Positions 1 to 41,089 of a DNA stretch of 41,089 nucleotides are shown piece by piece (position 1 is the first letter of the stretch; every line of letters begins with the position of its first letter). Below the pieces are notes generated by a model that did no database searches, was not told where the DNA came from, and saw only the letters and a list, made by a program, of their open reading frames with translations. The stretch spans positions 1 to 41,089 of the forward strand of contig JAGYMQ010000009.1 in NCBI GenBank assembly GCA_018400535.1, written 5' to 3'. Both the position numbers and the translations under genes were made by a program. Source of the DNA: Candidatus Cloacimonadota bacterium. GTDB taxonomy: Bacteria; Cloacimonadota; Cloacimonadia; Cloacimonadales; TCS61.

Positions 1-490
1 TTCTGCTTTGTTCTTCATTGAGATCGGGATCGGGTTCAGCCAATAATTTTCCAAAAATGATCAAGGTTATCACTTCCATGTTTTTTGGAATTTCTAAAAT
101 TTTTTTCGTTTTGGATGGGCTGAACCCTGCGATCGGATGAGCTACAAGTCCCATTTCTGTGGCTTTTAACATCAAAAATCCAGTCGAAATACCAGTATCG
201 AATTGATAATATTTTCTCGTTTTAATCACACAATCGAGGTTTTCTTCGCTCAAAACTGCAACGATCAACGGAGCTTTTTTTGCCCATTCATTACCTTTCG
301 CCAGAGCGGATTGCAGCTCTTCCAGCTTTTTCTTATCATAAACAAAAATGTATCTCCAAGGTTGTTTATTGAAACAAGATGGTGCTAATTTTGCTGTTTC
401 AGAGAGTTGCTTGATCAATTTTTCATCAATTTTCAAATCGCCGAGTGTTCGTAATGAACGCCGTTTTTGGATAACTTCGTCAAAATTCAT
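1..490 (-). CDS. Nitroreductase family protein (3' end outside window)
   Basis: This is an FMN-dependent nitroreductase-fold protein, expected to be a cytoplasmic NAD(P)H-using flavoenzyme; its substrate cannot be told. The gene begins at the ATG whose complement is 488-490, with a purine-rich GAGAG stretch just upstream, and stays open for about 163 codons to the window edge, so the C-terminus is missing. The family's N-terminal FMN-phosphate motif is visible as R10-R11-S12, followed by the APSCFNKQPWRY block near residues 36-47, which matches the usual 'PSxxNxQPW' signature. A later stretch, GLVAHPIAGF, fits the GLG/H-P region that closes the flavin site. A second, only distantly similar nitroreductase lies at 39319-39882. 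Family assignment is confident; physiological role is unknown. Confidence 0.88.
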   Translation of the reverse strand, partial: MNFDEVIQKRRSLRTLGDLKIDEKLIKQLSETAKLAPSCFNKQPWRYIFVYDKKKLEELQSALAKGNEWAKKAPLIVAVLSEENLDCVIKTRKYYQFDTGISTGFLMLKATEMGLVAHPIAGFSPSKTKKILEIPKNMEVITLIIFGKLLAEPDPDLNEEQSR

Positions 491-568
491 GATCTCTCCT
501 TTGTATTTTTTATAAAATAGTAATCATTTTAAAGTTAAAATCAAATTAATTTCTCAGTAAAAATTTCC

Positions 569-593
569 AAAAAAATCCGGTGCAAGAACCGGG
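569..593 (-). terminator. Rho-independent terminator after the PDZ gene
   Basis: On the minus strand a CCGGT/ACCGG stem (577-581 with 588-592) with a 6-base loop is followed by a run of seven T (complement of 569-575). It lies 20 bases past the stop of the PDZ protein gene. Confidence 0.65.
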
Positions 594-613
594 TTGGTTA
601 AAAAAAGTCATTT

Positions 614-1018
614 TCAGCAGCGGCAACCGACTCGCAATGGTAAAACTTGAATTTGCTCATCGCGCAGAATTTTGATGAAGATCACTTTATCGATCTGAAG
701 ATTATTGATGAATTTTGAAAACTGTTGTTCATTATTGATCAACTTATTATTGATCGATATGATCTGGTCACCTTGTTCAAATTCGGCTAGATCTGCGGGA
801 GAATTTGGCGAAATTTCCGTTATCTCCAAAAATTGTCGAAAATTCTGTTTGCATTTCAATCCTAAATAGGGTTCATTTTTCGAATATTCACAACTAGATG
901 AGATCGAAGAATTATTTTCTTTTTTTGGGGATTGGAATTTGTGATTTTTTTGATAATCACATTTTGCGGCCAAAAAATTGGCAACAAAGATCACTACAAA
1001 AATCAAACTCGTTTTCAT
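614..1018 (-). CDS. Small exported PDZ-domain protein
   Basis: The protein has 134 residues with an N-terminal hydrophobic segment (residues 2-18, KTSLIFVVIFVANFLAA), so it is probably exported or membrane-anchored; the following Lys-Cys is a poor lipobox. Residues about 45-130 form a PDZ-like domain: YLGLKC replaces the usual GxLGI loop, then ISPNSPADLAEFEQGDQIISINN is the typical 'SPA-A-GL-GD-I-IN' core. There is no protease domain, so it is a stand-alone PDZ. I start it at 1018 and not 1042 because GGAGG sits seven bases before this ATG. The C-terminus is Cys-rich (GCRC). It is monocistronic with its own terminator. Binding partner is unknown. Confidence 0.75.
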   Translation of the reverse strand: MKTSLIFVVIFVANFLAAKCDYQKNHKFQSPKKENNSSISSSCEYSKNEPYLGLKCKQNFRQFLEITEISPNSPADLAEFEQGDQIISINNKLINNEQQFSKFINNLQIDKVIFIKILRDEQIQVLPLRVGCRC

Positions 1019-1187
1019 TTTTTGCCTCCATTTTTTAGGCAAAATATAGCAGCGTTCATACCAGAATTGTAGAGAATGATCTTACTTTCAGTGATGATGA
1101 GGAATTACGGAATATCATCTGCTCTATCAAGCTCAATAATAGTTATCAATTTGATAATAACAGAAATATTTTCTTATCAAAAAGATA

Positions 1188-1538
1188 TTATTTTCTGATG
1201 CCTTCTATTTTTGCGATATGCAATTCTTTTCCAGAAATGATCTCCGTATTCAAAGAATTGCAATTTGGACACAAAAAAACTGGTGAATCTATCTGGAAAA
1301 TATGTCCACAATCTTCACAGCGCACTTTGATCTCCTTTTCCTGAAAGATCAATTTTGCTTTTTCGAAACCACTGAATTCCTGTTTCATCAAATTGAATTG
1401 CATGAACATCACCTCTGACACGATCTGATGGAATTTTCCCGCAATTACAGTTATCGTTTCGATCTTATCCAATTTTTCTTCTGTTTTGATCTTTGTAGCC
1501 ATCTCAAAAAGTGAACGAATGATCGCACCTTCATGCAT
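1188..1538 (-). CDS. hypA: Hydrogenase/urease nickel incorporation protein HypA
   Basis: HypA delivers nickel, with HypB, to the large subunit of [NiFe]-hydrogenase in the cytoplasm. The 116-residue length is normal. The nickel-binding N-terminus MHE (His2) is intact, and the zinc site is complete: C74-x2-C77 and C90-x2-C93, separated by 12 residues. It is the last gene of a minus-strand operon and starts two bases after the stop of a glycosyltransferase gene. No hypB, hypC-F or hydrogenase gene is in the window, so its usual partners must lie elsewhere. Placement behind polysaccharide genes is unexpected. Confidence 0.92.
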   Translation of the reverse strand: MHEGAIIRSLFEMATKIKTEEKLDKIETITVIAGKFHQIVSEVMFMQFNLMKQEFSGFEKAKLIFQEKEIKVRCEDCGHIFQIDSPVFLCPNCNSLNTEIISGKELHIAKIEGIRK

Positions 1539-1540
1539 AT

Positions 1541-2680
1541 TTATTTCCTTTCCGTCAAAATTTTATGATCATTATTATTTTTTAGCTGAAACTCCAAAAC
1601 CTGCTCAATTTCTGCGATCACGTTTTTTTCATCGAATTCTTTTTGCATTTTTTTTCGACTGAATTTGCCCATCTTATGCCGTTTTCTAGCAGTAAAATTC
1701 ATCATTATTTTCATCTTTTCCTGCAAGTCTTGGACGTTTTTTTGACGACAGATCAAACCGTTCTTTCCATCGATCACGACTTCACGGCAGCCCACATTAT
1801 CTGTGGTGATGATAGGTTTTTCCATGCTGGCAGCTTCCAGAAGTGAGCGCGGAATTCCCTCTCCATAATAAGAAGGTAAAACGATGCAATCAGCTTTTGC
1901 AATGAATATTCGCACATCATCCGTCGAACCCAAATAGTGGATAATTTTTTCCTTTTCCCATTCTTCTATTTCTTGTTGGGAAATAGCAGTAGGATTTTCT
2001 ACATCAGCAAAACCGAGAACCTGGAATTCCACGTTTTTTTCCTGGCTAAGAATTTTTTGTGCTGCTTCCACATATTCGACAATTCCCTTTTCTTTTAATA
2101 ACCTACCCAAAAATAGAAAACGAAATTTTTCATCAGAATTCATTGACTGCGGAACAAACCAATCTGTATTTACGCCAGAACCAGCAACAAGTCCTGTTTT
2201 TTTATTATTCAGTTTCAGTAAATTGGAAATGAGTTTTTGATCGTCCTTGTTTTGGAAAAAAATATAATCAGCAAAAGGTAGAGCAACTTGATATAATTTT
2301 CTGATGATGAATGCTAACATTCCTTTTTTGCGGAAGGTCGTTCCCAAACCAGCTACAGTGATGATAATCGGAATTTTCAGAATGTGAGCGCAAAGCGAGC
2401 CATAGATATTCAGTTTGATCGTGTAGGATAATATCAGATCTGGTTTCAGATTTTTGAATAGCAGCAGCAGACGGAAAAAAAGAGTAATATCCTGAAATGG
2501 ATTTGTGCTTTGATTGTTCATTTTCAGATCAATGAACTGATAGGGTAATTTTTCGGTAAAATCATCTTTTGGTGCTAGACAGACAATTTCATATTTTTGC
2601 GCCAAATGTTGCATCAGATTTCGACGGAAATTGAATAAACTCCAAGCTGTGTTGGAAGCGAATAATATCTTTTTTTTCAA
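1541..2680 (-). CDS. Glycosyltransferase family 4 protein
   Basis: This is a GT-B fold retaining glycosyltransferase of the GT4 (GT1-superfamily) type, 379 residues. It resembles the WbnK/PglA-like enzymes that add sugars to lipid-linked oligosaccharides at the cytoplasmic face of the inner membrane. Visible signatures are an N-terminal Rossmann start (KKKILFASNTAWSLFNFRRN), the hinge motifs GSGVNTDWF (168-176) and GRLLKEKGI (192-200), and the sugar-nucleotide site GEGIPRSLLEAA (273-284), in which the two glutamates form the E-x7-E motif. Its start overlaps the previous gene's stop by four bases (2677-2680), indicating translational coupling. Donor and acceptor sugars cannot be predicted. Confidence 0.9.
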   Translation of the reverse strand: MKKKILFASNTAWSLFNFRRNLMQHLAQKYEIVCLAPKDDFTEKLPYQFIDLKMNNQSTNPFQDITLFFRLLLLFKNLKPDLILSYTIKLNIYGSLCAHILKIPIIITVAGLGTTFRKKGMLAFIIRKLYQVALPFADYIFFQNKDDQKLISNLLKLNNKKTGLVAGSGVNTDWFVPQSMNSDEKFRFLFLGRLLKEKGIVEYVEAAQKILSQEKNVEFQVLGFADVENPTAISQQEIEEWEKEKIIHYLGSTDDVRIFIAKADCIVLPSYYGEGIPRSLLEAASMEKPIITTDNVGCREVVIDGKNGLICRQKNVQDLQEKMKIMMNFTARKRHKMGKFSRKKMQKEFDEKNVIAEIEQVLEFQLKNNNDHKILTERK

Positions 2681-3933
2681 ATGTTCTTCTCCAGCATCGC
2701 AGCTAATTTTTCGCTGGCTTTTTGTCTGGTAAATTGACTGATAAATTCTTCATTATGATACCATTTACTTAATTTTCCAAGCCTGTGCATCTTGATGATC
2801 TGATGTAATATTTGGTTGCTTTGCTGTTTATCGCTGGCAACAAAACCTAATTTGCCTTTCTTGATGAAAGTAGCCAGATCGCTGTTTAGAGAACAGAAAG
2901 CCAACAACGGTTTGTAATAGGGAAGATAATCAAATAATTTTGTCGTCAAGATCCCATCATATTTTTTCCCGATCGGCAGGAAGATCAGCAATATGTCTGA
3001 TTCTTGTAAATAATGATGCAATGAATTTTTTGTTTGACGTGAGATCACTTCGATCTGGACATTTTTTTGTTCAGGAAAAGCTTTGATCAATTTCCAGAAA
3101 TGATTGCGAAAATTTCCAATAAATCTTAGCTTCAGCGGATAATCAATGTTTTTTTCTAAGGTTTTCAATAGAATTTGCGGAGAAAGATTTTTGTAGAAAC
3201 TGCCTGCAAAAGTGAAGATCAATTCCTTCCTGTCATAATTTTTTTTTGTTTCTGGTCGAGTATCTTCGGGATCAAAACCATTTGTGATCAACTCAATTTT
3301 GTTTTGTAAGAATTTATATTTCTCTGAGAGGAATTTTTTTTGTCCTGGCGTTACCACGATGATTTTTCTGGCAAATTTGAAGATCTTTTTTTCCCAATAT
3401 TCATTCATAAGTAGATTTATCTTTGTAAAAGTCAGAAAAGGATGATCTGCCCAAAGATCACGAATATCCAGGATCAGCGGTTTGTGATATTTTTTTGCCA
3501 GCAGGTAGGAAGTTATCACATGCGAATGTATTCCTCCGCTGGTGCAGAATATTGCATCAATAGCCTGCGTTTTGAGAATTTTTTTTCCAGTCTGATAGCA
3601 AAAAGGCATCCAACCGATCTTTTCGTCTATTGGGAACCAGGCTTTGATCTTGTTTGCAAATCCTTCGTTGCTTCGATGAAATTTCTTCACTCTCTGATCT
3701 TGAAAAAAATTCAGGAAGTGTAACGGGTCAAAGGATCTGGTTTTAAAAAAATTATGATAGTTCAAACCTTTGAATTGTTGAGGATCTGTTTGATAATAGG
3801 GAAGACCTTTTACGGTTAAAATGAAAGGTTGCCAGTTATGCTGTGGTAAATATTTTGCAAATTTTCCAATTCTGACAGCCGAAGGAATGTTATAGGGTGG
3901 AGCGAAATAAGAGATCATCAAAATGTTTCGCAT
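2677..3933 (-). CDS. Glycosyltransferase, GT4-like
   Basis: The protein has 418 residues and a two-domain GT-B layout. The N-terminal half opens with MRNILMISYFAPPYNIPSAV, the acceptor-domain pattern of WbuB-like glycosyltransferases (ISYYFPP-x-G/S). The C-terminal half starts near residue 240 (FTFAGSFYKNLSPQ) and carries TTKLFDYLPYYKPLLAF, the usual K-x-x-EYL-x-x-GKP donor site, in which Asp replaces the usual Glu. It overlaps the upstream deacetylase-like gene by 16 bases and the downstream GT4 gene by four, so the three are made together. The role is surface polysaccharide or LPS sugar assembly; specificity is unknown. Confidence 0.84.
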   Translation of the reverse strand: MRNILMISYFAPPYNIPSAVRIGKFAKYLPQHNWQPFILTVKGLPYYQTDPQQFKGLNYHNFFKTRSFDPLHFLNFFQDQRVKKFHRSNEGFANKIKAWFPIDEKIGWMPFCYQTGKKILKTQAIDAIFCTSGGIHSHVITSYLLAKKYHKPLILDIRDLWADHPFLTFTKINLLMNEYWEKKIFKFARKIIVVTPGQKKFLSEKYKFLQNKIELITNGFDPEDTRPETKKNYDRKELIFTFAGSFYKNLSPQILLKTLEKNIDYPLKLRFIGNFRNHFWKLIKAFPEQKNVQIEVISRQTKNSLHHYLQESDILLIFLPIGKKYDGILTTKLFDYLPYYKPLLAFCSLNSDLATFIKKGKLGFVASDKQQSNQILHQIIKMHRLGKLSKWYHNEEFISQFTRQKASEKLAAMLEKNI

Positions 3934-5636
3934 TCATTATTTCCATCAGGGTTTTTTTTTGAGAGGAATATCTGAACTTTTGTATCAGGCTGAATATCTA
4001 TAAATTTTATCAAATTTTCTTTGATCTCAGCTTTTGCACCATCGATCGAGATGATCGAAAAATCTCCGATCAAGCGGAAGGAAAACCTTTTAAATCTATC
4101 AGGGAAATAGATCAAAATACCTGTTTCAGATTCTGAAATTTCCACACTTTCGCGTTTTTTCCACCAATCGGCAATCTCAATACAAGGAGCGATAAAAGCA
4201 TTTCTTGTTTTCAGATCTTCCAGAATATATCGATACAAACCTTTTAAATATTTGATATTAGTGAAATTTGCAACAGTAAGATCAAAATGAAGATAGCCCT
4301 TGCAGAATTCAAGAGCTTCAATGATCTCGTGATAATATTTTTGAGCCTGGTCAACAGGAAGGAAAGTTTCATCATTGATCCTGAGAGCATGATCAGAAAA
4401 GGAGATAGGAAGTTCAAAATAGCGAGTTTGAAATTGGAATCTTGATTTTTTTCCGAATCTCTTTAATGGATGCAAATGATAGGGAAAGGCAATGCCGTGT
4501 TTGAAACCAAGCCGATGCAGAAAGGTTTCAGAAGAATCATAATCAAAGCCGTTTTTTTTATGAAGTTCAGTGGTTTTCTGTGGATCAAATTTATCCAGAT
4601 AATGGCGTATTCCAATCTTTTTGGCACTTGTCAGTAAAAAAAGTTCTTCTTTCTGTCTTGCCAGAACATTGCTAAAATCTGCATCATCAGAGGCTAATAA
4701 TGAGATTTCATTACCTTGAGCCAGATTATTCTTTATTTCATTTTTAATATTTTTATTTGTGATCTTATAATCAAAATTGACAGCATTCTTCAGCGTGATC
4801 CCAAAGAAAAAAGTGCTGTTCACGCCGTGTAGATTTTCCAGTTCATTGATGATAGAAAAATTCCAGTATTCTTCGATATTTGTGAGTATATATTTCCACA
4901 TACTGAGGAAATTTTTGATAACGATCTTGATGCGAAAGAACTGAAAAATATCCTGCAGACTTGTTTGAAAGATTTTTTTCCAAGTCCATTTCCGCAAAGT
5001 AGGAATTGAATGAGAAAAGCTGACACCGATTTTTTCGGATTGCGGCCAAAATTCTTTTTTCAAGATAAAGTATTTTTTTTGTTGCTGGATCGTATCCTGG
5101 ATGCAATTTTCCATCAACCACAATAGGTTGTTTACAAAAGGGACCAAATGGTATTGTGAAAAGCAGATATCCTCATCTTGTAGCGGATAATTTTTTTTCC
5201 CGATTTCATTGTAATTTATGAGATGGAAAAAAATATTTCCCACCAGATCAAAGTTGAATTTCGCTATAAATATTTCTTTTTGTTTAAAATATTGGATTGG
5301 ATAGCGGATCATTTTTTTATGAATAACAGGAATTTTTTTATTAAGCAATATCTCTTGTGTATAATTTTCGATCTCTGCTTTTGTCATTTTGCCTGGTTGC
5401 AATAATTCTTCAAAAGCTGGAATATGAAAAAATAATCTGTTTATAGCGAGCTGATGAGTTTCCTTCATCGTTAGATCGTCTGGTGTGTAATAGATCAATA
5501 TATCGTTTGGTAGAATTTGATCTAATTGAGTGACGAATTTGAATTCATAGCCCAAAGTCTTGAAAATAAAGGAAAAAGAATATTTTATCTCATTGTCAAA
5601 CTTTTTGAGTTTGTGATCAATATAAATTGCTATCAT
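3918..5636 (-). CDS. Polysaccharide-deacetylase-like protein with degenerate catalytic motif
   Basis: The 572-residue protein looks like the DUF7033/polysaccharide-deacetylase family (NodB-like barrel) found in polysaccharide loci. The barrel region includes a short conserved block around IRHYLDKFDPQKT and then KKNGFDYDSSETFLHRLGFKHG (two segments near residues 347-382), where relatives have HYLRFD and GFxYDST. At the place where relatives carry the metal-binding THDVD motif, this protein has SFSHSIPTL (about 206-214): the aspartates are gone. It may be inactive, or act as a binding or structural protein. It starts seven bases after the DUF296 gene and overlaps the next glycosyltransferase. 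No signal peptide is evident. Family call is from memory of motif patterns. Confidence 0.62.
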   Translation of the reverse strand: MIAIYIDHKLKKFDNEIKYSFSFIFKTLGYEFKFVTQLDQILPNDILIYYTPDDLTMKETHQLAINRLFFHIPAFEELLQPGKMTKAEIENYTQEILLNKKIPVIHKKMIRYPIQYFKQKEIFIAKFNFDLVGNIFFHLINYNEIGKKNYPLQDEDICFSQYHLVPFVNNLLWLMENCIQDTIQQQKKYFILKKEFWPQSEKIGVSFSHSIPTLRKWTWKKIFQTSLQDIFQFFRIKIVIKNFLSMWKYILTNIEEYWNFSIINELENLHGVNSTFFFGITLKNAVNFDYKITNKNIKNEIKNNLAQGNEISLLASDDADFSNVLARQKEELFLLTSAKKIGIRHYLDKFDPQKTTELHKKNGFDYDSSETFLHRLGFKHGIAFPYHLHPLKRFGKKSRFQFQTRYFELPISFSDHALRINDETFLPVDQAQKYYHEIIEALEFCKGYLHFDLTVANFTNIKYLKGLYRYILEDLKTRNAFIAPCIEIADWWKKRESVEISESETGILIYFPDRFKRFSFRLIGDFSIISIDGAKAEIKENLIKFIDIQPDTKVQIFLSKKNPDGNNECETF

Positions 5637-5643
5637 AGAAAAA

Positions 5644-6069
5644 TCAATTTTGCAGATCTAAGAGGTTCAAACCGATCTTATCATCTTTTTTGCGATTGAT
5701 CTTTGCGGGAAATTTTTGGATGATCACTTCACAGGTTGCGCTCACAATAGCTCGATTCAAATGACCGCCAATGCATTTGTGTGTGCTGTCTGCCGCTGCA
5801 ATATGAAGATGCAGATACGTTTTTCCTTTTTGGATTGCAATGTTACCATTCAAAGCAACGATCTCGAAATCACCTTCAAATTTTTTGGATACATATTTTT
5901 GGGATTCAACTTTGTAAAGGCCGATCTCAAGCTCTTTCACAGCGCCGATAGCAGATATTTTGCCTGCTGTAATCTGTTCTGTTTCTACAAATTTGGATAG
6001 AGCTGATACAATCTCTTCATTGCGATCAATCCTGACAAAATAAACATCATCGATTTTTTGATAATTCAT
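5644..6069 (-). CDS. DUF296 / PPC-domain protein
   Basis: This is a 141-residue single-domain PPC (plant and prokaryote conserved, DUF296) protein. Family members form trimers with a metal site, and their bacterial function is unknown; in plants the domain accompanies AT-hook DNA binding. The three metal-site histidines are visible as H87-x-H89 (YLHLHI) and H103 in GGHLNRA, together with the NGNIA turn typical of the fold. I start at 6069 because GGAGGT sits three bases before this ATG; the longer frame from 6108 lacks a ribosome site. It is the first gene of an operon leading into glycan genes and ending with hypA, divergent from ppdK. Confidence 0.82.
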   Translation of the reverse strand: MNYQKIDDVYFVRIDRNEEIVSALSKFVETEQITAGKISAIGAVKELEIGLYKVESQKYVSKKFEGDFEIVALNGNIAIQKGKTYLHLHIAAADSTHKCIGGHLNRAIVSATCEVIIQKFPAKINRKKDDKIGLNLLDLQN

Positions 6070-6162
6070 CTTACCTCCTAAAATCAAAAAATGAAAATAC
6101 AATTTCATTGTCTAATAGAATTTTGCTCAAAATATTAACACAATTTATCTCATCTTTTTCAT

Positions 6163-6191
6163 TTGACATCATAACACAAGAAAAAATTCTG
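6163..6191 (+). promoter_or_regulatory. Candidate ppdK promoter
   Basis: TTGACA at 6163-6168 is followed, after 17 bases, by ATTCTG (6186-6191), a poor -10. The start codon is 58 bases downstream. The same -35 hexamer recurs before other transcription units in this window. Confidence 0.3.
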
Positions 6192-6248
6192 AAATTAATG
6201 TTTATGTAAAATTAATTGTAAATTTATTGTAATAACGAAGGAGAAATT

Positions 6249-8972
6249 ATGATTAAAAAGAGAATCTATCTATTTGGAGATGGAACAGCTGAAGGCAAAA
6301 CCGACATGAAAAACCTTTTGGGTGGAAAAGGAGCAAATCTGGCGGAAATGAATTTGGTCGGAGTACCAGTTCCACCAGGTTTTACTATTACCACAGAAGT
6401 GTGCTCAGAATATATTGAACTTGGTGAAGAAAAAGCGAAAGAACTTGTGATCGATGATCTAAAGAAAGGAATTCAGAACATCGAGAAAATAATGGGAACA
6501 AAATTTGGTGATGATGAAAATCCCTGTCTTGTTTCTGTGCGATCAGGTGCTAGAGTTTCAATGCCTGGAATGATGGATACCGTTCTCAATCTCGGCTTGA
6601 ATGATGACGCTGTCATAGGATTGGCGAAAAAAACTGATAATGAACGATTTGCCTGGGATTCTTATCGCCGTTTTGTGCAAATGTATGGCGATGTCGTTTT
6701 GGGAATGAAACCTGAATCGAAAGATGCTAATGATCCTTTTGAAGAGATCATCGAAAGCGTGAAAGAAAAAAAAGAAATTTATTATGATACCGAATTGGAC
6801 GTCGATGACCTGAAAGAATTAGTCACAAAATTTAAGGCAGCGATCAAAAGATCAACAGGACACAATTTTCCGGAAGATCCTTGGGAACAGCTCTGGGGTG
6901 CGATCGGAGCTGTCTTTGGCAGCTGGGAAAATGAACGGGCGATCTATTACCGTAAAATCCATAATATTCCCAATGATTGGGGCACAGCTGTGAATGTGCA
7001 AGCAATGGTTTACGGAAATATGGGAGAAAATTCTGCAACTGGCGTTGCTTTCACGCGGGATGCAGCAACTGGCGAAAATATTTTCAATGGCGAATATCTG
7101 ATCAATGCTCAGGGTGAAGATGTCGTTGCCGGTATCAGAACTCCACATCAGATCACTTTGGAAGGTTCCAGACGCTGGGCAAAATCTTCCGATATTTCTG
7201 AAGAAGAAAGAAAGAAACAATTCATTTCTCTTGAAGAATATATGCCAAATATCTATCAAGAACTCAGTGAGATCGAAGAGAAATTGGAAGATCATTATAG
7301 AGATATGCAGGATCTGGAATTCACTATTCAGAATGAAAAACTTTGGCTATTACAAACCAGGACTGGGAAGCGCACTGGAACAGCAATGGTGAAAATGGCA
7401 ATGGACATGTTAGATGAAAAAATGATCGATGAAAAGACCGCACTTAACCGAGTCGAACCGAATAGATTGGATGAACTATTGCATCCGATCTTTGATCTAG
7501 AAGCATTGAAAAATACAAATGTGATCACAAAAGGTTTGCCTGCTTCTCCAGGAGCAGCTTCAGGCCAGATCGTTTTCTTCGCAGACGATGCTGAAAAAGC
7601 ATCTGCAAATGATAAACAGGTCATTCTGGTGCGCATTGAAACTTCTCCTGAAGACCTGAAAGGCATGAATGTTTCGAATGGAATTCTGACTGCGCGCGGT
7701 GGAATGACCTCGCATGCAGCCGTTGTTGCCCGCGGTATGGGAAAATGTTGTGTTTCTGGTGCTGGTGCACTCAAGATCGATTATCGAGAAAAAACTTTGT
7801 CTGTTGGTGATAAAGTTTATCGAGAAGGAGATTGGATTTCCTTAAATGGATCAACTGGAGAAATTTATGAAGGAAAAGTCGATACAAAATCACCAGAACT
7901 GAGTGGTGATTTTGGAAAATTGATGGAACTTTGTGAAAAATATACTAAGATGTATGTCCGCACGAATGCAGATACACCAAAAGATTCTTTGGTTGCCCGA
8001 AAATTTGGTGCAAAGGGAATCGGATTATGCAGAACAGAACATATGTTTTTTGAAGGAAATAGAATTAAAGCTGTGCGCGAAATGATCTTGGCAGAAGATG
8101 AAAAAGGTAGAAGAAAGGCTTTGGATAAGTTACTCCCAATGCAAAGAAGTGATTTTGAAGAAATCTTCGAAGCTATGAAAGGATTTCCAGTAACTGTAAG
8201 ATTTTTGGATCCACCACTTCATGAATTTGTTCCTCATGATGAAACAGGACAACAGGAAATGGCAGAAGAAATGGGAATTCCAGTCAAAGAGATCAAAGAA
8301 CGTGTAGCTGCTTTGGACGAATTTAATCCAATGTTGGGACATCGTGGTTGTCGTTTGGGAAATACCTATCCTGAAATCACAGAAATGCAAACAAGAGCGA
8401 TCATTGAAGCAGCGATCAATCTAAAAAAGAAAGGAATTGATACTATTCCTGAGATCATGATCCCGCTGATTGGAACGGCAGAAGAATTTGATATGCAGAA
8501 GAATATCGTTGAGAAAACAATTGCTGTCGTTTTTAAAGAAAAAGATGATAAAATTCAATATAAAATCGGAACTATGATAGAAATTCCAAGAGCTGCTCTC
8601 ACGGCAGATATCATAGCAAAAACAGCCGAATTTTTCAGTTTTGGAACTAATGATCTAACACAAATGACCTTCGGTTATAGCCGAGATGATGCTGGAAAAT
8701 TTTTGCCGATCTATCTTGATAAAGGAATTCTGAAACATGATCCTTTCCAAATCCTGGATCAAGAAGGCGTCGGACAATTGGTCGAAATGGGAACTAAACG
8801 CGGACGCGGAACAAATCCAAATTTAAAAGTAGGAATTTGTGGAGAACATGGGGGAGAACCAAGTTCAGTCAAATTCTGTCACAAAATCGGTATGGATTAT
8901 GTTAGCTGTTCTCCATATCGCGTGCCGATCGCTCGTTTGGCTGCTGCGCAAGCTGCGGTTGCTGATAAATAG
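6249..8972 (+). CDS. ppdK: Pyruvate, phosphate dikinase
   Basis: The cytoplasmic enzyme interconverts pyruvate + ATP + Pi with phosphoenolpyruvate + AMP + PPi. In anaerobes it often runs in the glycolytic direction or feeds gluconeogenesis from amino acids. The 907 residues contain the N-terminal nucleotide-binding domain (LLGGKGANLAEMN near residue 24), the central swivelling domain with catalytic H489 in GGMTSHAAVVARGMG, and the C-terminal TIM barrel with catalytic C864 in GICGEHGGEP; SFGTNDLTQMTFGYSRDD precedes it. Length is slightly above the usual 870-890. GGAG precedes the ATG by 6 bases. It stands alone between a divergent operon and a strong terminator. With gdhA at 31927 it fits amino-acid-fermenting metabolism (inference). 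Confidence 0.98.
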   Translation: MIKKRIYLFGDGTAEGKTDMKNLLGGKGANLAEMNLVGVPVPPGFTITTEVCSEYIELGEEKAKELVIDDLKKGIQNIEKIMGTKFGDDENPCLVSVRSGARVSMPGMMDTVLNLGLNDDAVIGLAKKTDNERFAWDSYRRFVQMYGDVVLGMKPESKDANDPFEEIIESVKEKKEIYYDTELDVDDLKELVTKFKAAIKRSTGHNFPEDPWEQLWGAIGAVFGSWENERAIYYRKIHNIPNDWGTAVNVQAMVYGNMGENSATGVAFTRDAATGENIFNGEYLINAQGEDVVAGIRTPHQITLEGSRRWAKSSDISEEERKKQFISLEEYMPNIYQELSEIEEKLEDHYRDMQDLEFTIQNEKLWLLQTRTGKRTGTAMVKMAMDMLDEKMIDEKTALNRVEPNRLDELLHPIFDLEALKNTNVITKGLPASPGAASGQIVFFADDAEKASANDKQVILVRIETSPEDLKGMNVSNGILTARGGMTSHAAVVARGMGKCCVSGAGALKIDYREKTLSVGDKVYREGDWISLNGSTGEIYEGKVDTKSPELSGDFGKLMELCEKYTKMYVRTNADTPKDSLVARKFGAKGIGLCRTEHMFFEGNRIKAVREMILAEDEKGRRKALDKLLPMQRSDFEEIFEAMKGFPVTVRFLDPPLHEFVPHDETGQQEMAEEMGIPVKEIKERVAALDEFNPMLGHRGCRLGNTYPEITEMQTRAIIEAAINLKKKGIDTIPEIMIPLIGTAEEFDMQKNIVEKTIAVVFKEKDDKIQYKIGTMIEIPRAALTADIIAKTAEFFSFGTNDLTQMTFGYSRDDAGKFLPIYLDKGILKHDPFQILDQEGVGQLVEMGTKRGRGTNPNLKVGICGEHGGEPSSVKFCHKIGMDYVSCSPYRVPIARLAAAQAAVADK

Positions 8973-8996
8973 TTAAATGCTAAAAAAAACTTAGCA

Positions 8997-9023
8997 AGCC
9001 CCGCTTTGAGTGGGGCTTTTTTT
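8997..9023 (+). terminator. Rho-independent terminator of ppdK
   Basis: An 8-bp stem AGCCCCGC/GTGGGGCT (one G-U pair) closes a TTTGA loop and runs directly into seven T. It lies 25 bases after the ppdK stop. Confidence 0.92.
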
Positions 9024-9119
9024 ATTAGCTGTTGGTTTTTGAGTATAATGAAACAAAATGTCTTGCTGAAAAATAAAATTATTTTATCAGCAGGCAGCAT
9101 TTTTGTTAGATTTACCTTA

Positions 9120-9422
9120 CATAATAAAGACGACTTTCTTTTTTTAATATCAACGAAAATAGTTACATAATTGTGTTTTTCCAAAAGATGTCTCATCAAC
9201 TCCCACTATTTCCAAAGATGCATAATCAGATACTTCAAGTGTATCATTTACATATCTTTTCAAAAATTCCCAAATTCGATAGTTCGAAATTTCGGTTAAT
9301 TTGCTGCCTTTTTTATAATCGACAAAAACTGTTAGCTGTTTTTCAAATTCATTAAATTCTATTTCTTTAATGTACCAGTTTGATTTAATGTGAAGGGCTC
9401 TTTCAAATAAATCTTTTTACAT
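9120..9422 (-). pseudogene. ISL3-family transposase remnant
   Basis: Reading the minus strand from an ATG at 9422 with GAGAGG upstream gives M, then a TAA stop (9417-9419), then an open stretch beginning KDLFERALHIKSNWYIKEIE, as at the N-terminus of ISL3 transposases. It passes through YRIWEFLKRYV and on to GVDETSF. The last motif is the conserved catalytic-core entry of ISL3 enzymes (usually GIDETSYxxGH). The frame then slips by one base near the GGAAAAAC run at about 9178-9185 and continues as HNYVTIFVDIKKRK. The zinc finger and most of the catalytic domain are missing: about 90 residues sit where more than 200 are expected. So there are three lesions: an early stop, an internal deletion and a frameshift, plus a missing C-terminus. 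Confidence 0.72.
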
Positions 9423-9611
9423 CTTTTCCTCTCTTGTTTTAAAAGTAAAAAAATAAAACCTGATTTTATTCAACAATCTTTTTTACTTTATCCACTCATT
9501 TCTTCCAAGAGCTAAAAAAGTAGATGTCAGATTTCAAACTTCAGATCTTAGACGACAACCACGAAGACAGTAAGGTAATAATTTGTAATTCTTAACTGGT
9601 GATTCTTAAAT

Positions 9612-9640
9612 AAAAAAGCCGCTTTTCAGCGACTTTTTTT
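9612..9640 (-). terminator. Terminator of the rpsU-rpoD-tRNA-Met operon
   Basis: On the minus strand AGTCGC/GCGGCT (one G-U) closes a TGAAAA loop and is followed by six T; A-rich sequence on the other side makes it possibly bidirectional. It lies five bases past the tRNA-Met 3' end. Confidence 0.85.
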
Positions 9641-9644
9641 AAAA

Positions 9645-9721
9645 TGGTGGGCCCAAAGGGAATCGAACCCCTGACCGTCCGGTTATGAGCCGGAAGCTCT
9701 ACCAAACTGAGCTATAGGCCC
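9645..9721 (-). tRNA. tRNA-Met (anticodon CAT)
   Basis: The cloverleaf is complete with an encoded CCA (complement of 9645-9647): acceptor GGGCCTA/TGGGCCC, D stem GCTC/GAGC, anticodon stem TCCGG/CCGGA around loop CTCATAA (anticodon CAT), and a T arm with TTCGATT. CAT can be elongator or initiator Met, or Ile2 after lysidine modification. The paired first base (G1-C72) argues against initiator, which has a mismatch there. It lies about 100 bases after rpoD in the same orientation. Confidence 0.93.
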
Positions 9722-9758
9722 CAGATCATTTTTAATTCTTTATAAAAATATTGCATTT

Positions 9759-9787
9759 CAAAACAAAATTTGCCTTTTAACTGTCAA
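9759..9787 (-). promoter_or_regulatory. Candidate promoter for tRNA-Met
   Basis: On the minus strand TTCTTGACAG gives a -35 TTGACA (9787-9782), with GTTTTG at 17-base spacing (9764-9759). The decamer TTCTTGACAG is repeated before rph and gdhA. It lies inside the rpoD-tRNA gap, so the tRNA may also have its own transcription. Confidence 0.35.
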
Positions 9788-9821
9788 GAATTTCCTCGTT
9801 CAGCGCTCAATCGAAAGTTAT

Positions 9822-11564
9822 TTATTTCACATTAAAATTATTGATAAATTCTAATAAAATGTTGCTGCGAGTGGGATGACGTAGCTTGATCAAAGCTTTT
9901 TCTTCGATCTGACGAATGCGCTCTCTGGTCACTCCAAAAATATTTCCTACCTCTTCCAGAGTTCGATGATATCCGTCATCAATTCCGAAACGCAATCGTA
10001 TCACACGTTCTTCACGCGAAGAAAGTGTTTTCAAGACATCATCTACTTGTTTTTTCAATAGATTTCTTTCTGCAGTTCTTTCTGGAGATATTGTGCTTCT
10101 ATCTTCGATAAAATCGCCCAGCATACTATCTTCATCATCATCACCGATAGGTTTGTCTAAAGATACTGGTTCTTTTGTTATGGAAAGAATACTTTTCACT
10201 TTATCGACAGCGATATCCATTTTATTAGCGATTTCTTCAGGATAGGGTTCTCGTCCCAATTCTTGCAATAATTTTCGACTGGCTCTTTTCACCTTGTTGA
10301 TCGCTTCGATCATATGCACAGGAATTCTGATGGTGCGTGCTTGATCTGCAATCGCACGTGTGATCGCTTGTCTGATCCACCAAGTAGCATAAGTGCTGAA
10401 TTTGAAGCCTTTTCGATAGTCATATTTTTCGACAGCGCGCATCAGACCTGTATTTCCTTCCTGGATCAGGTCTAGAAAATCCAATCCACGATTGTTATAG
10501 CGTTTTGCAATGCTCACGACCAGCCGCACGTTTGCTTCGATCATATCATTTTTGGAACGTTCTTTCATTTTTTCGCCGCGCGTGATCTCCTCCAGAAGAT
10601 CGATCATTTCATCGGCAGTCATTTTTGCTTCTAATTCTACACGACGGATTTTTCGTCTTGCATTTTTTATCTTTCGCAGAGTTTCAACAAAGACACTTGG
10701 CTCAATATTAGTTTCCTGATAAACTTCTTGATATTCTTCTTCTGATTTGTTTGCTTTTCTTCCGTAAGAGCAAATTTCATCGATCGAATATTTTCTAATT
10801 TTGGAAAGATGCTTGATAGTTTTTTTGCTACCTTTGATCCTATCTACCAAACTTCTGATGCGATAGACCATTCGTTTTAACAACTTTTCATTATAGGTGA
10901 GAGAATTAAATAATTCGACTAGTTCTTTACGGCGTTTTTCCAGTTCTTTTTGTTGTAGCGGAATTCCATTTTCATCCAGTTCGCTATTATCGACAATTTC
11001 ACCGATTTCATTGAACATTATTTCTGCTTGGCGAATGACTTGTTCGAATTTATTGATCAACGTTGATTCCTGAGCTTTATCCATCCAGGTGCCATATTCG
11101 ATTTTGAAGATATGATCGATCTTGACTCTTTTTTCTTTGTATCGGTGCAGGAAATTTTTCATTTCTCGCAAGGTGCTACCGCACATAAAGATGTATTTAT
11201 TGACGTATCTTTGTCCAGCTTCGATCTTTTTGGCGATCCTGACCTCACCTTCTCGATCCAATAAAGGAACACGTCCCATTTCACCAAGATACATACGAAC
11301 AGGATCATCGTAATATCTTTTGTTTCGGAATTTTTTCGTGACACGAGATTTTTTTAGACTGACTTTTCTTTTAGTCACGCTTCTTTGGGTTTCATCGATC
11401 AATTCTATCCCTTTGTCCACAATTTCTTCAATGATATCTTCAATTTTATCGAGAAAGATCGGGCTGTTAGGAAGGATGTTGTTGATCTGCTTGAAAGTGA
11501 GCAAGTTTTCATTTTTTTTGCCCAATTGAATCAATTTTTTAATACATTCGTTATAACTTAGCAT
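9822..11564 (-). CDS. rpoD: RNA polymerase primary sigma factor RpoD (sigma-70)
   Basis: This is the housekeeping sigma factor that directs RNA polymerase to promoters. The 580 residues include region 1.1-like sequence (1-70), region 1.2 at [22 protein letters not shown], a spacer of roughly 200 residues, region 2 ([49 protein letters not shown]), region 3 ([12 protein letters not shown]) and region 4 ([36 protein letters not shown], two segments). It is the last protein gene of the rpsU/dnaG operon, eight bases after dnaG. The non-conserved region between 1.2 and 2.1 is large, as in group 1 sigma factors. Confidence 0.98.
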
Positions 11565-11572
11565 TGAAACTC

Positions 11573-13276
11573 CTAATAAATTGTTTTGGTAACAACTTTT
11601 TTATTTAATTTCATTAACTTATTTCGAATCTCAATTTTTTGTAAATAATATTCCTTTTTATTGGGTTCTGTTTTGATTTTCTGATTGATCTGCTTGAGTT
11701 CATTTTCCAGTTTTCTGACCTTCATAGTGCGAATATATTCCTCTGGCTCCGATTCTGGCGGCACTGAAAATATCATTTGTGTTATCATATTTTTCAATAA
11801 ATCATCCTCTATCTGCTCCAAATTTCGGGAAATATTTTCTATGTTTTTATTGTTCTTTTGAATGAATTCAAAAATTTTCCGATGAATTTCCTTTAAATAG
11901 TAAGTTGAATCTATCTCTTGCGCAACTTTTTTATACTCTATTTTTTGATGCAATATTGCTTTCAATAGATTGCTCTCTTCAATGAATCTATCATAAGAAA
12001 CATTTTTTTGTGCAGTTGGATTCTTCTCATATCTTCGTCGCTTGATCTTTCTTCTCACAGCATTTTCGGAAATCTGAAAAGTTTGAGCTATTTCACGACT
12101 GAATAATTCCATCGCCATTTTATCTTCAAAATCGTTGAGGATCTCGATCAATATTTCCAATTTTGATCTTTCATTCAAGCCCATCATTTGATCATTTTTT
12201 ACAAATTCTGATAAATTCGGCGCTTTGCTTAAAAGTTCATTGAGTTTATCAGAAGAATATTTTTGTAAGAAACTATCTGGATCGAGCTCATTTTCAAAAT
12301 CCACAATTCGTGCAGTATAACCAGATTGAACAATCTTTCCAGCCACTCTCACCGCAGCATTTTTTCCTGCTTGATCGCCATCATAGAGGAGAAAGAAATT
12401 TTTTGTGTATCTGCTCAAAAGCCTGATCTGTTCATCGGTGAGTGAAGTTCCCAAATTTGCCACACAATGGTGAAAGTTATTTTCATAAAGTCGGAGAAAA
12501 TCGGTATATCCTTCGCAAATCAAAACAGCATCTTTTTTGGATATTTCGTATTTCGTTTGATGCAAACCATAAAGTTCTTTTCCCTTTTTATAGATAGCAG
12601 TTGTGGGTGAATTCACATATTTCCCACCTTGCTGATCAGAATGTAATATTCTTCCACCGAAAGCGATCGTTTTTCCCATATTATCATGAATTGGAAACAT
12701 CAATCGTTCGCGGAAAAGATCATTATTGTTTTTGGTGAATAAACCTGATGATGATAAAATTTTTGTGTTTATATTATTTTTGATGAGGAAATTTTTTAAA
12801 CCAGCGTAACTATTCAGGGCATAACCTAAAGCGAATTTATTGATGGTTTCATTTGATATTTTTCTTTTTCTCAAATATTCTTTCACATGTTTTCCGTGCT
12901 GTTCTAAATTCTGCTGATAATAATTTTCAGCTAAAGCGTAGATCTTCAAGAGTAATTCTCGTTTTGAATTAACAACTTTTTTTTGTTTATGATCTTTGAT
13001 CGGAATTCCAGCCTGATGAGCAAGTTTTTGCAGAGCTTCGAAGAAAGATATCTTTTCATAATCTCGCACGAAAGTGATCGCATTACCACCTTTTCCACAA
13101 CCAAAACATTTGAATATCTGTTTTTTCTCGCTGACCAGAAAAGATGGTGTCTTCTCATCGTGAAAAGGACAAAGCGCTTTATAATTTGAGCCAGACCTTT
13201 TCAGCGGAATGTAGTTTCCGATCACATCCACGATATTTGTTTTTTCCAGGATTTCATTGATCGTTGATTGATCCAT
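11573..13276 (-). CDS. dnaG: DNA primase DnaG
   Basis: DnaG makes RNA primers for replication with the DnaB helicase. In the 567 residues, the N-terminal CHC2 zinc-binding domain has C36, H39, C57 and C60 ([13 protein letters not shown] and [10 protein letters not shown]). The TOPRIM catalytic core shows [11 protein letters not shown] (the metal-binding Glu) and [13 protein letters not shown] (the DxD-type motif). A C-terminal DnaB-interacting segment follows. It starts seven bases after mutS2 and ends eight bases before rpoD, so transcription is shared. Confidence 0.98.
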
Positions 13277-13283
13277 TTTTTTT

Positions 13284-15623
13284 TCAACTCTTCAGTTTCA
13301 CGATTGTCACGCCATTCCCACCAGCTAGTGGCTCTGGCGAATAAAAATCTTCAGCATTGCGGTGTTTTCGCAAATATTCTCGGATCTTTTGTCGAAGTGC
13401 ACCTGTTCCTTTACCGTGCACAATCCGGACTTTATTCAAGCCATTAAATATCGCATTGTCCAAAAAACGATCAATTTCCGGGATCGCTTCTTCAAAACGA
13501 TAGCCGAGAAGTTTCAATTCCATTGCGACGTGTTTTGGGGGGATTCTCACTTTTTTCTTTCGAATACCTTCTTCTAATTCATTTACCTGCAAAAGGTTGT
13601 CCTGCTGTGTTGTCAGAACGATGCCATTCAGATCGACTTTTATCTGATCTTCTGCAATTTCGATGATCTCACCTTCTACATCCATATCTTTAATCCAAAC
13701 TTTTTGTCCGATTCTTATTTCTTTTAATTTTTTGTGTTGGATTCCAGTCAGATCATCTTCCTGGTGTTTCAGTTCTTTATTTTCTGCAGATATTTTCTGG
13801 AAGGTTTGCTTTAATTTTTCCTTTTTATTTTTTCTGTTTTCCTTCTGCAGTTCGTCGATCTCTTTGGTCAATTCTTTTTGCATCGTTGTTAAATAAGAGC
13901 GTGCTTCTCGAATTGTCTTCTTTTTGATCTCCTTTGCCGTTTTTTCCTGTGCGATCATTTTTTTTTCATATTCGTCGATTTTTTGTTTGAGCAGAGCTGT
14001 TTTCAGTTTATATTGATAATTTTGACGAGCGAGTTCTTTTTTTTCAGAAGTAATTTTTTTTAGTAACTCAGTCAATTCGATATTTTGATCGCCAGCCAAA
14101 TGTTTTGCACGAGAGATGATTATTTGATCCATGCCCAATTTTGATGCAACTTCGATCGCAAAGCTATTTCCAGGTAAACCTAATTTGAAATGATAGGTTG
14201 GAATGTGTTTTTTGGGGTCAAATTGCATTGCAGCATTTTGGCAATTTTCATTTTTTTCAGCAAAGACCTTGAGTGCTGTGTAATGCGTTGTGATCACGCC
14301 GACACATTTTCTTTCAGTGATATTTTCCAGAATTGCTTGCGCCAGAGCAGAGCCTTGCTCAGGATCTGTTGCCGCTCCGATCTCATCAATCAAAACCAAG
14401 GATCTTTTATCTCCTCTTTTCAACATATGATCGATATTATTGATATGAGAAGAAAAGGTGCTCAAAGAATTTTCCAAAGATTGATAATCTCCGATATCAG
14501 CAAAAAAACTGGTGAAGATGCCGATCTCGCTTTCTTCTTCAGCTGGAATGGGAATTCCTGAAAGAGCCATCAAAGTTAGTATCCCAACCGTTTTTAAAGT
14601 CACAGTTTTGCCACCGGTATTAGGTCCGGAGATCAGGAGCAAACGAAAATCTTTTCCCAATTCCAGATCGAAAGGGATCACTTTTTTTATACTTTTGTAA
14701 TTTTTGATAAGAAGAGGATGACGAGCAGAGATCAATTTCAGCTGTGGTTTAGAAATGATCTTCGGTTTGTGGCATTGCAGGCGATTGGCAAAGCGAGCGA
14801 GTGCGAAGAATACATCCAATTTTTCCAGTATTTTAGTGTTTTCCAGAATTGTTTTTTTGGAAGCCAGAATCTGTGCTGTAAATTCTTTTTTTATCTGGAA
14901 AATCTCTTGCTTTTCTTTTCCATGAGTAAGGTCTAATTCGTTATTGACAGCAACGATCTGTTCTGGTTCCAAAAAGACTGAAGCTTTGCTGGCAGATCGT
15001 CCGTGCACGATTCCTTTTACGAACGAGGCCGAACCTTCTTTTACAGGAAGAACATATCTGCCATCGCGTTGAGTGATGATCTCATCCTGAAGGAAATTTT
15101 TTCGTTTCAGATCTTTCAAATGTTGATTGAGATCATCAATAATATTTCTCTTCAATTGTCTTTTTCTTCGGCGGATAATTGCAAGTTCGGGAGAAGCATT
15201 ATCATTGATCTCGCCTTCTGGTGTAAAAATTTTATTAAATCTATTTTCCAGATCTGCTAATTTTTGGAGTTTTTCTATCAAATTGAGATAATTGGGAAAA
15301 TCATCTTGCTCGTCAAATTCTTTTTCGATGCGATTTGCTGTGGAAATATTGAAATGGATCTTTTGAAATTCTTCAAAATTATACGTGTGGTGTTTGAAAT
15401 TTAACAGCAGTTGTTCAATCTGACTGATTTTCTCAAAATTATAGGAAACATTGTTCATCAACAATTCCTGCATTTCAGAAGTGAGTTCAAGGCGATATTC
15501 GATCTCTTCTTTCTGGATGAGTGGTGCGATCTTTTCTGCCTGCATTTCGCCTAATTTGGAATGACAATCCTGTTTTAAAAGATCAATGATCTTATCAAAT
15601 TCTAATTGCCTTCTCGAATTCAT
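13284..15623 (-). CDS. mutS2: Endonuclease MutS2
   Basis: MutS2 is a MutS-like ATPase with a C-terminal Smr nuclease domain. It is linked to suppression of recombination and, in some bacteria, to rescue of collided ribosomes. The 779 residues show Walker A GPNTGGKT at 333-340, the signature and Walker B around RSLVLIDEIGAATDPEQGSA, a long charged coiled coil (about 510-640), a KOW-like segment (GQKVWIKDMDVEGEI) and a C-terminal Smr domain with the VHGKGTGALR motif. The usual LDLRG start of Smr reads MELKLLGYR here, so the nuclease Asp is replaced. It overlaps cvpA by one base (TAATG). Confidence 0.96.
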   Translation of the reverse strand: MNSRRQLEFDKIIDLLKQDCHSKLGEMQAEKIAPLIQKEEIEYRLELTSEMQELLMNNVSYNFEKISQIEQLLLNFKHHTYNFEEFQKIHFNISTANRIEKEFDEQDDFPNYLNLIEKLQKLADLENRFNKIFTPEGEINDNASPELAIIRRRKRQLKRNIIDDLNQHLKDLKRKNFLQDEIITQRDGRYVLPVKEGSASFVKGIVHGRSASKASVFLEPEQIVAVNNELDLTHGKEKQEIFQIKKEFTAQILASKKTILENTKILEKLDVFFALARFANRLQCHKPKIISKPQLKLISARHPLLIKNYKSIKKVIPFDLELGKDFRLLLISGPNTGGKTVTLKTVGILTLMALSGIPIPAEEESEIGIFTSFFADIGDYQSLENSLSTFSSHINNIDHMLKRGDKRSLVLIDEIGAATDPEQGSALAQAILENITERKCVGVITTHYTALKVFAEKNENCQNAAMQFDPKKHIPTYHFKLGLPGNSFAIEVASKLGMDQIIISRAKHLAGDQNIELTELLKKITSEKKELARQNYQYKLKTALLKQKIDEYEKKMIAQEKTAKEIKKKTIREARSYLTTMQKELTKEIDELQKENRKNKKEKLKQTFQKISAENKELKHQEDDLTGIQHKKLKEIRIGQKVWIKDMDVEGEIIEIAEDQIKVDLNGIVLTTQQDNLLQVNELEEGIRKKKVRIPPKHVAMELKLLGYRFEEAIPEIDRFLDNAIFNGLNKVRIVHGKGTGALRQKIREYLRKHRNAEDFYSPEPLAGGNGVTIVKLKS

Positions 15624-16204
15624 TATTTTTTTATCTTATCTCGAAATTCCTGTTCGACTTTCTCAGTGGCTTCTTTGATCGTTTTTTCGATATTTTGGAT
15701 CTTTTTTTTGATATCATTATTTTCTGTGATGACATTTTTGTATTTGATGCTCATAGTTTCAGTAGCATTTTGTACATAATCCACTATCACAGAATCTTTT
15801 GTGAATTCAGTTACTTCCATGGCAAAAGGCGAAAGATTGATCAAAAGCAAAATTATTGCAATGATCAGACCACCATTCAGCAGCCCGAATACCATTCCCA
15901 ATAGTTTATCCAGCCACTCCAAACGGAGGACGTTAAAAATCATATGGACAAATTTTATCACGATCTGTGCTATGAAAAAAATAAGGATCGCGATCAAGAG
16001 ATAAGATATGATGGTGGCAGCCACTTCACCTAAACCAAATCGGTTCATCAGACCATCTTTGACCAGATATCCCAATTTTGAGATCACGAAAACGATCACG
16101 ATCAAGCCGATAAGATTGATAACGCTTTTGATAAATCCATTATGCAATCCTTTTAACACAAAAAACAAAAGAAATATTCCCAGAATAATATCGAGGATAT
16201 GCAT
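15623..16204 (-). CDS. cvpA: CvpA family membrane protein
   Basis: The 193-residue inner-membrane protein resembles CvpA, a colicin V production-related family of uncertain function that often sits beside mutS2 or purF. Four hydrophobic helices are visible (about residues 3-20, 25-48, 63-88 and 100-123) with the N-terminal MHILDIILGIFLLFFVLKG and GFIKSVINLIGLI characteristic of the family. The C-terminal third is a charged, lysine-rich cytoplasmic-type tail with coiled-coil character. It is translationally coupled to mutS2 by the TAATG overlap, and lies between a tiny YqeY-like gene and mutS2. Confidence 0.88.
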   Translation of the reverse strand: MHILDIILGIFLLFFVLKGLHNGFIKSVINLIGLIVIVFVISKLGYLVKDGLMNRFGLGEVAATIISYLLIAILIFFIAQIVIKFVHMIFNVLRLEWLDKLLGMVFGLLNGGLIIAIILLLINLSPFAMEVTEFTKDSVIVDYVQNATETMSIKYKNVITENNDIKKKIQNIEKTIKEATEKVEQEFRDKIKK

Positions 16205-16292
16205 ATTAATTTTCCTTAGCTGAACTGTTTCAGATTAAAAAAGGGGAGATATTCTGATCTCCCCCGAAATAAATGAAATTTGTAGTCACCAC

Positions 16293-16445
16293 TTAGTTTT
16301 GTAATCTTTCTTTTACCAAAGATCCGAGTGCTTTACCAGCTGTCTGTGAGTCAAATTTTTCATTCAAATTTTTCATCACATTGCCCATATCTCGCATAGA
16401 TTCTGTTTGCAGCTCTGCAATCATTTCATTCACTGCATTTTTCAT
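16293..16445 (-). CDS. Mini YqeY-like protein (C-terminal GatB/YqeY helix domain only)
   Basis: A 50-codon open frame begins at the ATG 16445, six bases after the rpsU stop codon, with AGGTAAGGA as ribosome site. It encodes MKNAVNEMIAELQTESMRDM and so on, through MGNVMKNLNEKFDSQTAGKA to LVKERLQN. This is the pattern of the last 50 residues of YqeY/GatB-like proteins (KDMGKVM..., G-K...V...L), which are normally about 150 residues. The upstream two thirds of YqeY are absent, and the frame has its own start. yqeY is a common neighbour of rpsU, so this is either a reduced functional domain or a relic kept in frame. Annotation pipelines may skip it because of its size. Confidence 0.75.
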   Translation of the reverse strand: MKNAVNEMIAELQTESMRDMGNVMKNLNEKFDSQTAGKALGSLVKERLQN

Positions 16446-16450
16446 TTTCC

Positions 16451-16657
16451 TTACCTGTTATATCTATGTCTTTTTCGTAAAAGTTTGATTCTTTTACGTT
16501 TGGCTTCTTTGATCTTTCTTCGACGTTTGATATTGGGCTTTTCATAAAATTTATTCTTTTTGATGTCTGATAATAAACCAGATCTTTCACACGCTTTTTT
16601 GAATTTCTTTAGCGTCACATTGAAAGATTCACCATCTTTTGCAACAATTTTTGGCAC
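16451..16657 (-). CDS. rpsU: 30S ribosomal protein S21
   Basis: This 68-residue basic protein of the small ribosomal subunit aids base-pairing of the mRNA leader with 16S rRNA. The typical VTLKKFKKACERSGLLSDIK block and a K/R-rich tail (RRRKIKEAKRKRIKLLRKRH) are present. The start is GTG at 16657, supported by GGAGGT eight bases upstream. It is the first gene of the operon that continues through yqeY, cvpA, mutS2 and dnaG to rpoD. Confidence 0.97.
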   Translation of the reverse strand: MPKIVAKDGESFNVTLKKFKKACERSGLLSDIKKNKFYEKPNIKRRRKIKEAKRKRIKLLRKRHRYNR

Positions 16658-16695
16658 TAAATGTCACCTCCTTTTTTATCTAATGAATCGTTTGC

Positions 16696-16724
16696 TAAAA
16701 TTTTTCTGTCGATTTTATTGTCAA
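16696..16724 (-). promoter_or_regulatory. Candidate rpsU operon promoter
   Basis: On the minus strand TTGACA (16724-16719) is followed at exactly 17 bases by ATTTTA (16701-16696). The start codon of rpsU is 38 bases further, giving a short leader. Confidence 0.45.
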
Positions 16725-16793
16725 GCCTGAAAGTGCTTTTAAAAGAATATTTTTTCAGTATTTATCGAAACTACTGAAAATTTGTTTTAAAAA

Positions 16794-18290
16794 TCAATTT
16801 GCAATTTTTATCAGATTCTGATACACTTTTTTTACAAATCGTGGAATGTCGATCTGCTCGAGTATCTGAAGATCATTTTTCTGGAAAAGATTAAAATTTC
16901 TGGAGATCATAAAAGAAGTGATGATCAATATGATGGATCCTATCGAACGCACTATAAAATTGGTAAAATATGTATTCAGGAAAAGAACGATGCAAGAGAA
17001 AATTGGGAAAAACAGCGCTAATTTTCTTTTCACAGCGAATTTGCGATTGATGATGAAATACCAGATGATCGGATTGATCGTGTAAACGAGAAAAGTGGCA
17101 GCAGCTGCACCCAGAATTCCAAAAATTGGAACGAGAATAATATCCAGAACAAAATTCAGAACTGCAGCAAGAATTCCTAAGTAAAGATATAATTTTGTCA
17201 TATCGAAGCTGACTCTGATCGCTGTGAAAAATGAAGAAATCATGCCCAAATGAAGCGTCGTAATGATGATCTTGAAAGGCAAAATGGATGCATCAAATTC
17301 ATTTCCATAGACGAGATGAAATCCCAGATCGCTGAAGAGAAGTGAAAAAGCGATAAAAATGAAAGCAAAAAAGCTGAGTTGTGGCAATAATCTTTTCAAA
17401 TAAAACTCGCTGATCTTGTAGGTCTGATCCTTGGTGCGGAAAACCATTATTATCGGTGTGGAAATGGTCACGATCGCAGAAAAGAAGAATGAGCGTAACG
17501 TATTGAAAATTTTGTAGGAAGCTTGATAGACACCAACATCTTCCAAAGTGAGAAAATATTTAATGACGTAAGTGTCTATCCAGGTAACGATATAACTTGA
17601 CCAGTTGGAAAAGAGCAGAGGAAGACTAAAAATTAGCATTTTGTGCAGAAGCTTTTTATTCAGATCAAAAGGTAGGAGATATTCTTTTTTAATCAGGTTT
17701 AAACCGATGAGAATAACAAACAAATCGGATAAGAGGAAAATGAATATAATGTAGATGATCTTGATTTTTAGAATATGCAGGACAAAAAGTAAAATTCCCA
17801 AAGCAATAAAAATTTTAGTAGCAAACCGCATCAAGAAAGATTGCTCTTTGATCTTGCGAATGACTTTGAGAATTTCGAAAATATAAATTTTGGCAGCGGT
17901 AAAGATCAAGCCGATGGCAATGATCCAAAAATATATTTCATTACTAATTTCCAGAAAGTTGAAGATAGGTTTGCGAAAGATCCGGAACAAAGAAATAACA
18001 ACCAAAAAAGAAAAAAAGCTCACAAGCAAAAAACTTGTGGTTGTTCTGCGCAGATGCCCTTTCTGCAGAAATTCTTCTTTGCCAAAGCGCATGATCGACA
18101 ATCGCAGCCAACTGAGTCCGAAAATGTAAAGTAAAGCTATCGCACTGATGATGAGAGCGACCTGCCCGTATTTCTCTGGTCCCAGATATCTTGCCTGGAT
18201 CGATTCGGAAAAGATCATCAGCGGGATAGAAAGCAAAGACGATCCCAGCACGACAACGAAATCCCAGAACGATTTTTTTAGTTCCTGCAT
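16794..18290 (-). CDS. Oligosaccharide flippase family protein (Wzx-like)
   Basis: This 498-residue integral membrane protein of the MOP superfamily should flip lipid-linked oligosaccharide units across the inner membrane. About a dozen or more hydrophobic helices run through the whole length. The N-terminus (SLLSIPLMIFSESIQARYLGPEKYGQVAL) carries the typical 'ARxLGPexyG' turn of Wzx/RfbX proteins, and GILGAAAATFLVYTINPIIWY near residue 390 fits the second repeat. It lies on its own between the rpsU operon and the divergent glycosyltransferase trio, and likely serves the same polysaccharide. Substrate is unknown. Confidence 0.9.
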   Translation of the reverse strand: MQELKKSFWDFVVVLGSSLLSIPLMIFSESIQARYLGPEKYGQVALIISAIALLYIFGLSWLRLSIMRFGKEEFLQKGHLRRTTTSFLLVSFFSFLVVISLFRIFRKPIFNFLEISNEIYFWIIAIGLIFTAAKIYIFEILKVIRKIKEQSFLMRFATKIFIALGILLFVLHILKIKIIYIIFIFLLSDLFVILIGLNLIKKEYLLPFDLNKKLLHKMLIFSLPLLFSNWSSYIVTWIDTYVIKYFLTLEDVGVYQASYKIFNTLRSFFFSAIVTISTPIIMVFRTKDQTYKISEFYLKRLLPQLSFFAFIFIAFSLLFSDLGFHLVYGNEFDASILPFKIIITTLHLGMISSFFTAIRVSFDMTKLYLYLGILAAVLNFVLDIILVPIFGILGAAAATFLVYTINPIIWYFIINRKFAVKRKLALFFPIFSCIVLFLNTYFTNFIVRSIGSIILIITSFMISRNFNLFQKNDLQILEQIDIPRFVKKVYQNLIKIAN

Positions 18291-18647
18291 TGGTTAGATT
18301 TCCAACATAACAGCTTTATCAAGCACTTTTTTAAAAATTTTATTATTACTCATAATCAACCTAATAGAATGCGTAAATAATCTTATTTTATAATTTTGTG
18401 TTATTTCAGAAAATGGAATAAATCAGGCAATAAATAATTTGGAAATTATTCTAATTAGCAAAAAAGAGAAAAAAACTTTAGGCATTAATTTTCATTGACA
18501 CCAGAATGTTGTCTTTTGATTTAAGTCTGTAAATTCACTCCGGAGTAAAAAAAATTAAGTTAGTGAGAAAATATTAATAAAATGATTAGAAAAAATTCAA
18601 TGAAAGTAGCGAAACTATTTTAAACATTTTTTAATGAAATTGTTATC
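18291..18647. other. Divergent intergenic region, 357 bases, very AT-rich
   Basis: The region separates the flippase gene (leftward) from the glycosyltransferase trio (rightward). I see no open frame, tRNA or hairpin terminator in it. The only signal is a possible rightward promoter at 18495, listed separately. The glycosyltransferase gene downstream has no recognisable ribosome site. Confidence 0.6.
18495..18523 (+). promoter_or_regulatory. Candidate promoter for glycosyltransferase trio
   Basis: TTGACA at 18495-18500 with GATTTA at 17-base spacing (18518-18523). The coding start is 125 bases further, so a long leader would result. Confidence 0.3.
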
Positions 18648-19841
18648 ATGAAAATCGGTATGATATTAGATGAAACCTTTCCACCTGATCCACGTGTTGA
18701 AAATGAAGCAATTTCACTGATATATCATGGTCACGAAGTTTTTTTATTTTGTCTGGATTATTTACATTCACAACCAAAAAATGAACAGATCGATGAGTTA
18801 AAAATATATCGCCAAAGATTACCAAAATATTTATATCTCTTATCTGCTCTTGCTTACACGATTCCCTATTACCATTTGTATATGGAAAGGAGTATTAAAC
18901 AATTTCTAAAAAATAATCACATTCAAGTTATTCATATTCACGATATTCGAATTGCAAGAGCAGTTTTCTGGGCAAATAAAAAATTTAATTTACCAATTGT
19001 TCTTGATCTTCACGAAAATCGTCCTGAAATTATAAAGTTTTACAAACATGTAAATTCTTTTTTGGGTAAAATTTTAATTCATCCTTCCAAATGGAAAAAA
19101 TTTGAAAGAAAGTATATAAATGCTGCTGAACGTGTTATCACAGTAACTAATGAAGCTAAAGACTATTATTTATCGACTCAAAAAAAAATAGCAGCCCAAA
19201 AAATGATCGTAGTTCCGAACACGATCAGGAAAAAATTTTATGAAGCTTATCATATTGATGATGAAATAATAGAGAAATACAAATATTATTATCCGATCTT
19301 GTATATTGGTGATACCGGTGTGCGCAGAGGACTTCTTACTGTTTTCAAAGCTTTGAAGTATTTAATCTCCAAAATTCCCAATATTATGATCATCGTTGTT
19401 GGAAAGAGTAAAGAAGATAATATCTTAAAAGAATTTATAAAAAACAAACATTACACAAATTATATTGATCTCGTTGGTTGGAAAGATGAAAAATTTCTTC
19501 AATCATATATATTATCTTCTACTATCGGTGTTTGTCCACTTCATCGTAATATTCATCATGACACAACTTATGCCAATAAAATTTTCCAATATCTTGCTTT
19601 TGGAAAACCAGTTGTTGTGAGTGATTGTCTTGCACAAAGGAAATTTATCGAGCAACAAAATTGTGGATTGGTATTCAAAGATAGAGATGCAAAGGATTTT
19701 GCCGAACAAATAATTTTATTATATGAGAATAGCAGGATTTATCAAAAAATGAGTGATAATGGAAAAGAAGTCGTTAGAAATTTTTTCAATTGGGAAAAAA
19801 CCGGAAAACCTTTGATAGAAATGTATGAGAATTTATTATGA
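18648..19841 (+). CDS. Glycosyltransferase family 4 protein
   Basis: The 397-residue GT-B glycosyltransferase opens with MKIGMILDETFPPDPRVENE, where 'PPDPRVxxEA' is a recurrent GT4 start. The acceptor domain has VIHIHDIRIAR and LDLHENRPE; the donor domain begins near residue 217 (LYIGDTGVRRGL) and carries YANKIFQYLAFGKPVVVSD (about 303-321), the K-x-x-EYLAxGKPVV-type sugar-nucleotide site with Gln in the Glu place. It is the first of three overlapping genes (ATGA overlap at 19838-19841). The codons are more AT-rich than the neighbouring housekeeping genes, as often seen in exchanged polysaccharide loci. Sugar specificity unknown. Confidence 0.88.
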   Translation: MKIGMILDETFPPDPRVENEAISLIYHGHEVFLFCLDYLHSQPKNEQIDELKIYRQRLPKYLYLLSALAYTIPYYHLYMERSIKQFLKNNHIQVIHIHDIRIARAVFWANKKFNLPIVLDLHENRPEIIKFYKHVNSFLGKILIHPSKWKKFERKYINAAERVITVTNEAKDYYLSTQKKIAAQKMIVVPNTIRKKFYEAYHIDDEIIEKYKYYYPILYIGDTGVRRGLLTVFKALKYLISKIPNIMIIVVGKSKEDNILKEFIKNKHYTNYIDLVGWKDEKFLQSYILSSTIGVCPLHRNIHHDTTYANKIFQYLAFGKPVVVSDCLAQRKFIEQQNCGLVFKDRDAKDFAEQIILLYENSRIYQKMSDNGKEVVRNFFNWEKTGKPLIEMYENLL

Positions 19842-20392
19842 GTTTTAGTGAAATTTACAATAAAACACACCAAAAAAGATTTGAAAAAAGCCTGAATTTT
19901 TTGATTAAAAATGTACCACCACCAAAAAAAATATTAGATATAGGATCAGCTAATCCATTGTCAGAATTGATGAAACAGAAAGGATACACTGTTATCAACA
20001 CTCCTCAAGGCCTTGATCTTGATTTGAACTATGAAATTGTGAAAAATGGAAATTATGATCTTGTTACGGCTTTTGAAATATTCGAACATCTGGTGAATCC
20101 CTTTAGCATTTTGCAGGCTATCAAAACAGAAAAGTTAGTTTTATCTGTTCCATTAAAATTATGGTTTGCCAGTGCTTATTGGAGTGAAACTGATCAGTAT
20201 GACAGGCATTATCATGAGTTTGAACCGCGACAGTTAGAAATGCTTTTGAATAAGTCGGGTTGGAAAATCCAACAACAAGAAAAATGGAAAAGTGTAACCA
20301 AAAAAATTGGGTTCAGATCATTATTAAGAAGGTGGACTTTCCGACATATCATTGTTTATTGCGAAAGAGCAAAAAAGGATAATCTAAAATGA
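19838..20392 (+). CDS. Class I SAM-dependent methyltransferase-like protein
   Basis: The 184-residue protein has the Rossmann methyltransferase glycine motif KKILDIGSANPLSEL (30-44), an acidic residue after strand 2 (GLDLDL), and YDLVTAFEIFEHLVNPF (about 74-90), which matches the 'D-vv-x-x-evlEHv-dP' motif of small-molecule and sugar methyltransferases. A YDRHYHEFEPRQLEMLL segment is typical of the C-terminal part. It overlaps both neighbours by four bases, between a glycosyltransferase and a sulfotransferase-like gene, so it probably modifies the same glycan (inference). Confidence 0.8.
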   Translation: MSFSEIYNKTHQKRFEKSLNFLIKNVPPPKKILDIGSANPLSELMKQKGYTVINTPQGLDLDLNYEIVKNGNYDLVTAFEIFEHLVNPFSILQAIKTEKLVLSVPLKLWFASAYWSETDQYDRHYHEFEPRQLEMLLNKSGWKIQQQEKWKSVTKKIGFRSLLRRWTFRHIIVYCERAKKDNLK

Positions 20393-21003
20393 GAATTTTT
20401 GTTTTAACAAGTGGTAGAGCTGGTTCGAAAACTTTTGTTAAAGCTTGTCAAAGTATCCAAAATTTTACGGCGAGTCATGAATCATTAGCTGGGAAAATCG
20501 GTGAAGAAAGATTTGCTTATCCTGATAATCACATCGAAGCTGATAATCGCTTGAGCTGGTTTTTGGGGAAATTGGACGAAAAATTTGGCGATGAAGCTTT
20601 TTATGTTCATTTGATTCGGGAAAAGAAAAAAGTTGTAGCAAGTTTGCTTAAAAGATGGAAAGGCAGAGGAAATGTCATGAAAGCTTTTTGTGAAGGAATC
20701 TATATGATTCCAACATTCACAGTCACATCAGAACAAAAAAAGCAGATATCGACTGATTATTATGAGTGTGTGAATTCTAACATTTTCTGTTTTCTAAAAA
20801 ATAAATCCAGAAAGATGGAAATCCACTTAGAGACGATCGAAAAAGATTTCATCAAATTCTGGAATTTAATCGGAGCTGAAGGTAATCTAAATTCTGCGAT
20901 TCAAAGTTTAAAAATAAAACACAATCAATCAAAAAAATTCAATTATTTACAGAATTTTCTATGGCTTGTGAAATTGTGGTTGAAAAGATTTTTTTCTTCC
21001 TGA
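20389..21003 (+). CDS. Sulfotransferase-like P-loop protein
   Basis: The 204-residue protein begins MRIFVLTSGRAGSKTFVKAC; the TSGRAGSKTF loop is the 5'-phosphosulfate-binding motif pattern of PAPS-dependent sulfotransferases. YVHLIREKKKVVASLLKRW (about 72-90) resembles the 3'-phosphate motif (R-x7-S), with Ser at the proper distance. The usual length is 250-300, so this is a short member. As the third gene in an overlapping trio it may sulfate the surface polysaccharide. It ends two bases before the convergent lptG gene with no hairpin terminator between them. A related nucleotide-binding role cannot be excluded. Confidence 0.68.
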   Translation: MRIFVLTSGRAGSKTFVKACQSIQNFTASHESLAGKIGEERFAYPDNHIEADNRLSWFLGKLDEKFGDEAFYVHLIREKKKVVASLLKRWKGRGNVMKAFCEGIYMIPTFTVTSEQKKQISTDYYECVNSNIFCFLKNKSRKMEIHLETIEKDFIKFWNLIGAEGNLNSAIQSLKIKHNQSKKFNYLQNFLWLVKLWLKRFFSS

Positions 21004-21005
21004 TT

Positions 21006-22094
21006 TCACACTTCCGCCTTAACAACAAAAAAAATACCCACACTCGCAAAAATAATATTCGGTAGCCAGGCTGCAAATAGCGGCGATAATACTTCATTAT
21101 AACCTAAACTTTGTGAGATCCTGAGAGCTGATAAATATAAAAAACAAACTAACAGACCGATCGCAAAAACGATTCCACGTCCTTTCCCGCGGGAAGATGT
21201 GGAGACCAGTGGAACGCTAAAAAGCAAAATGATCAAATTTGCAAAGGGGAACGATATTTTCAAATTCAATTCTACAAGTTCCTTGCTATATTTTTCACCA
21301 ATTTTCTTCAATCTTTCAATATATTCTTTTAGCTCGAAAAAATTCATTGAAAGTGGTTCTTTCGCACTTTTAACGAAATCGATCGGCGTCACATCGACTT
21401 CGGGCAATACAACAGAATCAAAACTATCCATACTGACCAGAATATTATTCTCAAATTTGCGAATATCACAATTTTGGAAATACCATTTATCATTTTTCCA
21501 AACAGCATCTGTGGAAGTGATCTTCCTTTGCAAATTGCCTTTTTTTTCTTCATATTGTGAAATGTCTATTGTTTTCAAGATATTTCGATAACCGTCAAAA
21601 AATCCAATATAATAAAGATTGTTGTCCTTTCCCAGATAATGGATGTGTGAGCGCATTTTTTTGTCTTCGATTTTCATATTCTTGATCTTTTCTGTGTAAA
21701 CAAATTGCCGATATTCTTCGACTTTTGGCAGGAAAATATCACCAAAGATCATGATCAAAATGCTGAAGAAAAATCCAAACCACAAAATTGGTGTGACCAT
21801 CCTCAAAATGCTGATCCCGGCAGCGCGAATAGCGATCGATTCATTATATTTGGAAAGTGTGTTCATCACGAAAAGTCCTGTCAAAAGGATGATGACAGGA
21901 GCAGAAAGCACCATCAAATAAGGAATGCGTAGCAGAAAATAAAGTAAAATATCATTCACGGCAGCATCTTTCCGTAACAGTCTTGGTAGGCGATCAGAGA
22001 TATCAATCACAAGAAATAGAACAGAAAAAGAAAGCAAAATGATGAGGAAGGTTTTGAGGAATTGGCTGAAGATATATCTATCTAATATTTTCAT
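21006..22094 (-). CDS. lptG: LptF/LptG family permease (LptG-like)
   Basis: This 362-residue YjgP/YjgQ-family inner-membrane protein is a subunit of the LptB2FG ABC transporter, which extracts lipopolysaccharide from the membrane. The family start LDRYIFSQFLKTFLIILLSF is intact; three N-terminal helices (about 10-33, 52-77, 96-122), a periplasmic beta-jellyroll region (about 125-265) and three C-terminal helices follow, including FPFANLIILLFSVPLVSTSSRGKGRG, the usual 'RKG-G' turn. It is the third gene of ligA-lptF-lptG and overlaps lptF by 17 bases. Which of the two paralogues is F or G is assigned by gene order only. Confidence 0.88.
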   Translation of the reverse strand: MKILDRYIFSQFLKTFLIILLSFSVLFLVIDISDRLPRLLRKDAAVNDILLYFLLRIPYLMVLSAPVIILLTGLFVMNTLSKYNESIAIRAAGISILRMVTPILWFGFFFSILIMIFGDIFLPKVEEYRQFVYTEKIKNMKIEDKKMRSHIHYLGKDNNLYYIGFFDGYRNILKTIDISQYEEKKGNLQRKITSTDAVWKNDKWYFQNCDIRKFENNILVSMDSFDSVVLPEVDVTPIDFVKSAKEPLSMNFFELKEYIERLKKIGEKYSKELVELNLKISFPFANLIILLFSVPLVSTSSRGKGRGIVFAIGLLVCFLYLSALRISQSLGYNEVLSPLFAAWLPNIIFASVGIFFVVKAEV

Positions 22095-23391
22095 TGATCC
22101 TCAAAAATCTAATTACTTTATTCTTGAATTTCTTCAGATCGACAAAACGCATTTCACGCACCGAAATAATGATGAGATAAATTCCGATCGCACCAAACAG
22201 AAAATTTGATATCCACATTGCCAGAAAAGGTGAGATCGTTCCTTTATCTGCAATTTCTTCGCCCAAAGTCAAAGTTCCATAATAGATCAAAAAGATGATC
22301 GAACTTACGGAAAATGCCATTCCCACGCCGCTGGTTTTTGTCATCATGCCGACTGGTGCGCCGATCAGCACGAAAATGAAACAGGCAAAAGCGATCGCAT
22401 ATTTTTTGTGAATTTCCACTTGATATTCTCTGATATCTGATTGCAGCGAGCGTATTTTGTCCTGTTTAATATTCAGATTATTGCGATGTGCTTTCATTTG
22501 TTTGCGATAAAATGAGGTTTTCTTATCTTTTTCCAATTGTGTCATTTCGCTTTTGATCTTTGCGATCTTATCCTGAACAGAAGCAATGTCTGTCTGTTTT
22601 TCGTTGATGATCTTTTGCATTGCAGCAGAGCTCAGTTCACGATCTCCGCGATAGTCTGTGCCTTCCTGATTGATGCGATAACCGAGATCTGGCAGATTTA
22701 AAGTGAATTGTTGGAAATTCGTCAGTTCATATTTTTTCGGTTCTTTGCTGTCTCGTTTGTGCAATTGTCCCTCATAAAGAATTGCTTTCAAACTGTTACC
22801 GCCATTAGAAAGGAAAATCTTTCCTCGTTTAGCAGTGATCGTTTGTGGGAATCTCTGCTTCTCTCGATTGTAGATCACGATGTCCCGAAGCTCGTTGTCT
22901 GTGCGTTCTCCTGCAAAGATCGTGTAATCTTTCAATTGATTGAATGAACCCGGCACGATAGCAGTTGCAGGGCGTCTGTAATGCGCTTTGATCATTGTGT
23001 TTTTCAACAGATGATTCGTATCTGGTAAGATCTCATTATTAAAATAGATCATGAAAAAAGAGATAAAAAGAGCCGCAATCGCTGTTGGTCGCATCAGAGT
23101 GTAAATATTTATTCCGCAGGATTTAAAGGCGACTAATTCATTATCGACCGAAAGCCTGCCAAAAGATATGATCGTTGCTAATAAAATCGCCATGGGGACG
23201 GTGAGCGCTAACATAAAAGGTAAACTCAGCCCAAATATTTTGCCGATCGTTAAAATATCGAGATGTTTTTCAATGATAAGGTTTAAAAGATCGATGATCT
23301 TATCGAGCAGCATCACGAAAGTCGTGACAAACACAGAAATGACAAAAGGTGTGAAATTTTCTTTCAGGATATATCGTTCTAGAATTTTCAT
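22078..23391 (-). CDS. lptF: LptF/LptG family permease (LptF-like)
   Basis: This 437-residue YjgP/YjgQ-family protein is the presumed partner of the next gene in the lipopolysaccharide export complex. It starts MKILERYILKENFTPFVISV and has three N-terminal and three C-terminal helices. FVLIGAPVGMMTKTSGVGMAF is the conserved element before the last helices. Between the jellyroll and the final helices it has a charged coiled-coil insertion (about residues 260-325, rich in Lys, Gln and Glu), which makes it longer than the usual 360. The gene starts one base after the ligA stop codon. Confidence 0.88.
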   Translation of the reverse strand: MKILERYILKENFTPFVISVFVTTFVMLLDKIIDLLNLIIEKHLDILTIGKIFGLSLPFMLALTVPMAILLATIISFGRLSVDNELVAFKSCGINIYTLMRPTAIAALFISFFMIYFNNEILPDTNHLLKNTMIKAHYRRPATAIVPGSFNQLKDYTIFAGERTDNELRDIVIYNREKQRFPQTITAKRGKIFLSNGGNSLKAILYEGQLHKRDSKEPKKYELTNFQQFTLNLPDLGYRINQEGTDYRGDRELSSAAMQKIINEKQTDIASVQDKIAKIKSEMTQLEKDKKTSFYRKQMKAHRNNLNIKQDKIRSLQSDIREYQVEIHKKYAIAFACFIFVLIGAPVGMMTKTSGVGMAFSVSSIIFLIYYGTLTLGEEIADKGTISPFLAMWISNFLFGAIGIYLIIISVREMRFVDLKKFKNKVIRFLRINENIR

Positions 23392-23392
23392 A

Positions 23393-25399
<2,007 letters not shown>

Positions 25400-25459
25400 T
25401 CAAGTTTTATCGGCAATGAATTTTTATAAAAAATTTATCAGGTTATAGAAAGGCAGAAT

Positions 25460-25491
25460 AAAAAAAGCTCTACCCCTTTTGAGGATAGAGC
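25460..25491 (-). terminator. Rho-independent terminator after the orphan gene
   Basis: On the minus strand GCTCTATCC pairs with GGGTAGAGC across an A-rich loop and is followed by seven T. It separates the 25514-25876 gene from ligA, so the small gene is monocistronic. Confidence 0.85.
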
Positions 25492-25513
25492 AATTGTGTA
25501 TTTGAAAATCACA

Positions 25514-25876
25514 TTAGGGTTTGCGTATCTTTTTGTTAGTTTTTTCTGGATGCTTACACGTGTGAATATATTTGTGATAAGCGGAATCAGCAAATTTTTG
25601 TATAACATTCGGCAGATCAGAATGTTGCCATTTTTCGTGGAAATTTTTATCTTTCATTACCCGATCGCTGATCTGAAAATGCTGTTCTTTGTCTGGATGA
25701 AAACTTACATCGTCAGCATCGACATCCATTTCTTGAAAAGCTTGTGAAAGCAGACCAATAACAGTGTAGGAGAAACTATTACGAATATCGGAAATATTCT
25801 CGGCATTGTTCAATCGATCTCGAAGTTCGTGGATAAGTTCATTTCCAATCGCGCTGTAGGAAACTTGTTCTTTCAT
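25514..25876 (-). CDS. Conserved-looking hypothetical protein, 120 aa
   Basis: I do not recognise this protein. The start at 25876 is backed by GGAGG five bases upstream. It is hydrophilic, with no membrane segment or signal. The first half (ELIHELRDRLNNAENISDIR, then FSYTVIGLLSQAFQEM) is likely helical; the middle is acidic (DVDADDVSFHPDKEQ); the C-terminal third is histidine-rich (HEKWQHSD, YHKYIHTCKHPEK) and ends in a basic tail. It has its own ribosome site and terminator, which supports a real gene. The clustered His and Cys might bind metal, but no known motif is complete. Confidence 0.68.
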   Translation of the reverse strand: MKEQVSYSAIGNELIHELRDRLNNAENISDIRNSFSYTVIGLLSQAFQEMDVDADDVSFHPDKEQHFQISDRVMKDKNFHEKWQHSDLPNVIQKFADSAYHKYIHTCKHPEKTNKKIRKP

Positions 25877-26032
25877 ATAAACCTCCAATTTATTTGATTT
25901 TTTTTACGATTTTCGAAAAAGTTAATTCGATTCCTTGTACTTTTTTTCATAGATTTAATTTAGGATTGGAATTCTGAGTGTCAACAAAAAAACAGGATTA
26001 AATTAAATTGAAGAAAATTCAAAGAGCAATTC

Positions 26033-26061
26033 TTGACAGTTAAATTTGGAATTTAATTTTT
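26033..26061 (+). promoter_or_regulatory. Candidate rph-selA promoter
   Basis: TTCTTGACAG (26031-26040) contains TTGACA at 26033-26038; 17 bases later is ATTTTT (26056-26061). The start codon of rph is then close, leaving a very short leader. Confidence 0.35.
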
Positions 26062-26082
26062 TGTCAGATGAGGTTAATGAAG

Positions 26083-26772
26083 ATGAGAAATTTAAAAATT
26101 ATTAAAGATTATTTATTGCATCCTGCTGGCTCTGTCTTGATCGAGCAAGGTAAAACAAAAGTTATTTGCACTGCGATTATCCAGGATAAAGTTCCTCCTT
26201 TTCTACGGAATGCAGAACCAGCGCAAGGTTGGATCACGGCTGAATACAGCATGCTGCCAGGTGCTACTAATGAAAGATTTCGGCGCGAACGCTCTAAAGT
26301 GACGGGTCGAACTGCAGAAATTCAAAGATTGATCGGCAGAGCTTTGCGAGCTGTCGTTGATCTGACTAAAATTCCTGGCTATCAGATCATCATTGATTGC
26401 GATGTGATCCAAGCTGATGGCGGAACACGGACAGCCTCGATAACTGGCGGTTGCGTCGCTCTTTATGATGCTTTCCAAAAAATGCTGAAAGAAAAATTGA
26501 TCGATGAAAATCCGCTAATCGAATTGGTAGCGGCGATCAGCGTTGGTTTCCAAAATGGCAAAGTGATCGCTGATCTTGATTATGAACAAGACTCACAAGC
26601 TGACGTTGATATGAATATTGTGATGACAGAAAGTGGTGAATTTGTAGAGATCCAAGGCACAGCAGAAGGAAAAACCTTCGATGACAAAATGCTGCAAGAA
26701 ATGTTGAAAAATGCCAGAGAATCGATTGCAAAACTGATCGAGCAGCAGAGAAAATTATATTCTGAAAAATGA
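26083..26772 (+). CDS. rph: Ribonuclease PH
   Basis: This phosphorolytic 3'-5' exoribonuclease trims tRNA precursors and forms a hexamer of the PNPase fold. GSVLIEQGKTKVICTA, AEYSMLPGATNERFRRER, the GRTAEIQRLIGRALRAVVD block and DCDVIQADGGTRTASITGG (phosphate- and metal-binding residues) are all intact, as is the C-terminal EIQGTAEGKTFD. The N-terminus is short: the family's 'R-x-DGR' lead-in is absent and the protein begins about ten residues late. In-frame starts are 26068, 26077 and 26083; I prefer 26083 because GAGG (26070-26073) is nine bases before it. It overlaps selA by four bases (ATGA), so the two are coupled. Confidence 0.93.
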   Translation: MRNLKIIKDYLLHPAGSVLIEQGKTKVICTAIIQDKVPPFLRNAEPAQGWITAEYSMLPGATNERFRRERSKVTGRTAEIQRLIGRALRAVVDLTKIPGYQIIIDCDVIQADGGTRTASITGGCVALYDAFQKMLKEKLIDENPLIELVAAISVGFQNGKVIADLDYEQDSQADVDMNIVMTESGEFVEIQGTAEGKTFDDKMLQEMLKNARESIAKLIEQQRKLYSEK

Positions 26773-28166
26773 AAACAGAAATTAAAATAATGAACGAAGA
26801 ACTAAGAAAATTGCCAGCAGTTGATAAGATATTACAAAGCAGAGAATTACAAGATTCGATCGAAGAATTCGGAAGAGATCTCTGCAAATATGCTATCCAA
26901 ACTATCCTGTCTGAAGAAAGGAATTACATTCAAAAAGGAAATACTTCTTTTTCATCACATCAAAGATTTTCCAAGATAAAATCGATCATAGAAAAAATTA
27001 CTCGATCTTCTTTGAAACCTGTTGTAAATGCTACCGGTATAATTTTACACACGAACCTGGGAAGAGCACCTTTGGGAGAAAAGGTTCTGAAAGAATTACA
27101 ACCAATAATCGAAAATTATTCCAATGTGGAATTTGATTTGGAGCGGGGAAGACGCGGACAACGAAATATTCATATATCAAATCTATTGCAAGCAATTACA
27201 AAAGCAGAAGATGCACTCGTGGTAAATAATAACGCCGCTGCTGTAATGCTTGTGCTGAAAACTTTTGGCGAAGATGCTGAAGTCATTATTTCACGAGGAG
27301 AATTGATCGAGATCGGTGGTTCTTTTCGTATCCCAGATATCATGCGGGCAAGTGGAGCGAAAATGGTCGAGGTTGGCACCACAAATCGCACAAATCTGGA
27401 AGATTATCAGCGCGCGATCACTTCCAATACGAAGATCATTTTGAAGGCACACAAATCAAATTATTTCATTGGCGGTTTCACTGAAGAAACTGAATTGAAA
27501 GAACTGGCAGAACTGGCTCACAAAAACGATCTTCTTTTCTTTTTTGATATGGGTTCAGGTTTGTTGAGAAAACCGGCAAATTTACCTCTCAAAGATGAAC
27601 CTGACGTCTTTTCAGCCTTAGAAAATGGCGTCGATCTTGTCAGTTTCAGTGGCGATAAATTATTGGGCGGACCACAAGCCGGAATCATTTGTGGAAAGAA
27701 AAGATACATTGAAAAATTGGCAAAAGCTCCAATGATGAGAGCATTACGAGTGGGAAAGCTTACGATATCTGCCTTGATTGCCGTGATGCGTTCTTATCTT
27801 CACGATTGTGTTTCTCAGGAAATTCCTCTTTTCCAATTGCTGGCTCGCGAAGAAAATGAACTTGATGATCTTTCTCAGAAAATGGCTGCTGCTTTTAAAA
27901 AATATGAGATAGATTTTTCCGTTAAAAATGATAAGGCAAAAGTGGGCGGCGGTTCACTGCCAAAGCTTGAATTGACCACAAAAGTTATACGATTGGAAAA
28001 ATTGCCAGCAGAACTTTCTGCCAAAGAAATTTTTTTCCAATTACTAAAACTTGAAAAACCTATCTTGACAATTCTCCGTGAGGGCGCAATTCATCTTGAT
28101 TTGAAAACAATATTTGAAAAAGATATTGAATATATTGCTGAAAAAGTTGCGAAGATCTTGTATTAG
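26769..28166 (+). CDS. selA: L-seryl-tRNA(Sec) selenium transferase SelA
   Basis: SelA converts seryl-tRNA(Sec) to selenocysteinyl-tRNA(Sec) with selenophosphate, forming a large homodecameric PLP enzyme. The 465-residue length is standard. The N-terminal LRKLPAVDKIL, the VVNATGIILHTNLGRAPLG block, SNVEFDLERGRRGQR and the PLP lysine K297 in FSGDKLLGGPQAGI are all present. The first ATG overlaps the rph stop (ATGA); an internal ATG at 26790 that gives MNEELRKLP is an alternative start. Its presence means the organism decodes UGA as selenocysteine in some genes; selB, selC and selD are not in this window. See the candidate selenoprotein at 40654-40911. Confidence 0.97.
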   Translation: MKTEIKIMNEELRKLPAVDKILQSRELQDSIEEFGRDLCKYAIQTILSEERNYIQKGNTSFSSHQRFSKIKSIIEKITRSSLKPVVNATGIILHTNLGRAPLGEKVLKELQPIIENYSNVEFDLERGRRGQRNIHISNLLQAITKAEDALVVNNNAAAVMLVLKTFGEDAEVIISRGELIEIGGSFRIPDIMRASGAKMVEVGTTNRTNLEDYQRAITSNTKIILKAHKSNYFIGGFTEETELKELAELAHKNDLLFFFDMGSGLLRKPANLPLKDEPDVFSALENGVDLVSFSGDKLLGGPQAGIICGKKRYIEKLAKAPMMRALRVGKLTISALIAVMRSYLHDCVSQEIPLFQLLAREENELDDLSQKMAAAFKKYEIDFSVKNDKAKVGGGSLPKLELTTKVIRLEKLPAELSAKEIFFQLLKLEKPILTILREGAIHLDLKTIFEKDIEYIAEKVAKILY

Positions 28167-28337
28167 ATCTGGATAAAAAATATCATTAGTAAGCAGGATA
28201 ATTTCCAGTTTCACAGAAAATTTTTCTAAAGCTCCAGTTCTGCCTGATCGTGCAATTTTATGAGGTTGGATCGGATAAATATGAATTAGAGATTTAATTT
28301 TTTCCCACAGTGGAAACAAGATATCAGGGAGCTATCA

Positions 28338-30434
28338 TTGAATAAATTATTATTTTTGCTAATTTTCTGCGGTTGCATAGTGCATTTGGAATCAAATATT
28401 GATAGTCTATCTTTTTCAATAACATCCCGCCCAGCAAGAGACAAGATTGAAGTTCTACATAATTTGATCGAAGAATATGCTGATACAAATCAATATGAAA
28501 AAGCTGTGGAACATTTGAAAGAACTGATCTCACTTTTACAAAAGGAAGACCCAGAAATACCAATAGCAACCTATTATAAGCGTTTGGGTAAATTTTATTT
28601 CAAGTTGGATAAATATGATGATGCTAAGGAAAATTACGAGATAGCTTTGTATCGTTTTCAACAACATCAGAACCAATATCAATCAGCAGATCTATTTTCA
28701 GAAATTGGATTTGTGAATCAATCACAGGGAAATTATCTGGAAGCAAACGAATATTATTCCAGAGCTCTTGATATCTTTGAGCAGATCGCAGATTCCACTA
28801 ATGTTGCTTTGATCTTGAATCGGATCGGCAGCACCTACAAATTTATTGAAGAATATGATAAAGCTTTGGAATACTATTATTTAGCTTTAGAAATTAGAAA
28901 GAAAATCAATTATCAAAGAGGAATTGCTGGCTCTCTTAATAATATTGGAACAATTTATTTGTTCAAGGCTAAATATCAAAAGGCTTTGGAACTTTATTTT
29001 CAAGCTTTGGAATTGAACGAAGAAATGGAAAATGATAGTTGGATATCCTTCAATCTCAATAATATCGGCTATATCTATTATCTGCAGAGCAAATATTCTG
29101 AAGCACTTGAATATATGAAAAGATCACTACAGATCAAAGGCGAGATCAAGGACCTTAGAGGACAAATGCACACGTTGGGTAATATTGCTTCTGTCTATAA
29201 TGCCATAGGAGATAACGAGCTTACCACAGAATATCTTGATCAAAGTTTGAAATTGGCCAAGAAAATCGGATCAAAACAACATCTCCTTCAATGCTATCGG
29301 GATTTAGCAATTCATAATGAGCAGAACAAAAATTTTGCTGTTGCTTGTGACTATCTGAATTCCTATATTTCTTTGAATGATTCGCTTTTCAATCAAGAAA
29401 AAATTGCTGCGATTCAAGAGCTCCAAACAAAATATGAAACCACGAAAAAAGGGAAAGAGATCGAATTATTAAAAAAAAAATCTGAGATCCATAAAATTAA
29501 ATTGCGTCGAAATAGAATCTTGAAATTTACTTTTATCGTTGGCTTCATCATCATTCTCGCTCTGGCAATGATCATCTTTTTCTCGTATCGTAGAGCAAGA
29601 TCCGAGATCGAAAAAAGAAAGATCATCCAGAAAAAATTGAACGAATTAAACAAAAATCTGGAAAATCGAGTGGAGATGGAAGTAAAAACTCGCAGAGCAC
29701 AAGAACAAAAAGCTATCGAACAATCAAGACTTGCTGCACTTGGTGAACTTGCAGCTGGGATAGCTCACGAGATCAATCAACCTTTGCATAGCATCGCTTT
29801 TTCTATGGATAATATGGCGCTGGCTTTAGAAGAAGACGACGCAGATAAAAATTATCTGCAAAAGAAAACGGAACGCATTTTTGAAGATATCGATCGCATG
29901 AAGCGTATCATTGATCACATCAGAACTTTTTCCCGCAAACAGACTGATGAAAAAGAAGTGTTATTTAACATAAACAGCAGTATTAATAATGCTGTTAATA
30001 TGATCAAAGAACAATACTCCAATCAGCGCATTGATCTGAAGATCGATCTCGATCCAAAGTTGCCTGATGTCTTGGGAAATGTTTATCGTTTTGAACAAGT
30101 TGTTTTGATCCTGCTTTCCAATGGGAAATTTGCCGTCGAAAAACAGGAAAATTTTGCCAATGGAAATTTCAGAAAAAAATTGAAGATCAATACTTTTTAC
30201 CAGAAAAATTTTGTGATTATGGAATTTAGCGATAACGGGATAGGAATTCCTGAAGAGAATATCCATAAAATATTCGATCCCTTTTTCACAACCAAAAAGC
30301 AGGATAAAGGAACCGGCCTGGGACTTTCTATTGCTTCGAGTATTGTTTCCGAAATGGGTGGAAATATTTTGGTGAAAAGTGAATCAAACAAAGGAACTAA
30401 AATCACGATCAAGATCAAAAAAGGAAAATTATGA
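28338..30434 (+). CDS. TPR-repeat sensor histidine kinase
   Basis: The start is TTG with GGGAG six bases upstream. The 698 residues comprise a signal segment (1-20, NKLLFLLIFCGCIVHL), about seven tetratricopeptide repeats (65-350; for example LNNIGTIYLFKAKYQKALEL), a transmembrane helix (about 395-416, FTFIVGFIIILALAMIIFF), a coiled coil, the HisKA domain with phospho-acceptor H477 in GIAHEINQPLHS, and an HATPase domain with NGIGIPEENIHKIFDPFFTT and GTGLGLS. The TPR part is presumably periplasmic and senses a protein or peptide partner (inference). The last four bases overlap the next regulator gene, so the two form a two-component pair. Confidence 0.92.
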   Translation: MNKLLFLLIFCGCIVHLESNIDSLSFSITSRPARDKIEVLHNLIEEYADTNQYEKAVEHLKELISLLQKEDPEIPIATYYKRLGKFYFKLDKYDDAKENYEIALYRFQQHQNQYQSADLFSEIGFVNQSQGNYLEANEYYSRALDIFEQIADSTNVALILNRIGSTYKFIEEYDKALEYYYLALEIRKKINYQRGIAGSLNNIGTIYLFKAKYQKALELYFQALELNEEMENDSWISFNLNNIGYIYYLQSKYSEALEYMKRSLQIKGEIKDLRGQMHTLGNIASVYNAIGDNELTTEYLDQSLKLAKKIGSKQHLLQCYRDLAIHNEQNKNFAVACDYLNSYISLNDSLFNQEKIAAIQELQTKYETTKKGKEIELLKKKSEIHKIKLRRNRILKFTFIVGFIIILALAMIIFFSYRRARSEIEKRKIIQKKLNELNKNLENRVEMEVKTRRAQEQKAIEQSRLAALGELAAGIAHEINQPLHSIAFSMDNMALALEEDDADKNYLQKKTERIFEDIDRMKRIIDHIRTFSRKQTDEKEVLFNINSSINNAVNMIKEQYSNQRIDLKIDLDPKLPDVLGNVYRFEQVVLILLSNGKFAVEKQENFANGNFRKKLKINTFYQKNFVIMEFSDNGIGIPEENIHKIFDPFFTTKKQDKGTGLGLSIASSIVSEMGGNILVKSESNKGTKITIKIKKGKL

Positions 30435-31795
30435 AAAATTTGCGGATTCTGATATTTGATGATGAAAAACGCACTACAGAGGAATTGAGTGAATTTTTGC
30501 AGAGAAATGATTTTTTTATTCAAACTGCCAATGAGATTAGTGTTGCCAATGAAATATTAGCAGCAGAAAAAATCGATATTCTAATTCTGGATATTCGCCT
30601 GCGAAAGACAAATGGCCTTGAATTTCTAAAAAATGTAAAAAGAAAATATCCTGCGTTAGAAGTGATCATGATGACTGGACACGGTGATATGGATACAGTG
30701 ATCGAGTCAATGCGCTTGGGTGCGATCGATTTTTTGAGGAAACCTTTTCGTCATCTGGACGTTATCATCGCAATCAAGCGCACCAGCAAATTCATCAAAA
30801 TGCAAAAAGAATTGCAATATGCTGCGGCACGAAATTCTTTGATCTCAATGGAATTGGAACACAAGATCGAGAGAAATTTTATCGGTGAAAGTATATCTAT
30901 AAAAAAAGTTCTCGATCTGGCGCTGAACGCCGCAAAATATAAAGATGTGAATGTGCTCATCACTGGTGAAAGCGGAACTGGAAAAGAAATAATTGCACGT
31001 ATAATTCATTTTGCAAGTCCACGTAAAAACCAGAATTTTTTTCCAGTAAATTGCTCTGCTATTCCTGAATCTTTGCTGGAAAGTGAATTTTTTGGACATA
31101 AAAAAGGTTCTTTTACTGGAGCAATTCAAGATAAAAAAGGTTTTTTTGAATTAACCGATGGCGGAACTCTATTTCTTGATGAGATCGCTGATATGCCGGT
31201 CAATCTTCAAGCTAAACTACTCAGAGTTCTGGAAGAAAAAAAGATCAAACGGATCGGTGAAAATAAGGAATTCTTAGTGGATATTCGCATCGTGGCTGCG
31301 ACCAATCACAATCTGGAACAATTAGTTGGATCAAAAAAATTCCGACTTGATCTTTACCATCGTTTGAACACAATTTTGATCGAGATTCCACCTCTCAGAG
31401 AAAGACTGAACGACATTGAACCATTGTTGAAGCATTTCATCAAAACTTTTTCTCAAAAGATCAACAGAACACCACCAGATATCGCTTCCAATTTGATCTC
31501 TGAACTGAAACATTATGATTTTCCGGGCAACGTGCGAGAGCTTAAAAATCTGACCGAACGTGCTTTGATCATTTGTGATTCTTCATTATTAGAAAAAAGT
31601 CATTTTCCTCTGAATTGTTCTCATCGATCTGCGCCAAAGATGGATCAATCTGATCTTGATCTGGAAAGAAATGAGATAGAATTGATCAAAGCAGCTCTGA
31701 ACAGAACCAGAAGAAATCAAACAAAAGCCGCAAAGTTATTGGGAATCTCGCGTCATTCTTTGATCCGAAGAATGCAAAAATATCAGCTAACATGA
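30431..31795 (+). CDS. Sigma-54-dependent response regulator (NtrC family)
   Basis: The 454 residues are organised as a receiver (phospho-acceptor D54 in LILDIRL, K104 in LRKPF), an AAA+ domain with Walker A G179ESGTGK, the sigma-54 contact loop GSFTGA (a mild variant of GAFTGA), Walker B GGTLFLDEIADMP and the arginine-finger region DLYHRLNTILIEIPPLRER, and a Fis-type helix-turn-helix (NQTKAAKLLGISRHSLIRRM). It activates sigma-54 promoters when phosphorylated, most likely by the TPR kinase encoded just before it. Targets are unknown; gdhA lies immediately downstream in the same orientation. Confidence 0.94.
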   Translation: MKNLRILIFDDEKRTTEELSEFLQRNDFFIQTANEISVANEILAAEKIDILILDIRLRKTNGLEFLKNVKRKYPALEVIMMTGHGDMDTVIESMRLGAIDFLRKPFRHLDVIIAIKRTSKFIKMQKELQYAAARNSLISMELEHKIERNFIGESISIKKVLDLALNAAKYKDVNVLITGESGTGKEIIARIIHFASPRKNQNFFPVNCSAIPESLLESEFFGHKKGSFTGAIQDKKGFFELTDGGTLFLDEIADMPVNLQAKLLRVLEEKKIKRIGENKEFLVDIRIVAATNHNLEQLVGSKKFRLDLYHRLNTILIEIPPLRERLNDIEPLLKHFIKTFSQKINRTPPDIASNLISELKHYDFPGNVRELKNLTERALIICDSSLLEKSHFPLNCSHRSAPKMDQSDLDLERNEIELIKAALNRTRRNQTKAAKLLGISRHSLIRRMQKYQLT

Positions 31796-31862
31796 CTTTT
31801 CAGCTTGGTTGAAAAAACATCTATTTAGGATTATTCATAGTGTAAAAAATTACCATTATTTC

Positions 31863-33258
<1,396 letters not shown>

Positions 33259-33280
33259 ATTCTCTCAATTTAGTTGGAAA

Positions 33281-33306
33281 AGCCTTCGGTGACGAAGGCT
33301 TTTTTT
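33281..33306 (+). terminator. Rho-independent terminator of gdhA
   Basis: A perfect 8-bp stem AGCCTTCG/CGAAGGCT with a GTGA tetraloop is followed by a run of T. It lies 22 bases after the gdhA stop. Confidence 0.95.
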
Positions 33307-33450
33307 GGTTTTTTATAATGATAGAGAAACACTTGAAAAAGTGAAAATAGAATAATAAATAGAGTTTTACATCATAGTTCACATTAATGGCAGATAACAT
33401 TAAACAAAATTGTTCGATGAAGTTCTTCTGTATTTTTACGATAAAATGAT

Positions 33451-33480
33451 TTGACATTGAAAGTAGTAAAAAATTATTTG
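33451..33480 (+). promoter_or_regulatory. Candidate promoter of the Ser-Ser-Gln tRNA operon
   Basis: TTGACA at 33451-33456 with TTATTT at 17 bases (33474-33479) or TATTTG at 18. The first tRNA begins 14 bases after the -10, leaving a short leader as expected for tRNA operons. Confidence 0.5.
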
Positions 33481-33493
33481 TTCAATTCCTTTT

Positions 33494-33579
33494 GGAGGAT
33501 TAGTTCTAATTGGTAAGACAGCGGTCTTGAAAACCGCCGGGCTTTGCCCTTGGGGGTTCGAATCCCTCATCCTCCGCCA
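33494..33579 (+). tRNA. tRNA-Ser (anticodon TGA)
   Basis: Acceptor GGAGGAT/ATCCTCC, discriminator G73 and encoded CCA; the anticodon stem GCGGT/ACCGC encloses loop CTTGAAA (TGA); a variable arm with GGGC/GCCC makes it a type II tRNA; the T arm has TTCGAAT. The D arm (GTTC..TTGGTAAGAC, only about three pairs) looks unlike the usual serine D arm. TGA plus G73 and the long arm give serine. Confidence 0.9.
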
Positions 33580-33597
33580 GAGATCTTTATCACGAAA

Positions 33598-33690
<93 letters not shown>

Positions 33691-33706
33691 GTTTAAATAG
33701 GATTTG

Positions 33707-33782
33707 TGGGCCGTCGTCAAGTGGTTAAGACACAAGGTTTTGGTCCTTGCATTCGGGGGTTCGAATCCTCCCGGCCCAACCA
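33707..33782 (+). tRNA. tRNA-Gln (anticodon TTG)
   Basis: Acceptor TGGGCCG/CGGCCCA with encoded CCA; anticodon stem CAAGG/CCTTG around loop TTTTGGT (TTG); T arm with TTCGAAT. The weak U1-A72 first pair is typical of glutamine tRNA. It is the last of the three-tRNA operon. Confidence 0.94.
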
Positions 33783-33788
33783 TTTGCA

Positions 33789-33818
33789 AGCCGTAACTTT
33801 TCGTTGCGGCTTTTTTTC
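33789..33818 (+). terminator. Terminator of the tRNA operon
   Basis: A 9-bp stem AGCCGTAAC/GTTGCGGCT (one G-U) with loop TTTTC runs directly into seven T, six bases after the tRNA-Gln end. Confidence 0.93.
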
Positions 33819-33877
33819 TAAATAAATTATTGACCATAAAATGAGCATATCTAACTTGAAAAATCAATAGGTAGATT

Positions 33878-35794
33878 ATGAAAAAAAATAAAATCGTTAT
33901 TATCGAAGATGAACAGTTGATCGCTTTGGATATTGCAGAAACATTGGATCAGCTGGGTCATTCCGTGGTCAATAGTTATCGTAAAGGCGAAAATGCCGTT
34001 GCAAATATTCAGAATGATCATCCTGACCTAATTTTGATGGATATTGAACTGGCCGGCGTTATTAATGGGATTGAAACAGCTCACAAGATCGAAGAACAGC
34101 TTGATGTTCCGATCATATATCTTACTGCCTATGCCGATAATGATTTTCTGGAAAAAGCAAAAGTGACAACTCCCTATGGATACATTGTCAAACCTTTTGA
34201 GAGAAGGACATTACAGGCAAATATGGAAATGGCACTCTATCATCATCAGATGGAGAAAAGAATAAAAAAAAGTGAAGCCAAATATCGAGCTGTTGTGGAA
34301 GATCAAAGTGAATTCATTATCCGGTTTGACGAGCAAGGTAAAATTACTTTTCTTAATAAATCCTATGCCAGATTTCGCGATTGTGATACCCCAGATTTGA
34401 TCGGAAAACAATTTCTGGATTGTGATGACAAAAAAGAAAAAGAGATCTTTTCTCAATTGAAAAAGGAATTATCACCAGAAAAACCTGTGCTCAGAAAAAC
34501 AATCAAAACACGACTATCCAATCAATCTGTGAAGTGGATAGATTGGTCCTATCGAGCGATGTTTGATGATAAAAATCTTTTCCTGGGATATCAGGCAGTA
34601 GGTAGGGATATCACAGAAAAAAAACAAGCAGAATTTGACCGTGATCAAATCCAAAAACAATTTTTTCAGGCACAGAAAATGGAAGTCATTGGCAGGCTTG
34701 CTGGAAGTATCGCACATGATTTTAATAATTTACTTACTGCGATAAATGGTTATACTGATCTTGCAATCACAAAACTGAACAGCGATCATCCAGCCTGTAA
34801 GGATCTTGAAACAATCCGAGAAACAGCAGAAAAAGCTGAGATCCTGATCAGACAATTATTAGGATTTTCCCGAAAACAGATTGTGCGCAGAGAGGTCATA
34901 GATATTCATCAAAAGATAGAAAAATTAGATAAATTATTGAGTCAAATGATCGGAAGTGATGTTCACATCCAGAAAAGTATTTTTTCCGAATCTCTCTATG
35001 CTAAAGTGGATCCCAACCAATTCGATCAGATACTGATCAATCTTGTGGTTAACGCAAAAGATGCGATCGAGGGAAAGGGAAAGATTTTAATCACCACAAA
35101 TCGTAGCAAAATCCCACAAAAATTTGATTCCAAAAAAGAAATTGATCCAGCAAAAAGTTATGTCAAAATTTCTGTGATCGATGACGGAAGCGGTATGACC
35201 GATGATACGATGCAAAAGATCTTTGAACCATTTTTCACGACCAAAGAAAAAGATAAGGGAACAGGATTAGGACTGGCAACAGTATTTAGCATTGTCCAAC
35301 AAAATGAAGGATTTGTAGATGTGGAATCAGGAGTGGGAGCAGGATCAAAATTCCATATTTATTTTGCTGAAGAGGAAAAAATTGTAGATGCGGTCAAGAT
35401 TCCTGAAGCAAAAGAAAAAAAAGCTACAGAGAAAAGATCTATTTTGGTGGTCGAAGATGAAGTTAATCTGCGTGATCTTATGCTGGATATTTTGGAAGAA
35501 ACTCCGCATCATGTCATTTCTGCCCGTAATGCAGTAAATGCTCTGGAAATGATCGAAGCCAGGAAACCAAAATTAGATATGTTGATCACTGATATTCAAA
35601 TGCCTGAAATGAATGGATATGAGCTTGCAAAAAAGATGAAAATTATCTATCCTGAACTTATAATTCTATTTGTTTCCGGACATACAGATCATCAAAAGAT
35701 CAGACAAGAAATTTCCGAGAACAAAGTCGATTTCTTACAAAAACCATTTAATTATGATTCTTTTATCAAAAAGATCGAACTGATATTGAAATGA
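33878..35794 (+). CDS. Receiver-PAS-histidine kinase-receiver hybrid protein
   Basis: The cytoplasmic 638-residue signalling protein has four modules: an N-terminal receiver (D55 in LILMDIELAG; lysine in YIVKPF), a PAS domain (about 130-260, YRAVVEDQSEFIIRF to GRDITEKK), a histidine kinase with H280 in SIAHDFNNLLTAINGY and an ATPase domain (DDGSGMTDDTMQKIFEPFFTT, GTGLGLA), and a second receiver with D572 in LITDIQMPEMNG. No membrane segment is present. The HDFNN H-box matches the hybrid-kinase group. Both receivers keep their acidic pocket and Lys, so both could be phosphorylated. It overlaps the next kinase gene by four bases. Confidence 0.94.
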   Translation: MKKNKIVIIEDEQLIALDIAETLDQLGHSVVNSYRKGENAVANIQNDHPDLILMDIELAGVINGIETAHKIEEQLDVPIIYLTAYADNDFLEKAKVTTPYGYIVKPFERRTLQANMEMALYHHQMEKRIKKSEAKYRAVVEDQSEFIIRFDEQGKITFLNKSYARFRDCDTPDLIGKQFLDCDDKKEKEIFSQLKKELSPEKPVLRKTIKTRLSNQSVKWIDWSYRAMFDDKNLFLGYQAVGRDITEKKQAEFDRDQIQKQFFQAQKMEVIGRLAGSIAHDFNNLLTAINGYTDLAITKLNSDHPACKDLETIRETAEKAEILIRQLLGFSRKQIVRREVIDIHQKIEKLDKLLSQMIGSDVHIQKSIFSESLYAKVDPNQFDQILINLVVNAKDAIEGKGKILITTNRSKIPQKFDSKKEIDPAKSYVKISVIDDGSGMTDDTMQKIFEPFFTTKEKDKGTGLGLATVFSIVQQNEGFVDVESGVGAGSKFHIYFAEEEKIVDAVKIPEAKEKKATEKRSILVVEDEVNLRDLMLDILEETPHHVISARNAVNALEMIEARKPKLDMLITDIQMPEMNGYELAKKMKIIYPELIILFVSGHTDHQKIRQEISENKVDFLQKPFNYDSFIKKIELILK

Positions 35795-37869
35795 AAAAAA
35801 AAGTCGAACTGGAAAAGAGAATTTATGTTATCTTCTTTATTGTCACTTTCATTTTGGTCGTTATCCTGATCTTAATCGAATGGCAACTGGCTCGTTATGC
35901 GATCAATCAATATGAAAAAGTAAATATTTCAAGTGAAATTACCGAATTTGAGCTACAGTATAATCGTAAAACGACAACGATCTTGAATGATCTTGATAAT
36001 TTAGCGAATGATCGAGAATTGCAAAACAGGATTATTGATAACGATCAAGATAAGATATTTGAGATCGTGGAAAAGAATCATCAGGATTTGAGATCTGATA
36101 ATCTGACGATCATCCAACCAGATCAATCTTTGTTCTGGGGAATTCAATGGGAATTGTTTGATCTGAATCTTCCGATTATCTTTAAAAATTTAACTTTTTC
36201 AACTTCAGGTTCTTATGTTTCAGGTTATGGAAATCAGCTTTTCCTGATAAATTATGCACCTATTTATCGCACAAATGAAGAAAAGTTGCTGGGAATTTTG
36301 ATGTATGCAGAACCGATTGATATAAATTCATTCAATTTTGAATATGAGGTAAATCTCATCCCCTATAAAAAGGGATTGAACAAAGCGGTCATTCCCAACA
36401 AGATCAAAGAACATCTTGAAAAAATTAATCGAATGATAGATGAGGTTGAACGTGATCATATCAATAAAAAAATCGTTGGTTTGAGTAATGATTTTGCCAT
36501 TGGCGTTCGAATTCTCAAAAATCTTCAAGGTGATATCTCCGCTGTCTTTCTGGTTTCCTATGTGCGCTATGTAAATAAGTTTTCCCAAAAAAGCGTGGTT
36601 CTGTTCATCCTGATCTTACTCGCTTTCACTTTGATAATGATCGCTTTAATGGGAAATTGGTTTGGAAAGACGATCATGAGCCCGGTGAAAAATGCCAGCA
36701 AGAAAATGCAGGAAATTGCCAATAATCCAGCTGTGATAGAACCGATCGAAAAAAAATATTCTGGTGTATTGGGGGATATGATAGATTCTTTCAACAAAAT
36801 GAATGATGCGCTAAATAAACACAGCAAAACTTTGCAGGAATACAAAATAATCACAGATAATATTGATGCTGGAATATTCTGGCTGGATAATGAGATGAAT
36901 GTTGTGTTGTGTAATCCAGGACTTTTGCGGATAATCGAAAAGCATTATCTGGCAGAGATAAAGGGCTTGAATATCTATAAGATTTTAGGATATAACAGGA
37001 AATTCAAATTTCGTCATAATTCTTTAACAATACCAAATTTTCAGATTGAAACAGAGCGCGGAGTGAAATTCGTTCTTTTGAATATCCGAACTGTCAAAGA
37101 AGATAAGGATATTCTGTATTATGGAAGCATTATCGATACGACGCAAGAGATCAGAGAAAGAAAGGCAAAAGAAGCGTTGGAAATTGAATTGATCAAAAGC
37201 AATAAATTAGCGGAATTGGGACGAAGAGTAGAAGGTATCGTGCACAATATCAATTCTCCGCTAAATTCGATATTAGGCTATGCTCAGCTACTTAAGAAAG
37301 AGCTGGGCGATAATTCTGATGTGGATAGGATTTTGTATGCCGGTAGAAATGTAGCGAAAAACGTGAAAGGTCTATTGAATAAAATCCGACTGGGAAGTAT
37401 TTCGATGGCAGCTCCCATAAACCTTAATGAATTAATCGAACAAGAACTTGAGTTATGTAAACATAATATTTTTTATAAGCATTATGTTAAGCTGGAAAAA
37501 TCGCTGCAAAACAACCTTCCCAAGCTGAATATGGTCTGGGGAGATATCAGTTTGTGCATAGCAAATATCGTTAACAACGCGATCGATTCGATGAAGAAAA
37601 CCGAACAGAAGGTTCTGCAGGTGAGAACATTCCACCAAGATCAAAATGTGATCATCGAGATCGAAGATACTGGAGAAGGTATTGAACAGGCAGATATAGA
37701 AAATATTTTCGAAGCTTCTTTCACAACAAAAGCGCACAAGAAAGAAAGCGGTTTTGGATTAGGATTGGCGATCACAAAAAATATCATAGAAAAATATCAA
37801 GGTAAGATCGAGGTAAGTTCTGAAGTTGGAACCGGCACTTGTTTCAGGATCATTTTGCCGATCGACTAG
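35791..37869 (+). CDS. Membrane sensor histidine kinase with PAS domain
   Basis: The 692-residue protein has a first transmembrane helix (about 10-30), a periplasmic sensor region of roughly 240 residues (CHASE4/dCache-like in size, not recognised by motif), a second helix (about 269-291, VLFILILLAFTLIMIALMG), a HAMP-like linker (SPVKNASKKMQEIANN), a PAS-like domain (about 350-460), HisKA with H485 in GIVHNINSPLNSILGY, and an HATPase domain (EDTGEGIEQADIENIFEASFTT, GFGLGLA). The H-box reads HN, not the common HE or HD. It lies between a hybrid kinase and a sigma-54 regulator, both in the same operon, so it is the probable kinase for the latter. Confidence 0.92.
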   Translation: MKKKVELEKRIYVIFFIVTFILVVILILIEWQLARYAINQYEKVNISSEITEFELQYNRKTTTILNDLDNLANDRELQNRIIDNDQDKIFEIVEKNHQDLRSDNLTIIQPDQSLFWGIQWELFDLNLPIIFKNLTFSTSGSYVSGYGNQLFLINYAPIYRTNEEKLLGILMYAEPIDINSFNFEYEVNLIPYKKGLNKAVIPNKIKEHLEKINRMIDEVERDHINKKIVGLSNDFAIGVRILKNLQGDISAVFLVSYVRYVNKFSQKSVVLFILILLAFTLIMIALMGNWFGKTIMSPVKNASKKMQEIANNPAVIEPIEKKYSGVLGDMIDSFNKMNDALNKHSKTLQEYKIITDNIDAGIFWLDNEMNVVLCNPGLLRIIEKHYLAEIKGLNIYKILGYNRKFKFRHNSLTIPNFQIETERGVKFVLLNIRTVKEDKDILYYGSIIDTTQEIRERKAKEALEIELIKSNKLAELGRRVEGIVHNINSPLNSILGYAQLLKKELGDNSDVDRILYAGRNVAKNVKGLLNKIRLGSISMAAPINLNELIEQELELCKHNIFYKHYVKLEKSLQNNLPKLNMVWGDISLCIANIVNNAIDSMKKTEQKVLQVRTFHQDQNVIIEIEDTGEGIEQADIENIFEASFTTKAHKKESGFGLGLAITKNIIEKYQGKIEVSSEVGTGTCFRIILPID

Positions 37870-37881
37870 CAAGGAAAAAAT

Positions 37882-39297
37882 ATGGAACAAAAATCTTTGA
37901 TGAGTTCTTTTGAAAATGCACGGATCTTGATCGTCGATGATGAAGAAGATACACGTGATATTTTTAAAAGAAATCTGGAAAATAAATATGACGTGGATAC
38001 AGCACAATCCTCTGATGAAGCATTACAAATGATCAGAACAAACAATTATCATATCATCTTAACTGATCTCATTATGCCTGGAGAAAGTGGCTTGGAACTA
38101 TTGAACAAGATAAAAACTAAATGGCCGCAGATCGCAGTGATGGTCATCAGTGGCAAAGCTTCGATCGAAATGGCCGTCGAAGCAATGAAAAGTGGAGCTT
38201 ATGAATTTATCGAAAAACCTGTTGAAGATCTGGGACTTCTGGAAGTGAAGATCCAGAAAATTTTGGAAAATCAATGGCAAAGCAATGAGATCAAACGCTT
38301 GCGCAAAAAACTTTCTGAAGGATTTGATCGCGCTCAGATCATTGGCAATAGTTATGAAATTCAACAATTACTGCAAAAAGTGAAAAAAATCGCTCCTCTT
38401 GATTCGACCGTTTTGATCACTGGTGAAACGGGTGTGGGAAAAGAACTTTTTGCCGAAACGATCTATCAAAATAGCAAACGGAAAAATCAGAAATTCGTGA
38501 CTGTGAACTGTGGAAGTTTGCCAGAGACCTTGTTGGAAAGCATGCTATTTGGACACAAAAAAGGTGCTTTCACAAATGCGATAAAAGATAAGATCGGATA
38601 TTTTCAAGAAGCCGATGGAGGCACTTTGTTATTGGATGAGATCACAGAAACTTCACCAGCATTCCATATCAAATTATTACGAACTCTGGAAAAAGGTGTC
38701 ATCAGAAAAGTAGGTGGCGAAAGAGATATTCAAGTTGATGTGAGGATCATCGCGGCTTCCAACAAAAATCTCGAAGAAGAAGTGAAAAAAGGGAATCTAC
38801 GCGAAGATATTTACTATCGTTTAAATGTGATCAGCATTCACATCCCGCCTTTGCGAGAACGTGTTCAGGATATAAAATTATTAGCAAACCATTTTTTACG
38901 TTTTTATGCAAAAAAATATGATAAACCCGACCTGAAAATATCAGAAGCTGCAATGTCTATCTTGCTCACCAGACCGTGGAAAGGAAACGTGAGAGAATTG
39001 AAAAATGTGATTGAACATTCAGCTGCACTTGCTTCTCATGATCATATCATTTTGGAAGATCTTCCATCTTACCTTGTGAAAAATAAGCGTGAGCGAAAAT
39101 ATACAAGACGTTATGATAATGTGGAATTCCCGCGAGCAAAAAAGATCTTTGAAGAAGATTATCTGGATAATCTGTTGTTGAGAAGTAGGGGAGACGTGAC
39201 AAAAGCAGCTGAAATCTCAAAAATTAAACGTCCCAATCTTTATGAAAAATTCAAAAAATATGATATTGACCCCCAGGATTATCGCGACAGATCATAA
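37882..39297 (+). CDS. NtrC-family response regulator with altered GAFTGA loop
   Basis: The 471 residues carry a receiver (D62 in ILTDLIMPG, lysine in FIEKPV), an AAA+ ATPase with Walker A G181ETGVGK, Walker B GGTLLLDEITE, arginine-finger region EDIYYRLNVISIHIPPLRER, and a Fis-type helix-turn-helix (GDVTKAAEISKIKRPNLYEK). The sigma-54 contact loop at 228-233 reads GAFTNA: the conserved second Gly is Asn232. In known NtrC proteins that glycine is needed for sigma-54 contact, so this one may use another mechanism or an adapted partner. It starts 12 bases after the membrane kinase, with AAGGA upstream. Confidence 0.92.
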   Translation: MEQKSLMSSFENARILIVDDEEDTRDIFKRNLENKYDVDTAQSSDEALQMIRTNNYHIILTDLIMPGESGLELLNKIKTKWPQIAVMVISGKASIEMAVEAMKSGAYEFIEKPVEDLGLLEVKIQKILENQWQSNEIKRLRKKLSEGFDRAQIIGNSYEIQQLLQKVKKIAPLDSTVLITGETGVGKELFAETIYQNSKRKNQKFVTVNCGSLPETLLESMLFGHKKGAFTNAIKDKIGYFQEADGGTLLLDEITETSPAFHIKLLRTLEKGVIRKVGGERDIQVDVRIIAASNKNLEEEVKKGNLREDIYYRLNVISIHIPPLRERVQDIKLLANHFLRFYAKKYDKPDLKISEAAMSILLTRPWKGNVRELKNVIEHSAALASHDHIILEDLPSYLVKNKRERKYTRRYDNVEFPRAKKIFEEDYLDNLLLRSRGDVTKAAEISKIKRPNLYEKFKKYDIDPQDYRDRS

Positions 39298-39318
39298 TTT
39301 TGTAAAATCAAAAGCAGT

Positions 39319-39882
39319 TCAAATGATCAATTTCTGCAAATCACGTTTTGGAACATAATGAACACCATTTTCATCACGCCAATATTCAATGTTATTGTTT
39401 ATGACATTGGTGATCTTTACTTGCTCTTTCGGTTTACCCAAAGCAATCGCATATAAGATATGATAATTATTTGGAAAGGATAGCTCTTTTTGTAATTTTT
39501 CACGGTCAACACTTGCAAAAATACAACCGCCATAACCTTTCTCGGTCGCTCCCAATAATATTGATTGACAGGCAATTCCAGCATCACATTGAACTTTTTC
39601 AGTATTTGAGGCTGTCGTCAAAATGATGATGTAAGCGGTGGGTTTTTCACCTTCTTCTGGTCCTTTCCAAGCTTGTAAATATCCAGCCCAGGATAAAGTG
39701 GAAAATACTATTTCATTCTGGGAAGAAGAATGCACCAATTTGAAACGTAATCTCTGTCGATTTGCTGCTGATGGAGATAAACGAGCCAACTCAATCAATT
39801 CTTCTAACATCTTATAATTGATCTTTTGGTTCTGATAAAATCTTCTGTAGCTTCTGCTTTTTCTAATCAGTTCTTTGAGCAC
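39319..39882 (-). CDS. Nitroreductase family protein
   Basis: This 187-residue FMN-binding nitroreductase-fold protein begins at a GTG (39882) with AGGAGG five bases upstream. It has the N-terminal RKSRSYRRF phosphate-binding segment, LSPSAANRQRLRFKLV (the SPSAxNxQ flavin motif) and, further on, CDAGIACQSILLGATEKGYGGC, the usual 'G--iQNllLaA---GLG' helix region. KEQVKI near the end lies where relatives have the final strand. Substrate is unknown. It is convergent with the sigma-54 regulator gene and follows a decayed GNAT gene. Confidence 0.88.
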   Translation of the reverse strand: MLKELIRKSRSYRRFYQNQKINYKMLEELIELARLSPSAANRQRLRFKLVHSSSQNEIVFSTLSWAGYLQAWKGPEEGEKPTAYIIILTTASNTEKVQCDAGIACQSILLGATEKGYGGCIFASVDREKLQKELSFPNNYHILYAIALGKPKEQVKITNVINNNIEYWRDENGVHYVPKRDLQKLII

Positions 39883-39936
39883 TTTTTCCTCCTGCTATCA
39901 TTTATTTTATTTCTTGATAATTCATATAAAAAAAAG

Positions 39937-40152
39937 TCATTTTCCCGCTCCTAGCCAGATATTTTTGGAAGTGAGATAATGTAACCTTGCAAATCTGTTC
40001 AATTGCCCATTTTCCCAAGATCCAATAAATAGATTTTTCTTATCCCGTACTCATTAATCGAAAATCTGAGAAACATAATCATCACCTCCCCAGATATTTT
40101 CTGAAATATTAAGAATTTCCTTTTTATCGTCAGCTTCGATTCTGCGAATCAT
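39937..40152 (-). pseudogene. GNAT N-acetyltransferase remnant
   Basis: The frame from ATG 40152, which overlaps the stop of the upstream metallopeptidase gene (ATGA), reads MIRRIEADDKKEILNISENI, then WGGDDYVSQIFD, then two consecutive stops TAA TGA (40056-40051), then VRDKKNLFIGSWENGQL, FARLHYL and NIWLGAGK before a third stop. GNAT proteins with an N-terminal 'IR-a---D---I--i---iw-G-DY-p--fdeW' and a following 'vGe--gk-vGfa-l' show the same order. The two stops replace the likely Glu-Trp (GAA to TAA and TGG to TGA, one base each). The acetyl-CoA-binding half is missing. It was evidently once coupled to the metallopeptidase gene. Confidence 0.7.
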
Positions 40153-40697
40153 AATAATCTCAGGTTAAATTTCCTTAAATAATCATTTTTCAGTTTGGGA
40201 TTGGGAACAAATTTTGCCAGCTCCTGCCAGAATTCTGGTTGATGATTTTTGATCTTGGTGTGAACTAACTCGTGCATAATGACATAATCGATCAATTCAA
40301 TAGGGAAATGCAGCAATTTGATATTGAGATTTATGTTATTTTTGGAAGAACAGCTGCCCCACCGAGTTTTTTGCTTGCGGATAGTGCAGCGATTGATTGG
40401 AAAATTGTATTTTTTTGCCAGATAAAATGTTCTATCTTTGAGCGTCTGCTTATTTTTTTCTGTAAAAACGATATTTCGTTTGGTAAATTGTTTTGTCATC
40501 AGATTTTTCTCTTTGAATAAAGCCAATTGTTGATATATCCATTTTTCCTTACTTTGTAGGAACTTACGTGATTCTTCGAGAGGGACAAGCGAGGGACGAG
40601 CTACGACGATTTTGTTTTCATCAAGGATTTTTATATAGATCTTTTTTGAACCTTTATGAATGCGATGAATCACTTTTATTTCTGTGTTTTGTTTCAT
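40149..40697 (-). CDS. YgjP-like (DUF45) metallopeptidase
   Basis: The 182-residue putative zinc metallopeptidase belongs to the SprT/YgjP-like group, whose substrates are unknown. The active site is H142-E143-x2-H146 in MHELVHTKIKNHQPEFW, with H152 and a downstream acidic residue; KTRWGSCSSKNNINLNIKL is the characteristic 'RWGSCS' segment before it. The N-terminal region (WIYQQLALFKEK) is the usual helical half. The ATG has no strong ribosome site and lies 44 bases inside the upstream candidate selenoprotein gene, in another frame, so it probably depends on coupling. Its stop overlaps the start of the GNAT remnant. Confidence 0.88.
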   Translation of the reverse strand: MKQNTEIKVIHRIHKGSKKIYIKILDENKIVVARPSLVPLEESRKFLQSKEKWIYQQLALFKEKNLMTKQFTKRNIVFTEKNKQTLKDRTFYLAKKYNFPINRCTIRKQKTRWGSCSSKNNINLNIKLLHFPIELIDYVIMHELVHTKIKNHQPEFWQELAKFVPNPKLKNDYLRKFNLRLL

Positions 40698-40911
40698 TTC
40701 TATTTTTCTGCTTGTTTTGTTTTTTCCTTCGTAAATTATCTATGAAAGGAGATAGGAGAACAAAGGCGAGAAAAGCTCCGATAAAAACGTTCGACCAAAC
40801 GTTTGAAACAGCGGGTCAGCCACCAGCTCTGCAGCCGATAAATTTATGGTACAACCAACCAATCGCGCCACCGATCATTATAAGCAGAATGTAAAGAAAA
40901 TAAAATTTCAT
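40654..40911 (-). CDS. Candidate selenoprotein: small DUF6132-like membrane protein with in-frame TGA
   Basis: The frame runs from ATG 40911, which shares one base with the preceding stop (TAATG), to TAA 40654-40656. It encodes 85 residues if the single in-frame TGA (codon 32, complement of 40816-40818) is read as selenocysteine. Before it come MKFYFLYILLIMIGGAIGWL (helix 1) and FIGCRAGG; after it PAVSNVWSNVFIGAFLAFVL (helix 2), then a basic tail RRKKQNKQK. Related small membrane proteins, as I recall the DUF6132 family, have GC-x-x-G-x-C-P-x-x-x-N; the TGA falls exactly on the second cysteine, making C27-x4-U32 a likely redox pair. A SECIS-like hairpin follows the TGA (separate entry), and selA is encoded at 26769. 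No pipeline translating TGA as stop would find it. Confidence 0.8.
40785..40804 (-). promoter_or_regulatory. Bacterial SECIS-like hairpin
   Basis: On the minus strand AAACGTT (40804-40798) pairs fully with AACGTTT (40791-40785) around a six-base loop TGGTCG. The loop holds GGUC, as does the E. coli fdhF SECIS loop (AGGUCU), which SelB recognises. The G-G-U lies 20-22 bases after the TGA; in fdhF it is 19-21. The hairpin lies within the coding frame, as bacterial SECIS elements do. Confidence 0.75.
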
Positions 40912-41089
40912 TATTTTATCATCAGCATTTTATTTCTGGCGATTGTTTTTCCATCTGCTTTCAATTGATACAAATATACTCCGCTGCTGACCGATTTATT
41001 GTTCTCATCTCGTCCGTTCCAGGTTTTTGTCATTCTGGATCCTTCGACTGAGCTCAGGGCAGATTTTGTCGAAAGATGAGAACTATGAC
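40911..41089 (-). CDS. C-terminal end of a secreted protein with FlgD/T9SS-like sorting module (5' end outside window)
   Basis: Only the last 58 residues are seen. TWNGRDENNKSVSSGVYLYQ followed by LKADGKTIARNKMLMIK is the classic end of an FlgD-like Ig or type IX 'por' sorting domain (W-G-D--G--v-sGvY-y-l--------kk---ik). The protein is therefore expected to be exported and attached outside the cell. Its stop codon TAA shares a base with the ATG of the candidate selenoprotein, so the two are cotranslated or at least cotranscribed. Just upstream in the frame is a repeat-derived stretch (41029-41080) unlike the rest of the domain. Confidence 0.78.
   Translation of the reverse strand, partial: HSSHLSTKSALSSVEGSRMTKTWNGRDENNKSVSSGVYLYQLKADGKTIARNKMLMIK
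41031..41075. repeat. REP-like palindromic repeat within coding sequence
   Basis: The segment contains TTCGAC (41043-41048), the perfect palindrome TGAGCTCA (41049-41056) and GTCGAA (41068-41073), so it folds as a nested inverted repeat. Sequences of the type 'CATTCTG-GATCCTTCGACTGAGCTCAGG' recur as dispersed elements in many genomes, from memory. Only one copy is in this window, so multiplicity is not shown here. Confidence 0.5.

Follow-up and report, generated by a model that had tools for sequence, protein, structure and literature searches.

Small cysteine-containing membrane proteins of the type DUF6132 (PF19628) are known, for example, from Bacteroidota. The prokaryotic selenoproteins have been catalogued in 2026 into 119 families and subfamilies (PMC13188914), and predictions of transport selenoproteins include the mercuric transport, YeeE/YedE (GUxSG) and SO_0444 Cu/Zn efflux proteins (PMC13188914). 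For the bacterial SECIS hairpin (bSECIS), the published model allows a loop located 16-37 nt past the UGA (PMC13188914). Here, a gene for a DUF6132-type membrane protein is described, in which an in-frame UGA very likely encodes selenocysteine (Sec).

The gene is located in a stretch of 41,089 nt from Candidatus Cloacimonadota bacterium (contig JAGYMQ010000009.1 of assembly GCA_018400535.1), which is called the window in the following. On the minus strand, a frame of 85 codons runs from 40911 to 40654, contains a single in-frame TGA at codon 32 (40816..40818) and is closed by a TAA at 40656-40654, and the plus strand of 40654-40911 contains five in-frame stops. Translation of the TGA as U results in the protein MKFYFLYILLIMIGGAIGWLYHKFIGCRAGGUPAVSNVWSNVFIGAFLAFVLLSPFIDNLRRKK..., in which two hydrophobic segments flank GCRAGGUPAVSN; the TGC codon of Cys27, the partner in a C-x4-U pair, is located at 40831..40833. 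The annotation as a two-helix membrane protein gene with Sec32 is based on the translation with the TGA read through, on homologues and, for the orthologues, on PF19628.

Upstream on the same strand, only the 3′ end of a gene is present (40912..41089), which, judged from the sequence alone, resembles a type IX secretion C-terminal domain. The stop codon TAA of this gene overlaps the ATG at 40911 (TAATG), and both the window and the contig end within the gene. The downstream neighbor is a YgjP-like metallopeptidase gene (40149..40697, minus strand; PF01863, 140 bits), the start of which shares 44 nt with the end of the selenoprotein gene; YgjP homologues adjoin the selenoprotein gene in many relatives. 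An earlier note on the window, made from sequence alone, had proposed a candidate selenoprotein in this interval. The interval proved to be real, the strand, which had been left unstated, is the minus strand, and the single TGA at codon 32, the residues GCRAGG-U-PAVSN and the TAATG coupling to the upstream gene all held. At the contig end, the palindrome CTGAGCTCAG lies within positions 41040-41089, beside the 3′ terminus of the upstream gene; it may be a repeat at which the assembly broke off.

In the comparison with PF19628, the window protein reached 19.1 bits and stayed just below the cut-off of 23.2, whereas a TGA-bearing orthologue (28.4 bits) and two Cys orthologues (30.0 and 31.8 bits) passed it. 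The assignment to DUF6132 in the earlier note could be confirmed for the orthologues, with the window protein itself slightly under the cut-off. The core GCxxGxCPxxxN, to which the earlier note had aligned the protein without gaps and with the TGA on the second Cys, is supported by an alignment of 31 sequences (A4), in which neither Cys27 nor the Sec/Cys column varies.

Homologues were found in 21 of 59 genomes when the own genome and its relatives were searched, in 27 of 107 when the search covered the order and in 31 of 125 when it covered the phylum. The 31 matches of the phylum-wide search comprise 22 with a TGA in the same column (Sec forms), distributed over 13 genera, eight with TGC or TGT at this position (Cys forms; G002, G005, G020, G026, G036, G103, G112, and G113) and one (G108) that was not assigned to either form. 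All 22 stop codons in the Sec column are TGA, and neither TAA nor TAG was found there. A search of genome contigs revealed one Cys relative only, from Kryptonia (L024), and Cys is likewise present in the Sec column of a homologue of the G002 Cys form on a Riemerella plasmid, which is annotated as DUF6132. No relative was found among the viral contigs searched. A weak DUF6132-like match (H5; 36.7% identity) is located at 1259-1405 of MT839126.1, an unannotated 4.9 kb record named 'Bacteriophage sp.' from human faeces.

Pooled over pairs of Sec forms, the codons +13 to +24 past the TGA show a pS of 0.72 vs. a pN of 0.24. Therefore, the downstream part is translated, and the comparison shows that it is under purifying selection at the protein level. 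These data bear on the explanation that the gene is a pseudogene or contains a sequencing error, with the TGA as a nonsense mutation. In its favor, the standard code leaves only a fragment of 31 codons before the TGA. However, the same-column TGA in 22 genomes of 13 genera, together with the selection on the downstream half, cannot result from a local defect, and this explanation is all but excluded.

The putative SECIS element is the hairpin AAACGTTT-GGTC-GAACGTTT at 40785..40804 on the minus strand. It has a stem of 8 bp and a GGTC loop located 19 nt past the UGA, fits the geometry of the published bSECIS model (PMC13188914) and is the longest SECIS-like hairpin among the TGAs of the window with at least 25 open codons on each side. 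Folding of the 54 nt past the UGA, which the earlier note had suggested for the first 50 bases, resulted in an MFE of -9.8, and the comparison with dinucleotide shuffles (z = 0.18) was uninformative on its own. For this reason, tests based on synonymous recoding and covariation were used instead. The 27-nt fold alone gave -5.6 for the window, and most relatives also fell short of -7.5.

Compared with synonymous recodings of the same codons, drawn with the codon usage of the window, the hairpin of the window has a clearly lower folding energy (z = -4.05, p = 0.001). The mean folding z of the Sec forms is -2.25, with 14 of 22 at p<0.05, vs. a mean of -0.03 for the Cys forms, for which G103 is the sole exception. 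A hairpin follows every TGA and carries GG in its loop in all 22 Sec forms, mostly as GGUC and about 19 nt from the UGA in a common register; its consensus is AACGUUU-GGUC-AAACGUU (DNA: AACGTTT-GGTC-AAACGTT). Among the Cys forms, it is missing from all except G103. In 20 Sec forms (A3), 90.7% of the stem cells are paired vs. 20-59% when the partners are slid. Furthermore, 10 cells are changed on both sides, compared with a mean of 2.5 in shuffled data, and none of 500 shuffles reached this number. The hairpin of G003 did not fold in the 27-nt test, and its stem can be paired with G-U wobbles.

As an alternative, the palindrome AACGTTTGGTCAAACGTT might serve as a DNA-binding site or merely follow from the encoded peptide NVWSNV, and in either case would only resemble a SECIS element. 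This is supported by the near-identical peptides (NVWSNV, NVWSSV, NAWSSI) that most copies encode. However, the variants AATGCTTGGTCAAGCATT, AATGCGTGGACCAGCATT, GCCCCTGGTCAGGGGC and GATCCGCGGATCGGATC keep the stem and the loop but not the sequence, the energy is below that of synonymous recodings, and the older Cys forms have no hairpin. In G044, the GG of the loop is built from CGG-ATC (Arg-Ile) and not from TGG-TCA (Trp-Ser), from which it follows that the RNA and not the peptide is conserved. G018 and G079 use different stems, so that peptide and sequence vary around a constant structure. The palindrome explanation is thus considered very unlikely.

The genome contains the complete machinery for Sec incorporation. 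In the window itself, selA for the L-seryl-tRNA(Sec) selenium transferase is located at 26769..28166 on the plus strand (TIGR00474, 537 bits with a cut-off of 268), as the earlier note had recognized, and selB (369 bits), selD and a tRNA-Sec with the anticodon UCA were also found in the genome. The selD gene (L091, contig 6, 6835-7761, minus strand) contains an in-frame TGA of its own (KAAGUAGK, continued as AAGUAGKVSP), which is followed by the hairpin AAGTCC-GTC-GGACTT; as inferred from the sequence, SelD is likely a second selenoprotein of this genome. For formate dehydrogenase, the genome yielded no more than a weak match, which lacks an in-frame stop.

In the set of 59 genomes, a tRNA-Sec above the cut-off was detected in 15 of the 17 genomes with a TGA form, and the other two are 86% and 73% complete. 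Since the Sec machinery is present in most relatives, the co-occurrence of TGA form and tRNA-Sec is weak in this set (p = 0.08). In total, the TGA-form genomes without a tRNA-Sec above threshold are G001, G003, and G079, which are only 73-86% complete. One of these, G079 (80% complete), contains a divergent TGA form (L082:3263-3469) with the perfect hairpin GCCCCT-GGTC-AGGGGC, and its family f10 is mostly devoid of tRNA-Sec. The absence of the tRNA from G079 is possibly due to the incomplete genome or to a stray contig.

A further explanation is ordinary readthrough or a reassignment of TGA to a residue other than Sec, and it is true that the frame is open under any reading of the TGA. On the other hand, of the 25 ORFs in the window that reach 180 aa or more, 15 are terminated by TGA, which is therefore not reassigned. 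Moreover, the residue that replaces Sec in the homologues is Cys and not Trp or Gly, and both a covarying bacterial SECIS element and the full Sec machinery are present. This makes the explanation very unlikely.

Due to the conserved UGA, the conserved and covarying SECIS element, the purifying selection past the UGA, the Cys homologues and the complete Sec machinery, the gene is very likely a genuine bacterial selenoprotein gene with Sec at UGA32 (probability about 0.95). This figure rests on comparative evidence, without protein or selenium data, and covers the selenoprotein claim only, not the relay discussed below. The overall interpretation of the earlier note is supported, including its SECIS-like hairpin after the TGA, which holds by the comparative evidence and synonymous recoding and not by the shuffle fold. 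Three observations had been named that would refute it, and all turned out in its favor: Cys is indeed found in the Sec column of orthologues, TAA and TAG are absent from this column in all relatives, and no Sec form has lost the hairpin or the downstream frame.

A natural replacement of Sec by Cys is provided by G103 (L078:7984-8163, also L039), which contains TGT instead of TGA, with one codon deleted before the TGT. Its SECIS stem is intact and the loop is changed from GGTC to GGGC. As known from fdhF of E. coli, the loss of the loop U is expected to disturb the recognition by SelB. The synteny is the same as in relatives with the Sec form, with a 216-aa gene and a lysC-like gene upstream, and the other TGA-column homologues of its genus (g11) are Sec forms. 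G103 thus likely represents a recent replacement, in which Cys has already taken the place of Sec and the decay of the RNA signal is still under way, making the order of events in the loss of Sec visible.

A structural model, computed from an alignment of two sequences, predicts helices at residues 2-25 and 38-82 and places C27 and U32 in the intervening loop, at moderate pLDDT and a pTM of only 0.33. The two membrane helices flanking the C27-x4-U32 loop, one per half of the protein as previously assumed, are consistent with alignment A4 and remain a prediction in view of the low pTM. Because of the strongly basic C-terminal tail, both ends are inferred to be cytoplasmic, with the Cys/Sec loop facing the periplasm; this topology is derived from charge alone.

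Indications of the function come from the genomic neighborhood of the Cys homologues. The G002 homologue is located beside two thioredoxin-like genes and one glutaredoxin-like gene, those of G020 and G026 beside a ferredoxin-like gene, the Kryptonia homologue behind a rhodanese gene and the Riemerella DUF6132 gene directly behind a gene for a CxxC heavy-metal-associated domain. Because of these neighbors, a membrane thiol/selenol relay is favored as the mechanism, although this inference has no better than an even chance of being correct. According to the comparison, the SECIS hairpin, with its loop 19 nt past the UGA, directs SelB and tRNA-Sec to UGA32, where Sec is very likely inserted in place of the Cys of the homologues. 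In the inferred relay, the Cys27/Sec32 pair would cycle between thiol/selenol and selenenyl sulfide and shuttle electrons from one partner protein to another, the partners being of the thioredoxin or rhodanese type. With Sec instead of Cys, this exchange would proceed faster or be less prone to over-oxidation. For the redox or selenium/sulfur-handling role, as suggested in the earlier note, these neighbors provide some support, but it is still an inference.

The main alternative to the relay accepts the selenoprotein and assumes a small membrane carrier, in which the Sec/Cys residues bind soft metals or chalcogens (Cu, Hg, selenide or sulfane sulfur). It is favored by the positions of the Riemerella and Kryptonia genes behind the heavy-metal and rhodanese genes, respectively, and by the precedent of the predicted transport selenoproteins (PMC13188914). 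Against it, other Cys homologues are located near thioredoxin- and glutaredoxin-like genes, which fits a redox function, and a profile comparison with the YeeE/YedE proteins of the relatives gave a probability of only 2.3%. The carrier is regarded as less likely than the relay. The neighbors of the Sec forms (asd, lysC, a 216-aa protein, YgjP, GNAT, MFS and nitroreductase, several of them named by eye) point to no redox pathway and do not decide between relay and carrier. In many neighbor loci (L056-L081), the conserved protein of about 216 aa is encoded about 650 bases upstream and preceded by lysC- and asd-like genes; no Pfam match was obtained for the tested 140 N-terminal residues.

Models for many selenoprotein families are available in NCBIfam. 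A search of the window protein and all 31 aligned members against NCBIfam resulted in no meaningful match and in neither a selenoprotein nor a DUF6132 model, and DUF6132/PF19628 is absent from the 119-family catalogue (PMC13188914). In the open-access literature searched, neither a Sec form of DUF6132 nor a selenoprotein study of Cloacimonadota was found; the sole paper matching DUF6132 was irrelevant, and a report that was not seen is possible. Within these sources, the statement of the earlier note that no selenoprotein of this family was known holds. The Sec form of DUF6132 is therefore likely a selenoprotein family new to the 2026 catalogue, as far as the open-access literature allows this conclusion, and would add one more family to it.

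Furthermore, the use of Sec provides a first functional handle on DUF6132, since it singles out residue 32 as the reactive one, with Cys27 as its likely partner. Gene callers that read TGA only as a stop will shorten these genes or overlook them altogether. In a bolder reading, DUF6132 is a thiol/selenol relay or chalcogen carrier of bacterial membranes that is widespread but has been overlooked, with Sec as the usual state in the phylum that was repeatedly lost to Cys with a later decay of the SECIS loop. This reading is put forward tentatively and is rather more doubtful than probable; if true, DUF6132 would represent a minimal selenol device embedded in the membrane, and its members would document how Sec is replaced by Cys in nature.

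Among the known systems, YeeE/YedE (PF04143) resembles the window protein as a membrane protein with a GC/U-x-S-G-like motif. However, YeeE/YedE is a much larger transporter and carries its Sec in the G-U-x-S-G position, whereas the Sec of the window protein is located five residues past the Cys of GCxxG. Kinship of the two was rejected on the basis of the above hhalign probability, and PF04143 matched neither the window protein nor any other protein of its genome (G000). With DUF6132, the family of the window protein shares the length class, the two helices and the core GCxxGxCPxxSN, and it differs in that the second Cys is replaced by Sec in 22 genomes. From the selenoproteins of the SelB/bSECIS type, like SelD and formate dehydrogenase, the window protein is distinguished by its very small size, its integral membrane nature and the lack of a thioredoxin fold, but it has in common with them the UGA, the GG/GU loop 19 nt past it, a stem of 6-8 bp and the interchange of Sec and Cys.

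Follow-up and report, generated by a model that had tools for sequence, protein, structure and literature searches.

A small reading frame on the minus strand of this bacterial contig is broken by a single TGA, and a short hairpin lies directly behind it. Is this TGA a stop codon or a selenocysteine (Sec) codon, and does the hairpin serve to recode it? The window analysed here is the whole stretch of 41,089 nucleotides, for which the first-pass annotation had proposed a candidate selenoprotein gene with an internal SECIS element of fdhF-like geometry. We favour, with a probability of about 0.95, the reading that the hairpin is a functional bacterial SECIS within the coding sequence of a Sec-encoding DUF6132 gene, whose SelB-dependent Sec insertion would yield an 85-residue two-helix membrane protein. 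The features concerned are collected in Table 1.

Table 1. Positions in the window of the putative Sec gene, its predicted elements and related genes.
Feature	Position	Strand	Description
Predicted Sec-containing DUF6132 gene	40654..40911	(-)	ATG 40911-40909; 85 codons with one in-frame TGA; TAA stop 40656-40654
Cys27 codon	40831..40833	(-)	invariant partner Cys of the C-x4-U motif
Predicted Sec-UGA codon	40816..40818	(-)	residue 32; at the position of the second invariant DUF6132 Cys
Putative bacterial SECIS hairpin	40785..40804	(-)	arms 40804-40798 and 40791-40785; closing U-G 40797/40792; apical GGUC 40796-40793
YgjP-like metallopeptidase gene	40149..40697	(-)	downstream neighbour; overlaps the end of the Sec gene
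selA, L-seryl-tRNA(Sec) selenium transferase	26769..28166	(+)	Sec machinery, same window

An in-frame TGA in a small DUF6132 gene

The minus-strand ORF 40911-40657 is open through its single TGA, and the start of the gene overlaps the stop codon of the preceding one (TAATG). The predicted product, MKFYFLYILLIMIGGAIGWLYHKFIGCRAGGUPAVSNVWSNVFIGAFLAFVLLSPFIDNLRRKKQNKQKNRNETKHRNKSDSSHS, has 85 residues, of which residues 1-70 served as the query in homology searches. Against the Pfam family DUF6132 (PF19628) it scores 19.8 bits (E 6.2e-4), under the cut-off of 23.2; several orthologues pass this cut-off (31.9 bits for one of the same genus), and the window protein aligns with its orthologues over the whole length in a 24-row alignment. 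The GC-x4-C motif of the family, between two hydrophobic helices, is seen here as GCRAGGUP (C-x4-U). The residue-32 column holds Cys or Sec in all 24 rows and the upstream Cys is invariant. A single-sequence structure model (pLDDT 78, pTM 0.48; trustworthy for the helix pattern only) places helices at residues 2-30 and 35-69 with Sec32 in a four-residue turn; no related protein was found among solved structures.

A query of the genome contigs with the single protein found no relative, whereas an alignment-based scan did. The DUF6132 protein is present in 32 of 195 related genomes; 21 of the holders have TGA at the corresponding codon and the other 11 have Cys. Both the TGA and the hairpin, at fixed spacing, occur in 20 further genomes, and one Acidobacteria MAG (L088/L156), from another phylum, carries the same pair. 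The closest named records are Cloacimonadota, including Tenebribacter MAGs. Past the TGA the frame is conserved as protein, with differences at codon positions 1, 2 and 3 of 0.41, 0.13 and 0.63. The proposal of a selenoprotein gene is thus upheld by the alignment of the TGA with Cys, by TGA homologues with a conserved downstream frame and by the complete Sec machinery of the host (see below). The TGA almost certainly encodes selenocysteine in a small membrane protein of family DUF6132 that recurs in many Cloacimonadota.

Two apparent TGA readings (L124 and L144) were rejected as ordinary stops past the gene end. G102/L045 was not counted as a Cloacimonadota member: its 4.8-kb contig has 62.5% GC and belongs to a bin in which neither SelB nor tRNA-Sec exceeds the cut-off, so that the contig is probably foreign. 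This sequence was excluded from the covariation alignment (A2) and included among the 22 sequences of the shuffle totals. The contig (C134) carries a Sec-type DUF6132 (L181), and the family of its bin is mostly without SelB. In the window itself, positions 40998-41086 hold a 13-nt inverted repeat at the contig end, near a repeat-like stretch, which may have broken the assembly.

Geometry and conservation of the hairpin

The stem arms AAACGUU and AACGUUU are complementary over the full 7 bp and enclose the loop UGGUCG (40797-40792); RNAfold adds a U-G closing pair, giving an 8-bp stem around a GGUC tetraloop. The perfect 7-bp stem and six-base loop with GGUC noted in the first-pass annotation are therefore present at the position given there. 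Its placement of GGU 20-22 nt past the TGA also holds, as does the spacing of 19-21 that it gave for fdhF, for which we compared a stretch with a 100% match to annotated fdhF in E. coli records. Its caution that the palindrome AAACGTTT could allow alternative folds was not borne out, as the centroid fold is the hairpin and orthologues with AAUGCUU-GGUC-AAGCAUU retain the hairpin without the AAACGTTT palindrome.

Published criteria for bacterial SECIS elements (bSECIS) describe an apical loop of 3-9 nt on an upper stem of 4-16 bp, 16-37 nt from the Sec-UGA to the apical loop, a G among the first two loop nucleotides (most often GG or GU) and a region energy of at most -7.5 kcal/mol. The window element has a 4-nt loop on 8 bp (or a 6-nt loop on 7 bp), GGUC in the loop, a UGA-to-loop distance of 18-19 nt that is equal in all Sec orthologues, and an energy of -8.2 kcal/mol over 47 nt. 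By these measures the predicted element is an ordinary bacterial SECIS. Among all 2062 TGA triplets of the window (both strands, all frames), ten are followed at 16-37 nt by a Watson-Crick stem of at least 7 bp whose loop has G in its first two positions, and the TGA studied here is the sole case among those ten with GGTC in the loop. The hairpin alone is only moderately stable (-5.0 kcal/mol), and folding energy z-scores of 0.13 (47 nt) and -1.52 (20-nt hairpin) are not unusual and hence uninformative. Since folding energy alone is unremarkable, the case rests on comparative evidence.

The hairpin is found at identical, gap-free spacing in all 22 Sec sequences, with loop GGU in 21; in G018 the loop deviates (GGAC) and two of the upper pairs are broken. 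Across orthologues the arms are exchanged, from AACGUUU-GGUC-AAACGUU to AAUGCUU-GGUC-AAGCAUU, and in G021 to CACGUUU-GGUC-AAGCGUG. In the covariation alignment 95.2% of cells are paired and three of the seven stem pairs show double changes; such changes affect 13 cells, compared with 3.2 ± 2.2 in shuffles. Covariation reaches 0.323 against 0.203 ± 0.026, and the signal is lost on sliding the partner arm. The covariance check suggested earlier for this stem thus gave compensatory changes in orthologues, together with a conserved TGA and loop GGU. An alignment of Cys forms, with G039 and the distant G176 left out, showed no covariation signal.

Could the TGA be an ordinary stop, or the mark of a decaying pseudogene, and the hairpin a chance product of the repeated codons for NV-W-SNV? 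In favour of this, 16 of the 26 window ORFs end in TGA, more than in any other stop, and about five of the seven pairs are favoured by the amino-acid repeat by itself. Because the protein repeat itself favours pairing, synonymous codons were re-drawn as a control with the protein held fixed. The 22 Sec sequences form 146 pairs, far above the shuffles (mean 95.1, sd 4.7, maximum 113), with a summed energy of -111.1 against -20.8 ± 5.6, counts that are not to be read as probabilities since the sequences are related by descent. The corresponding figures for Cys forms are 37 pairs against 30.0 ± 2.7. Third-codon-position differences amount to 0.22 in the hairpin codons versus about 0.63-0.70 elsewhere in the gene (0.65 upstream, 0.63 downstream). 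Furthermore, the TGA and hairpin are conserved in 22 genomes, the constraint downstream is of the coding type across genera, and an in-frame stop within 29 codons past the TGA occurs in none of 20 orthologues. A chance origin is accordingly very improbable, and these comparisons argue that the hairpin is under selection as RNA.

Selection on the RNA could also reflect a conserved mRNA element with a Sec-independent role, be it in stability, in pausing or in regulating ygjP downstream. The Sec gene overlaps ygjP and the neighbourhood is conserved: relatives of ygjP adjoin DUF6132 in 14 of the loci compared, and the surroundings of Sec-type genes comprise ygjP, a GNAT acetyltransferase, an MFS transporter and a nitroreductase. 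However, the hairpin persists at loci with a gene other than ygjP downstream (L069, L075 and L078), and it is tied to the TGA, being missing from Cys homologues of the same phylum. The one exception, G039 (L024/L072), has the codon TGT, a motif one codon shorter and an intact stem, but its loop has changed from GGUC to GGGC, so that the only Cys form to retain the stem has lost the loop U. It is placed beside G012 within a group of Sec forms in a tree of short sequences, much of which is poorly resolved. G039 is a recent Sec-to-Cys revertant in which the stem was kept and the loop U lost. A Sec-independent role thus has very little probability left to it.

Selenocysteine machinery and proposed mechanism

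The genome itself encodes tRNA-Sec (62.1 bits), SelB (369 bits), SelA (537 bits) and SelD (360 bits). The selA gene lies about 13 kb from the Sec gene and overlaps the end of an RNase PH gene (26068-26772). SelD of this genome (L152, C6) is itself Sec-type, with an in-frame TGA (VKAAGUAGK) followed by the hairpin AAGUCC-GUC-GGACUU (6-7 bp, GUC loop). A scan of the window for other long frames split by one TGA gave none resembling a known selenoprotein, as judged by eye. A Cloacimonetes-type tRNA-Sec has been published, which already implied Sec use in Cloacimonetes (PMC5330540).

SelB and tRNA-Sec are both over the cut-off in 18 of the 21 TGA genomes, the named exceptions being two bins that are incomplete and G102 with its probably foreign contig. 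G001 and G003 (86% and 73% complete) have the TGA form with neither SelB over the cut-off nor tRNA-Sec, and no SelB was seen in G195; missing contigs may account for these gaps. Reading of UGA throughout as an amino acid other than Sec would give the same open frame, but it is the least probable account of all: TGA ends 16 window ORFs, tRNA-Sec, SelA, SelB and SelD are all present and the TGA is aligned with Cys.

Under the favoured reading, that of a SECIS-directed Sec codon, SelB with Sec-tRNA(Sec) would bind the apical GGUC loop, some 19 nt past the UGA, and selenocysteine would be delivered at that codon, a recoding to which the comparative evidence points and for which the machinery genes are present. 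The ribosome would then continue to give the two-helix membrane protein with its C-x4-U motif in the turn. The RNA element probably maintains the Trp-Ser dipeptide of Sec forms (UGG UCN), whose bases supply its GGUC loop.

Function, origin and comparison with known systems

In other phyla thioredoxins make up 10 of the 42 neighbours scanned around Cys-type DUF6132 genes, and AhpC/TSA proteins, rhodaneses and pyridine nucleotide-disulphide oxidoreductases are also frequent. In a genome of the same genus the Cys-type gene has two thioredoxins directly downstream and a glutaredoxin further on. Given these redox-gene neighbours, a membrane thiol/selenol redox role is the best guess; we consider the chances about even that the protein is a small membrane-bound redox partner of thioredoxin- or peroxiredoxin-type proteins.

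Three Acidobacteriota loci (L178, L179 and L180, in G242, G267 and G229) have a DUF6132 with TGA (CAGSTUGITGNP) and no GGUC hairpin; a different GC-rich structure lies downstream, and all three genomes have SelB while two have tRNA-Sec. They possibly represent a second, independent gain of Sec. A broader proposal, which we hold tentatively and at slightly less than even odds, is that DUF6132 constitutes a new family of selenoproteins with more than one gain of Sec (with the GGUC hairpin in Cloacimonadota and, separately, with another downstream structure in these Acidobacteriota), and that the SECIS fixes Trp-Ser as loop codons until loss of Sec frees them.

A 2026 review lists 119 bacterial selenoprotein families (PMC13188914). 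DUF6132 is absent from its 119-family table, NCBIfam has no model matching the window protein, and no mention of DUF6132 as a selenoprotein was found in the literature searched, subscription papers and supplementary files lying outside the search. The Sec-DUF6132 family therefore appears to be uncatalogued. It would add to the bacterial selenoproteome a family that gene callers miss, as they would cut it at residue 31 and its length is just 60-90 codons. It also offers a membrane selenoprotein that is very small and open to testing, with Cys relatives that adjoin thioredoxin and rhodanese genes, and its Sec and Cys forms, together with the single fresh revertant, amount to a natural experiment on SECIS requirements.

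The Cys form of DUF6132 (PF19628) is likewise a small two-helix protein with a GC-x4-C motif, and the predicted Sec stands exactly at the second Cys. Cys forms mostly have an SNPY-like sequence after the motif and no hairpin, whereas Sec forms have NxWS, encoding the loop. With the catalogued bacterial selenoprotein families (PMC13188914) the protein shares the Cys/Sec pair, a redox-type motif and a bSECIS. The window element falls within the bSECIS model (bSECISearch; Fig. 2A of PMC13188914) throughout, with a loop of 4-6 nt and a stem of 7-8 bp. Like the SECIS of E. coli fdhF it is a stem-loop that directly follows the Sec-UGA and carries GGU in its apical loop, at +20 to +22 here and +19 to +21 there. 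It differs from the fdhF element in having no bulged base in the upper stem and in its simpler, A/U-rich stem of 7-8 bp, and its host gene is unrelated.
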